The notes below the pieces were generated by a model. That model was not told where the DNA came from. It ran no database searches and was given only the letters and a program-made list of their open reading frames with translations. Below, piece by piece: positions 1 through 64,000 of a DNA stretch of 64,000 nucleotides. A program made the translations under genes and the position numbers. Where the stretch lies: NCBI GenBank assembly GCA_947095585.1, contig OX352762.1, positions 13,619,969 to 13,683,968 of the forward strand, given 5' to 3'. How positions within the stretch are numbered: the first letter of the stretch is position 1; the number at the start of each line of letters is the position of its first letter. The DNA comes from Nephrocerus scutellatus. Taxonomy: Eukaryota; Arthropoda; Insecta; Diptera; Pipunculidae.

Positions 1-973
1 AATTGCCTGTTAGACGTCCGTAACAGATGTGGAGCCGATATCGGTCAAGAGCGAGATCACCATCTTATGTTAGCTTTTATTTGCCTTCGCACTGCATCCG
101 TCAACAGCAACCGCTCTAGCTTGCTCAACATTACCAGGTTCAATACCGATAGGCTAAGGGAACACGAAGTGAGTGAGGCTTTTGACAGCTTAAATTGAGA
201 TGCTATCAGGATGGCCCTGCACAAGCTACATACGAAGAAAATAAATGTCACGTCTTTTCCGAGAAATTTGAAGTCCAAAGTGGAGTACGTCAGAGGTGCA
301 TAATATCACCGCTGTTATTCGTGGTGGTCATCAGCGATGTACTCCATGCAGTACTGACGGTAGGGAACATTGGAATTCGATGGACTATGCAGTGTGGTTT
401 CGGCTGATCGCGGTGCCACCGAGTTCAATGTGTGCAGCAAAATCGGGAAATCAAGGGCTGCGTTCGGAATGTTATCGAAAGTCTGGAGAAGCAATGATTT
501 GAGCTTAAGAACTAAGCTTCCACTGTTCCGCTCCAACGTCGAATCAGTACTGTTGTATGGGTGTAGTACTTGGAAGGTGGATACCACTACCACGCGCAAG
601 CTGCAATCTTTGGTAAACAAATGCCTACGTATCATCTTGAGGATCTTCGGCCCCAATCGTATACCCAACAACGAACTTCATCGGATAATGGGCCAAGAAC
701 CTATAGACGTTATTGTGCGAAGGAAAAAGTGGCAGTGGATTAGACACACACTATGGCGTGACGATAACTCCATTGTGAAATATGCCATGCAGTGGAACCC
801 ACTCACCCAGGCAGGACGCCCTAGGAGAACGTGGCGCTGGACGGTTAGGGAGGAAGCAGGCTCCTTGCGAATGAGCGCGTTGTGGAAAGCATAACGAAAT
901 GGCACGTAGGCGTTGTTGACGCCCTTTGTCTCTCGAGGGGTAAAAGGAAATGGTCGATTTGGTTGGATGATGA
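1..973 (+). mobile_element. Family A LINE fragment (RTE-like), internally deleted
   Basis: Remnant of a non-LTR retrotransposon encoding endonuclease and reverse transcriptase. Positions 1-195 read in one frame as the end of the endonuclease domain plus linker (GADIG, then DHHLMLAF) and stop at TGA. Positions 195-407 carry an RT block (SGVRQ followed by SPLLFVVVISDVLH). Positions 428-894 carry the C-terminal region (SVLLYGCSTWKV, RKKWQWIRHTLW), and after a frame change the usual end VDALCLSRG at about 930-960. The palm with the YADD motif is missing between the second and third blocks, and the fingers between the first and second, so two internal deletions have occurred. It ends near a short GATGATGATT at 966-975, like the GATGAT tails of RTE-type elements. 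Clade name is inferred from motifs; pseudogene status is clear. Confidence 0.75.
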
Positions 974-975
974 TT

Positions 976-1435
976 GCCATTCAGTTGACACCCACCTGAC
1001 TTTGTGGTAGGTCTTATGCTCAAACATGGTGTCTTCTATGACAAGGTGGTTGGTATTGCAGAAATCAACATCTTTCACCATTGCCATTTCGTTCGCCAAG
1101 CACGGCCCAATCACATGTCTCAGTCCTTCATTGTCGTTGCCTTCCTTGGCATTCAAGTCCCCCATCACGATGACGATATCTCCGTTCGGTGTTGTGTTGT
1201 AAACAGCGCTTAGCTGATTGTCGAAGTTATCCTCTTCATCTTCAGTCGAGGGATTTGTTGGAGCGTAACACTGTAGGATCGTGATGCGTCGTATTCTAGT
1301 CCGAAATCTGGCCGATGAGATCCTATCACCATGTGGGTGCCAAGAAATTTGGCCTCTGCGTGCTGTTCGCGTTAGCAGCAGACCTACTCAAGATTTACGC
1401 GGACTGCCGGTGGGTTTGCCGGAGTAGAGTAACAC
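976..1435 (-). mobile_element. Family A LINE endonuclease fragment, opposite orientation
   Basis: On the minus strand this reads as an AP-endonuclease-type domain of a LINE: SWHPHGDRI, then ITILQCYAPTN, then IVIVMGDLNAKEGNDNEG, ending NQIDHFLL near 980. GDLNAK is the metal-binding and catalytic core motif of these endonucleases. It abuts the 3' end of the plus-strand copy at about 974, so two copies of one family meet in opposite directions. Neither the N-terminus beyond about 1435 nor any RT follows. Dead fragment. Confidence 0.7.
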
Positions 1436-1924
1436 AGTGTTACACGTTTGGGATTGGTATTATCCCGCATCGAACTATCTTAGTTCACTTACTCACAGTA
1501 TGTCAAAAATATATCGAAGAAACTCACGTCCCAGCTGAAGAAATCTGGTCCTTCACTACCTTCATCAAGGAGCGTCCTCATATTTCAGAAATAAATCTTA
1601 GCCCGGGTACAATAGCCAAAGTCGTCATTATTCGATCATCACTTATCCGAGGCGTTGTGTCTGTTTCAGTAGCGGGCATTTTTCGGTACCGCAGGGAGCT
1701 AACCCACGTTACCTAGACTTGAAACACTCGACCTTTCGCACTTGCAATTTTAGCCTACATATATAAGGATTTATACACATAGTTGCCCGGGGACCACCAC
1801 TAGAAGTTAAAGTAAGCACTACATCACGAACTTGATTGTTGCGCTACTGGCTCAAGCCAAGTTTTGAGCAGTTAGTAGTTTCCCGAACAGTCGCAATACA
1901 GATCCACAAACTGTAACTGCCTCC
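1436..1924. other. No recognisable gene
   Basis: The plus strand is open from 1315 to 1716, but its first part is antisense to the endonuclease fragment and the rest matches no family I recognise. Nothing else is supported here. Confidence 0.5.
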
Positions 1925-2030
1925 CACAAATGGATGGGACCTACAATTTAATGCCATATCCGAAAGGCGAGTTGAGAAGCTTAATTGACAATTATGAATT
2001 TCGGACGTTTGTCAGCGACATTCGTGAGAG
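1925..2030 (+). repeat. Dispersed repeat, copy 1
   Basis: About 105 bp beginning CACAAATGGATGGGACCTAC and running through ATTTAATGCC, TCCGAA, TTGAGAA, CGTTTGTCA and GAGAG. The same ordered blocks recur at 22733-22845 with scattered substitutions and small indels. Two copies 20 kb apart mark an interspersed repeat family, possibly a SINE or LINE tail. No coding potential seen. Confidence 0.65.
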
Positions 2031-3071
2031 CTAAGGCCGTAAAAATAATAATTGTTGTTTCTTGGATTCAAACCTCGTACCTCCTGCTCAGTAGTCGAAC
2101 GCCTTTTAAAATACATTAATACTTATTGTTATTTTCTTAAAAAAGAAAGATGAAAAAATAAATCTTCCAGCTGAGTTGAGAAACGCCATTCGGGCGTCAC
2201 AAATGAAAAACCATTTACATATGTGTGTTAATCATTTCACATAACGTGAATCTTGTACTTATTATATATATACATATTTGTACTCCTTTCTAGCTTTACG
2301 AACAATTCAAATTTCTTTACCATTCGAGTCCTTTCAAACTTAGATTAATTTTTAACATTACGTATACCTACATTGTTTTTTTTTTATATATTTACTCAAT
2401 TGGCAAAGTTCACGGAGGGTCACGTGACGATCAACAAATGATGGCAATAATGGCAACATGAATTACATATAAAAATGTTAGCGCACACGTCTAGTTTGTT
2501 TGCCCCCGTATTTGCATCCTCTTGGGAAATCACAATCACTGGTACTGAGTTCATCTCATGGGAGACGAAATAGTAACTGCCTTCAGAGCAGAGTGCTAAA
2601 AAAATTTAAAACATTTTTCATAGAATACGTTATAGAGTGCTGGAAAAATAATTTACCTGTTACATTATTTATAACAAAAAATGCCCGCTGAAGCATAGTG
2701 CTCCAATAGAGCTTTGTTGTTCAATGTTATTGATGGCAACCAGCACTTTAACCCTTAAGTAGACGGGTGGTTAGAAAATCAGACAAGCGGACGGTTCAAG
2801 CCTGTAGTAAGGCCTATACTTGATGTACGTAAAAAACAATCTTTTTGTAAGGATTTTGATTGTTTTTCAGAATAATGTCAATTTCAGGTTAGATTTTTTT
2901 TTTATTTAACATACAATTTTTAATTTTTTTTTAATTTTAAATTAAAACATAAAAATATCTTAGAATTTTTAATAATAAACATATATGAAAATCAAAATTT
3001 TCATGTAAATTCTCCAATCACCAAAATTGAATTCCACTATAAATGCTGAAAAATAAAAACACATGCGAAGC
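2031..3071. other. AT-rich DNA without a recognised gene
   Basis: Strongly AT-rich, with T and A runs around 2890-2960. The frame at 2500-2691 (63 codons) has no recognisable motif. This is the DNA into which the provirus inserted. Confidence 0.5.
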
Positions 3072-3075
3072 ATTA
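3072..3075. repeat. Target-site duplication ATTA, left copy
   Basis: ATTA directly precedes the 5' LTR and ATTA at 12675-12678 directly follows the 3' LTR. A 4-bp duplication is usual for Ty3/gypsy integrases and confirms that both element ends are original. Confidence 0.9.
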
Positions 3076-3172
3076 TGTTGTGACCACACACAACTCCTTA
3101 GACATGTGCTACGCACATTTCATAATATCCTTCCTTTCCCAAACATGTGCTATGCACATTTCCTATTTTTTC

Positions 3173-3202
3173 TAATGTTACATTATCCATAATGTAACAT
3201 TA
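3173..3202 (+). promoter_or_regulatory. Perfect 13-bp inverted repeat in the LTR
   Basis: TAATGTTACATTA (3173-3185) and its exact complement TAATGTAACATTA (3190-3202) flank TCCA. It could form a DNA or RNA hairpin or be a dimeric protein binding site. It is repeated in the 3' LTR at 12209-12238. Confidence 0.8.
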
Positions 3203-3240
3203 CCCATTTTTCCAATAACCCAAATCCATTATCCTAAATC

Positions 3241-3364
3241 CGACGACCCACCGCGGCGTCTACAATTCCTATTATTCTAAATCCGACGACCCACCGCGGC
3301 GTCTTCAATCTATCCTTTTTTTCCCAAATCCTAAATCGGATACCGACGACCCACCGCGGCGTCT
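3241..3364 (+). repeat. Three copies of a 21-bp GC-rich LTR motif
   Basis: The core GACGACCCACCGCGGCGTC, preceded by C and followed by T, occurs identically at 3241-3261, 3284-3304 and 3344-3364 in an otherwise AT-rich LTR. Spacings are 43 and 60 bp. Each core has GACG/CGTC ends and a central CCGCGG palindrome. Repeated perfect motifs in U3 suggest binding sites for a host factor (inference). The 3' LTR holds the same three. Confidence 0.75.
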
Positions 3365-3440
3365 ACATTTTCTATTGTCAATTGCATTCTCGCATTCGCT
3401 TGTTCGTACAACGACTGCGAGAATGGTGATGCGTAAACAT

Positions 3441-3472
3441 GCAGGTCAACAGAACGGTTCAGTTTGACCTGC
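3441..3472 (+). promoter_or_regulatory. LTR hairpin containing an initiator-like TCAGTT
   Basis: GCAGGTCAA (3441-3449) pairs with TTGACCTGC (3464-3472), and the loop nearly continues the pairing (GAAC with GTTC). TCAGTT at 3459-3464 fits the insect initiator consensus, used by TATA-less gypsy-type promoters. If used, transcription would start at about A3461. A competing TATATAA lies at 3584-3590 and an ATTAAA at 3573-3578, so the U3/R border is not settled. Confidence 0.45.
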
Positions 3473-3640
3473 ACTAAAAAATCAAGTCAAAGGCATGGAG
3501 GAAGAAATGGAACGATGGATGAGGCAGTCAATTTCAAACATCCGATTAGGCAAGTTGCCTAGCGGTCAGATCATTAAACACTTTATATAAACTAATCCAT
3601 CTGTGTTTTATTTTTCGATATATTACCACGACCCAACATT

Positions 3641-3659
3641 TGGTGGCAGCGGTGGGATT
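3641..3659 (+). other. Primer binding site, tRNA-Leu type
   Basis: TGGTGGCAGCGGTGGGATT begins two bases after the LTR. It is complementary to a tRNA 3' end finishing in TCCCACCGCTGCCA plus CCA, the usual terminus of a metazoan leucine tRNA. This primes minus-strand DNA synthesis. The tRNA assignment is from general knowledge of tRNA-Leu ends. Directly downstream, GGGATTACTAGG (3654-3665) can pair with CCTAGTATCCC (3677-3687), a hairpin overlapping the site. Confidence 0.75.
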
Positions 3660-3927
3660 ACTAGGTAAAGCATCTGCCTAGTATCCCGATTTTTTTTTTC
3701 TTTTTTTTAATGTTTTTAAACGCGAATTGTGATTAGTGAGACAACAAAATTAAATGTGTGATTGTGTCGTAGTAAAATTTTATAATCCGTGGTTTTTATA
3801 TATGCGTAATTAAAGCTGTTTTTAAATATGCAATGAGCTTTCCATAATTTCTCAACGTTCGAGATTATTTATAACTTTTCACGATGAATAATTTGTGCCG
3901 AATTTTTTTTGAATACAAAGAAAGCAC

Positions 3928-4203
3928 ATGGCAAATACCATGTTTTTCCATAACTACGGAAATCAGAATTACGAAGACAATACTACGCTAAATTCAACCA
4001 TGATTTGCGATCTACCAACCATAACCACATCCGACAAGCTAAAGCAAGCGAGACTGAACACCGATGCAGTAGCTACAGTAATAGCAACAACAATGGCCCG
4101 GAAATTCATCAATCAATATCATCAATTGTCATCAACATCATTACCAGCATCCAGCACATCACAGAGGGCAACATCCAACAACAACAAAAACATGAATTTG
4201 TAA
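3928..4203 (+). CDS. Leader open reading frame of the provirus (91 codons)
   Basis: An ATG-initiated frame in the roughly 1.1-kb leader between primer binding site and gag. It is rich in Thr, Ser and Asn, has no recognisable domain or zinc motif, and ends at a TAA overlapping a GTAAGA splice-donor-like site (4200-4205). Its last in-frame ATG (4192) lies eight bases before the donor. It may be a translated leader peptide, the first exon of the env mRNA, or merely an upstream ORF. Several other short upstream ATGs precede it. Confidence 0.35.
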   Translation: MANTMFFHNYGNQNYEDNTTLNSTMICDLPTITTSDKLKQARLNTDAVATVIATTMARKFINQYHQLSSTSLPASSTSQRATSNNNKNMNL

Positions 4204-4205
4204 GA
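4200..4205 (+). promoter_or_regulatory. Candidate 5' splice site for the env mRNA
   Basis: GTAAGA fits positions +1 to +6 of the donor consensus. The exon side would end at 4199, leaving two bases of an open codon. That phase matches the candidate acceptor at 9951, where the env frame needs two upstream bases. Another donor-like AG/GTAAAG lies at 3663-3669. Confidence 0.4.
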
Positions 4206-4751
4206 ATTCTATTTTCTTTTTTTTTCTTAAACTTTATGAATTTTTATTTAAAAAATATTTCAATCTTTATCTAATTTAAAATATATAAAAAGACAAATAA
4301 AATCTTATAAAAGATGAACTGAAGGAAGTCAAAGAAAAAAAAATTAAGAGTTTATTTCTATAGTAGTTAACCATTTCCTAACACATATCTTATGTGCTAA
4401 ATAAAAAAGTTCACTTATAAATATTTTTCTATCCATGTCCAAAACATATATTTCATGTAAAAAAAAAGTTTGAACACAATTAACCGAAACGATAACAAAA
4501 TCTTTACAAAAATTCAAATAAATATACATATAGAAATTTTTTAGTAAAACATAAGTATTCACGAATGAGGCAAACATAACAAAAGAGACTTTCCCTTATT
4601 CTAAACCCATCAAATCCAACCCCTTTTCTCCGAATTTTTTTTTATTTTATGGTAGTAATTGATTTCCGAAGTTCCGAGAGAAGACTCAAAGTTAATTGAC
4701 AATCCGATAGTAGTTAAAGCTCCCCAAGTATCTTTAGATAAGAAATTAAAA
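4204..4751 (+). other. Proviral leader, AT-rich, no gene
   Basis: Long T and A runs and no substantial open frame until the gag frame opens at 4659. Leaders of this kind hold splicing and packaging signals, but I cannot define one from sequence alone. Confidence 0.5.
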
Positions 4752-5729
4752 ATGACTACAAGTCGTTTTAACCCCTCACACGCCATCAAGCTAATTCCTG
4801 AGTTTGATGGATTAGCCAAAAACTTAGATCGATTCATTCAACTAGTTGACCTGCAGTCAAAAAAAGCGATTGACGATGCAGACAAATTAGAATTAGTTGA
4901 CATAGTGAAGTCAAAGTTAACTGGCAGAGCCTACAATGTTGTAATAAAATACAACGATTATAACGGATGGCCAGAACTTAAAGACGCACTAGTAAAAATT
5001 TTTAGAAAATGTCGATCGGTTCAGGTGATTCAGACAGAAATGTTTCAATTTAAGCAAGGCTACAGGGAAACAGTTGCTTCATACGCGGAAAGAGCCAATG
5101 CGTTGTGCGATGAATTAAACAACGCAAACGCAAACACTGAGGATGATTCATCCAATAAAGCAATCCGTTCGCTAAACAGCGCAATGATGCTGAATAGTTT
5201 TTGCAATGGTTTAAATCCACAAATAAAACTTCTTGTTAAAAGTGCACGATGTAAAGAGTTCGACGAAGCAGTCGAAATAGCGATGGAAGAAGAAAAACTT
5301 CTTGCATCCACAAGTAATCGGTACCAAAACCAAAATAACATGTACTGTAAACACTGCAAAACGAAAACTCACAATACCAGTGAATGCCGCACAATCAGAA
5401 ATTATAATTTCAGCCCCGGTGACGTTAGGTTTTTAAATAACACAAACCACAGACCAAATATACAAACCACGCAACCTTTTGTAAATAGGCCTACTCTAAA
5501 CTACACTCAACCATTAACAAATAGGTCTGGTGTAGATACAATCCGCAGTGACATAATTTGTAAGTACTGTAGAAACCAAGGTCACTCTATAGAACAATGC
5601 CGAAAAAGAGTTTTTAATAACAATAGGAACTCCGGTAACGAAAATAATTATTCGAATCAGGGAAACTCTCAGCGACCTGGCCCGACAAGCACTCGGAGTC
5701 AGGTAAAAGACATCAAACCTTGTGCGTAA
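4752..5729 (+). CDS. gag: Gag polyprotein with two CCHC zinc knuckles
   Basis: Encodes 325 residues from the first in-frame ATG. The frame is open upstream to 4659 without an ATG, and a TAA at 4656 blocks further extension. Gag forms the particle core and binds genomic RNA. The N-terminal half has the capsid-like run seen in gypsy-group Gags (IPEFDGLAKNLDRFI, then KSKLTGRAYNVV, then ETVASYAERANAL). Two CX2CX4HX4C knuckles start at residues 199 (CKHCKTKTHNTSEC) and 270 (CKYCRNQGHSIEQC), forming a nucleocapsid. As I recall, Drosophila errantivirus Gags mostly lack such knuckles. The tail is Asn-, Ser- and Gln-rich. The stop (5727-5729) sits exactly at the start of the hexamer repeat, and pol overlaps in the -1 frame. 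Confidence 0.92.
   Translation: MTTSRFNPSHAIKLIPEFDGLAKNLDRFIQLVDLQSKKAIDDADKLELVDIVKSKLTGRAYNVVIKYNDYNGWPELKDALVKIFRKCRSVQVIQTEMFQFKQGYRETVASYAERANALCDELNNANANTEDDSSNKAIRSLNSAMMLNSFCNGLNPQIKLLVKSARCKEFDEAVEIAMEEEKLLASTSNRYQNQNNMYCKHCKTKTHNTSECRTIRNYNFSPGDVRFLNNTNHRPNIQTTQPFVNRPTLNYTQPLTNRSGVDTIRSDIICKYCRNQGHSIEQCRKRVFNNNRNSGNENNYSNQGNSQRPGPTSTRSQVKDIKPCA
5660..5704 (+). promoter_or_regulatory. Predicted -1 ribosomal frameshift site
   Basis: In the gag frame the bases read G GGA AAC (5660-5666), which fits the canonical X XXY YYZ slippery pattern and equals a heptamer known from other viral frameshift sites. The pol frame is open from 5648 and gag stops at 5727, so the site lies inside the 82-nt overlap. 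After an 8-nt spacer a hairpin can form: 5675-5680 with 5699-5704 (one G-U pair), a small internal loop, then 5682-5685 with 5693-5696 around a 7-nt loop. Spacer and direction are as expected for -1 frameshifting. Confidence 0.8.
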
Positions 5730-8700
5730 ATCAAAATCAAAATCAAAATCAAAATCAAAATCAAAATCAAAATCAAAATCAAAATCAAAATCAAAATCAA
5801 AATCAAAATCAATATCAAAATCAAAATCAAAATCAAAATCAAAATCAAAATCAAAATCAAAATCAAAATCAAAATCAAAATCAAAATCAAAATCAAAATC
5901 AAAATCAAAATCAAAATCAAAATCAAAATCAAAATCAAAATCAAAATCAAAATCAAAATCAAAATCAAAATCAAAATCAAAATCAAAATCAAAATCAAAA
6001 TCAAAATCAAAATCAAAATCAAAATCAAAATCAAAATCAAAATCAAAATCAAAATCAAAATCAAAATCAAAATCAAAATCAAAATCAAAATCAAAATCAA
6101 AATCAAAATCAAAATCAAAATCAAAATCAAAATCAAAATCAAAATCAAAATCAAAATCAAAATCAAAATCAAAATCAAAATCAAAATCAAAATCAAAATC
6201 AAAATCAAAATCAAAATCAAAATCAAAATCAAAATCAAAATCAAAATCAAAATCAAAATCAAAATCAAAATCAAAATCAAAATCAAAATCAAAATCAAAA
6301 TCAAAATCAAAATCAAAATCAAAATCAAAATCGAAAAACGAATTCTCAAAATCAAATTCAAATCGAGCTGTCTCAAAAATATAAATCCGATAGTTTAAAT
6401 CGAACTATTCCACATGCAAAGTCTGAGAAAGTTCCTGGCCATAGAATGCCTAACAGAGACTCAAATCCGGAAAAAGTCCGAAAGCAAACAATAAAACAAA
6501 ATATTCTGCTAAATGAACACCACCATCAAAATCGAAGCCAAAGCCAAATCCGAAGGCTACATCAATTTCTAACCAGAAGTCTAGATACTGAATCAAGTTC
6601 AGCTAAACAAATAGCCAATATCTCATCTATAAACAGAGCATCTACTTTTAAAAGCGAGATAAAAATAAAGTCTCAGGAATCAAAGGCTAAATCTAATATT
6701 ATGCTGCTCGATACGGGGGCAAGCCTTAGTTTAATAAAACTCGGAACATTAAAACTAAATGCCGAGGTAAACTTAAAAAATGTTATTGAACTGACAGGTA
6801 TAGGCAAAACGTCTACGTCAACGCTAGGTACAATACTACTAAACATCGAAATTACACCAGGTCAACATCTCAAACATCCTTTTCACATAGTACCACAAAA
6901 CTTCCCTATTACGCAAGATGGAATCATAGGTGAAGATTTTTTTAGAAAATTTAATGCGATAGTGGATTACAATGACAATATATTTGTATACCACTACAAA
7001 AACAGACAATTTACAGTAGACTTCAGCAACGAATGGAAGACCTTAACAATTCCAGCTAGAACTGAAAAGTGGGTAAAATATGGACCAGTAAAAGAGAAAA
7101 TGGAACAAATATATTTTTCTCAGGAAATAGCTCCACGCGTGTATTCGGCATCAACGATAACAGCACCCAAAGACGGTTACGTATTCATATCCATTTTAAA
7201 TACCAACAACGAAGATGTTAGTATAAAAAACTTAAGCCTTAAATCTGAAAACATGGACCATTACACAGTGTATAACCTAAACTCGATATCAACCGACCAA
7301 GTAGTCGAAGAAAGATTAGAAAAACTTAAAACAGAATTAAATCTTATTCACTTAAATCTAGAAGAAAAGCAATCCATAGAGGAAATCTGCAGAAATTTTA
7401 ATCACTTATTCTTTATTGAAGGCGACAAATTAAGTACCACATCAGGAATAAAGCATTCCATTAAGACAGAAAACACTGTTCCTGCAAACATACGCCCATA
7501 TCGCCTAGCAGAAATCCACAAACAGGAGATAAGAAAACAAGTTAATAAAATGCTTCAAGATGACGTAATTAGACCCAGTACTAGTCCGTGGAATGCGCCA
7601 CTTCTGGTAGTCCCCAAAAAAGGAGATCAAAAATGGAGAGTCGTAATAGACTACCGAAAATTAAATGAGGCTACAATTCCAGACGCATACCCAATCCCCA
7701 ATATCGAAGACATTCTTGGGCAACTTGGAGACTCCAAGTACTTTACTACGCTAGATCTGGTGGATGGTTTCCACCAAATCGAAATTACTGAAGAGGATAA
7801 AGAAAAAACAGCGTTTAGTACTACCAACGGTCATTTCGAGTTCAACAGAATGCCGTTTGGTTTACGAAATGCTCCGCCAACATTCCAGAGACTTATGAAC
7901 GTTGTTCTCTCTGGATTGCAAGGTTTTATGTGTTTAGTATATCTTGACGACATTGTGATTTACGGGAAAAATTTGCAAGATCACAACAAGAAGCTTATTG
8001 AAGTTTTTAAAGCTCTAGACAAATTCAATCTAAAAATCAAATTATCTAAATGCAAATTCCTTCAAACAGAAGTTATGTATTTAGGACACGTCATTACAGC
8101 AGACGGTGTTAAACCAGATCCCGATAAGATTGCAGCGATTAATAATATCGAAATTCCTAAAACCCAAAAACAAATAAAATCATTTCTAGGTCTGTCCGGG
8201 TATTACCGAAAATTTATTAAAAATTATTCACAAATTGCAAATCCGCTGAATAAACTTCTTCGTAAAGACGTACCTTTTAAGTGGGACGCTTTTTGTGACG
8301 AATCCTTTAGAAAACTAAAGAAGTCTATAGTTCAACCACCTATACTCATTTACCCAAATTTTGCAAAAACTTTTTATATCACTTCCGACGCTAGCAACGA
8401 AGCTATAGGCGCGGTATTATCCCAGCGAGATTCAAACGATAATGATCTACCAATAGCGTTTGCCAGTAGAATACTAAACAAGGCCGAAAAAAACTATTCT
8501 ACTATCGAGAAGGAAGCTCTTGCAGTAGTCTGGGCAGTCACACACTTTAGACCATACGTTTTCGGACGCCACTTTGAAGTCATTACCGACCATAAGCCAC
8601 TGGTATGGATGTTCAACCTGAAGGATCCTTCTTCGAGAATAATGCGCTGGCGCATAAAACTAGAGGAGTATGACTTCACGGTCTCGCATAAAGCGGGACA

Positions 8701-9883
8701 TCTAAATACGAATGCGGATGCTTTGTCGCGTTTAAATGTACCAGAAATTAATGTGGTAACCCGTAGTTGTAGCAAGATGACGCCAGGCGAACCTGAGCAG
8801 GACAATCATGTTACAGAAATCACAGACCCAGTGAAAATAAAGCAAATACTGTTTGAATTTCACGACACACCCTTAGGAGGTCATCAAGGAGTTAAACGCA
8901 CACTAAAGCGTATCAGAAAGGCGTACAAATGGAAAAATATGTATGTAGACATAAAGAAATACATCATGTCTTGTGAACTATGCCAGAAGAATAAAGTATA
9001 TACACGCAACAAAATCCCTATGGTCATCACTACAACAGCGAAAGTTCCATTCGAAAGAATAGCTCTTGATATAGTGGGACCACTGCCAATTACTGAAAAC
9101 AATAACAAATATATACTTACATTTCAGGATGATTTAACGAAATTCGTCCAAGCAATAGCTATACCCAACCAAGAAGCCAGAACGGTGGCTGAAGCACTGA
9201 TAAAGAAAATAGTTTGCACCTTTGGAATACCACAAACAATACTTACGGATCAAGGAACGAATTTCACAAGTGAATTATTCAAAAATATTTGCAAAACACT
9301 AAAGATTCATAAAATACAAACAAGCCCATACCATCCTCAGTCAAATGGCTCACTCGAAAGATCGCATAGAACTTTAGGCGACTATCTAAGAAATTATGCA
9401 AGTAAAGATCAAGCAAATTGGGATCAGTATATGGATTATGCGATATTTTGCTATAATACCACCTCACATTCAAGCACAAATTACAGCCCATTTGAAGCCC
9501 TATACGGATTCGAAGCTCCAATTCCCTCAACTCTTAACAGAAGCGTACAGCCTACATACAACTACGATGATTATGTCGCTGAGATAAAAGAAAAAATGCA
9601 AACCGGCTATGAAATAATTCGTAATAACCAAATAAAAGCGAAAGAAAAGTCAAAAACCTATTACGATCAAAACTGCAAAGAAACTAACTTTAACGTAGGA
9701 GACAAAGTTCTACTAGAAATAAAAAATAGGGTTAACAAAAAACTTACCCCCATCTTCGAAGGACCCTACGAAATCGTAGAAATTCTATCCCCAGAGAATT
9801 CTAGAATTAAAATTGGTAGGAAGGAAAAAGTCATACACAATAATTTAATTAAACCATACACACAAGCGCACACAAATACATAA
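5666..9883 (+). CDS. pol: Pol: protease, reverse transcriptase, RNase H, integrase
   Basis: About 1405 codons read after the -1 frameshift, giving a Gag-Pol of about 1710 residues. An (Asn-Gln)n tract is encoded at 5729-6331. The aspartic protease motif DTGA begins at nt 6710. RT follows with LDLVDGFHQ and the YLDD catalytic box at nt 7940. RNase H has DAS at nt 8387 and TDHKPL near 8585. The integrase zinc domain is HX6HX29CX2C (nt 8861, 8882, 8972, 8981). The DDE core is D9068, D9248 and E9356, with exactly 35 residues between the last two. A GPY module lies at nt 9761, with no chromodomain. These enzymes mature the particle, copy RNA to DNA and integrate it. No internal stop or missing catalytic residue is seen. 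The stop lies 9 nt before the env ATG, in the same frame. Confidence 0.95.
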   Translation, partial: LSATWPDKHSESGKRHQTLCVNQNQNQNQNQNQNQNQNQNQNQNQNQNQYQNQNQNQNQNQNQNQNQNQNQNQNQNQNQNQNQNQNQNQNQNQNQNQNQNQNQNQNQNQNQNQNQNQNQNQNQNQNQNQNQNQNQNQNQNQNQNQNQNQNQNQNQNQNQNQNQNQNQNQNQNQNQNQNQNQNQNQNQNQNQNQNQNQNQNQNQNQNQNQNQNQNQNQNQNQNRKTNSQNQIQIELSQKYKSDSLNRTIPHAKSEKVPGHRMPNRDSNPEKVRKQTIKQNILLNEHHHQNRSQSQIRRLHQFLTRSLDTESSSAKQIANISSINRASTFKSEIKIKSQESKAKSNIMLLDTGASLSLIKLGTLKLNAEVNLKNVIELTGIGKTSTSTLGTILLNIEITPGQHLKHPFHIVPQNFPITQDGIIGEDFFRKFNAIVDYNDNIFVYHYKNRQFTVDFSNEWKTLTIPARTEKWVKYGPVKEKMEQIYFSQEIAPRVYSASTITAPKDGYVFISILNTNNEDVSIKNLSLKSENMDHYTVYNLNSISTDQVVEERLEKLKTELNLIHLNLEEKQSIEEICRNFNHLFFIEGDKLSTTSGIKHSIKTENTVPANIRPYRLAEIHKQEIRKQVNKMLQDDVIRPSTSPWNAPLLVVPKKGDQKWRVVIDYRKLNEATIPDAYPIPNIEDILGQLGDSKYFTTLDLVDGFHQIEITEEDKEKTAFSTTNGHFEFNRMPFGLRNAPPTFQRLMNVVLSGLQGFMCLVYLDDIVIYGKNLQDHNKKLIEVFKALDKFNLKIKLSKCKFLQTEVMYLGHVITADGVKPDPDKIAAINNIEIPKTQKQIKSFLGLSGYYRKFIKNYSQIANPLNKLLRKDVPFKWDAFCDESFRKLKKSIVQPPILIYPNFAKTFYITSDASNEAIGAVLSQRDSNDNDLPIAFASRILNKAEKNYSTIEKEALAVVWAVTHFRPYVFGRHFEVITDHKPLVWMFNLKDPSSRIMRWRIKLEEYDFTVSHKAGHLNTNADALSRLNVPEINVVTRSCSKMTPGEPEQDNHVTEITDPVKIKQILFEFHDTPLGGHQGVKRTLKRIRKAYKWKNMYVDIKKYIMSCELCQKNKVYTRNKIPMVITTTAKVPFERIALDIVGPLPITENNNKYILTFQDDLTKFVQAIAIPNQEARTVAEALIKKIVCTFGIPQTILTDQGTNFTSELFKNICKTLKIHKIQTSPYHPQSNGSLERSHRTLGDYLRNYASKDQANWDQYMDYAIFCYNTTSHSSTNYSPFEALYGFEAPIPSTLNRSVQPTYNYDDYVAEIKEKMQTGYEIIRNNQIKAKEKSKTYYDQNCKETNFNVGDKVLLEIKNRVNKKLTPIFEGPYEIVEILSPENSRIKIGRKEKVIHNNLIKPYTQAHTNT
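5729..6331 (+). repeat. Hexanucleotide repeat (AATCAA)n, about 100 units, inside pol
   Basis: About 603 bp of tandem AATCAA, with one substituted base giving TAT at 5813-5815 and otherwise uninterrupted. In the pol frame each unit encodes Asn-Gln, giving 201 residues with a single Tyr. The two other plus-strand frames are also stop-free (Ser-Lys and Ile-Lys). Unit gain or loss keeps the frame. Degenerate CAAAAT-like remnants continue to about 6560, suggesting earlier expansions that decayed. It starts at the gag stop codon, so it lies between the frameshift site and protease. Near-perfect purity points to recent slippage expansion; an assembly artefact in copy number cannot be excluded. Confidence 0.95.
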
Positions 9884-9892
9884 ACACTTAAC

Positions 9893-11695
9893 ATGACACA
9901 CACAAAATACCAAAATATTAAAACACGAATTTTCTGTGTTTTCAATTTCAGTTACTTAATCCTTGTTTGCGCACTAAGTGCGGCTGCAGCGCAGCTACAT
10001 CAACAACTACCACTAAACACTACAGGTGTTTATTTGGAACCCATAGGCGTACTCGAAAAATCCTTCACAAAATGGACATTCCTATTCTATTTTAATAATT
10101 CAATAACAAATACCAATGCCAAAACCTTAAAGAAAAACATTAACACGCTCTCGGATCTATGCGAGAATACGACAAAAGAGTATCCTATAGGCCGCTGTAA
10201 AATGACCCTACAAATGCTGAAACACTCTCTTAACGAGGTACAGCAAAATAATAGGATGCTGGATGGTATCCTATTGGGGACAAGACTTACTAAAAGAAGT
10301 ACGACAATTACAAACGGAGGTTTATTTAACGGTATAGGTTATATCCAGAAATTCCTTTTCGGAACAATGGACTCTCAAGACGCTGTAAAGATAGAAAACG
10401 CATTACAAACCCTCTCGGAAAACCAAAATAGCCTCTACCACATGACAAAAGAACAATTGACTATAATATCAAACGTTTTTGATGCACTTAATGACACGAC
10501 ACGTAACGTAAATAATAACTTTAATTTAATAACCAAAGAAATTAAAGAAAATTCAGCTAAGCTGGTAAATCTCACGAACTTTGAAAAAATACTTCACAGT
10601 TTTGACGAAATGTCATACCTTATATCCATATGCGCTTCCCAAATTTTGGCAAAACAAGCAGAATTACTTGACATTTTGCAAGAGGCAAAATTAGGAAGAT
10701 TAGACAGCAGATTTTTAAATTCAGACATTTTTATTGCTACGTTAAACCAGATACAGGCCGAACTCCCGCACAACGTAAGGTTTCCACAGAAAATTTCCAG
10801 GTTAAATCTACCTATAATCAATTCACTAGCAACAACGACACCCATTTATGTAAATGGAAATTTTATGATTCAGGTCAGCATACCGATGGTTAACGAAGAA
10901 TTTAATCTATTTAGAATTACCCCTCTCCCCACAAAATATCTAGAGCACACATATCGATACGTCTCAACTGGTAGCGAACTCGTTGCCGTTAACGAGAACT
11001 ACAGGAGATACATATTTTTGAGCATTAATGATTTGGAAAAATGTATCACAAGCGAACCAGAACATTTCGTGTGCCAACAAAATTTCGTTATACATAATTA
11101 TGACATGAATAATTGCATAATACAGCTAATATCAGGAAACCCAAATCCACAGATTTGTGAATATCGAGTATTCCAACTCAAACACGAGTTATGGTTCACG
11201 TTGAAGAACAAAAACTCATGGCTATATGTTATGCCAGAACCAAAAAACGTACGAATCATATGTGGCGATACTCCACACACAATAAAATTATCAGACAGCG
11301 GAATCCTTAAAATAAAGCCATACTGCAAGGCAGTAACGAACGAAATTTACTTGCAGGCGTCAAATGACATTTACAACAAGGTCCCTATTCTCTACCATTT
11401 CCAGGCCATACCCGTAATTGAAAAAATCGATATCCCCAGTAACCTATCCCAAATCTCATCCCACATAATACATGTTGAAAAGTTAAATTTGGATAAATTC
11501 AGTATTAACGTAAAAGATTTAGTAAGAAAAGATACATCATTTATAACAATAAAACATGAAACTTTATATATTTCGACCTCTACCCTCATTGCCATATGTC
11601 TAATTTGCATATTAATACATGTAATAAAGAAATACTTTAAAATAAAAGTCTCGGTGAACAAAGAAGCAGGAGAAATTGTAGCAGAAAATCCATAA
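9893..11695 (+). CDS. env: Env: F-type fusion glycoprotein
   Basis: Encodes 600 residues. It resembles baculovirus F-like envelope proteins, class I fusion glycoproteins used by insect errantiviruses for membrane fusion. Seen in sequence: a hydrophobic signal segment at about residues 20-33, a furin-type site RLTKR at 131-135, directly followed by a fusion-peptide-like glycine- and phenylalanine-rich segment (about 142-165, including LFGTMDS), a helical region rich in Asn and Leu (about 165-220), several N-glycosylation sequons, and a C-terminal membrane anchor at about 558-578 with a short basic tail. The first ATG (9893) follows the pol stop by 9 nt. A splice acceptor-like site inside the signal coding region (9951) suggests a spliced mRNA with its own upstream start. 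The frame is unbroken. Confidence 0.9.
   Translation: MTHTKYQNIKTRIFCVFNFSYLILVCALSAAAAQLHQQLPLNTTGVYLEPIGVLEKSFTKWTFLFYFNNSITNTNAKTLKKNINTLSDLCENTTKEYPIGRCKMTLQMLKHSLNEVQQNNRMLDGILLGTRLTKRSTTITNGGLFNGIGYIQKFLFGTMDSQDAVKIENALQTLSENQNSLYHMTKEQLTIISNVFDALNDTTRNVNNNFNLITKEIKENSAKLVNLTNFEKILHSFDEMSYLISICASQILAKQAELLDILQEAKLGRLDSRFLNSDIFIATLNQIQAELPHNVRFPQKISRLNLPIINSLATTTPIYVNGNFMIQVSIPMVNEEFNLFRITPLPTKYLEHTYRYVSTGSELVAVNENYRRYIFLSINDLEKCITSEPEHFVCQQNFVIHNYDMNNCIIQLISGNPNPQICEYRVFQLKHELWFTLKNKNSWLYVMPEPKNVRIICGDTPHTIKLSDSGILKIKPYCKAVTNEIYLQASNDIYNKVPILYHFQAIPVIEKIDIPSNLSQISSHIIHVEKLNLDKFSINVKDLVRKDTSFITIKHETLYISTSTLIAICLICILIHVIKKYFKIKVSVNKEAGEIVAENP
9931..9951 (+). promoter_or_regulatory. Candidate 3' splice site for the env mRNA
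   Basis: A pyrimidine-rich run ending TTTCAATTTCAG (cleavage after G9951) fits the acceptor consensus. It falls inside the env signal-segment codons. Its downstream exon would enter the env frame at the third base of a codon, matching the phase left by the donor at 4200. Env of gypsy-type elements is known to be made from a spliced RNA. Confidence 0.45.
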
Positions 11696-11885
11696 AAAAA
11701 AAAAATTCAAAATAACATCTCAAAAAAAAAAATTTCCAATTTGTAATCATTTATATATATATTAAAAGAAAATACATATATATACAATCATTTCTTATCA
11801 ATAAAAAAAAAAAAGAAATACAATATTATTATTATCATTTCAAACAAATTATAAATATAAAATTATAAAACAAATAAATAATGTC

Positions 11886-11929
<44 letters not shown>

Positions 11930-12098
11930 ATAAAATATTGTACACGTGTATAAGCGTGCTAGGCAAACAAAAATTGTTTAATAAATATCTATTTCATATC
12001 GTATAGCAGAATCACTAAACTACATTCATCGTTCATTGACTCCTACATGCCATATGCCGAAAGTCTTCTCTCCTAACGTCGCGCGTCTTTCGTATTCT
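11696..12098 (+). other. Proviral 3' non-coding region with a 41-A run
   Basis: A-rich DNA between the env stop and polypurine tract, including an uninterrupted A run at 11887-11927. It holds no open frame of note. The run is internal to the element, so it is not a poly(A) tail of a retroposed copy. Confidence 0.7.
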
Positions 12099-12111
12099 AA
12101 GGGGGGAGGAG
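12099..12111 (+). promoter_or_regulatory. Polypurine tract
   Basis: AAGGGGGGAGGAG, all purines, abuts the 3' LTR. It is the expected primer for plus-strand DNA synthesis and marks the LTR boundary. Confidence 0.93.
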
Positions 12112-12674
12112 TGTTGTGACCACACACAACTCCTTAGACATGTGCTACGCACATTTCATAATATCCTTCCTTTCCCAAACATGTGCTATGCACATTTCCT
12201 ATTTTTTCTAATGTTACATTATCCATAATGTAACATTACCCATTTTTCCAATAACCCAAATCCATTATCCTAAATCCGACGACCCACCGCGGCGTCTACA
12301 ATTCCTATTATTCTAAATCCGACGACCCACCGCGGCGTCTTCAATCTATCCTTTTTTTCCCAAATCCTAAATCGGATACCGACGACCCACCGCGGCGTCT
12401 ACATTTTCTATTGTCAATTGCATTCTCGCATTCGCTTGTTCGTACAACGACTGCGAGAATGGTGATGCGTAAACATGCAGGTCAACAGAACGGTTCAGTT
12501 TGACCTGCACTAAAAAATCAAGTCAAAGGCATGGAGGAAGAAATGGAACGATGGATGAGGCAGTCAATTTCAAACATCCGATTAGGCAAGTTGCCTAGCG
12601 GTCAGATCATTAAACACTTTATATAAACTAATCCATCTGTGTTTTATTTTTCGATATATTACCACGACCCAACA
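12112..12674 (+). repeat. 3' LTR (563 bp)
   Basis: Same sequence and length as the 5' LTR, with TGTTG and CAACA ends, followed by ATTA. Identity of the two LTRs implies too little time since insertion for substitutions to accumulate, or gene conversion between them. Confidence 0.96.
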
Positions 12675-12678
12675 ATTA

Positions 12679-13185
12679 CAACCCAACAACAAAACAACCC
12701 CAATGGTAAGGCGAAGCAGCGCTGCTCACAGCGCACCAGCGCACACAGAACACAGTTATTATAGTATGACGTGATCTGATGCCGCTATATGGAAAAAATA
12801 TGTGTATGGAAGCCCCCAGACGCCGTGGCCCAATCATTACCAAATTTTAACAGAAAGTGTTGTCATCGAAAAAACAGATGTGTGAAAAGTTTGAATCAAA
12901 TCGGGCTTTATGAAGTGGGTTAATTTAAAAATTTAAATAAAATTAATTAATTAATTTCTTTTAAAAAAATGCTTTTATTGAACCATAACTAGCCCCCTAA
13001 AAGGTAGAAAATTAAATAGGTTGGTGATCTAGAGCACTAGATCTGTTATAAATAAATAAAAATTGCTGGAATATTTTTAATGGAAATATGAAATATTTGT
13101 GGCTAAAAAAAATCACATAATTGAAAAGAATCTAAGTATTTAAGGTTTAAATTAAAAGAAAATCAAATGCTTTGCACGGTTCTTT
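12679..13185. other. No recognisable gene
   Basis: Right flank of the provirus. AT-rich in its second half and without a long open frame. Nothing in it matches other parts of the window by eye. Confidence 0.5.
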
Positions 13186-14690
13186 TCAATTGAGTACTCT
13201 TAAGACCGTACTCAAAACTCTTCCAAAATTCTCTGAAGATCCCCTCAAGACCACCTAAAGAACCCCTCAATATCCCACTAAAAGTCCTCACAAAACCTCC
13301 TCTGGACTCCCCTAAAGACTACTTAATGACTACCTCAAGATCACCCCAAGACCACGTTACTTCCCCCATTAATACTCCCTCAAGACCCCCTCAAACACCC
13401 TTAAGATTCCCTTAAGACCCCATCAAAAGATTCTCAAGACCACCTAAAGACTCCCTCAAAACCCGAATAAATATCTTCATAAAACCTCATCGGGACCTTC
13501 AGGACTCCCTCAAGATCACTAAAAGTCCCCGCTAATACCACGTTACTACCTCCACCAATACTCCCTCAAGACCCCCTCAAAACACTCTCAAGACCACCTA
13601 AAAACACCCTTAAGGCTCCACTCATAACCCTCTTAAAATCCCCTCAAGACCACCTCAAGACCCCCTCAAAACCTTCTTATGATCTCCTTAAGTATCCACT
13701 CATGACCCTCTTAAAATCCCCTCAAGACCACCTCAAGACCCCCTCAAAACCTTCTTATGATCTCCTTAAGTATCCACTCATGTTCCTCTTAAAATCCCCT
13801 CAAGACCACCTAAACACTCCCTCAAGACCCGACGAAATATCCTCACAAAACTCCCTCGAAAACCCCTCAAGACAACTTAAAGACTCCCTCAAGACCCCCT
13901 TAAGACTCAGCTCACGACCCTCTCAGAATCCCCTCAAGCCTTCCTCAAGACCTGACTTCTAAGAACCCTTCAAGACCCACCTCAAGATTCCCTTGAGACC
14001 CCAACAAAACCCTCACCAAGACCCTCTTAAACCACCATTGAGACCACCTGAAGACTCCCGTAAACCGCCCTCAAGACCCATCTTAAGACTCCCTCAATAC
14101 CCTCTGAAGATCCACTCAGAACTCCATCAAGACCCCTCTCCAAAACCCTCTCAAGACTACCTCCAGACTACGTTACGAACCCCTTCAGGAACCCACTCAA
14201 GACCCTTTCAAACTCTTCTCAAACCCGCACAAAACCCCCCAAAGACCATCTAAAGACTCCTCTCAAACCGCCCCCAAGACCACCCTCAAGAGCATAAAAG
14301 AACCCCCTTAAGACCCCGTCAAGACCACCCTTAATACGACCTCAAGTAACCCCTTTAATACCCCCTTAACATCATCCCAAGACGCCCTTAAAACATCCCT
14401 TAAAGCCCATCAACATCCCACTCAAAACCCTCTTTAAACCCCATCAAGACTCCCTTTAAACCCACCTGATGGCTCCATCATGAATCACGTGAATACCACC
14501 AAAATACCCTCCAAAAAGTCCTACCCCAAAAATGAGTGCGAGACTTATTAACAGATTTGTAATGAAAAAAACGCGACAGACATATAAGAACCACCTTAAG
14601 ATCACCTCAAGACCGCCTCAAGATCCCCTGACCACCAAAATACTCCCTTAAAGACGCGCCTCATAAAAGTCTTCCACCAAAATTCATACG
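13186..14690. repeat. Degenerate C/A-rich short-repeat tract (about 1.5 kb)
   Basis: The plus strand is dominated by loose variants of CCTCAAGACC, such as CCTTAAGACC, CCACCTAAAGAC and CCCTCAAAACC, every 10 to 20 bases, with G scarce. The complement is therefore G- and T-rich. Units vary in length and sequence, so this is an old, decayed simple repeat or minisatellite. Long frames inside it (13702-13962, 13993-14253) encode low-complexity Pro/Lys/Ser/Leu text and are by-products. Confidence 0.85.
13619..13813 (+). repeat. 78-bp tandem duplication inside the C/A-rich tract
   Basis: Units at 13619-13696 and 13697-13774 differ at about one base near their start, and a third partial copy begins at 13775 with a few differences and fades after about 39 bp. 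Each begins CACTCAT and includes CTTCTTATGATCTCC. The near identity against a diverged background shows recent local duplication. Confidence 0.85.
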
Positions 14691-14835
14691 AGACCGTCAC
14701 CTCACAGCATTAGAATGAAAAAAGCATATATGTCATTCTGCAGACAGAAAGACAGAAATACATAGGCAAGTTAATATAAAAGCATTTAAAATGGCTTATG
14801 ACTTATTATAATATCTGATACACATCATCATGGCA

Positions 14836-15400
14836 CGCTAAATGTCTCGCGGTGTGTAATTAAGAGTCCGTCAAATAATGCTTCCAACTTATACAGTCTT
14901 GTTACGTGTGAAATCCCATAGAGTGCGTGCATCGCTGCTGTTGTTATCCAACTACCTCTTTCGCTGATCACTTCTGCTGTACTGGAGTTTAATAGTTTTC
15001 TACGTGTTTGTTCTTCACCTATTCTGGCCACATTTCCTGCACAGCGAAGTCTTCCAAATTCAATGAACCGGATATTATCCGACTTTCTGTAGAATGCCTT
15101 CAATATGTAGTTATAACGAATTCTCCACATATCGTTGTCCACTAGGATCTTTCGAAACCATATAGTATGGTCCAAGTTTTGGAACCGTTACCACGGGTCG
15201 AATAAATGTTCTTTGTTTTGCTTGTTTTGCTACAGTGTCGGGTTGCATTAATTGAAAAGAACGTCAGTTGTATTCTTCGTTTTATCCCCGAGGATATATC
15301 ATTGGTGTTGTTGACTTTAGCTCCTAAAAATACAAAATTTTCAACTAACCTGTGTGGATTTTTCTGCTCCGTTTTTCCGGTATACTTTCTGATATACAAA
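14836..15400 (-). mobile_element. RTE-like LINE fragment, RT C-terminal region
   Basis: On the minus strand, 15400-15142 reads VENFVFLGAKVNNTNDISSG and IKRRIQLTFF, then KTWTILYGFERS, the post-palm region of endonuclease-RT LINEs (usual form: YLG..V......IKRRI, later LYG.E.W.L). After a frame change 15175-14828 continues with DMWRIRYNYIL and FGRLRCAGNVARI, matching the usual RLRW.GHVARM block. Broken by frameshifts and lacking endonuclease and palm. Confidence 0.65.
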
Positions 15401-16648
15401 TCAGCTTAGAAGTCAAGCACTCTTGCCAATCATTGTTTTTTGCAAATTGCGACTAAGAAGGCCATTGAGTAGTAAGATTCACTTTCGGACCACAATAAAA
15501 ATGCAATGCAAAATGGGTGATACAGCGTTTCTTTCACAACCTATGCCCACTTCCTAAAATTTAAAGGGTTGCTAAATGAAAAATTTACTTTCGCGCAATA
15601 CCAATAACTAGAATGATGATAACGTTCCTCCCTCTCCCTTGGAGCTTTTGATTTGAAAGAATAACAGCCTCTATAGACTCAGGTGGAATGCGTTTGGCTG
15701 TTGACATAACATAAAAAATTCAAGCAAACAATACCTGTCGACTGTCGCTGCCAGTAGGCGCAAAAAATAAGTGGGGGATCATATTTTTTGATAAATTTGT
15801 AACTAACTCAATCCAAAGGAGCAAGAGCCGACGGCACTAAATTTCCATCCCCTACTACAAAAGCCACCCTTTGTTTGTGCGTTCGCCAAAGTTGCATTTC
15901 AATTCACAAGAAAACCCAAAGAAAAGCACCACGCCAAAATCTGTTAACAAAAGGGGTTATCAATATTCGACCCAAGTTAGAGAAATAAAAAAATGTTTTC
16001 CTTCTACAACATTCAAGAATATATTGTTTCCGGCATAATGTTTCCCTCTGGAACGTGGTGGTGGGGCTGTCTACAGATACTACTGTTATTAAACTGGCAG
16101 ACACTCAACCCAGCAGACGAAGAGCTGCACATTTTCATTCATACTAAATTCTTTACCAGATTCATGTATGTATGTGCCTACTCACATTAATATACTGAGC
16201 TGTAGCGGATGTGTGTCTAATGTGTGTGTTCTTTCAAAATATTTATTTTAGAAAATTAACTAATTTTTTCCGCTTTTAAGGATTTAAGGTTTAACAAGAT
16301 AACATATTGCCCATTCTAAATCTCCACATGTTGTGTCAGGAGGTGTATTGAATTATTTCCACATTGCATTTTATTTTTATCACCCTCAGCTTTTGCTGTC
16401 AATCGTAACACTGTAAAAATATGTGCTTGGCGTTTGCGGGAAATTCAAGGATTCAAATGCGCAAAGGATAAAAAGTTATGTAAAGATTTGTTACCAAGCA
16501 AGTATTTATGTATAAACCTATGCTTATTTTACGTTCACCTTGATACCAATGTTAAACTATATAGTCGGCCACTATTTACGAACAAAAAAACTGGCCGTTG
16601 ATACTAACAAAGATTCTTAGTTAAATATCCACTTTTTGGCATGAAGTA
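15401..16648. other. No recognisable gene
   Basis: Short frames only (for example 15904-16104 minus and 15993-16190 plus), none with a family motif. Unclassified DNA. Confidence 0.5.
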
Positions 16649-17219
16649 TAGGGTTTTTCAATAAGAGCACTTCAACTTTTTTTTGAATAAAACACAAACT
16701 GTTCGACTTTTGAACTAACTTTTTTTTTATTAACGAACTTGAACATATACATATGTTTCATTTAAGTATGAAACTCGATTTCTTTTGCATGACCACCGCG
16801 TGCACGTTTTACGAAGTCCAATCTTTAAACCAAAAATATGGCCCAATGACGCCGCCGTCATGTAATCCGCACCAAACAGTGACTTTTTCGGGATGCAACG
16901 GTGCCTCATGAATCACGTGTGGGTTGCTTTCTGCCCAGTAACGCATATTTTGCTTCTTGACAAATCCTTCTAGCCAAAAGTGAGCCTCATCGTTAAATGG
17001 ACCGTAAAATGGCCGTAATGCTCTTAAAGTAGCGGCAACAGAACGATTATTTTGATAAAAAATTTGCACGATTTGCAATCGCTGTTCACATGTGTAGTAT
17101 TCCATGATGAAATGTATACTAATGAAGTTTCCAAATGACAAAAGAACAATAAAAAATATGGCGTCGTTCGGCGTCCCTATCGGAGAAAAGTTGAAGCGCA
17201 CCTGTTAAAACACCCGATA
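16649..17219 (-). mobile_element. Internally deleted Tc1/mariner-like DNA transposon
   Basis: About 570 bp. The left end GGGTTTTTCAATAAGAGCAC followed by TTCAACTTTT is matched in inverted form at the right end (CTTCAACTTTT and GGGTGTTTT read on the minus strand), giving imperfect terminal repeats of about 30 bp. A minus-strand frame (17201-16809) has the transposase N-terminal helix-turn-helix region (YYTCEQRLQIVQIFYQNN, then VAATLRALRP), fused directly to a late catalytic-domain block (DEAHFW, then HPEKVTVWCGLHDGGVIGPYF). The linker and first catalytic Asp are deleted and the C-terminus is degraded. Non-autonomous remnant. The left end follows TA; the right TA is less clear. Confidence 0.75.
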
Positions 17220-17462
17220 TTAGGGTCAGTGGTTGGGTGGACTACCATCTCCTTTCCATTATTATTCACCTCAGCAGCCCTGAAATCTATGGAATCGATA
17301 CTAATATCCCTTACCCTTTGATCAGCCATCCACCGACTATGTTTGATTACAGGTTGTATGTGTACCAAGTTTGGTTCGAATTTCTTCCGGCGTTCCAGAA
17401 TTAGAACAATGCAAACATATATATCAGCATCATATTTGGCTCTACAACTGGTACAACAGTAT

Positions 17463-17943
17463 TGCAATCCTGTGCCCCATACACAAGAATGAAGATATCA
17501 CAACCTGCACCAATTATCGTGGTATAACGTTATTGAGTACCGCGTATAAGATTTTCTCCGCTACCCTTCAAGACAGGATAGCCCCATATGCTAAAGTCAT
17601 CATTGGTCCATACCAGTGTGGCTTTATCCCAGACAAATCAACAACTGATCCGATTTACACCAGGTGATGGAAAAATGTCTAGACTTTCAAAATTCACTAC
17701 ACCATATTTTTATAGATTTTAAAGCAGCCTATGATAGCATAGCCAGAGAAGGACTTTATAAAGCCATAAGAGAATTGGGAATCCCAAATAAACTGACATG
17801 ACTAACCATGACCAATGTTATAAGCTAAGTAAATATATCCGGATCACTATCAAGCCCATTCAACATCTATAACGGGCTACGACAACGGAATGGACTGGCC
17901 AGCGTTATCTTCAACCTGGCGCTGGAGAAAGTGATCAGCGACT
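17463..17943 (+). mobile_element. Family B LINE RT fragment (RTE-like)
   Basis: Reads HKNEDITTCTNYRGITLLS, then IIGPYQCGFIPDKSTTD. After a frame change it continues with SLHHIFIDFKAAYDSIARE, RELGIPNKLT and SPFNIYNGLRQ, and ends EKVISDFG at about 17943. This covers RT fingers and the first palm block but lacks the catalytic YADD box and endonuclease. At 17944 it meets a minus-strand copy of the same family. Frameshifts and stops make it dead. Confidence 0.75.
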
Positions 17944-17944
17944 T

Positions 17945-18950
17945 TGGGCGAGTCCTATCGCTTGACCGTAGCTATTTTTGGTCTCTTCGTTGCGAAGGGC
18001 AGCCGTGTTGACTCGAATCTGATTCGCGGATGCTGTCTTTCTTGATGATAGAATCCTTGCTCGGAGCACCATATCAACAAGATAGTGGTCCGAGTCGACG
18101 TTGGCACCTCGGTACGTTGGTATCGTCATCAGGTTCGTGTTGGGGCGGTGGTCTATCAACACGAGCTTCAAGAGGAAATACCTAAGCTATGGGTGCCAAT
18201 GTACTGCCTGAATACCGGCTCCCTGTCTATTTTGGCATTCTTATTCCCCAGAACGATTTTTACGTCATACTGAGGACAGGCATGGAGTTCTCGTTCGACT
18301 GTATCCAAGAATTCTTCTTTTTCATCATCTTGTGTGTGTGAACGTTTATGAGGCTTATGTTTGTAAATCTGCCTCGCACCCGAAAGGTGCATAGCTGTTC
18401 ATTTACTGATTTAAAGCCGATAACGGTGGGTTTCATTCTTTTGCTAACTAGAAACCCCACCCCGAGCACATGATGTCTTGCATGACAGCTGTAATGTATG
18501 TCATATTTCATATTCTGATTTATGTAAGACACCATTCCCCGACCACCGCATCTCCTGGATTGCTGTTATGTCAGCATTATATTTGGACAGATTATCGGCT
18601 AGCTGCTGTGCAGCTCGAGCTCTATATAGTGAGCGTACGTTCTATGAGAAAATTCTTAAATCGTTCAGCCGTTTTTGTTTCCGTGGTCGTAGTCGTTCAT
18701 CAGTGTATCCGAGGCTGTTTTTGGGGTTCCGTTTTTTACGGACGAGTTTATTGGCATTGCGCCAATCTCACCTTGAAGGGACTAGCCCGATAATTTAGCT
18801 TTTCCAGTATTTAGAGGAAAATTACCGGCGGCCACCACGTGGAAGTTTAATCGCACTTCCACCAGTCAGAGATAATTACGGCCACCTGCAATTCAAGAGC
18901 ATTCTGTGTTATTCGCTCTATTCTGCTGATGGCTGACCGCCATTGACGCT
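17945..18950 (-). mobile_element. Family B LINE 5' half: 5' UTR and endonuclease
   Basis: Minus strand. From 18950 leftward it has the 5' leader also found at 28515 and 43070, then the endonuclease start (SLYRARAAQQLADNLSKYNAD, AIQEMRWSGNG). Next come GVGFLVSKRMKPTVIGFKSV, then the degraded core (LGNKNAKIDREPVFRQYIGT, where GDFNAK is expected), then the DSDHYL block near 18080. RT is absent. The core Gly-Asp-Phe is changed to LGN, so the enzyme would be inactive. Confidence 0.75.
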
Positions 18951-19180
18951 AGTTTATGTGTAAAAAAAAGCTATGAAAATATGCAAACTGTCCTTTGATT
19001 TGATTACTGAAGTTATGTTGCAGCTAATGGTCACTTGGCTTCACTTCTTGATTCAAAGCGATCTTATATTGGGATAGAGGCCAAAGTTTTTGAGAAAAAT
19101 TCGTTACAAACTGGTTCCATATATCGTCAAATTAAGAACCTCACTTACACTTACGGGAGCAGAGTAGATACTTTCGGAAC

Positions 19181-20303
19181 TCCATCGTTTAGTGAGAGAT
19201 GTTTTTTGAAAGAATGGAAAATTGGAATAATGAGCCTCATAGTTGAAGATTCCTTTATTAAAACTTATAAAGCCAAGAAAATGGCCAAACTATTTCCTTT
19301 GATTGTGCGAGTGAGGACTTCCCATCCTAATGGACGTAAAGTTTTCAATGCAACCGCCAATATGTGTGTGGGTTCCAGGTATTCCGGCTGAATTTCCCCT
19401 GTCATTTAAAGAACTTACCAAGGACTTCACAAACAAATACATTTAGTGATACATTTTATCCATCGTATAGTGGGAGTTTTTTTTTGAAAAAATGGAACGT
19501 TGGAAAAATGAGCGTCATAATTGAAGATCCTTTTATTAAAACTTATATCGACAAGAAATTGGGCAAACTATTTCCTTTGATTGTGCGAGTGAGGACTTCC
19601 CATCCTAATGGACGTAATGTTTTCAATGCAACCGCCAATATGTGTGTGGGTTCCAGGTATTCCGGCTGACTCTACCTTGTCATTTAATAAACTAACTAGG
19701 ACTTCACAAAATACATTTAGTGATGCATATTATCCATCGTTTAGTGGGAGTTTTTTTTTGAAAAAATGGAAAGTTGGAAAAATGAGCGTCATAATTGAAG
19801 ATCCTTTTATTAAAACTTATATCGACAAGAAATTGGGCAAACTATTTCCTTTGATTGTGCGAGTGAGGACTTCCTATCCTAATGGACGTAATGTTTTCAA
19901 TGCAACCGCCAATATGTGTGTGGGTTCCAGGTATTCCGGCTGACTCTACCTTGTCATTTAATAAACTAACTAGGACTTCACAAAATACATTTAGTGATGC
20001 ATATTATCCATCGTTTAGTGGGAGTTTTTTTTTTTGAAAAAATGGAATGTTGGAAAAATGAGCGTCATAATTGAAGATCCCTTTATTAAAATGTGTAAGC
20101 CAAGAGAATATGCAAACTATTTCCTTTGATTTTGCGAGTGAGGACTTCCCAACCTAATGGACGTAAAGTTTTCAATGCAACCGCCAATATGTGTGTGGGT
20201 TCCAGGTATTCCGGCTGAATTTCCCCTGTCATTTAAAGAACTTACCAAGGACTTCACAAACAAATACATTTAGTAATACATTTTATCCATCGTTTAGTGA
20301 GAG
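19181..20303 (+). repeat. Tandem array, four units of about 276 bp
   Basis: TCCATCGTTTAGTGAGAG marks both edges (19181 and 20286), and the anchor ATGAGC(C/G)TCAT recurs at 19230, 19508, 19782 and 20058, giving periods of 278, 274 and 276 bp. Units 2 and 3 are almost identical, and units 1 and 4 are more diverged. In units 1-3 one frame stays open for about 60 codons and ends at the same TGA, with shared text such as LFPLIVRVRTSHPNGR and FNATANMCVGSRYSG. Unit 4 has small indels. No family recognised; probably a small satellite or minisatellite. Confidence 0.9.
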
Positions 20304-21699
20304 AAGTTTGTTGGGTCGTCGTGATTGCATCGTCGCCGTACATATGGCATATTCCTTGTAAATCCTTAATGAATAGCAAATATCATGTAAAATTCAAGCT
20401 TTAATTATTTCGATAGAGGTTCACCATGTCAAGCGGGTATATGAATTTCTACGGGTTTTCAACGGAACATGTGTGTACACTGTACCGTACAATACACTTA
20501 AGCAAAGTCCTTACATTGTGTTTGTGTTTTCTGTGATGCTGATGCTTTATATCAGAGATGAACAGCCACCGCTTGCCACATCACCCACTATATCCTTTCA
20601 CACAAACTCTTTACAAATGTAGAGCGATAAATTCCAGTCAGGGGACAAGCACTCTCATCAGATTGCAATAATTTTAATGAGAACGCTATTGTGTCGTAGT
20701 TTTTTTTTAATTTTTTTTTTTTAATTTGACGCGGCATTAGTTGCTGTATAGCAAGTGGTGGTAAGTACGAGTATACAAATAGTTAGTTAGGGAAAAGTTA
20801 GCAATTTCTATGCGAATTGCATTTTCCTCGCCGACAACACACTTGTAGCTAAAAGGGCAGAATTATCGTTGATGATCGTAGGCTTCGCCACTATTGTAAA
20901 ACATCCACGGCAAGCGGTGCTTTTCTCGCCATATTGCCTTTTCAAAGCGATGATGCTTTTTTATCCAAAGGAGCGAGTGCACGCACTTCTCACTCCTTAT
21001 CCAACCGGAAATTAATGCATCACTACGCACTTCTTGGGTCATTCATCCATTCGACTTTGCTTATGTTCAGTTAGTCATACGCAAACCGATTTTTTCACGT
21101 TTTTCTTAGCATGTCGATGCGTATAGTTATTATATTCTTGTTAGGTATTTTTTCCTCTGCTGCACACGTGTCAGAGAAAATACTACAAAGGGTGGAAAAC
21201 GCATACCAATGACATGTGTGCGTGCATTTAAGATTACTCTTCTAAAGTACTAGCATTCTCCTTTGTAGTAATTTCTTAATTACACTGCATGATGTCATAG
21301 CAGAAGTATTCATTCATTATAATTACAATACTATGGAATTAATAAATAAAAAGAAAAATCCTTACTAAGAAACTCTATTAACACAGAAAACAACAAAACA
21401 AAGTGGGCGTATGCACACAATGCACTTAAAATCCATGTTTAACGTCCTGGTATTCAATATTTGTAGTCGATAATTTTGAAATGACGTTGACATTCTTAAT
21501 GTTGGCGCTTTGAAGTTAAGGCAAAAAAACCGACAATTATTAGACCATTATGCGCCAAGATTCAAGAAAAATGTTTATTATAAAAATACAAGGTCTTTAT
21601 TAAAAAAAAATACACTTAAAACAAAATGAATATAATTAAGATACATAGTAAATATACTATTACAACTATTATATGTTTTAAATAACTAATTGAACCAGA
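20304..21699. other. No recognisable gene
   Basis: No open frame of note on either strand and no motif I recognise. T-rich runs occur near 20700 and 21600. Confidence 0.5.
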
Positions 21700-22720
21700 C
21701 CATTCATGGTCCTTTGTGTTACCACAGGCTCTTATACCTTTTCCCTTTTCAGAAGATCCATTCAGAGCTCTTAATGAATCGAAGTATATTTCGCACTTTG
21801 CCGTTTTCGAGATCTGATAGGTTATTCATTAACCACTAACCTAAGTGTTTGTGCCTTCTGTGCATTAGTACCGGACATGAGCAAAGAGGATGTTATATAG
21901 TCTCCTCCTCCTCCTCGGCCATGCAGATTCTGCAGAAGTAATTATATTCGACACCCATCCTTCTCGCGTGTTTTCCTAGAAGGCAGTGTCCTGTCATTAT
22001 CTCTACATCTGTTCTTAGTTTGCGTCTTTGTAGGGAAATAAGCGCAGTTGAGCGTTTCAAGTCCAGCTTCGGCCAGACCTTACATTTGTTATTGTTTTTG
22101 CCTCTTTCCGAAGCTCAAATTTCAGCTGGAGAGTCGTACCACGTCTAGCTAACTCGTCCGCCCTGCAGTTCCCCTCAATATATGTATGGCCCGGGACCCA
22201 AATGATCCTTATATTGAACTGCTCACTCATCTCGTTAAGAGAGGAGTGACAGCTCAACGCCACTTTAGATTTCAGCAAGACTGCCTACACGGATTTTATG
22301 GCCGCCTGACTGTCCACATAAATGATAATCTTCTTTGAGGATAATACATTATGCTTCAGCCAACTCATAACCTCTTTAATCGCTATCACCTGAGCCTGGT
22401 ATTCGCTGCAGCGATCAGGTAGACCGACAGAGATGCTTACTTTCAGTTTGTCACAGAAGACTCCTGCTCCTACTTTACCGTCTACCTTAGAGACATCCGT
22501 GAAAAACTGTATTTATTCATTATCGGTTACGGATCCACTCCTCCAGTCTTCTCTGGAGGGTATTGTTGTCCCAAAAACCATTTTGAAAGAATAACACTGG
22601 TGTTATGTAATCAAGTTTCGTCAGCTCTTGCTTTAGCGATTTAGTTATGGTGGGGTGCCCATTTTGAAGACTGTTTGCCAAATATAATAATATTCGGCGC
22701 GACAGACCATTGCGAACCAA
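21700..22720 (-). mobile_element. Family D LINE 3' end: RNase H and zinc knuckle
   Basis: Minus strand. RNase H text includes KVDGKVGAGVF, SEYQAQVIAIKEVMSWLK, IIIYVDSQAAIKSV and IRIIWVPGHTYIEGN followed by CRADELARRGT, the usual order of the LINE RNase H. A C-terminal zinc-knuckle region follows (NYFCRICMAEEEEET, then HPLCSCPVL). The I/LOA/R1 group carries this combination. The 3' UTR (CTGTGGTAACACAAAGGACC) resembles that of the other family D copies. In-frame stops and frameshifts show it is dead, and RT is absent. Confidence 0.75.
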
Positions 22721-22732
22721 GGTCCTTCTTCA

Positions 22733-22845
22733 CACAAATGGAGGGACCTACAATTTAATGCCGGATCCGAACGGCGAATTGAGAATTTTTCCGTGACAAG
22801 TTATGTATTACTCTCGGAACGTTTGTCACCAATTCGCGAGAGGTG
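22733..22845 (+). repeat. Dispersed repeat, copy 2
   Basis: CACAAATGGAGGGACCTAC, then TTTAATGCCGGATCCGAACG, TTGAGAA, CGTTTGTCA and GAGAGG, in the same order as at 1925-2030. Adjacent to the family D fragment. Confidence 0.65.
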
Positions 22846-25719
22846 GGACACCGTTAAAAATACTTTTAGTGTTACTGGGATCACTAGAGAGAGGAAGGGA
22901 TCATTGGAGATTGGAATAAGAGAGGTCCTATACGAAAGATTAATCGTTGAAAGATGGTTTGAAAAAGGTAGCCAACATATTGGAAAAATATGTGGATCGG
23001 TTGATGATGTGCTTTTATAAGATACTGATGGAGATGAGCTGTCGGGCTTTCTTTAATAGTAGACAAACTGAAAAAAAGACTATGGGTCGTGTATAAGATT
23101 GGCTGGTGCATTTATAAGATAAAGCCGTTCATGCTCTAAGCTGCAGACGGTCTGCTGGCTTTAAATGTTGTGTCAACTGAATCTTGTAAGCATGCAAATG
23201 CAGATCTTTAGTAAAAATTCGCTGTAAAGTGCTTCGTTAAAAATGCAATTGCTGAGAATAATGGCGAATGGACGTGGAGATGGGGAGGGATTCAACACTC
23301 TCACTAACTGGTGAAATGTTTTCATTAGACCGAGATGCACGAACTCGCACAAGGTCTCTTCTGGGTTTGAACGATCTAATCGACTTAAATTTCTATATTA
23401 ATCGGACCACCTTACGGCAGGTAGTTGCATTATGGTGACCGAAAAATGCACCATATTTTCGTACTGTCTACGCAAAAATTCGGTTGTGGATTTTCTTAAT
23501 TTCTATGCGTTGTGCGTCCGTGTAGTTCTGCATGAATCTTAACGTTCGCACATGCCGGCTGTTAAACCGCAATGCTGTATTACCGACATAGGAAAAATTG
23601 CGCTTAATTCCCAAATAGGCGGTCTTAATGGGACTCTCTTCTCAATGGGACTAGATTTCATGACTGCGCACCAAATGGCGCCTGGTTCAAATAAGCGGTT
23701 GTTGATATGAATCAATAAGAAAGAATGGCTAACAACTAGCAACCCGACAACCAAAATTATGAACGATAAGGTCTTGTGGTCCCCGATACTAAAATTGTAG
23801 AAGAAGTCTTCAAAATTGTTTGCACGAATTAGCGTCTAGGTTGGTGGGTTCGTGGATAATAAAAAGATAACGAAAGAACAAGCGCGTGATGGTTCAGTTG
23901 CTCAAATAGTTCAATGGATGAAGTAAGGAGTGGTACGAGGTTGCGAAAGCAACTCCTATGGTTAAAAGTTATTGGACCTAATGGCAATAAGTGGAAATTG
24001 AAAGATGAACTACTAGATAAATAATGTGAATCTGCCGACGGTCGTAACACCACAGTACAGATTCTAATGCCACAACTTCCTGACCAAGAAAAAAGTCGGT
24101 AATCATCTTGCCATCGAAGAATAATAATGCTGACTTTCCAATAACAATACCAAGCAAACACAGATTAAGGATGCACTGACTTCTCTACGACTACTTGTGG
24201 GTTTTTAAGAACCATAAACGGCAGTGCTGCTTGTTTACATAGCCACCATGATGGAACTGTACCGCATCTCCGAAAATTATATTGTTATACCATAATCGAT
24301 CGATTTGCATATCTATAGGCCGTTTTTCACTCTCTACTCTCAAGTGTATACAAAGCATAAAGAATCATTAGTTCCATCTGCATAAGTGCATAAGAAACTT
24401 ACTGTTAATGTGTAATTCCTTATGCAACACATCCTGGCAACTTATTGTATATCCATTCCTAATATGAACGTTATTTTTGTGGTGTTAGTTGGTGTAGTGA
24501 TGCACTCGCACACTTTCTTCATCCCTAATTTTGCTGAAGCATCAAGTACATTTTTATGGTTTTTAAAAAACCAGCCAGCCACCAGTCAATCTGTAATTCG
24601 TTTCTCTCCACCAGAAAATAAAACAGTTCGTGGATAAAAATAATGTGTCTTAACCAAATAATGCTGCACTGGTATAAATAAGTGATGCAAACGAGTATAT
24701 GTATGAGTACAGCATGAAACAGAAATATTCCATTGACGTACTGCACTGACGCGTACACCTTACACCTCCTACTTGTGCTCATTAGGCTACCGAATGGAAT
24801 GGATTCAAAAGAATTTTATACGCACTCCGAACGCACTTTTACACTTGAAATGTTACGCATATTTGTAAAAGAATCCTGCATGATTGTAAAGGAAAAGTTT
24901 TGCTCTTGAAATCTGTTGACTTATCATAAACCATGCTACGATGCATCTCTTATATCAACCGCCACGACCAGAGCTGAATTTCATATTAGAGGGATGGCAA
25001 ACTTATTACTAATTTCAGGATTGGTGGAATGGTGCAGAAGATGCAAACGTGAAAAACTTTATTTTACAGAGAAGCCCAAGGGAAAATTAACTGCCTTTAA
25101 TCTTTTCTTCTTTTAAAAGCACCTTCGATAAATTAAAATTCAAAAAATGTATCACCCACTCACTCGTCCTTTCAGAATTTTTTCTCGAGTAACAACATAA
25201 TAATGGAAGATATCCTTTCAAATGGAGTCACGTATAGTAATTATAGCGCATCTAAATGAGATACTTTTGTGCCGAATTCATCAAAGAAATAATAGAGCTA
25301 TAAGGTTGTAAATTTAAAGCGGGGTAAATCTTTTAAAACTCTATAAAAAAAATTTACAATGAACGCAGTAGGTAGGTAGGTTACGCCCTGTAACGTAGCT
25401 GTGACTTATCTTTCTTTCCAAATATTTGTAAACAACACAAACAAGAAATAAAAAGAAACTGTCATTCATTTTAATTTTTATACCCACTTGTTTTTTATGT
25501 CTTTCCGCACAGTGGCTCCAATCGAATAACTGCCAGTGTTAATTTAAATATTAATTTTTACCTTAGAGCGAGAAATAAATAGAATCAATTTTAAGTCAGT
25601 TACCGTTTTATTTCATAGCGTCAGTTTTCGTTATGTCATTTAAAATATGGCATAATTGGTGGAATTTGAGGCTCTACTATTGATAGTCCACGACACACTG
25701 TTGTCGCCACTAATCATAG
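22846..25719. other. Long stretch without a supported gene
   Basis: Frames are short and lack known motifs. At 23970-24120 (minus) there is weak resemblance to 57170-57240, perhaps an old retrotransposon piece. Otherwise unclassified AT-rich DNA. Confidence 0.45.
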
Positions 25720-26215
25720 GCGAAGATAACAAAGCGATTTGGCAGATCAAAAACAATAATGCCTCGGTATCACATGGCATCCAAGCATTCAAGCTAAGCT
25801 GGTCAAGACTGGAGGCGTCCCATTACACCAATCAATTAATGAAGTACGGGATAAACTGACACGTCGATGAAGATTGTACTACTTGACCAATATTTGAAGC
25901 CAAGTAAAGGTATCTCGATCGCTATCAAGCCAATTTAGCATCTATAACTGGCTCCGATAAGTGGATGGACATGCCTGCGTCTCCTTAACGCTGCGTTGAA
26001 GAAAATGATCTGTGATGTAACAACGGGACGACCAATAGTCGTTTATGCAGATGCTTGCTTTTGCAGGCAACATTGATATATTTGTTAGAAACCAATGAGT
26101 TCTCTAAGAAGCTTTCATTCAGACCAAGCAGGTGTCTGGATATATAGTGCTGCAAAAAGCTTAGAAAACAAGTATATGGTGGTCACATCTGTGAGCAGAA
26201 AATCTAACAATGGTC
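25720..26215 (+). mobile_element. Family B LINE RT fragment, heavily decayed
   Basis: Opens with EDNKAIWQIKNNNASVSHGI, the linker block usually read as NKAIWQIKNNKA..DGIPAELIK. Then, in other frames, come NAALKKMI and YADA followed by AFIQ-like text, ending SVSRKSNNGPSI. Several deletions and frameshifts. At about 26220 it meets the 3' end of a minus-strand family B copy. Confidence 0.6.
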
Positions 26216-26224
26216 CCTCAATTA

Positions 26225-28515
26225 TAATCATCCTCATCACGTTTGGCTTTACAACCGGGGACCGCTCCTGGCCTCCCGCAAAGAATCTTTCCACCGGTCC
26301 CGATTTTGAGCCGATGTCATCTAGTTTTGCATACCTAAACACTGGGCGTCCTGGTCAACGCCATCCTTTCAGGGTAGGCTTGGCAAGCCTTGCTGTCGTG
26401 TTCCATAAATCCTACCGTAACGGATCCTCTTCGCACATACGATCTTTGTATCCTGCCCACCGAGGCCTGCCGAGCTTAATTCTCTTCACGATGTCGACAT
26501 CGTGGTAACGCTCCCCGCTCGCTCTCATCATTATAGAATCAGCGGAATCGTCCTTCCTCACATACCGGGTATATACCATTCTCCGCAAAACTTTTCTCTC
26601 GAACGCGGCTGAGAGTTCCGAATACTTTTTGCTAAACACCCAAGTCTCGGATCAATATGTAAGTACTGGTAGACCCATTGTTTTATATAACAGCAGCTTG
26701 GATATTATGGTTAAGTTCCTGGATTTTAAGAGTCTTGACAGACTATAGTAGCCTTTGTTGGCTTTAAGCCGGCCTTTTTTTTGGTTCCATTCTGTTATAG
26801 GCGGCTACTGTTGATCCGAGAGAGTTAAAGGATTTCACTACTTCATATTCGCGCTCCACTAATTGAATTGCGGAACCATTGTTGTATCTTCTGCTCGCAG
26901 ACGTGGCCACTATGTAGTTTATTTTGCTCACATTTATGTGGAGCCTCAGATTTCTTGCCGCCCGTTCGATCTGGATGAAAGCTTCCAATACAGCTTATGA
27001 GTTTCTACCGACGATGTCAATGTCGTCTGCGTTAGCCAGTATCTGAATGAATTTATAGAGGATTGTTCCTCTCGCAGTTACGCCAGGGTATCGAATCACA
27101 TCCTTCAACGTCAGTTTAATGAGGATGTAGGCCCTTACATGTCCTTGTCGAAGCCCGTTATAGATGTTGAATGGGCTTGATAGTGATCCGGATATTTTTA
27201 CTTGGCTTATAACATTGGTCATGGTCAACCTACATAGTCGTGTCAGTTTATTTGGGATGCCGAATTCTCTCATGGCTTTATAAAGTTCTACTATGGCTTT
27301 GCTATCATAGGAGGCTTTAAAATCCAAAAAAAGATGTTGTAGTAAGTTTTGAAAGTTTTTGAGTTTTCCATGAATAGCTTAAGGCTGTAAATCTGATCAG
27401 TTGTTGATTTGCATGGGATGAAGCCACACTGGTATTGACTAATGATGACTGTAGCGTACTCAACATCGTTATACTACGATAATTCCTGCATGTTGTTATA
27501 TATCATTCCTAATGTATGGTGCACAGGATGCCTATACGCCAGTCTTCTGCCATCGCCTCTTACTCCCATACTTGCACTGCTTCTTCATGAATTGCTTGAT
27601 ATATTGCAAAACCTCCTGTTTTAATTAGCTCTGCTGGCATACCATCTGATCCCGGTGTCTTATTATTTTTGAGCCTATTTATCGCTTTGCTAATTTCGTC
27701 TATGTTTGATAGCGGCCGCAGTTCTCGCTCTCTGTACTATTCTTGTTCTAGGGCGACATTCCTCCCCCAAGCCGCTTACTTTCACCGCTTTTTCAACTTT
27801 TTTTTCATATCTTCTGAGCTCTTTATATTCATCTTCGCGTGGCTGCACACGATTTAGGGTGTGTTGCATCGCTTGACTCTAGTTGTTTCTGATCTCTTCG
27901 TTACGAAGGGCAGCCATGTTGACTCGAATCTCGATGATATAATCCGCGCTAGTAGCGCCATACCAACAAGATAGTAGTCCGAGTCGACGTTGTTAACTCG
28001 GTACGTTCGTACCGTCATCAGGTTCGGGTTGTGGCGGCGGTCTAACAACACGTGGTCTCTATCTGGTTTCGGGTGACAGCCTACCTGTTTTTGCATTCGT
28101 ATCCCCCAGAATGATTTTTACTTCATATTGTGGGCAGGCATGGAGTTCCCGTTCCCGAATGATTCAAAGAATTCTTCTTTTTCATCATCTGGGGAATCCT
28201 CTGTAGGTGCGTGAAGGTTTATGAGGCTTATGTTTTTAAATCCACATCGCACGCGAAGGTGCATAGCCTTTCATTTACTTCTTTTAAGCCGAGAACGCTT
28301 CTTTTGCTGACTAGAAACCCCACATTATTGGCCTCACGCCAACCTTACTTTGAAGAGACTAGCCCGATCTTTCAGCTTCTCATGTGTTGGGGGAAAATTA
28401 CCAGCGGCCACCACGTGGGGGTTTTATCGCACTTCCACCAGTCAGAGATAGTTACGGTCACATGCAATTCTTATGTATTCTGTTTTATTCCCCCAATTCT
28501 GCGGATGGCTGTCTA
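26225..28515 (-). mobile_element. Family B LINE, nearly full span but broken
   Basis: Minus strand, from the family 5' leader at 28515 to a 3' end at 26225. It contains parts of the endonuclease (HNPNLMTVRTYRVNNVDSDY near 28030), the linker, RT fingers and palm (DFKASYDSKAIVELYKAMRE, REFGIPNKLTRL, then QILANADDIDIVGRN, where NADD replaces the usual YADD), the thumb (AARNLRLHINVSKINYIVAT), and the C-terminal block (ERKVLRRMVYTRY, GRPRWAGYKDRM, AKLDDIGSKSG). Frame changes separate most blocks. It gives the fullest view of family B and its order: endonuclease, RT, C-terminal domain, with a GATGAGGATGAT-like tail. Confidence 0.75.
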
Positions 28516-28700
28516 AGTATATATTACTCAGCCTAATTTTATGTCATGATTTTTAGTAATTTTTTTTATTCTATTACAATTCAATATAATGCTTATTCCT
28601 ATATATATATAAAAAGGACATCAAATATTATTGTTAAAATAATAAACAACATATTCACCATGATCTGGGCTTAGCTTAAGTTATATAAATAAATTTAGTT

Positions 28701-28800
28701 TCATCATCATCATCTTTATTATAATTTTTAGTTAAACAACTGGGTATCCCGCAAAATCTCTTATCACCGGTCACGATTTCGAGTCAATTTACGACCAGTT
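28701..28800 (-). mobile_element. Family B LINE 3' tail fragment
   Basis: The minus strand reads a decayed form of the family B C-terminal block (CACCGGTCACGATTTCGAGTC on plus corresponds to the 26300 region), followed by a GATGATGATGATGAAA tail (28703-28718). Only the tail of a 5'-truncated insertion. Confidence 0.5.
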
Positions 28801-29564
28801 CACCATATCTAAGCTCTCATATACCCCACATCAACAATTTTCTATCCATTCCTATTATCATAAAGATATGAGCATGAGTATTGGTCTTAGTATTATTTCA
28901 TGATTCCTTTCATTCCAGCACAATACATTCTACTAAATTGTATTCCATACTTATGCATTAGCACATTTCTTCATTCCCTCTAAAATGCGAAAACAATGGA
29001 CTCCTATTGAAGATGGCACAATCACAAATTGTCATCATATTCGACTATTTACTCAAAATGGGAAATGATAAACTCATTGTTTTCCCATTCTAGAGGAACA
29101 AAAACAGGAACGATTCCGAGTCGAAATACCTAATATTCTAATGCCCATTGAATGTGTCATTGTGTCCACTTACTAAGCTATTGCATAGCATGGCAAAAGT
29201 TCGACAAAGCAAATAAACATCAATTTTTCCCGGACAACAATCGCACAGAATTCTAAAGTTTGTCTTTTCTTTGGGTTTCGGTTTATTGCTTTTTGTGACT
29301 CGTTCCCTCTTTGGCTTTTATTTCCAATTCATATTTACATGTTTAGTATGATAATCACACACACACAAACAATGAACAATCGATGGGCGCTGCTAATAAT
29401 CCTTAAAATTACATCCAAACCTATTTTCGATCCGTTTTTGTTAGTCCTTCTAAAATTAACATTATTTGCAGACAGTCGTAGTGTAGTGATTGGTGGTGTG
29501 TTTTGTAGTCATGTTCTCTTGTGATGATGAAAAGATATTGGGTAAAAGAGTTGAGTTGAGAACT
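28801..29564. other. No recognisable gene
   Basis: AT-rich, with a short CA run near 29356. No frame with a known motif. Confidence 0.5.
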
Positions 29565-31505
29565 TTACCCCTTCTTCTTTCTTTCTTTATGTCCTGTATC
29601 CCCTTATGGGTCCTAGGGCCTCTACTACGCCTACGCGCCATCGCGTGCGGTTCCTGGCAATGAGCTTCAGCTCTCTCCAACTCTTCCCCAATTGCCGTGC
29701 CTCCTCCTCAACTATTCTGCGCCATGTATTTCTCGGACGACCCGTTCTTCTACCATCCTGAGATAACGGGTTCCATTGCATTGCGTAGTTTGCTATGGAA
29801 CTGTCGCCTTTTCGGAGTGTATGACCAATCCACTGCCACTTCCGTCGTTGGATGGTTGTGCCTATTGGTTCCTGACCCGTTCTCTGGTAAAGATGTTCGT
29901 TTGAGATACGGTTAGGCCAGAAAACCCTTAAGATGTTCCGTAGTCACCTATTTACAAATGTTTGTAATCTTTTTGTGATAGTAGCGGTCACCTTCCAAGT
30001 GCTGCACCCATACAACAGCACAGATTCAACATTTGAGCGGAACAGTCGCAGCTTGGTGTTTAAGCTGATCGCATTGCTTCGCCATATCATGGACATCATT
30101 CCAAACACCGATTTTGCTTTGCCGATTCGGTTGGCAATGTCCTGTTCGGTTCCACCTTCGGTCGAGACAATACTCCCAAGATATTGGAAACTCTCTACTC
30201 TCTCTACCGGCTGTCCAGCAATGTTAACATGAGTAACTGAGTTAGTGCCGAGGTTGATGATTTTGGTTTTGGCAGTATTAATCTTCAAACCCGCAACATT
30301 TGCCTCCCTCTCCACATTTGTTGTCATTTGGTGCAGCTCCATAATTCTATGTGAGAGTAAACAAACGTCGTCAGCGTAATCCAGATGTTTGAGTTGAGAT
30401 GTAAGAGTCCAACGAATTCCTCCGTTTCCAGTAGATAAAGCTGCGCGAAGTACATCGCTAATCACCAACAAAAAAAGTATCGGCGATAGAATGCAACCTT
30501 GTCGTACCCCACTTAGGATCTCGAATTCCTCTGACAGCTTTCCTCTATGCAGCACATGACATTTAGAGCCATCATATGTTGCTTTAATAATAGCTATTAG
30601 TTTATCGGGTATACCTCTCCTGCGCAAGGCGAGCCAGATAAACTGTCTGTTGACACTGTCAAACGCCTTCTCAAAATCGATGAACAGCAGGTGCAGTGGT
30701 GACCGGAATTCAACGCACTGTTCAATAATGATCCACAGGGTGTTTATGTGGTCTACACAGGAGGATCCAGTGCGGAAACCTGCTTGTTCGGCATCGAGTG
30801 TATCTTCCAGATGTTCCTTAATACGTTCAAGTACTACTTTGGCTATTACTTTTGCAACTGCAGGGAGAACGCAAATGCCTCTCCAGTTTTCGCACTCCAT
30901 AAGACTACCTTTTTTAGGGAGCTTGACAATCATTCCCTTCTTCCACTCTTCGGGGAAACTTTCTACCTCCCAAGCTCTCTCTACAAGAGGATATAAAAGC
31001 TCTGCTGATGTCGTTGGAGCTACACGCAGAAGCTCTGCGGGTATACCATCTAGTCCTACCGACTTGTTGTTCTGTAGTGCGTTAATCGCGGTAGCGATCT
31101 CGTCTTTACTGGGAGTTGAGGTGCGAATTCGGGAAATTGTTACTTCCAGCATTTCCGCTTGATTTAGGTGCATATCGTTAGCAAATACACGGTTAAGGAC
31201 CGTAGAGAAATGCTCCTTCCATCGCTTGAGCTGATCCTCATCTGAAACGAGTACGGTACCATCTAGGCCTTTCACCGGATGTTGGCTAGAGCGGTGACCA
31301 CCTGTCAGCTCTTTGGTGATTCTGTAAACGGTTCTGCTATCGCACCGGCTCGCTGCTTCCTCTGCTTCTGAGGCCAGGTTGTTAATATAGTTACGCTTGT
31401 CACGTCTTACACTACGCTGCACTTCTCTCATTTTTCTTCGATACATGGACTCTAGCTCGCTCCTCGCTACTGCTGGGATATCTGATAACTTTACCCCTGC
31501 AATTT
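29565..31505 (-). mobile_element. Family A LINE, best-preserved copy; RT frame with one stop
   Basis: Minus strand. A single frame from about 31505 to 29587 encodes linker and complete RT, broken only by one TGA at about 29944-29946, after which it continues in the same frame to RVGVVEALGPIRGYRT. Blocks in order: KREWKEHFS-like linker (LKRWKEHFSTVLNR), NKSVGLDGIPAELLRV, LPKKGSLMECENWRGI, DAEQAGFRTGSSCVDHINTL, FIDFEKAFDSVNRQFIWLAL, SGVRQGCILSP, LDYADDVCLL (catalytic YADD intact), FQYLGSIVSTEGGTEQDI, SVLLYGCSTWKV, RRKWQWIGHTLRKGD, GRPRNTWRRIVEEEA. Where the stop lies, the 32.7-kb copy has Tyr. The endonuclease is missing: the copy is 5'-truncated into an AT microsatellite. Probably a fairly recent, dead-on-arrival insertion. 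Confidence 0.85.
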
Positions 31506-32039
31506 TATATATATTATAATATATATACATAATACATATATAATAAATAAATTCAGAAAAATGCGAGATAGTGAAAAACTAAAAAACAGTCTTTATATAA
31601 TTCTACCGTATTGAGTTTAGATTAATTCCAGTTTAACCTTATTTAGCACCATGTGCAAACCTCACAAATTCTAAATTCGAAGAATTAGAGAGGTATGCTT
31701 TCGGTTTTACAAAGCAAACCCTACCGCGGAAAACCGAATTAATTTTAAACGATTCAGAAATGATTGCTATACCCATCTTCGGCCAGTCACATTCATCTAC
31801 GACCAAAAATGTAGTCAAAAATAACTATAATATCCCAAAAGTAGTACAAATTTTTTGGTCATTCGTGAAGAGAATCCAAAATACAGCCTCTTTGTCGATT
31901 CAAACGCTCATTTTGTAATGGCATTCCAGTTGTCAGCTCTATATGCAAGGCCAATCTGTTGTGCACGCTTCCAGATTGTGCATTGCTGCCGCCTGCACCT
32001 AAAAGTATGAACACTTAATAGGACAGATATTCATTCGTA
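31506..32039. other. No recognisable gene
   Basis: AT repeats at 31506-31550, then unclassified DNA with no long frame. Confidence 0.5.
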
Positions 32040-32325
32040 CTCGTACAGTTGCTAGAGTTTTAAACGATCTCAGCACTCACAAATCAGCTGGGCCAGATTG
32101 TATTTCCCCATTAATTCTGAAGAGGTATACTTGTCCAGCCCATATCCCAAAAAAGGCGAGACGTCGTCGCCTTCTTCATACCGATCCATAGCACTTACAT
32201 CCATTCAATCCAAGGTCATGGAAACGCTGATCTATTTGCAGCTTAAGAAATAACTTGAAATTAAAGAACTCCTGACCAGCAGTACGGATTTCGTTGGCAA
32301 CGTTCGACTGGTGTTTGAATGAACT
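32040..32325 (+). mobile_element. Family C (Jockey-like) LINE RT fragment
   Basis: Frames around 32070-32320 give STHKSAGPDCISPLILKR, PKKGETSSPSSYRS-like text and LTSSQYGF-like text after frame correction. This is the RT fingers order of Jockey-type elements (SAGPDGI..LVLK, then PKKG..S.P..YRPI, then QYGFR). It resembles 57170-57559 on the minus strand closely at DNA level. It is joined directly to a family A fragment at about 32330. Confidence 0.6.
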
Positions 32326-32330
32326 GAACA

Positions 32331-32845
32331 CTGAACAGTGGAACCGGTCTTAATATCAATTTGGTGAAAGCAAAGCTGTTGCTAATTAACTCAGTAACTC
32401 AAGCTAACATTGCTGGACAGCCGGTGGAGACAGTAGAGAGTTTCCAATATCTTGGGAGTATTGTCTATACCGAAGGTGGAACCGAACAGGACATTGTCAA
32501 CCGAATCGGCAAAGCAAAACCAGTATTTGGAATGATGTCAATGATATGGCGAAGCAATGCGATCAGCTTAAACACGAATCTGCGACTGTTCCGTTCAAAT
32601 GTAGAACCTGTGCAGTTGTATGGGTGCAGTACTTGGAAGGTGACCACTACTATCACAAAAAGATTACAAACGTTCGTAAATAGGTACCTACGGAACATCT
32701 TAAGGGTTTTCTGGTTTGGCCAGATCTCTAACGAACATCTTTACCAGAGAATGGGTCAGGAACCAATAGGCACAACCATCAAACGACGGAAGTGGCAGTG
32801 GATTGGTCAACAACGCAATGCAATGGAATCCGTTATCTAAAGATG
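32331..32845 (+). mobile_element. Family A LINE RT C-terminal fragment
   Basis: Reads LLLINSVTQANIAGQPVETV, FQYLGSIVYTEGGTEQDIVN, AKPVFGMMSMIWRSN, YGCSTWKVTTTITKRLQTF and RRKWQWIGQQRNA, closely matching the 29.6-31.5 kb copy. It ends abruptly at about 32845, where a minus-strand family B copy starts. It lacks endonuclease, fingers and palm. Confidence 0.8.
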
Positions 32846-32852
32846 GTAGAAG

Positions 32853-33960
32853 ATGGTCGACATCGCTCGTAGAACTTATCATTATAGACTCTTCGGAATC
32901 GTCCTTCATTACATACCGGGCCAACCATTCTCCGTAAGACTTTTCTCTCGAACGCGGCTTATGAAGTCAGAATGCTTTTTGCTAAGCACCCAAGTCTCGG
33001 ATACATATATAAGTACTGGTATGACTGGTATAAGTCTTGACAGACTATAGTAGGCTTTGTTGACGTGTGCGTATTTCTGGTTCCATGCTGTTATTGGCCA
33101 CTACTTCAAATTCGCGCTCCACTATTTGAATTGAGGGACCAATGCTGGATCTATGTTGGATCTTCTACTCGCAGACGTGGCCACCATGTACTTTGTTTTG
33201 CTAACATTTATGTGCAGCCCAAGATTTCGGGACGCCTGCTCGATCTGCATGAAATCTTCCTCTACACCTCTTCGGTTTCTAACAACGATGTCAACATAAT
33301 CTCCGTAAGCCAGTAACTGAATGGACTTATAGAGGATTGTTCCTCTCGCCGTTACGCCAGAGTCTCGGATCACTTTCTCCAACGCCAGATTGATAGAGAT
33401 CTGGATATTTTTACTTGGCTTATAACATTTGTCATTGTCAACCTACTTAGTCATGTCAGTTTATTTGGGACGCCGAATTCTCTCATGGCTTTATAAAGTT
33501 CTACTCTGGCTATGCTATCATAGGCGCCTTTAAAACCTATAAAAAGATGGTGTAGTGATTTCTGAAACTCTAGACATCTTAACATCACCTGCCTAAGGGT
33601 ATAAATGTGATCAGTTGTTGATTTGCCTGAGATGAAGCCACACTGGTATGGACCAATAATGACTATAGTGTATGGGGCTATCCTGTCTTGAAGAATTGAG
33701 GAGAAAATCTTATACGCGGTAATCAACAACGTTATACCACGATTATTGCTGAATTTTGTGATATCTCCTTTTTATGTATGGAGCACAGGGTGCCTCTCCG
33801 CCAGTCTTCTGGCATCGCTTCTTCCTCCCATACTTGCAATTTTAGTTCATTAATTGCTTGGTGTATGGCGGGGTCTCTTGTTTTAATCAGCTCCACTGGG
33901 ATACCATCAGGTCCCGGGGCCTTATTATTTTTGAGCTGATTTGTCATCATCTTCAGTTAT
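32853..33960 (-). mobile_element. Family B LINE RT fragment
   Basis: Minus strand in several frames: NQLKNNKAPGPDGIPVELIK, WEEEAMPEDWRRGTLCSIHK, then ITAYKIFSSILQDRIAPY, IIGPYQCGFISGKSTTDHIY, HHLFIGFKGAYDSIARVELY, then EKVIRDSGVTARGTILYKS, QLLAYGDYVDIV (the YADD box changed to YGDY), RNLGLHINVSKTKYMVATS, and ETWVLSKKHSDF near 32990. RT is recognisable throughout but inactive. Endonuclease absent. Confidence 0.8.
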
Positions 33961-35736
33961 GATTAAAACTTATTTGCAGAGCGCACAAAACTCGATAAAG
34001 TGAAGTTATCCAAATTGTAAAAGTATGTACAATACATATATTCTTACGTGTACACAGGTATTTAACCATATCCTTTTATAAAACTAAAAAGGGAACAAAA
34101 ATCATAATTGTGGCAATTCTATAATCACTGTCGATCCATCCATCATAGTTCATTTATTCAGTTGATAGGTTTTGTTAGCAGCACTCAAATAACTTTACTT
34201 TAGGGGAAGTTTCCGATTAATATTAAAAAAAATACAAGCTATCTTTTGAAAATGTAGACCGTTGATATGTCAGAGTCACAATATGCTAGGAAAATATTTG
34301 TCCCCCGCGGTTGTGATCAAATGCCCGTGGCTAAGTGTAACCAATACTCGAGGAGGTTTTATTTCGCTTATATCGCTCGGTCAATCAAATTTAGTTAAGA
34401 GCTGTCACTCTCGTCGGGAGATAGTTTTTCTCCTCTCTGTATAGAACACAGCACACATCACCACCACCAATAACATTCTCTATAATCCCCAGATAGCACG
34501 TGGCTTCGGTCACATTGCATTTAAAAAAATGGCAATCTATGCGCTGTGACTGCATGTCCTTTAAACCCTTGACAACGAGTCAACTGATAAATCAAGAGAT
34601 TATAGATACAACAAGCAAACGAACTTTTTTTTTTGTTTTGGTAAATAAAAATCGCTGTTCTCAATTTTTAGAATCAACGAAATCGTGAAATCGCCAATTC
34701 ATCTAGCTGAGTTGGAATAACTAACAAGCGGAAAAAAATCGAGGGCACATACAAAAAGCAAGCAAGGACTATAGAGCTGTGTATTATTTACATGAAAAAT
34801 GCCATAGGTCTCAATTTACCATTATCCGCTTTTCGGACATTTGAATGTTTTTCAGAGCAACAACAGAAGAAAAAAAAAATACATCAATGCTCTTGCATTG
34901 GATTTTGTCATCGGTGGATATCATGCGGCAGTAGTAGCAGCAGCAGCAGCAGCTGCAGCAAAAAAATCGAAGGGTAAAATCAAAACGAATCACCACTGCC
35001 ACCGGTGAACATGTGGAATTCCTGTAATCTGTTCTCAGATTATAACCCGTTAAATTATATTCAAATTGGATTTTGATTTTGTCGGATTGCACTTTCCGTT
35101 AGCTATCCACGGCATAAAAGGGAAGGGTATACAAGAATGTATATATGCACACGTGCACAGCAGAGTGAAATGGCTCAATTAAAAACCTAGAAAATATCTA
35201 TTGATCGCAAGTCATTCAGGGATTTCTCCCTTGGCAATAAGTTTATGTATAAAAACTAAAAATTTAGCCTATTGAGGCATACATTGCTCCCAGCTGTTAG
35301 CTGTTGGGATGTTATGGGAAAAAATTGAAACGGTCGGACCCTGGCCGAACTAAAGAAAGACGACATTTTGCATTTTCATTTAAAAACGTCCTTGAGATCC
35401 ATTATGCATCCAAGATGATTACCCACATTAAGTGATTGCTTAGTTTTCTTATGAATACCATTATATCTACCAATTTGACTGGAATTCGGCATTCGGAAAA
35501 CAGATTTTTACTTAGTAAAACCAACCCCTATTCTGCTGGCCTGTTTACTCCCTGCGGTACCACCAACTAAGGAATTACTTTACAGGGCAGGTTTATTTTC
35601 TTCTTTTACTAAAAATCCCTTTCTTTCTTGCAGCCTTTTCATCTCTGCTAAGTTGCAACATCACGCTCACTATGACCTCGAAAATCACGTCACAAGCTTC
35701 TTTGGTGCTCTTACTCCGCGGGGTAGCATAGGGCTT
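33961..35736. other. No supported gene; short AGC microsatellite
   Basis: No family motif in any frame. An AGC-type microsatellite lies at 34929-34959. The region 34290-34440 is somewhat more balanced in base content but has no convincing frame. Confidence 0.5.
34929..34959 (+). repeat. AGC microsatellite
   Basis: GTAGTAGCAGCAGCAGCAGC followed by AGCTGCAGC. Short and imperfect. Confidence 0.85.
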
Positions 35737-37690
35737 CTACAAACGAACTCGATGTAACGGCTGAGGTTTCAAGAGACGCCACTTGGTCCCCTGGGATCTT
35801 GCTTCCTCTTCTATTGTCCTTTTCCATGTCTTGCTAGGACGGCCAACTCGATGGCTTCCTTGTGGATTCAAGTCAAGCGCTAGTTTCGTAATGTCATCCG
35901 CTGGCTTTCTCAAAGTGTGACCAATCCAGCTCCATTTTCGTCGTCTGATGGTGAGCGCGATTGCTTCCTGCTGTGTTACTCTTCGCAAGTCTTGATTGGT
36001 GATAATGTCCGGCCATCTTATTCTCAGTATCCTCCTTAAGCACTTGTTGACGAAAACTTGGAGGCGCATCGCAATTGACTCTGTGACTTTCCACGTTTCG
36101 CAGCCATACAAAATTACTGAGAGAACGTTAGATCTGAAGAGCATTAGCTTTAGATTCCGGGAGATTTGCGAGGAGTTCCAGATATTATTTAGCATACTAT
36201 AGGAGTGTCGCGCCTTGTTTACACGAGAGCACACATCCGAGTCAGTACCACCATTTTTTGACATCCAGCTGCCTAAATAACAAAACTTATCAACTTCCTC
36301 TATCTGATGTCCGTCAATCGAGAGATCACATATTCCACTAGCGTTAACGCGGAGTAGTTTTGTTTTTGAGACCCGATGGAGTACGGGTTACTATTTTCAT
36401 CACCCAGTCGATGACAATTGTGAAAAGCAGTGGTGAGAGGGCGCAGCCTTGCTTGACTCCCGAGTAGATGTTGAAAGGAGAGCCAAGATGACCGTTATGA
36501 ATGACGCGGCATGTTGAGTCGCGGTACAGCTACTTAATGATGTTGATGATTTTTTCCGGAACACCATAACTAGACAAAATCTGCCACATCATGTTTCGGC
36601 CTACGCTATCAAAAGCGCGTTTAAAATCTACAAAAACCATATACAGAGGAGAGCGATACTCAACTGACTGTTCAATGATTATACACAGGGTGTTAATTTG
36701 ATCAGTACAAGAACGGTTTGGGCGAAATCCAGCTTGTTCATTTCTCAAGATTAGCACTAACGCATTCTGTAAGCGCCTAGCTATTATATTTGTTTATGGT
36801 GTTTAGCAGAGTTATTCCTCTCCAGTTTTCGCAATTGCTCAAATCACCTTTCTTGGGGAGTTTGACTATTAAGCCTTCTTTTAACGACGATGGAATGGAA
36901 TCAGATTCCCAGATATCTTGATACATCGCATGCAATGTTCGCGTAGTTAACTCGACGTCGACTTGGAGGAGTTCTGCGTAGATGTTGTCGTTGCCTGCTG
37001 CTTTACCTGATTGCAGTGAACGAATTGTTGTCCTTACTTCATCCAACGGAGGAGTAGCGACGCTGATGTTAAGTAGCCTATTAGGGTGCATGTGTGGGTT
37101 GATGGACGTGCCTGGCAAAGTACAATTCAAAACATTCTAAAAATGTTTTGTCTAGCGGGTTAATTGTTGTTCCTCCGTAAGGATCAAAGAGGCATCTCTT
37201 GCCTTAACAGGGTAGTTAATGTGGTGTTTCTTGTTGGCGAGCTTACGAGCGAGTTGGTAGACTGTGCTATATTGTCTGCTTTCAGCGGCTAGCTGTGCTT
37301 GTGTTGAGATGTCGCTTAGCCATGCTCGTTTGTCGTTCCTAGCTGAACGGCCAACTTGTCGGTCCAGATCTCTATACTTCCGCGCTAATGCACTTCGCTC
37401 GGCACCCGAGGCCGCGTTTAACTCTGCTTTGTTGGATTGGCGTTCACGAATGGTGTTCCATGTGCTATCAGACATCCGTTCTTTTCTAGTTTTGACGGGA
37501 TAACCTAAAACGGATGAGGCTGCTTCCGTATACGAATTTGCTGTTTTCTCCCATTTAGACTTTAGGGTTTGGGGCTGTATCTCAGAGAGAGACTGTTGTA
37601 CGCGGGATACATATAGCAGTTTCACATCTGGGTCTTTCAGTGCTTCTACAGCTGGCTTTCTCGTTATTTGACTTCTTTTGTGCTCACCAT
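35737..37690 (-). mobile_element. Family A-related LINE (second subfamily), linker and RT
   Basis: Minus strand, about 1.95 kb. Linker at 37625-37152 (RKERMSDSTWNTIRERQSNK, RNDKRAWLSDISTQAQLAAE, YSTVYQLARKLANKKHH). RT at 37130-36777 (SGKAAGNDNIYAELLQV, LPKKGDLSNCENWRGITLLN) and 36757-36530 (RNEQAGFRPNRSCTDQINTL, FVDFKRAFDSVGRNMMWQIL). The C-terminal part is 36264-35737 (MLFRSNVLSVILYGCETWKV, NKCLRRILRIRWPDI, RRRKWSWIGHTLRKPADDIT, GRPSKTWKRTIEEEA). The palm with the catalytic box is lost near 36360-36530. Diverged from the 29.6-kb copy, so a separate subfamily. Dead. Confidence 0.8.
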
Positions 37691-37694
37691 TGCT

Positions 37695-38290
37695 TAAATG
37701 AGGCCAGCCGGAGTGACTCGCTCTTCAAGTAGCTGTTCCAGCAAACGCCTCCTGTCATTAAACCTCAAGCACTGTGCAGTACGTGTTCTGCGTTTTCTAC
37801 ACTGCTCTTGCAGTGAAGACAGAATGGCTCATACGCGAGTTTGAGATCCTCAAGAAAACATACATGCCCCGACAAGAACTGTGTCAGGTGGTAGTTTACC
37901 TCTCCATGTTTTTTTTGCTAACCACACTTGGATGTCTGGGATCAGCGTATGAGTCCATCGGCCTTTTATAAATGTAGACGCTGCCACTCTATTTCGCTAC
38001 GTTTTTTAAGTGTCTTCTCTTGTACGCTGACCTCCACTATTTGTTGGTTCGTGAGGTCTCTCACTGCCGCTGCTTCTATTGCCATGATGTCAACTGGCAT
38101 CCTACCTGCTATCACTCCTGCTGCATCGGTGGAGACCGTTCGGAATGCACAGCATAGTATCAAGATATTGACCATTGCCAGCAGTTTTCTTACGGCTGCT
38201 TGGGCAATATCCTCGCAAGATGTATCCCTTTTCACTGGCCTATCTCAGATGCTCCCTGAAATTGACTCCGAGTGTATTTTATATGTGGGC
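37695..38290 (-). mobile_element. R1-like LINE C-terminal fragment
   Basis: Minus strand. Reads DTSCEDIAQAAVRKLLAMVN, CAFRTVSTDAAGVIAGRMPV, then DIMAIEAAAVRD, then RWTHTLIPDIQVWL-like text near 37940 and RRRLLEQLLEERVTPAGLI at 37745-37695. R1-type elements have the AFRTVST..A and GRWT..LIPD..W blocks after the RT. Frameshifts interrupt it, and RT and endonuclease are missing. It directly abuts the 5' end of the family A-related copy. Confidence 0.65.
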
Positions 38291-38434
38291 TCAAAGTGAT
38301 GCTATGTTCCGCGACTCGGATTGTCACCCTTTCCACCTTTTTACTGCTACTTATCAGTACAGCTTCGCTTTTTGTGATTCACTAGCACTAGCCCGGCTTC
38401 ATGCAGCCAATCTCTGACATCCCAGATCATTTAA

Positions 38435-39022
38435 TCAGTTTTCTACCATAATAGGCACTTAATAGGCATATTTTGAAAGTGGTCAGACTCCTAGGTCAAG
38501 GGGTCACCATACGAATTTTTTTTATTGTTTTTACAAATTGCATGTTATTATGAACCAATCGCGTTCAAACTTTGCGTAGGGGTTTTATACCATAATGGGC
38601 ACTAAATAGGTATATTTTGAAAGTGGTCAGAATCCTGGGTCAAGGGGTCACCATTTCACAAATTGCATACAGGTGTTTTACAAAAAATTAACCCGATTTT
38701 CTTCAAATTTTATACACATGAGTCACGAAAACTGCATTGTTTGATTAGTAGTTATTTTATTTTACACACAGTGAATGTAAAATGTTAATATCAGCCACAT
38801 TTTTACTCTGAATTTTTAAGATATATTATTGGCAGGTAGGGGAAAGTTATAGGTATAGATGAAAGGGGAGAAAGGTAAAATTTTGACATGAGATGTACAA
38901 ACGTAATTTTAAAAAAATGTCAACGTAAATTATTGGCAGGTGAGGTAAGGTTATAGGCTATAGTACTCCCGTCACCCCGGGGGTTCACATGTGCGGGTAA
39001 CAAAGCGCCCGGGAACAGCTAG
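38435..39022 (+). mobile_element. Candidate non-autonomous Helitron-like element
   Basis: The right end reads GTGCGGGTAACAAAGCGCCC then GGGAACAGCTAG, followed by T. CTAG at a T, preceded by a short GC-rich CGGG/CCCG hairpin about 10 nt upstream, is the Helitron 3' signature. The left end is uncertain. Two diverged units of about 145 bp (CCATAATAGGCACTTAATAG at 38447 and CCATAATGGGCACTAAATAG at 38592, each followed by GGTCAAGGGGTCACCAT) lie inside. A related internal block occurs at 56040-56250. No Rep/helicase seen. Confidence 0.45.
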
Positions 39023-40574
39023 TTTCTTCTAAAAACAAGTTCATAAAATGCTCTACCGTTAATATTAACAGATCAATTTTTTTTAAATGGGTCAGGGTCC
39101 ACCAAAGTAAGCTTTTCTTCAATCCCCGATTAACGATGTCAACATTGGAGATAGGCCCTTACTGTTAACCGATTTTTTTCTTAGAATATACGCAAGAATC
39201 GTTTCCCAAATTATTGTGCAGGAATTAGGGGACTCCCTGTCCCTCAAACCTCCAGCACCATAAACCGCATACCTTTAAGTACATTTTCTTTTACTCTTTT
39301 GGACGACACTGAAAAATGTCCTTCAATTTAGATAACAATGCAAATGTGGTGTTGTTCTTTCACTTGGCCGCTAAACAAAGCCAAACTCGGGTATAAAAAC
39401 AGTCATATCAGATGTTTGATCGTACTTTCAATCGGCAGAGTGGAAGAGGGATAGTGATGGATATAAAGTCATGCCGCCCCCCAAAAGTACAAGTTAACTT
39501 TATTTATTTACCTGCTGTAACCTGTACTGCCATTCAGTGTAAGAGAGCGACGAGCAAAAGAAAAGGAAAATAAATTTGCATGCAGTATAACCTTCAACAC
39601 CTTTTACCCAAAATGATGAATGATGGATAAATGTAAATGTGTAATAGCAAACTCGTACATTCGATTGAGCGTTTCCATACGAGAAGTCAACTTGAAGGTA
39701 CCCTGATGATTGAGATAACACAAACATCACACACACACATACACAAAGTAAAGAGTGTACCACGAGGACCGAAGAGTGCTTAAAAAATTTAATGTTGAAG
39801 TTCAACCCCTAACCCCACATAGGTGCTGGCTATTTATTGTTAGGTGGTATCTTTGTGTGTTTCTACGAAAAAAACATAAACTATTTTTTTATGTTCGACC
39901 GATAAGCGACAGAGAATGGAGAAACAGTAAAGTGCTAAGAAAGATTCTAAATTTTTTTCAATTAGCTTGTTGTTGTTGTTAGTTGCAAATAATATCGCTT
40001 TTCTCTGCACTTTTTGCTTCTTGTTACTTCAAATCAGGTACTCGCCTTACTAATACTTCAATTGTAATAATAAAATGTTCATGAAGTTAGCCAAAGCTTT
40101 AACTGCTCTCGTTATCTTTATGTTCACATCGTAAAGTTAAACATTTTGGGAAATGACTTTTTCGTGTGAGATCACATTTTCTTTGAGGCATAAAAAAGGT
40201 GAAAATCGTGTGGAAAACTAATTTCGTTCTCGGTCGGACGAGCTATTAAAGTGGAGAGGAATGTTATTTGCATTTTGCTCAATTAAATGATAAGCTATGC
40301 AAAAAAGCACTTACGCGCAAAGCCGTCTACTTCGTCTTTTTAGTTTTGGCTCTACAACAGAGATACTCAGCTCCTTTAGCATTTCTTATTTTGAGCCTAT
40401 CTTATCCAGTTTCTCTCGCCATTCGCTTCTGCCTAGCTATATATGTACTGTATCAAGCTTAGCTCTTTCTACATTATTTGGGTCTTTAGAAATGTTTTTT
40501 ACTAAAATAAGAAGCCAAACCTTTTTAAATGCATATGGTAAGGCTTGAATGTTGTGGTTAAATATTTGTGTCTG
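39023..40574. other. No recognisable gene
   Basis: Only short frames without motifs. A CA-type microsatellite lies near 39727-39745. Confidence 0.5.
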
Positions 40575-40860
40575 AAGAGGCCTAAAGAACTACCATCAAC
40601 ATCATCATGTTTGGAGCTAAAACCATCCAATGATGGCGATGTGAAAAAGCAGATCTTGACGAAGCATTCCCAATACGGTTTGTACGGCTGAAGAAAGAAT
40701 CTCTGAACTGAATTCTAAGTCCGAAGATGGGCTTGAACGTAAACGAGTATTGTTCAACTACAAGTAGAGGTGGCACGCAACTGGTTATTTCTCTTGACCT
40801 GATTAAAGAAGCGAGAGAAACGTACATGCGGTGATCAAGCGAATCTGTTAGATTAGGTTA
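40575..40860 (-). mobile_element. Family G (Jockey-like) LINE C-terminal fragment
   Basis: The minus strand reads RMYVSLASLIRSREITSCVP, then FTFKPIFGLRIQFRDSFFSR. The plus-strand text GAATCTCTGAACTGAATTCT recurs in altered form at 46951-46990, inside a longer Jockey-like piece. Only the extreme C-terminal region remains. Confidence 0.5.
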
Positions 40861-40861
40861 T

Positions 40862-42005
40862 GTTAAGGTGACTCTAGGTTAAACCGAAACAATCGTCCAT
40901 TATGATACCACACGGATCAGGAAAGTTTCCCTCCACCTACTCGTTGAACCAGTAAGTGCTTCGGATGAAGCGAAGGAGACTGCTGATATCATTAGTGTCG
41001 TTGTAGAAGAAAGCTCTCATATGGAGTTTACGTTTCAGGGATAGGACTGGACAAGTACAGAGAAGATGGATAATGGTCTGCTTCTCCTCCTCTTTCATGC
41101 AGTTTCTGCAGAAGTCATTCGAGAAGACTCCGGGTCTTGCTGCATGCCTGTCAATAAGACGCTTAATGACACATACAATTGCACCGATGTGCGATCGTTT
41201 TTGAGAGATCAAACACTTGGAGCGCTTCGAATCCACATTAGGCCAGATCTGCTTTATCGCTATGTAAGTTGTACCGTTTGACCACCTACGATTAGTTTTG
41301 TCAGTAGCATCCCGCTTTAACATGAGTTTGCATGTAGCGATTGGTATGCCTAGAGAGCTATATTATGGTAGGATGGGTAGTGTAGTTCTTTGTTTGGCGA
41401 GGTCGTCAGTCATTAAGATTCCCGGAATGTCTCTATGCCCGGGCACCCAACACAGGTGGATATTAGACGACTCCGCCATCTCCCTTAACTGCCGATCTAA
41501 GGGATATGGTTGAATTTAGAGAGACTGTTTCCAGGGATTTCAGCGCGGCTTGGCTATCCGAGAATATACGGATATCCTTAGCGGATATGACGTTACTTTT
41601 CAGTCAAGATAAGGCTTAACTGATCGCCATAATGTCTGCCTGGAAAACACTACAGTGATAAGGAAGACGGAAAGAGAGGGTAAGGTTTAGTTTTTTTTTT
41701 TTTGAGAATACACCTATACCAACTCCGTCATCAGTTTTAGACCCGTCTGTGTAAAAATGAATGTTTTCATCGTCAAGGTACGCGCCTTCCTCCCAGAATG
41801 ATCTGGAGGCGAATGTGACCTCGAAGTTTTTATTGAAATGGAGATGTGGAGTGGTGTAGTCTATGTTATCTGAGATCCTGAGTAAATTCAGGATAGAGGA
41901 GTGGCCGATTTCATTTCTAGTCCACTGGGAGATAGCCTTTAGGCGAAAAGCCGATCTAGGAGCTACTTGCCTGCTGAAAATGTCATGAGATGTCACATGA
42001 CATGA
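40862..42005 (-). mobile_element. Family D LINE 3' part: RNase H and zinc knuckle
   Basis: Minus strand. 41996-41616 reads SHDIFSRQVAPRSAFRL, YTTPHLHFNKNFEVT, then the RNase H start FYTDGSKTDDGVGIGVFSKK (catalytic Asp in YTDGSK present). After a gap in frame, 41323-40937 reads WSNGTTYIAIKQIWPNVDSK, FSNDFCRNCMKEEEKQTIIH followed by LLCTCPVLSLKRKLH, the C-terminal zinc knuckle, and SLLRFIRSTYWFNE. The 3' UTR has CCGTGTGGTATCATAATGG, shared with the 45.2- and 61.7-kb copies. I/LOA/R1-group LINE, dead. Confidence 0.8.
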
Positions 42006-42009
42006 TAAT

Positions 42010-43070
42010 GATTCGGATATTATTAGTTAGCTTATAACATTGGTCATGGTCAACCTACATAGTCGTGCCATTTATTTGGGATGCCGCATTCTCTCATGAC
42101 TTTATAAAGTTCTACTCTGGCTCTGCTATAATAGGCGGCTTTGTAGTCTATAAAAATATGGTGTAGTGAGTTTTAAAGCTCTAGACATTTTTCCATCACC
42201 TGCCTAAGGGTGTTGATCTGATCAGCTGTTGATTTGCCTGGGATGAAGCCAGGAGAAGGATTTATAGGATAGAATAGAAAGAAGGATAGAGAAGATATAC
42301 GCGGTACTCAACGATCATTGCTGCAGGTTGTGATATCTCCTTTCCTATGTATAAGGCACAGGATGCCTTTTCGCCAGTCTTCTGCCATCGCTTCTTCCTC
42401 CCATACTTGCACTATTAGTTCATGAATTGCTTGTAGTATTGCGAGGCCTCCTGTTTTAATCAGCTCCGCTGGGATACCATCTGATCCAGGGGCCTTATTA
42501 TTTTTGAGCCGATTAACTGCTCTGCAGCCTTCGTGCTAACTTTCATAAGTAGCATAGCGTGGTCTTAGGTCATTGGTGGAGCTTCCAATTCCTCAGTTAG
42601 CTGACCATTAAGCAACTCATGAAATTTCTCCTGCATGACAGCTGTAATGTATGTCATATTCTGATTTTTGTAAGACACCATTCCCCGTCCACCGTATCTC
42701 CTGAATTGCTGTTATGTCATCATTATCTTTGGACAGGGTATCGGCTAGCTGTTGTGCAGCTCGAGCTCTATTCAGTGAGCGTACGTTCCATGAGAAAATT
42801 CTTTAATCGTTTAGCCGTTTTCGTTTCCGTGGTCGTCTTCGTTCATCATAGGCTGATTTTGGGTTCCGTAATATGTTTTTTTACGGGCGAGGTTATTGGC
42901 CTTGCTCCAACCAGATCATTTCGCTTCTCTTATATTGGAGGGAAATTACCAGCGGCTAATACGTGGAGGTTTAATCGCACTTCCTCCAGTCAGAGATAGT
43001 TGCGGCCACATGCATTATTGAAGCATTTTGTGTTATTCGCCCTACTCTGCTGATGGCTGATTGCCGTGGG
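42010..43070 (-). mobile_element. Family B LINE with endonuclease mostly deleted
   Basis: Minus strand. From 43070 it has the same 5' leader as the 18.9- and 28.5-kb copies, then the start of the endonuclease (AIQE.RW block near 42700), then jumps at about 42630 to the linker (NNKAPGSDGIPAELIKTGG near 42480), EEEAMAEDWRKGI, RT fingers (GKSTADQINTLRQVM) and the start of the palm (SLHHIFIDYKAAY). A segment between about 42250 and 42320 is rearranged. It ends near the MTNVIS-like block at 42010, where it abuts a family D fragment. Confidence 0.75.
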
Positions 43071-45139
43071 TAATTTACATGAAAAATTTTAAAGGTTATT
43101 GGTTACAATATAAGCGAGTTAAAACGTCACACAAAACGCAGCTAACTCATATTCATAGCCAGAAAATCCCTACTGGAAATATGGGGTGTCCCAATTGGAA
43201 AAACCTTTAACACATTGATATTAAATAATTTGGAACTTGTAAGTCCACGGCATTAGCTTACAACCATACAAACTGTCGTCAATAAATTAATTTTTTTTGC
43301 TCTTACTCCTCAAAGGAACCTCTGATATAAAATGCGAGTAGTTTATCTGTTGCATAAATTGCCGAACGTCTAATTAACAGAAGAAACCCAATAATCAATA
43401 TTTTTAAAAAAGTCAGTGTATACTCTATTTCCTAACTAAAGTAAAACACAAACACTGTACCTCGCTATCATCTGCCAAAGCCACTCTTTTTGCAAATGGC
43501 ATTTTAATAAAAATATAATTTCATTTTGTGAGACTAAAACAAATATACTTAACGGATATATAACGACGGCATCATTGACAAAGACGATACGATGAGTTGA
43601 GCAAATAGAAGAATTTCAGGTTTGAAAATTTGACCTTTGTGTGAAAGTACATTATAAGTTTGCCAAATGACAAATACGACCTCCAGAGAAGTTGCCGCAA
43701 ATGTTGAAGAGCAAATATCTGGAGCGCGCACACTTCTTGAGTAAATATGGCAAAAAAATTGCCGTATTTCTGGTTCCGTCACACACGATGACGGTGAGCA
43801 ACGTTTACTGTGTGGTAGTTGCGAATAACGATTCTATTTGATAGCGCAAGCCATTTGGTAAGAGCTTTATGTGATGTGAACTTCAAAATGGTTTTGGATG
43901 TGGTTTTTTGTACACAAAACAAATAAAAAAGGCAAATTTGGTTGCGACAGTTCACAGAATTTGGTCAGCTGATAAACTAAGGCATACAAATTATGTGAAG
44001 AACGAGGTCATATGAGCACTAGTAGGAACTTTCCCAACGTACCCTTAGCATTTGTTTGTTGATGTTGGATTTATAAGGTGGGAAATATGGAGATGAACTT
44101 TACCTTCACGAATACCCCAAAAAAAAAAGAAAACGTAATTAATTCCAGCTAAATTTTTAATTAAAATGTCAACAAACCATGAGAGCAATATTAACATTTC
44201 ACCAAATTTTATTGAAAAACCGAAATTTTTTATTTCATTCTTCCCTTAATTTTACCTAAATTATTTGTATGACTCTGCAGAGTGCACTTTATCGTTGCGA
44301 TGGTGTGACAGTTCAGTACGTCCAAGTTAAACACTCGCAAGCATAATGGATAACGTAAGTTATAGTCCCAGCATGACCACACATACTGGTGGACTCTGGA
44401 CAGTCTTTGTGATATGCGGCATCTTCTCTGCTCGTTGTTGTGGCTATATACGAATTTTGTTCAGACTTTTGAACTGGACTGAACTGCACTGCTTTACGGT
44501 GCTTCTGCAATCTACACCATAGCAATGCTATTATAAAAACATGAGGTTGTTATGATAGCGCCGGGCGCGGTTGCGCCACATGTTCATGCCTTCCGTAGTC
44601 ACTAAAAGCTGGGCAATCACCCCCGAAACATCAGCTGCACAGCCACATTTGGAGGAAAGAAAATACCGGGTGGTGAAGCTGAAAATTACGTTATACCCGT
44701 ACATTCGTGGACAATGTTAGACAGGAGTACCTACATTTTTGTCTGTGGGGAAGTAGTTTGTTGCTGTGTCGTTGATTTCATGTGGACAGCTCAAGTTTAT
44801 GGTAAAATCTGTATTATACTCGTCCATGGGAATTTTTTTCTTGTGTTTGTATATTCGGAAGAGCCGTTCAATTTTTTAATTTTAACGAATGGAACTTGGC
44901 CGTTGTTATGGTTCCGCTTCATAAATCATAATTTGTGTTATAAATAGAAACGTGAAATAATAATTTGAAATAAGAAAATATGTAAAACGTTAAGGGTTGT
45001 ACAGACCTTGTGTGCAGACGTAGTTATACACATAGCGAAATATTCTTCCAACTTGTAGGCGATTAATATTAAAATTGGATTTAAGGCTGATGTAAAAAAT
45101 TTCATTTGTGAGTTTTTGTGTTGGTTGGTTTGTGTATTT
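43071..45139. other. No supported gene
   Basis: Several short frames. One of 47 codons (44580-44720) lies in a small GC-rich patch but has no known motif. Otherwise AT-rich unclassified DNA. Confidence 0.45.
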
Positions 45140-46690
45140 GCGGCAACTAAGGTTAGTTTAAGTTAGGTTGGGGTGGCTGTCGGCAGGAAGCCAACCCACT
45201 TAGACCAATAGATGGTCAATTGTGATGCCACATGGATCGAGAGGATTTCTCGCCCTGCTTATTGAACCAGTTAGACCTTACGCTTTAGAGAAAGAGCTGT
45301 GCATGTGCAGAGAAGGTGAAAGATGTTCTCTTCCTTCGAATGAAGCGTAGAAGACTTTTGATGTCAGTGCTTGAGAAATCGTTAAGGTCATTTTAAAAGA
45401 AGGCTCCAAAATGGAGCTTACGCTTTAGAGAAAGAGCTGTGTGCATACGCAGAAAAAGTGAAGGATGGTCTTTTCCTCTTCCTCGTCCATGCAGCTTCTG
45501 AAGAAGTCATTAGAAAATACACCAAACCTTGCTGCATGCTTTCCTTTGAGAAAGTGCCCAGTAATTACACCAATAGTAGCGCTTATGTGTACTCTGTTTA
45601 GAGAAATCCAACACTTGGAGCGTTTCGGATCCAGCTTTGCCCAGATCTATTTTGACGCTACATCAGTATGCCTAGGGAACCATTTTCATGTAGAAGTGGC
45701 AGCGTAGTACCATCGGTACTGCAGTTCCTCAGAATGTTCCTATACTCCGGCACCCATAATACAGGTGAATGTTGAACTGTCCCGCCATCTACCTGAGAGA
45801 CGATCGGTAGTCTAGGGCTACAATTGGGACTGATTCTATGGATCTCAAATCTGCTTGACTATCCGAGATAATGCGGATATCCTTTGTTTGACGTTTCTCT
45901 TCAGCCAAGACAGGACTTCTTTGATCGCCCTTATTTCTACTTGAAAAACACAGAAGACGGAAAGAGATACTTACATTTTGTCTTTTTGAGAAAACACCTC
46001 CGCCTACCCCATCATCAGTTATTGATCCGTCAGTATAAAAACTGATTGATTCGTCTTTCGAGATAGCACCTTCTTCCCAGAGTGATCTGGCGGGGATGGT
46101 GACCTAAAAGTTGTTGTTGAAATGTAGTTGCGGTATAGTGTAGTCTATACCACCCGGTGGAGCCCTGAAGCAACTTTTCTGTTGAAGATGTCGAGTGGTG
46201 TTAGGTTGAACAGTATGTCTAGTGCAGCGGAGGTGGTGGTGCGGAGAGCTCCGAGAGTTCTTATTACCAAAATATAAAGCCAATATGTGATATGGGATTG
46301 AAGGCCCCATTTGCTACCGATGGCTTCTTTACAGGAGAAGAGCGCCACTGTGGCTTTAAATTGACTTGTATATAAGGTTTCCAGCTTAGCTTTCTGTCCA
46401 GAATGAGACCCAGATATTAAGCTTAATCATATATATTTTTTAGTAAAGAGAACAAGTTCTGTTTTATAGGGGTTTACTCAAAGACTACAACGATATGCCC
46501 ATTTAGTTAGCTTGTTAAGAGTTCCTTCAGGGTATTGAGGTTTTTTCCTGAAACGACAATAGCAACGTCATCCGCATAGGCGATCACTCTGCAGCCCTCC
46601 CTTTTCAGGCATATTAGCAGCTCGTTCACCACTAAATTCCAAAGAAGGAGGATAGAACTCCACCTTGCGGCGTTCCTCTACAGACAGATC
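45140..46690 (-). mobile_element. Family D LINE: RT end, RNase H, zinc region
   Basis: Minus strand, many frameshifts. From 46690: ICLKREGCRVIAYADDVAIV (RT palm with YADD), YLGLILDRKLSWKPYIQ, thumb region with ALDILFNLTPLDIFN near 46220, RNase H text (YTATTFQQQL, DSQADLRSIESV), degraded C-terminal knuckle, and the 3' UTR with GATCCATGTGGCATCACAAT. The 3' end reads CCCCAACCTAACTTAAACTAAC on the minus strand. The longest RT-to-tail family D copy here. Dead. Confidence 0.75.
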
Positions 46691-46749
46691 TATTGACAGA
46701 CGAAGCGCCCACTTTTGAACTAAATTTACAAATACAATACAAATACAAT

Positions 46750-47620
46750 AGAAATTCGAAAATGTGTAGCTTCGGAAAATCTTCCAATTTAAGTGACATT
46801 TTCATATAACCGCTTAGTGCCGCTACGAAATCTTTCTTCCATCTTACTATCTAGTTCTCATCCGTAGTTCCAGTCTGTAGGGAACCATCTAAACTATTCA
46901 CGAAGTGCTGTTTCCGTCTTTCTTATGGATTATAAAGAGCTCTACACTCGAACGAATCTCTGAACTTAACCGTAGGTCTGAAGTTGTGCTTGAGGGTAAA
47001 TTGATAAGCATTTAGAGCGCCATGAGTATTGCGGCGGAATTCAAGGAGAGGTGGTATGCAACTTGCTATTTTGGAGCACCGCTGATGTAAGAACGGTAAA
47101 ACAGTGACAGGCGGGACATGTTTCTGCGGTATACAAGCAAATCTATTGACTTCGCAATGTTTTCGTCACCGATAAGATTTAACACACGATTTTGTTTTCT
47201 GTCTAGCAGGTGCGAGGTAGTCTTAGGCGCACCTGACCAGATAATTCATTGTACTCAAGTTTCGGAGGAATAAACGTCTTGTAGATAGTAGCCAGATTAG
47301 AGGGAGTAAAAAGAATTTAACGTGCTTAACATAAGTGGTTGTTTTAGTTTCCCATGCGAAGTAGATTAACGTTCCACAGACTTATATATGAGAAGCTGAA
47401 AGTACTGTCGTCAGCGAAAGAATGATTTGGATTACAAGAGATAGCGACGAGATCATTAATAAAAATAAGAAAGAGTTTGGGGGCAAAACAGAGCCCTGTG
47501 GGACGTCAGCATTTATGTGATGTATTTCGGACTTAAAACGGTCCAAGATAGAATTGATCGGTTTAAATAGTAGATTCTAATCCTATCAGGCAGTTTTTCA
47601 CCGGCTTCATCAACTACTAT
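46750..47620 (-). mobile_element. Family G (Jockey-like) LINE RT fragment
   Basis: The minus strand in several frames gives ALFCPQTLSYFY near 47500 (usual LSPTLFLIFINDLL), YISVERLIYFAWETKTTTY, then IYKTFIPPKLEYNELSGQVR (thumb block), HQRCSKIASCIPPLLEFRRN and HNFRPTVKFRDSFECRAL. This order is that of a Jockey-type RT C-terminal half without RNase H. In-frame stops throughout. It sits directly upstream (on the minus strand) of the family D copy. Confidence 0.6.
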
Positions 47621-50129
47621 TATTATTTTGATTATTGCTATAGCTAGCTACTCCCAAAAATGTTACCTAGCTATGGGTATAGTATATAAGGTTTCCAGCA
47701 CTTGATAATGAAATTTTTCAATCGCTCAGGCGATGACGCTCAGTAAAAGATCACTCATCGCTCGTAGCTTAATGCGTGGCCTTAGTCTTACGGTTACTGT
47801 AGACGCGCCGTTGATTTGGTCTTGATAATACTTCTGCTACCGCCTACTTGTGTCACTTACCTGATCTATGAACAGTAAGCCAAAGCTACTTCTTACCAAA
47901 AGTCAGTTTTAACTTTTAGCTGGCTTTTGAAAAATAAAAGTTAAATAAACTGTCAAACTTGATGTGGTTAGCATCTAAATCCTACATTGAGAGTACCTGT
48001 CTGAGTTGGGGCTTTAACCCTTATTCTGACGGACGAAAGATGAATGACAAATCGTAGTTTGAAGGTTTGAATGTTAGTTTCATGAATATTGGAAGAATCG
48101 GATCGAGGGATCTATAAATTATAATACTCGTATCTTGAAGCAGAAAATCAAGATGGAGTAGTGGAATTTCGTTCTTCAAGCGCTGACATGAAAGGAGTTA
48201 GAGCGTTTTTCTCTTTGTTTTTTTTCTGTTCTTAAATACAGTATTCATTCAACAGCAATATTTAATCCTGAATCCCCTAAAACCTTAGAAGCACCTGTGG
48301 AACCAGTATGTGATGTATAATGTTAAAGTAAACCAAAAAATGTAAAACGCTCTCCTGACACTGTCATTCATTATAATGCTACAAGGAAAAGACAAAATTT
48401 AATTACATTGGAACCGGTGACAACGTAGCTGTGTATCTTTCTTTGAAATGGGTTCGGGTATGTAGAATATGTAAGCTATTGATTTACTTATGGAATCGTT
48501 AAAATTATTTACTTTTCACATGCGCCACACTGAACGCGCAGTACGATAGTGATTCAATGTTTTAAGTGAAATTTTTTTGGTTTTATTTTGATGGCCGAAA
48601 CGACTTGAATGAGTGATAAATTGCCACATCCCGAATGGGAAAAAAAAGCAATAAAACCTTCGGGTGCCTATAAATTACCATTTGTGGCAAAAGGTAACAA
48701 ATAGCAACGCGGTCAAGAAGGGTGCGTACTTCATTTACGTAATAAATACGTAATGAAATAGGAGTACAGAGGCGTCATACTCAATCCAGCAAAATCAACC
48801 CCAGTACACTACACAACACCACACTTATACATGTTTAATAAATTTACTAAGAAATTATTTTAGGTTTACCATTACTATCCTGTGTGAAAAATGGGGTGCA
48901 GTTTGCGGTGAAGTCGATAAAGCTGAATACATATCCTGCATCCTCTGTTGACTGCTTCTGCTAGACGAAAAGCAAGAAACACACAAAACAGGTGCGGCTA
49001 GTCCCCTGAGTATGTTGGGTACATATTAAATGGGTTGCTATTTCCAAAATCTCTTAGGAGCACCGCAAAATAACGCACATGATACTCTATAGTGTGGCTG
49101 TTCTTAGATAAAGCTTGGAATGTTATTATTATTTTCGGCCCTCTCTACTCTTTTGGTGCCAAGAACGAGACTCCTTCATAATTTCAAACACACGAAGTTG
49201 GACATCATCATCAAGCATCCACATACTGGCGTTTGTATTCTGAAGAAACCACAGGAAGACAGGTGAGTTGGTTTAGTTGAAGTACTTCCTTGGTTAATTT
49301 TAATAAAGAACTCAAGCGAAGAACCTCTCTGGTGCGCTTCTGTAAAGACTTTTAATGAAGACTTATGTCCGGCTGAAGTAATAAAAAGTATTTTACGGGC
49401 TTATTAAAGTGATTTATGGTGTCGATATTGGTCCTTTACCTAGCTGCAAACCGTTATTGAATGTAGAATTAATGTGGTGTTGAGCGCACATCTCTAGGAA
49501 GATTTTTACCTGTCCATGATATATGCTAGGTAGGTAAGTTATTTAATATTGAACTAATATATCAAGAAAAGGCTGCTCGTAATGTTATTAGCTTTTAATT
49601 TGTAACTTGAGTGAATTTGTGAAAGGATATTGCAATGTAATCAATTAAGGATCCACATGTTGAACTGCCTGCCCACATATTTCAAAATGTTTAACTATTA
49701 TCATAATTGAAAGTACAAAAGAATGATAATAATTTAGTTTCATTAACAAAAGCCATTAGAAGCCTAGATATATATCCTTCCTCTTAACGGTAGTCTAAGG
49801 TGGGTAAACGAATTTAAATTCATTAAAGCGGAAAGTTTAATTAGTTTTTCCCCTCGATTTGGCAAAAGGACCGTCCCTTAGGCCTAAGGCGTTTTCCACT
49901 TTCCTTTTCCGCCATCTACTTATGATGTTTCTTTTTAAAAGATAATTTAGGTTAAGATACTCATACAAATTTTAACCAGAAAAAGGATAAATTGAAATAA
50001 ATGTTCTCACAAAGCAAGCGAATAAGAAGATGGTTCATCTTTGACCTTTGTTGGATCTAATTTCATTTTGAAATATTCGACTAATTGAAATTTGCAGGAT
50101 ATAAGAAAATCTTGACTACGCGAATAAGT
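47621..50129. other. Long stretch without a recognised gene
   Basis: No frame with a known motif and none above about 60 codons. AT-rich, unclassified. Confidence 0.5.
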
Positions 50130-50230
50130 TTCATCAGTGCAGGCCTCCCAAAAAAAACGCCACACCAGTCCAGATTTCGAGCCAATGTCATCCAGTTTGG
50201 CATCCATAAACCTCTGGGTCGCTCTCTATC
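50130..50230 (-). mobile_element. Family B LINE tail fragment
   Basis: The minus strand reads DAKLDDIGSKSGLVWRFFWE, matching AKLDDIGSKSGPVERFFAGG at 26.3 kb. Only the last block of the family B protein remains. Confidence 0.6.
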
Positions 50231-50349
50231 AGATTACCCTCTTTGTACTTTCAAGAAAGTCTTAAATGCTCGACAGAATGGCCGTATTCTTAAAATTTCG
50301 CGAACTAATCAAGCGAGAATTGCATTCATTTTAATAAATAAACTCAATG

Positions 50350-50985
50350 GAAGTCGATAACGTTTGTATGATCAGCAAATGTATGGATACATTGCAGGTT
50401 GTAGAAAACAAAAGGTCATTGATATATATCAAGAAGAGCGTAGGCAAAAATGATGACCCATAAGAAACGTCAACATTGATCCCATGTGAAGCCATAGACA
50501 TATTTCAATACAAATTTTGCTTTACGGTTCCGTATATTATCCGCGTGCGTAAGTTGAGCTCATGTATCTCATTAATAAGACAATTGTGCCTAATCTATTA
50601 AAAGCCTTAGAAATATCCAACGATATAACGCTTGGTTCACATAGATTTTCAATGCTTCGCTCCATCCATGTAATGAGTAATGAGTTCACCTGAAGAGCGA
50701 TTTTTACGAAATCAATACTGCACATCGGATAAAATAGCATTTGCATCCAGATAGCTTATTAGTCTGAAATTAACGATAGATTCCATTACCTTCGATGGAA
50801 CCGACAACAAAGCAAAAGGGCAGTAGTTAGTAGGTGCAGATTTATCAGCTTATTTCGAAGGGGTTGGATATTAGCCATTTTCCAAATTGATGGAAAAATA
50901 CCAGTCTTAATTGAGAGATGAAACAATTTGCTAAGACTTTTCGCCGATATAGAGCGCATATCATCCGTTATTCCCAGGCAGACGT
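50350..50985 (-). mobile_element. Family G (Jockey-like) LINE RT fragment
   Basis: Minus strand: SLSKLFHLSIKTGIFPSIWK, then NIQP, VMESIVNFRLISYLDANAIL, SDVQY, then VISLDISKAFNRLGTIVL (palm block A), and FLPTLFLIYINDLLF (block B region) near 50440. This is the first half of a Jockey-type RT with frameshifts. On its right it is joined at about 50985 to a family D thumb region. Confidence 0.7.
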
Positions 50986-50989
50986 TCCT

Positions 50990-53690
50990 TTGCAATTTGA
51001 TTAGTGTCCTCTTAGCCATTTTCAGACAAGTTCTTGGCCACCAAACTGCTGCCGCATAGGGGGGAATGGGTCTGATTTTCGTTAACAACTTTTTTCGGAC
51101 CCAGCCCCCATGATATACCAAATGCTCTTTTACATTGAATAAAGACAAACGGAGCTTTTGATATTCTTGATTCTAGGTGAAACTTCGACATCTCTTGCAA
51201 TCAAGAATTACTCCTAGATATTTCACTTCCGTGTAGATTGGCAAAGTGAAACCTTTTAGTACAGGAGGAATAAGACCATCGAATTTACGTTTACAAGTAA
51301 ATCAAACTGCAGTAGTTTTACTCGGATTTACCGAAAGTCCATTTCTGCTACACCAATTATCCAACCGATTCAGAGTAGTCTGTAGATTCATACAGGCGTC
51401 CCTGATGGATTGATTGGATAAAATAAGACATAAATCGTCCGCATAAGCTTGTATGTGTATATCTAATTGACCAACTTCTTCAAGCAAAGAATCTACATGG
51501 AGGCACCATAAAAGTGGCGAACCAACTTGTGGGCATCTGTTGACCACTTCGACCGTAAATTGATCATCCATATTCTCGCCTGTCTGAAGAAGCCGGTGGG
51601 AAAGGATGTAGTGAATCCATCTGGTTAAGGTTGGTTCCACTACATTCCTTTCAGTAGAGTTGCACATCGAGTCAAAGGTAGCGTTGTCAAAAGGTGCCTC
51701 AATATCAATAGACACCCATATTGTGAAGGCTCCGTTCATCACGGTCTTTTTAATCCTGAAAACAAGATCATGAAAAGAAGACGCACAGGACTTACTACGC
51801 TGATAGGCATGTTGATTTACATTTAAGGTATTCGACCTAATATACAGCTCAATCAAGCTTTCAAGACCTTTCAGCACAAATGATGAAAGACTGATTGTTC
51901 TGAAGCTTTTAGCTAGTGAGTAGTCGCTTTTGTCTGGTTTCGGGATAAAAGCTACTCTAACATTTCGTAAACATGTAGGAACATGCCCGAAAGACAAACT
52001 AGATGTATAAATCAGTTTTAGCTCGCCTATTAGTCTATTACCACCATGTTTCAGCATTATTGGGTATATACCATCCAGACCTGGTGCTTTAAAATCCTTG
52101 AAGAACGAAATAGAGAATTCTATTCCCTCCGATTTAGCCACCTTTCCTGCTACAAACCAATCATATCTGTTGACATTTCTTCCATCTTGAGTCAAGTTGA
52201 CACTATTAGTCTCCCTTATCGCTCTGCTGCCTGGGTGACCAGAGGGGTCCGCTGTATCTTACTTAATCGTCTGGTTATTATAAGTCTGATACTTGGATCA
52301 ACTCGGGAGATAAAAATAGGGTTTCCTGTTGAGATAAGAAATAATGAGTATGCTTAATGGCGAAAGCTAGTCAAGCGCGGGGCTTAATCCCTAAACTCCA
52401 CCGACCACGTGCTGCCTGAGTAACTGTAAGTAAGTGTGGACTAAAATGTCATTGACCTCCTGCATAGAGTAAGTAAAAGTGCCATCAGATTTCCTGTGTG
52501 AGTTGAGTTTGGCTCTGTTGTCTTTCTGAAAGATTTTGCAGAGCCTTGCTCTTTCTCTTAGCTCATTTATTTCGGAGCAGAAGTTCCTATAGGACTCAAG
52601 CTTAGCCTTCTTAACTTTTGTCTTATATTCTTTCTGTTTATATATTATATATTTGTTCTGTTTAAGTTCTCCAGTCGCTTTCAAGATCTGTTTTAAAGCT
52701 CTATTTAGAAGCTTCCGTTAGACCTTGAGGATTTTTTGAAGTTTACTTTTCCACCACGGAACAGTTTTTCATTTCCACTCCTTTCTGGCTTGACAGGACT
52801 CAACAAAGCTATTCATTAAGGACTTATACATAATTTGTGCTCTTTCTTGAATTTCAGCTTTGTTTGTGAGCTTCATTTTGCGCCAGATTAGTTTTAGCTT
52901 TAAGAGACTCTTGGAATTTCGTCCAGTCAGTTCATCCTGGATTTTTGCCGGCAGGAATTATGTTAAATTCGGCGCTTAACTGAAAGCCATTATATCGATG
53001 GTCGGACAATGAGATATCTTTCATCACTGTCCATACTTTGATTTCGTTGATCATCTTGTCATTTGACAGGGTTAGATCAATCACTTCTTTCGTCTGACTG
53101 TTCATAAATGTTAGCTCAATGCCAATGTTATTTATTACTTAGTCTGTAGAAAGTATATAGTCCAACAGTTGAAGTCCTCTGTTGTTGCATTTGCATCTGC
53201 TTCCCTAGACGGTATGCTGAGTCGCATCGCATCCAACAATTAGACAATTAGATTCAGAATATCGAACAAGTTCTATCAGTTCCCTTGATGGAGGGGGCTA
53301 ATGGAGTCATATAAGAGATAAACAGATGCCACAATGATTTCTGCCTTTCTCCCATATACCTTTTTTTTTATATAATGTACACACGCTTAATGCTTAGCAT
53401 TGCGTGGACGTTAGGAAATTAGGGAGAGGTAAGGATGAGATGTCTATGCACGCGTGTCTTAAACGACTGCAGATCATACAAAAGCTAACACAGAATCAGG
53501 CAATTCATTCCACATAACTATCTGATAACATATTTTAACTTCGACAAGATCTTGAGAACAGAACTGTCGCTTTGAATTCGCTGAGATAATTTTTGCAATT
53601 ATCAAACAAACCCGAGGACGATTACTGCCTTCATAATAAAAGAGAGTCCCCCAATTAATCGTTCGCAAGCCACAGATACGTCCACGATAT
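50990..53690 (-). mobile_element. Family D-type LINE with endonuclease and RT
   Basis: Minus strand, the longest LINE span here. Endonuclease at 53690-52960: NRPRVCLIIAKIISANSKRQ, SQDLVEVKI, then after an AT-rich interruption (about 53340-53460) LVRYSESNCLIVGCDATQHT, NNRGLQLLDYILSTD and MKDISLSDHRY. Linker at 52684-52391. RT at 52195-51302 in one frame: FKAPGLDGIYPIMLKHGG, RVAFIPKPDKSDYSLAKSFR, WVSIDIEAPFDNATFDSMC, QAYADDLCLILSNQS (YADD intact) and WCSRNGLSVNPSKTT. Thumb at 51200-51020 (PYAAAVWWPRT, LIKLQRNVCLGITDDMR). RNase H is missing. I/LOA/R1-group. Stops and frameshifts elsewhere. Confidence 0.8.
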
Positions 53691-54738
53691 ACTCATGACT
53701 CTTACACAAGGATTATTTGAGGTGATGTTTGCAACTTCGCATGACTGATAGATAGCAGAGCAGTAGCCGATTTGCTATGCTGCAACTGAATATATATATA
53801 TAAAATATACAACAACTAATATAAAATGTTCCATCAACAAGCATTCAAGTCGACTTTAAGTTCTAAGATACCACCTTATCTAGGTCAATAGGACTATTGA
53901 CTAAATAAATAACTAACTATCTAACCATAAATGCAAGAGAAACCAAAAGTATTCGCATCCTTTTTACTGATGGAATTTAATTTTTCAAAACAAAACATTT
54001 ATGTATATATGTATATGCATTTGGCATATTAAATTTTTGTAAGAAAAAGAACCTCTACATGGGTTTACGTGCTATGCATTCTGTTGCGGTATAATTCCTC
54101 CTCTGCATGATACGTTTTCTATTTTTTCAACAGAGGGTGGAAAGAAGAGTATCTACTACAGCGAATTTAGCAACAATCACAACGTAGCGACGCACTGCTT
54201 AGTTCAAACCACGTTTTATATCACTTTTTGAATATATTTTCGAATGTCATCATTAACTAATAAGAACTTGGTAAGCGCTTGCGTTTAGGTTTTTTCCAAA
54301 AAATCAAAAACTCGCATAAGTCGCGTTTAGTCAGGCGATGAAATAATAAAAGAAAATTCCTAGGAATAAGAAGGGTGGATCTCGGTTTCCACCAAAAAAA
54401 AATATAATAGATATCTACTACTCACTGACATCTGCGGAAGGAGCCTAAGTTGAATATATATTTCAATTTTTTTATATGTTATCAAAAGAAACATGGGCAT
54501 GTGGTTCGGTTGTGCTTGCTGGATGCCTTTAATCCATGTAGGCTTATTTCAACACTAATTGGAGCACAACTAATGACATATGTTTAAAAGTTGGTTATTG
54601 ATGGCATAAAACATCTCTATCATCTTCTGCTATGCACATATCATTACTATTAAACTGTCAAAAATAAAGGTCTTAATTGACACATTAATTAAATGAGGAC
54701 CAGTACCACCAGCTGTGATATCAACTCACCCAATCTTG
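53691..54738. other. No recognisable gene
   Basis: AT-rich, with a TA run near 53800. No motif. Confidence 0.5.
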
Positions 54739-54987
54739 ATGACCATCGAAAATGTGTTGAAACATCTAGAAGCGGAAACAATAGCCATTGCAAATGGGCA
54801 TTCAGATGCACTCGACCATGAAGTGGATTTTTTGTACAGTTTTTGTACCCACGAAAAAAAATCGCCGAAATTTATTGTTTTATCGAAATTCATAAATTCT
54901 AAAGGGAACATATCAGAAGGTTCTACAATGCCTACTTTCCCAGTTTATGTTGTCGACAATGACAACGACATGAGTGTTGATAGCTAG
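54739..54987 (+). CDS. Hypothetical ORF, possible terminal exon
   Basis: 82 codons from the first ATG, with the frame open upstream to at least 54715. The product is acidic and of normal complexity (MTIENVLKHLEAETIAIANG, then VDFLYSFCTHEKK, ending NDNDMSVDS) and matches nothing I recognise. Two AATAAA signals follow the stop within about 35 bases, as at a gene 3' end. It could be a last exon, a retrocopy fragment or a transposase tail. Weak. Confidence 0.25.
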   Translation: MTIENVLKHLEAETIAIANGHSDALDHEVDFLYSFCTHEKKSPKFIVLSKFINSKGNISEGSTMPTFPVYVVDNDNDMSVDS

Positions 54988-56039
54988 TGATACTTGGACG
55001 AAATAAATAAAAATAAAGTAAAACTATGAAAATGAACCGCAACAATGAACAGCAAAGGAAGGTAAATGGTTTTTCAGTATCTCGCTACGTGGAATACAAG
55101 TGATGATGAGGACATTTGTTACGCACACACAAATGGCAATCAATGGTAACACGACATTACACTTTCCTGTACATACAATGAGTGAGTGCACACGAATGTC
55201 AAATTCAGAATTTGTTTTTTTTTTTTCTTTTTCGAATGACACGTGCGCACCTCAGGAGATTTTTCCTAATAGGGAAGTGGCCACAAAATTGCCCTCGTTT
55301 TGTACAAAAGTAACTCCGTCAAATAGCCTCGGGCCTTAAAACATGCAGTAATTTTTCATCAGGATATCAAACATTCATTTCGCCCGTTCTTAAATATATC
55401 TATATGTGTGTGTGTATGTGTGAATGGGAATTTCGCTTGCAGAAATCACCTTAATGCATCTCATTAATTTTATTATTATCAATTGGGGTGAAAAAAATAA
55501 TGAATACCTACGACAAACGAGCACTCTCCCTGTGTATATTTGGATGTCCTTGTTCTCCTTAATGTGATGCGCTTGTAATGTCATCAGATAAATGAGAAAA
55601 TTAATAGGAATTTTTATTTGCTTTGAAGACATACATAGTCCTGACTACAGACAGGAAGGTAACACAGAGGGTTGACATGTTGATGGTCCCAGCATGCATG
55701 CGGTTGACACAATTATCTTGTTTTGTGTAGTGAGATTTTCTTTTGTTTACTTACAGTTCCTCCACAATAATGGGAAATATACGCGAAGTGATTTACAGAT
55801 AAGCTTGGAGTGTTCTTTGATTTTCACCGTGTCGGCTTTTATTATTAACCCAGAATACCTTTCCATGATTTCAGCATTTTGTCAGCCATGTTGTCGTCGT
55901 TCTGTAAAAAGCCACTAAGTTCACTTTTTAAATTCTCTATATTAACTTCACTTGCCGTGGCACGTCTGGTTGTCGGTCGGGCGGCAGTCGGTCGGTCGCT
56001 CGTTTTGTCGTGGAGTCTTGCGATCAATTTTTAACGCAC
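54988..56039. other. No supported gene
   Basis: A short TG microsatellite lies near 55402-55422. A 60-codon minus-strand frame at 55845-56027 is of normal complexity but unrecognised. Otherwise nothing supported. Confidence 0.45.
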
Positions 56040-56250
56040 TTTACAAAGTCCGATTTTATTGAAATTTTACACGAACGTGTATTTCCGGTGACAATACTTT
56101 CTAGTAAAATTTGGGGATCCTCGGGCCTCAGGGCCAAGGGGTGCCCATTTAAAATTTTTAAAAATTAACCCGATTTCCTTTAAATTTCATACACATGTGT
56201 ATCTCCGATGGAAAACACTTTTTATAAAAATTTTGTAGACTCCAGGTCCC
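56040..56250 (+). repeat. Diverged duplicated unit related to the 38.4-39.0 kb element
   Basis: Two related units (TTACACGAACGTGTATTTCC at 56067 and CATACACATGTGTATCTCCG at 56189), with AAATTAACCCGATTTCCTTT between them. The block AATTAACCCGATTTTCTTCA at 38686 and the GGTCAAGGGG/GGCCAAGGGG text tie this region to the Helitron-like element. Confidence 0.5.
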
Positions 56251-56280
56251 AAAGTCATGGATCCCCAACAATGAGAGGCA

Positions 56281-57169
56281 TGAGATTTAAACACGAAGTG
56301 TCTTAGGATTGACGTGATACGACAATCAACGTCCATCTTAGACATATGTGCCAGTAACTCATTGGTTAGAGCAGGACCTATCTTAAATCCTTGCCGATTT
56401 TTGGTTTACGACAACCGGTTGAGATGTGAACACATTATCGCACAGGTAACATCAGGTCGGGCAATGATGTACCAAAGATCTTGGTAACACCAGGCCTTCC
56501 TCTGATGTTATAAATGCTAGCGCTCTACCCGCTTTGGGTAGTAAACCACCAGCCTCTACGTAGGTCAAGCCAAGAACGAAACTGGGTCCTCAACGAAAAG
56601 TTGGCTCAGACTCAGCTAGCCTCCAAGCAGATCAACCTTATCTGTAGGCGGAACCAACTCCCGTAGTACCAACGCGACCTTGGTTAGTTCTGACAACAAG
56701 GCGCTCATTTTGTTCAGTATGAGTACCTGGACGAAGGAAAAGCCAACCCTGGTAGCACATCATCCGGAATCTCGAATCCCATCATTTGTCATTAGCATAG
56801 CATGCTATCCTAGGCCGCTTAGGATATAAACTATCCCAGGCACATCCTGTCCAAAAGTTTGTTACGACTAGGCTACTAAATACGAAGAGCTCCACTAAAT
56901 AAATATTTTCTAGGTATTAGCAGCCTTTTCAGGGTCGCTAAAGTACGAAGACTTTGTCCAAATTAAGCATACTTTAAGTACCCGCGGCACTTATTAATCG
57001 CCTGTGGTAGAAACCAGCACCCTTCCCATATATACGGTAAAATGAAGCTGGATCCCGCCATGGGTCTTCAACTCCTCCTTTCTCAACACGGGTTTGTGAC
57101 CGGCTACGGCGGAGTTACGAGACTAAAACAGCAAGTTATACAGTAAAAAGTTACTGAGCTTAATGGAAC
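56281..57169. other. Unclassified, less AT-rich block
   Basis: About 890 bp with more balanced base content than its surroundings, directly next to a minus-strand Jockey-like RT piece. It has no long frame. A 5' region of a LINE or another old element is possible but not shown. Confidence 0.35.
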
Positions 57170-57560
57170 TCATTGATGATGAAAGATGGACTGATGGTAA
57201 GCCTTGTGAATCTGCCCATGGTCGAAGCACCACAAGAAAGTTAGTGCTATTAGCGAATCGGGGGAACGAGGTTCTTCAAGAAACACAATTGGAACATCAG
57301 GAGAACATTTGGACATAAACAGGATACTGAATAAAGTAAGAAATCGTTTCTGCTGGTTACTAAGGAGTTCGTTAGTCTCAAAATATTTCATGAGCTGATA
57401 ATTGATAAGCGGAGAAGGAGACGACGACGCCTTGCCTTTTTTGGGTATAAGCTGGACAAAGGCTGTTCTCTCGGGAAGAGTCCAAAAGTATAGGAAGCTC
57501 TTCAGAACTAATGGGGAAATACCATTTGGCCCAGCGGATTTCTTAGTGTTAGAGATCATT
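57170..57560 (-). mobile_element. Family C (Jockey-like) LINE RT fragment
   Basis: A 129-codon minus-strand frame with KKSAGPNGISPLVLKS, FVQLIPKKGKASSSPSPLIN and NELLSNQQKRF, the RT fingers order of Jockey-type elements. Its DNA matches 32080-32300 closely. The later part departs from the expected palm text. No catalytic box. Confidence 0.6.
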
Positions 57561-58114
57561 TAATTCTCTACCAATTGCACGAGTACGAATATAAATCTGT
57601 TCCATAAAGTGCTCAGTTTTTGGTCGTATGAGAACTACACTCACCGAGATTAAGGTGGAAAAGCAATTAATTCTTCTCACACCTAGTGTATGCAACTTCA
57701 TTCACTTGTGGGCTGACTTTATGTAGATTGCCAGTTGTTGCAGTAGCTGCAAAATTCTTAAAACTATATATGATTTGTTGATTAAGTGAATATCTAAAGA
57801 CACTTGGATAAATTTATTGACATAAAGGCACAAAATTTGTTATAAGCATACAGTGCAGCATCGATAATCCAAACAACCCTTGGTTTGAGATAAGGTAGGA
57901 AACCTTGTAGTGAAATCACAGTCCTGGAAAGACCTCTTCTGTGCTGCCGAATAGCAGCTTTGTTAATTTGATAAACTTATGCTTTATTTTCTCAGTGGCC
58001 AAACACCATCAGTACTAAACAAGTTAATTGTTATCAATTGCACTCGATTGATTTTGTTTTAACAGAAAAATATTTCGATATAACTTTCAACATTTCAAGG
58101 AAATTGTTTCGAAA
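57561..58114. other. No recognisable gene
   Basis: AT-rich, with no motif in any frame. Confidence 0.5.
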
Positions 58115-58670
58115 CAAATATCCTAGTGGGAATGAACATGCAGATGAACTAGCTAGGCCTGGTTCTGAATCTGCGTTCTTAGGACTGGAACCATACTGTG
58201 GTGTCAGCTGGGCTACGACCACAGCAATGATTAACAAATGGGAAAAGAAACTTCGTCTAGCCCACTGGGATAATACACCAGATCCTAGACAGTCCAAACG
58301 GTTAATCAGGCTCTTCTCCTATAAGGAAATTCTTGATCTGGACAAGAATAGCATCAGTAAGCTAGTGAGCTATTTCATAGGTCACTGTGGCTTGAAATAT
58401 CACCTTAACAAAATCAATCTGAGCTCAAACAAGGATTGTTGGTTCTGCTTGGAGGAGAACGAAACATCCGTGCACATTCTCTATCTCCAGGTTTGATCTG
58501 GTTAAGGAGACATATTTTCCAAAAGGAATTATGTTCGTCGGCGGATATGCGTAATTCTGCTATCATTCATTTTGAAGGTAGTATGTCTCTTAGATTAGTT
58601 ACACCCTAAGATACGATAGCTCTTTTTAGGCCGCAGTGTCAGCCAACTGGGCTGGGGTTTATAAAATAAA
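58115..58670 (+). mobile_element. Family E LINE 3' end: RNase H end and zinc knuckle
   Basis: Reads GNEHADELARPGSESAFLGL (end of RNase H), then WATTTAMINKWEKKLRLAHW, RLIRLFSYKEILDLDK, then NKDCWFCLEENETSVHILYL, a C-terminal zinc-knuckle region of I/LOA/R1-group elements. The 3' UTR with TCTCTTAGATTAGTTACACC ends in an A-rich tail at about 58670. It is an inverted relative of 61965-62690, with most bases matching across the coding block and UTR. Confidence 0.8.
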
Positions 58671-60479
58671 AAAAATAAAAATCGTAGCGGAAACGCACGG
58701 AAACTTATCCCACTTGCAATAAACTGTAACTGAAACCCATTAAAGTCACGCAATTCATAGTTAATTTCAGATAGGCAGGGTGGAAAAAAAATGCCAATCA
58801 GTCGTGCACAGAGGGTTGACAATTTTTCTCTGTTTTTGACTTGTGCGTGAGTAAGTGACCTTTGTATTCGTATATTGTTTTCGACAGCCATCAGTCGGCA
58901 GTGTGCACTGGTGGAAAATAACATGCGCGTGTGTGTAAGCACGCACGTTTCCTTTTCCGCTGCTCATCTTGGTCACATTAAAAACCAATTCAATAGAAAT
59001 TACAAGAGTGAGGCAGGCCCACCCGATGGACTTTTCGAAAGAAATCTGATTTCCGTTGTACGTCACATACACACTGTTTGTTGACAGGAGGGGTAACTCA
59101 ATTTTTTCGTGCAGAAGTATACCATAATGGTGAAAAAAACAAAAAAATTTCAATTCTTTAAAATTAGACGCTATACTACTTCACTGTCGCAGTAAAAGTG
59201 TTCACATACTTCAGCGAAATACTTTTGGCGCCTTAAATCAGATTAACCGTTTAGGCAATAAAAAATTATAAAGTGTGTACATTGATAAAACCAACGCGAT
59301 AATACAACAAAATATTAAATTTAAACCTTGACTCTCCTTAGAGAGCTTCGTAAACTGACAAAGCTTTCCAAATAAATTTGATACGAATCAACGTTCACAA
59401 AAAATCTATACAATGGTTTTTCACGATCCATCATTAACCCTTTTCATATAATTTACACTCAGTTCCGGGATCTTCATTCCATGACTGACCGAATCCTTGT
59501 ACGGCGACCAAACGACCATAGGCAATCGGTCAAATTGTTGTCATATCAAGACCAACGCCGGCAGATAAATACGAGCAAACAGGAAGCTATTTGCCAGCGC
59601 CATCATCAGAAGACTGATGAGTTGTCATATTGGCGTTTATGTTGGGTGACCCTTTCCACTTTGCAGCGTCCATCATCGTAGTGGTCATTATATTTATTTG
59701 AGGGGTTGTTAGCTGCAGCTAACCACTAAACTTATATTATCATCACTCATTCTCCCCCTTATAATCACAGCCCGAAATTGACCGCACACATCATCCGGTT
59801 GACGACAAATGTGTGACCATCCATTGTCGAAAGAAAGATGTTTACTTTAAATTGCTACGAGTATGCTATATATATATATGGTAAAAGCAGATGACATTGT
59901 GACAAAAGAAAAAAAGATGCATTCTGGAGTTTCGTGGACATTTCGTGTGGTGTAACTTTGATGCTAATTCTTTCGCTATCTAAAAAGTGTTATAAAATGT
60001 TTTTAGAATAATAATATATATCAGCTAGCTACTTGACACTTGAACAATTGATACTGAAAAAACTTCCTATAGCATTATTCCTAACCAATCGTCAATCTAT
60101 CCAAGAAGGTACCAGCTCGATAAATAAGCCATTTCTTTTTAAAAGAACCTTACCTGTGCGACAATCATGTTATGTTTGAATTTCCATCCGTATAGAATAT
60201 TTTAAGTATCCTGGCCACAAATGTACTTTGGCAAAATAGCAATTGAATTATATCAAGAATGAAGTGTTGGAAATGTTTAACCCTATTCCCTATTTTATTT
60301 TCCCTAATTTTCAACTATATTTCCAAATCTAAAGAAATTTGTAGTTGGAAAAGGTTTTGAGCCTGTAATGAAATATCAGTAAACCAATTCAGTAGTTCAG
60401 AAATTAATAGCACAAATATGTTTTCGTTGTAAGACAATATTGTCATTAATTAAATAATGCAGACTAAGGAACATTATCC
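58671..60479. other. Long stretch without a recognised gene
   Basis: Frames up to 128 codons (58767-59153 minus) show no motif and overlap one another. A short TA microsatellite lies near 59865. Confidence 0.45.
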
Positions 60480-61800
60480 TTCCTTTGCTTGAGACAATCT
60501 TCAAAAGATGTCTTGATCTGGTCTATATTCCAGTCATATGGAGAGAAGTGAAAGTTGTCTTCATTCCAAAAGCAGGCAAATGTTCACACGTCAGTCCAAA
60601 AGACCTCAGACCCATTAGTCTTTCGTAATTCCTTTTAAAAACATTAGAAAGACTGATTGAAATCCAGCTTCGTACTAGTATTGACAAAAGACTTCTGACC
60701 GTCGATCAACACGCGTACTGCAAGGGCAAATCTGTAGAAACAGCTCTGCATACGCTAGTACGTTCCATTGAAAACTCCCTTCATCACAATGAACACTCAA
60801 TGGTGGCACTGTTCTCAAGCAAAAAAGCCATAGGAAGTAAATGGGGTCTTCAACCGCATATGACTCATTGGCTGTACACAGCAGTAGTCAGACCAATTTT
60901 GCTTTACGGTGTGGCTGTTTGGTGGACTGCATTAGATAAAGCGATCAATCGCGACAAACTAAGCAGAGTCCAAAGATCAGCCTGTCTATGTGTGAGCGGA
61001 GCACTTCGTACAACTCCCTCTGCTGCACTGGACATTCTGCTTAACCTTGCTCCACTCGACATCTTCGGCAGACAACTGGCTGCAAGCGCGGCTACTTGCC
61101 TCAGAGCAATTTTTCAGTAGACCGTGAATGATTTCGGCCAATTTCTTATCCTGAATTCATTCAGGACTCCACTTATCAACTTAGACTATAACATTCTGCA
61201 ACTCCACTCAACAACAAAATCTTCCAGGTTACCATCCCAGGTCCAGGTCTTCTTGGGAGGAAAGTATCTACTTGGAAAATGAAGGAATTCACTTCTACAC
61301 AGACGGGTCGAAAACTGATGAAGGGGTTGGTGTAGGTGTCTTTTAAAAAAGACTAAATCTAAGTCTCTCTTTCCGTCTTCCTGATCACTGTAGTGTTTTC
61401 CAAGCGGAAATCATGACTATAAGGAAACCTTGTCTTGGCTGAAGAGTAACGTCATATCTGCTTGTGTTTGACCTCTCAAAACAGACTGTACATTAGTGCC
61501 ATTATAGGTGTCATAACACTGTCTAATAGGCAAGCATGCTAGGAGTCTTATCCAACGATTTCTGCAGAAGCTGCATGGAGGAGGAAATCACTCTCCATCT
61601 ACTTTGTACGTGCCCAGCTCTCTCGAATAGGCGGAAGCTCCATCTGAGAGCGTTATTTTTCAACGATCTCAACGATCTAACCCATTGATTGACATTAATA
61701 GTCGATTGCGCTTCATACGAAGCTCCAAGTGGTTTAACGAGTAGGCATGGGACTTTCTAGATCCTTGTGGTATCACAACGGACCTTCTTGGTCTAAGTGC
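60480..61800 (+). mobile_element. Family D LINE: RT, RNase H start, zinc knuckle, internally deleted
   Basis: RT fingers at 60510-60790 (VIWREVKVVFIPKAGKCSHV, PKDLRPISLS, DQHAYCKGKSVETALHTLVR). A deletion removes the palm with its catalytic box. Then 60800-61120 (SKWGLQPHMTHWLYTAVVRP, ILLYGVAVWWTALDKAINRD, ALDILLNLAPLDIFGRQLAA) is the thumb. RNase H start at 61290 (FYTDGSKTDEGVGVGVF), then the knuckle region near 61560-61620 (NDFCRSCMEEE, HLLCTCPALS) and the 3' UTR with CTTGTGGTATCACAACGGAC. Same family as the 40.9- and 45.2-kb copies, opposite strand. Confidence 0.8.
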
Positions 61801-61964
61801 GTCGATTTTGACTGACGGCGACAGTGCATGTATGAGTTTATAATGCAGCAACACTATTGGAAAGTCACAAAAATTGCCTTTGTCTTTTCTCTTTCTAATT
61901 TTACATACACTGCGGTTCACTAGATTAGAAACGGGTAATTTTGAAAAGAAAATGATATTTTCCG

Positions 61965-63130
61965 TTATTTTATTTTTATAGACAAACTCTAGCACAATTG
62001 GCTGATACTGCGACCTAAACCGATCTATTGTATCGTAGGGTGTAACTAATCTAAGAGACTTATTACCTTTATAATGAAGGATAGTACGTCCTTAGCGGCA
62101 GAATTTCGAACGAACATAATGCCTTTTGAAGAATATGTCTACTTAACTTGATCAAACCTGGACAGTGACAGAAAATGTGCCCGGATGTTTCATCCTCCTC
62201 CAAGCAGAACCTACATTCTACATACAATTTTGGCAAGCCACAGTGAACTGTTATACAGCTCACTAGCTTTATTATGCTAACCTTCCTTATAGGAAAAGGG
62301 CCTGATTAACCGTTTGGATTGTCTAAGCCCTGGGATATTATCCCAGTGAGCCAGACGAAGTTTACTTTCCGATTTATTAATCATCGCTGTGGTTGTAGTC
62401 CAGCTGATACCAGAGCAATGTTCCGGTCATAAGAACGCAGATTCTAAACCAGTCCTGGCAAGTTCATATGCATGTTCGTTGCCTGCAACAACCTGGTGAC
62501 CAGGGATCCAACCGCATTTTACCCTGTTCAACCCTGCCAAGGATTGCAGTGCATCGTAGCAGCATTTAACTGATTTAGAGTCCATTATGCTGGACGACAG
62601 CTCTTTCAGTACTGCCTGACTATCCGAAAAGATAGATAGATAGAATGGCATCATGGAGTTCCGCTTGGAAACAGTGGGACTCTTACCCATTGGTATTTAG
62701 ACTTTGGTGTTGGGTCCGAATACCCCAGCTCCCACTCTAGAATCCATCCTTGATCTGTGTGTGTACAAGACCTGCCATTTATTGTCCAGGGCTGGAGCAC
62801 CATTGGACCAGATTGCTCGGTCCAATATTTTTACCTCAAATAGCCTGCCGAAACAGTACTCCCTGACCATGGTGTCGACGGGATATTTCAAAACATGTCT
62901 CTTTCGGGAATTCAGTCAAGAATTTTCAGATATCCCACGTAGTCGCCTGGTTTGTACCAATAATCTAGTTGCAGCTTGATAGCGTATCGAAAACAGCCTT
63001 ACAACAGCTTCTAATGCAGTCGTAGGACAGATGCGCATGGCAGCCTTCTCAAGCTTAATTACCGTTGATCGTTCAAGAACCGTTCGGTGGCCGAAAGATT
63101 CGGAAGTGCCGTTGACTTTTTCAGGCACTA
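61965..63130 (-). mobile_element. Family E LINE: RT end, RNase H, zinc knuckle
   Basis: Minus strand. 63128-62916 reads KLEKAAMRICPTTALEAVVR (end of RT thumb). 62891-62697 continues with VREYCFGRLFEVKIL, then THRSRMDSRVGAGVFGPNTK, the RNase H start in which the usual YTDGS reads YTHRS, so the first catalytic Asp is lost. 62690-62427 has SIFSDSQAVLKELSSSIMDS and GWIPGHQVVAGNEHAYELAR. 62263-62069 has VECRFCLEEDETSGHIFCHC, the zinc knuckle. The 3' UTR is shared with 58560-58670. Dead by frameshift and active-site loss. Confidence 0.8.
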
Positions 63131-64000
63131 AAGGTAAATGCTTAAATCGGAGTATGTACTTACTTTATTCCGTAAGTGCCGAATCCGGCTGCTCACGACT
63201 TTGCCGATCTGAATACGGCTGTAAAATAGAAGTGTGATCACTTGGTAGACAAAAACCTTCATTATTTGGATGGTGGATGGATAGAAAACTTAAAGCTATC
63301 TTAGGCGCTGAGGGAGACTTAACTAAGTATTATAAAGATAAAAGAAGAAAAACTATGAGGAGCCTATACCACTGTTCATTTGAAAATCTTTATCACAATT
63401 AATTCACTTGCTATCAACATTTGGCATATATGGGAAGATAAAATTTGATAATTTTTTTGCGAATATACGAAATTTCTTTGTGATATATTATCTTGATATC
63501 ACAGCAGCAACCTTATCACTTCAATAAATCTGTTGTGAAATAAATGCTTCTGCCACTCTGTGCCCCTTCCAAAACTAATGTCAAATTGGAACCAAATAAC
63601 CGACAGAGGACAGTCCAGTCGGCAGCCATTTGATGTGATATTTGCATCGACGAGTACTCGTACCGTGTTCGGCGATGTCAACAGAAGGGTGTGGATACAG
63701 AGGATATTGTGTTCATGTTAGGGCGGTCAATTTACTTCCGGATTTTTTTTCCAAAATTAACAAAATAGAGCAAAAATCCTTCAGCTATAGGACCGATTCA
63801 TTTAGAGTGAAGTGAATTTTGGGGTTTTTGTTATCTAAATTAAATCTTGAGCGGAGGAGGCTTACTGTTTGGATTGTCGTTGTTGTTCAATTCAGGTCTG
63901 CTATATGGTTGCTAAAATACAAGTACAGTACAGAAGGCATTGGCTGTAGTTTTGGGCAGGACGTCCGCTCTACTGTTGACGGATTTATTGGCTAGGCATT
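63131..64000. other. No recognisable gene
   Basis: Short frames only; no motif. The window ends in unclassified DNA. Confidence 0.5.

Follow-up and report, generated by a model that had tools for sequence, protein, structure and literature searches.

The window, a 64,000-nucleotide stretch of the genome of the fly Nephrocerus scutellatus, contains at about 3072-12678 a copy of an env-bearing Ty3/gypsy-type insect endogenous retrovirus, and it is this element that hosts the Asn-Gln tract analyzed here. Its features, given with their strand, are the following.

3072..3075, +: target site duplication ATTA, 5' copy (equals 12675-12678)
3076..3638, +: 5' LTR, 563 bp, TGTT...AACA, same sequence as the 3' LTR
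3641..3659, +: primer-binding-site-like sequence TGGTGGCAGCGGTGGGATT, 2 bp past the 5' LTR
4752..5729, +: gag open reading frame, 325 aa (Retrotrans_gag PF03732, E 3.8e-6), stop codon TAA at 5727-5729
5648..9883, +: pol open frame, -1 relative to gag, covering tract, linker, protease, reverse transcriptase, RNase H and integrase
5660..5666, +: slippery heptamer G_GGA_AAC in the gag phase, the only X XXY YYZ site in 5640-5724
5675..5704, +: 11-bp stem-loop, predicted frameshift stimulator, 8 nt past the heptamer
5729..6328, +: tract of 100 in-frame hexamers encoding (NQ)14-YQ-(NQ)85, from direct reading of the sequence
6329..6364, +: degenerate 3' tail of the array, AATCGA AAAACG AATTCT CAAAAT CAAATT CAAATC
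6365..6661, +: linker from tract to protease
6662..6955, +: aspartic protease domain (RVP), Pfam match
7610..8095, +: reverse transcriptase (RVT_1), Pfam match
8360..9337, +: RNase H, integrase zinc domain and integrase core, Pfam matches
9893..11695, +: env open reading frame, F-type fusion protein (Baculo_F PF12259, E 5.6e-35)
12099..12111, +: polypurine tract AAGGGGGGAGGAG, adjoining the 3' LTR
12112..12674, +: 3' LTR, 563 bp, same sequence as the 5' LTR
12675..12678, +: target site duplication ATTA, 3' copy (equals 3072-3075)

The list of open reading frames showed gag, pol and env all open in the window copy, and with its identical LTRs and ATTA duplication the element is, as far as seen, otherwise intact, as a preliminary description of this DNA had it. 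The LTR pair, short target duplication, putative primer site, polypurine tract and protease-reverse transcriptase-RNase H-integrase order are those of Ty3/gypsy elements (Metaviridae), and the baculovirus F-type env frame and the insect host, a fly, are those of errantiviruses and other insect endogenous retroviruses. A nuclear COX1 sequence from this assembly agrees with such a host, its closest matches being flies (best 94%). With the errantiviruses the element further shares its gag and a pol in the -1 frame. Drosophila errantiviruses are not known to share the (NQ)n array in the transframe region of Gag-Pol, the two CX2CX4HX4C zinc knuckles that a by-eye reading of the translation revealed in Gag, or the TG...CA LTR ends and 4-bp target duplications of varied sequence. 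Its closest Pol relative is 52% identical among the matches listed, a comparison from which named errantivirus Pols were absent.

The tract consists of 14 AATCAA hexamers, one TATCAA and another 85 AATCAA (99 AATCAA overall), and Tandem Repeats Finder (TRF) placed the array at 5728-6362 with 97% matches. The count agrees with the roughly 100 in-frame hexamers and 200 residues first reported; the start of the span given then (5729..6331) was right, but its end lay 3 bases too far, the true end being 6328. Likewise, each unit keeps the frame and 99 of them add Asn-Gln, but one encodes Tyr-Gln. The tract had also been placed exactly between the gag stop and the protease. It does abut the former, its first hexamer starting on the final base of the TAA, but a further 111 residues (20% N+Q) lie between its end and the Pfam protease match. 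The first 30 bases of the array tail occur exactly at 62 places in the genome. A 15-bp in-frame deletion was found in the linker of five copies read (L010, L016, L021, L022 and L142). We rejected the idea that it was an event bounded by AAAGT repeats; since its ends have no direct repeat, it is no pointer to template switching. Open reading frames antisense to the array are present as well, because the unit is stop-free in two of the three antisense frames.

How the tract would be translated is suggested by the sequence just upstream. An in-phase heptamer is followed, within the gag/pol overlap, by a 3' structure at a distance inside the 5-9 nt used as spacer in many studies, according to a paper that also counts G_GGA_AAC among the most shift-prone heptamers (PMC5009743). 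Folding of the stem-loop gave -16.1 kcal/mol with a z score of -3.25 for a 52-nt piece and a z score of -1.90 for a 65-nt piece. Among 10 older copies compared, the heptamer was kept in all and the full stem in 9, L127 being without the outermost pair; the short-tract copies L128, L129 and L139 have the same heptamer and hairpin. We therefore predict, from sequence, -1 frameshifting before the gag stop, and because the predicted slip precedes this stop, (NQ)n would be confined to the Gag-Pol product. The earlier placement of the tract in Gag-Pol is supported: it lies in the Pol frame, and the predicted signal would put it there.

Restriction of the array to the window copy, which the preliminary description had named as a refuting result, was rejected: 62 copies in the genome (a single assembly) carry it with both tract junctions exact, and it is family-wide in the young copies examined. 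In these 62 copies the tract took 44 distinct lengths between 29 and 123 units, with a median of 63, and all 62 tracts were whole hexamers (multiples of 6 bp). None fell below 29 units; in the present lineage, selection could be acting against short ones. In the 49 young copies read directly, Pol was open across the fetched piece in 48. The LTR pairs of 39 copies differed at 3 of 21,825 sites (about 1.4e-4 per site; 36 pairs identical), and this near-identity indicates that the insertions are young; 37 of the 39 are flanked by an identical 4-bp target duplication. In 40 copy pairs with zero substitutions over about 2.4 kb, the mean difference in tract length was 29 units, and a single pair was equal. 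Judged from these pairs, change in the tract greatly outpaces that in the remainder of the element.

The variant TATCAA unit serves as a marker near the 5' end of the tract. The 9 young copies that carry it have 100 units on average (80-123), versus 57 (29-93) for the 40 without it (Mann-Whitney p 1e-5), as expected if many daughters lost the block holding the marker. The marker occurs in two types of 5'UTR, so its history is no simple tree. Length itself groups by 5'UTR type, one type having 32-45 units and the main type 47-123 (permutation p 0.004; groups of 18, 6 and 3 copies, 4 lone copies excluded).

An older related group, which gave rise to several copies, has tracts of 2-3 units, and deeper branches of the family tree (weak support, midpoint root) have 46-99. 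Length has accordingly contracted as well as expanded in the past, in support of the repeated expansion and decay proposed earlier, and the long tract is not clearly essential to the element, given the older related copies with 2-3 units. L127 was rejected as an intact deep-branch element since its upstream part is not gag, but it is usable for the tract and the Pol piece; the window copy compared with it gave dN/dS of about 0.33 in the linker and 0.22 in protease-reverse transcriptase. Some older copies (L147, L157, L158 and L160) have deletions with one end in the array and the other in A-rich or matching sequence; this speaks for length change in reverse transcription, but the deletions could be chromosomal. 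Local duplicates that share about 99% of their sequence, diverging by about 0.6% or more, also differ in length, with 69 versus 53 units in L131/L133 and 41-42 versus 20-21 in L157/L158, so that chromosomal length change happens or may happen; the difference was 0 units in L128/L129.

Our literature search, which covered mainly listings, found no published case of an equally regular tract in Pol. To that extent it agrees with the earlier remark that no retroelement with such a tract was known, but N/Q-rich stretches in retroelement polyproteins have precedent, in Ty1 Gag and in 4 of the 120 Pol relatives that were listed and inspected out of 4077 found. In each of these four, at least 50% of the residues in a stretch of 40 are N or Q; it precedes the protease motif in three relatives (P0028, P0029 and P0093) and follows it in P0064. 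Unlike the fly-element tract, these stretches are short and irregular. None of the 120 contained a tandem dipeptide of at least 5 units or a homopolymer of at least 7. The suggested search of Pol proteins for (NQ)n thus returned no case among those listed, in which the part upstream of the protease is often unseen because the protease motif lies within the first 120 residues in 73 and was not found in 18. A protein search with part of the tract, the linker and the protease yielded 0 of 2595 candidates at E <= 0.001; it also missed Pol relatives found otherwise, and its null is weak as evidence of absence. In viral contigs, an array search gave 8 contigs with at most 8 tandem units, and no relatives of the protease/reverse transcriptase piece were confirmed.

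We consider it likely that the element is an insect endogenous retrovirus that amplified recently, and that the in-frame hexamer array in its Gag-Pol transframe region is hypermutable, changing length mainly in reverse transcription. Ribosomes would slip by -1 at GGGAAAC so that Gag-Pol alone bears (NQ)n, which would form a polar, presumably disordered spacer separating the Gag part from the linker-protease. During reverse transcription, nascent DNA would re-anneal to another unit, on the same RNA or on a co-packaged one, and such template switching probably drives the length change; length would be partly inherited from round to round. The element could tolerate this because a 6-base unit keeps the frame and the segment lies outside the recognized domains. 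We read the tract, then, as a tolerated, hypermutable spacer. Retroviral reverse transcriptases are reported to delete direct repeats often, by homology-guided template switching with precise loss of units (PMC3187697); the repeats there were long ones in vectors, whereas here a natural hexamer array is apparently also expanding.

Were the variation mostly chromosomal, arising by replication slippage after insertion, the instability of long pure arrays and the unequal local duplicates would be accounted for. We regard this as rather unlikely, since insertions with so few LTR mismatches differ by 29 units on average, the more diverged local duplicates differ by 16 and about 21 units and L128/L129 by 0, and lengths group by 5'UTR type. 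It is unlikely, too, that (NQ)n is under selection as a prion-like segment whose condensation concentrates Gag-Pol at sites of assembly, its length tuning the strength. The long, pure N/Q composition is, by composition alone, that of a prion-like domain; all 62 exact-junction copies have at least 29 units, though long arrays can shorten; deeper branches also have long tracts; some Pol relatives have irregular N/Q-rich stretches, in three cases ahead of the protease motif; Pol has been under purifying selection along a long-tract lineage (window copy versus L127); and Ty1 Gag has a prion-like domain needed for transposition (PMC10372613). Against these points, near-identical young insertions span a four-fold length range, the older group has 2-3 units, the segment is predicted in Gag-Pol and absent from Gag, and the uniform codons show that its regularity is maintained at the DNA level. 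Because of the spread of 29-123 units and the 2-3-unit group, no exact length and probably no long tract is required, and the effect on packaging or assembly proposed earlier is unsupported in that form. Somewhat more doubtful still is a self-mutating "contingency" segment, a prion-like spacer beside the protease whose length would shift with successive rounds of reverse transcription; selection would act on daughter copies with varied strength of Gag-Pol assembly or protease activation, with a working minimum of about 30 units in the present lineage.

A function of the array at the RNA or DNA level appears very unlikely, whether as a long, A-rich, unstructured stretch past the hairpin or as a hot spot of recombination; the peptide would then be a by-product. 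It begins 24 nt past the hairpin in the window and several deletion junctions lie at it, but the short-tract copies L128, L129 and L139 retain heptamer and hairpin. An assembly artefact, in which the assembler collapsed or expanded the arrays, is extremely improbable. There is a single assembly and simple repeats are error-prone; however, every exact-junction distance is a whole number of hexamers, arrays of at most 738 bp are small for an assembly that spans 613 Mb in 9 contigs, and all 9 copies with the TATCAA unit have it close to the 5' end.

On the favored reading as a tolerated spacer, the tract suggests that a retroelement may accommodate about 60-250 polar residues between Gag and protease. 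In position it resembles the transframe p6* of HIV-1, which is not known to have a repeat array. p6* is likewise a segment from frameshift site to protease present in Gag-Pol only; the proposal that it modulates protease activation belongs to HIV-1 (PMC4451514). Gain and loss of tandem repeats in a retroelement, treated with artificial vectors in the cited work (PMC3187697), can here be followed in nature, in at least 62 young, near-identical copies with a length marker of their own. These copies also provide a natural length series for asking if N/Q tracts in Gag-Pol affect assembly, and the Ty1 authors encourage study of prion-like domains in further mobile elements (PMC10372613). The Ty1 domain and the fly-element tract are both low-complexity segments with a prion-like composition that belong to a structural polyprotein of a retroelement, but the former sits at the N terminus of Gag and has been shown to be needed (PMC10372613), whereas the latter is predicted in Gag-Pol only and is a pure DNA microsatellite of four-fold length range. 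The copy number of a tandem repeat also varies between variants of the Drosophila endogenous retrovirus rover, where a 151-bp unit is present in 1-4 copies in the 5'UTR (PMC12992720), in contrast to the coding hexamers of the fly-element array.

The window element is a Ty3/gypsy-type LTR retroelement with an F-type env. Its LTR pair is flanked by the target duplication ATTA, the 3′ LTR is preceded by a polypurine tract and the 5′ LTR closely followed by a primer-site-like sequence, and the element's open gag, pol, and env frames go with Pfam matches to Retrotrans_gag, RVP, RVT_1, RNase H, integrase, and Baculo_F. The LTRs are located as follows:

3076-3638, 5′ LTR, 563 bp, identical to the 3′ LTR
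12112-12674, 3′ LTR, 563 bp, identical to the 5′ LTR

A run of exactly 100 hexamers in the pol frame, composed of 14 AATCAA, then one TATCAA, then 85 AATCAA, occupies window positions 5729-6328; one AATCGA and a degenerate tail come after it. This count bears out the preliminary description, which had put about 100 such units in Gag-Pol, and its 200-residue Asn-Gln tract holds except for a single YQ unit, the translation being (NQ)14-YQ-(NQ)85. The tract was also said to lie exactly between the gag stop and the protease; it does start at the gag stop TAA (5727-5729), whose last base is its first, but a further 111 residues, with an N+Q content of 20%, precede the protease match (6662-6955).

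The pol frame is −1 relative to gag, and the gag overlap begins at 5648. Scanning 5640-5724 yielded GGGAAAC (5660-5666) as the sole X XXY YYZ heptamer, in the correct phase, and an 11-bp stem-loop was predicted at 5675-5704, eight bases past it. According to PMC5009743, G_GGA_AAC is among the most shift-prone heptamers, and the spacer between heptamer and structure is 5 to 9 nt in many studies. The predicted fold reached −16.1 kcal/mol for a 52-nt piece (z −3.25; 0 of 200 shuffles equally stable) and a z of −1.90 for a 65-nt piece (9 of 200 shuffles). Among the 10 older copies printed, the heptamer was intact in all and the stem in nine; the stem of copy L127 is without its outermost pair. The stem region matched at 90 places in the genome with at most three mismatches. 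This predicted −1 signal would confine translation of the array to the Gag-Pol product.

Comparison of tract length among copies of the same genome, as the preliminary description had proposed, revealed that the array is family-wide. The assembly searched comprises 613 Mb in 9 contigs, and a nuclear COX1 copy in it matches schizophoran flies best (94% for Homoneura picta; 93% for tephritids, chloropids, and others). There were 102 gag-end candidates, and all 40 that were scored are identical to the window across 298 bp. The 5′ array junction was found at 84 places (at most two mismatches) and the 3′ junction at 75; pairing by coordinates gave 70 pairs and left 14 5′ and five 3′ junctions unpaired. 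Both junctions were exact in 62 pairs, a class necessarily holding at least one unit, with 29 to 123 units (median 63, mean 65.7, SD 22.0) and 44 distinct lengths, every one a multiple of six bases. Seven of the remaining eight pairs had 2, 3, 3, 3, 3, 34, and 47 units, and the pair at C2:32596891 was rejected as a false pairing of distant junctions. No zero-unit copy occurred among the pairs, though mismatch-tolerant junction matching would have caught one. We read 49 young copies directly, namely, 48 of the 62 exact copies plus L040 (one 3′-junction mismatch); lengths of the other 14 exact copies are junction distances alone. Pol was open across the fetched piece in 48 of these 49, L144 having a one-base gap, and 13 of the 3188 units in these copies were variants.

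The LTR pairs of 39 copies besides the window carried 3 mismatches in 21,825 sites, 36 pairs being identical, and an identical 4-bp target duplication was present in 37 of the 39. The 5′ LTR match of L030 starts at base 80, and L044 is without a matching duplication. Since the duplications differ among copies and no host flank was common to the nine copies compared, the copies are separate insertions. Among the 31 copies compared over ~2.4 kb of flank, 40 pairs showed no substitution (indels uncounted); their mean length difference was 29 units, with equal length in only one pair. Local duplicates at least ~0.6% diverged also differ (L131/L133 by 16 units and L157/L158 by ~21), and L128/L129, identical across 1288 bp, have equal 3-unit tracts. 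Thus, given the length spread in near-identical copies, the array changes far faster than its flanking sequence, and we infer that length changes mostly between insertions and less after them. The older copies L130-L133 form a local cluster (assembly G000, C2:65.853-65.863 Mb) with four gag-tract junctions in ~7 kb, in which L131 and L133 are ~99% alike over 1.9 kb with unequal tract lengths.

TATCAA occurs near the 5′ end of the array in nine young copies (80 to 123 units) and is absent in 40 (29 to 93 units; Mann-Whitney p 1e-5). The simplest reading is a long, marker-bearing progenitor whose daughters lost blocks including TATCAA; L028 carries two markers among its 119 units, as if a block had been duplicated. 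The 5′UTR sequences sorted 31 copies into three groups that were tested (18, 6, and 3 copies) and four singletons that were omitted; one type of six copies had 32 to 45 units and the main type 47 to 123 (p 0.004 by permutation), and tract length is therefore partly inherited. The copies fall into several 5′UTR types that differ by blocks (for example, L009, L018, L026, L027, L033, and L037 versus the window) despite near-identical LTRs, tract flanks, and gag ends; recombination between co-packaged RNAs may explain these blocks. In the older copy L147, the linker (the Pol stretch between tract and protease) was lost between matching CAAAATCGAA stretches; the 15-bp linker gap of five young copies has no direct repeat at its flanks. 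Retroviral reverse transcriptases remove direct repeats often and precisely, according to PMC3187697; this is consistent with template switching without proving it. The older copies L157, L158, and L160 lack the gag end as far as the array; in L157/L158 (C1:43.00 Mb, 7.5 kb apart, ~41 and ~20 units) the array is fused to the gag zinc-knuckle region at an A run, which removes the gag end and the frameshift signal. These older-copy deletions, that of L147 included, may be chromosomal in origin.

A tree of 846 bp of 3′ flank (26 rows, midpoint root, 17 of 22 inner branches open; units counted by a looser rule) placed L127 (63 units), L138 (99), and L153 (6) deepest as drawn, followed by L140 (46), L154 (2), the group L128/L139/L146/L152 (2 to 3), and the young clade (29 to 122). 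Provided that this branching order is right, long tracts alternate with short ones and the array would have switched length class at least twice; given the midpoint root and the open branches, it may have done so in either order. The short-tract copies in the tree have stops in the Pol piece. They group together (support 83/86), which suggests a short tract inherited by the group, and a long tract would then not have been needed at that time. Alternatively, short tracts may have arisen by contraction after insertion. Between the window and L127, whose upstream part is not gag, dN/dS values were 0.038/0.116 over the 309 bases that follow the tract and 0.024/0.110 for the rest of the Pol piece compared, and the low dN relative to dS indicates that Pol was constrained.

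None of the 120 Pol relatives listed, of 4077 found, has a tandem dipeptide array of at least five units. In four of the 120, N+Q make up at least 50% of an irregular 40-residue stretch, which lies before the protease motif in P0028, P0029, and P0093 and after it in P0064, where residues 153-192 form a low-complexity N/L/Q stretch, another N/Q-rich insert. For 73 of the 120, the motif is among the first 120 residues, and for 18 none was found, so that many relatives do not display the region in question. Such a tract in retroelement Pol was not described in the literature searched, mostly at listing level and with few subscription journals. The closest printed cases lie elsewhere, the Ty1 prion-like domain in Gag (PMC10372613) and a repeat in rover in the 5′UTR (PMC12992720).

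The Ty1 domain offers a precedent for a prion-like role of the array, and one hint in that direction is that exact young copies never have fewer than 29 units. However, the four-fold length spread and the existence of relatives with short tracts argue against such a role. We consider it fairly probable that the array is a tolerated, hypermutable Gag-Pol spacer, altered chiefly in reverse transcription.

Other repeats were seen in the window: a degenerate array of 11-bp units (CCCTCAAGACC) at 13377-14463, shortly past the element's 3′ end, and about four 274-bp units in tandem (91% matches) at 19181-20303. An ORF on the minus strand (29944-31578) resembles, by eye, a non-LTR retrotransposon reverse transcriptase, and shorter similar frames occur elsewhere in the window. 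Nuclear copies of mitochondrial COX1 are numerous: the assembly, with contig C9 counted, has 106 matches, including a dense run at C4:57.05-57.43 Mb; in several full-length copies TGA is the only or nearly the only "stop," as expected for young mitochondrial DNA.
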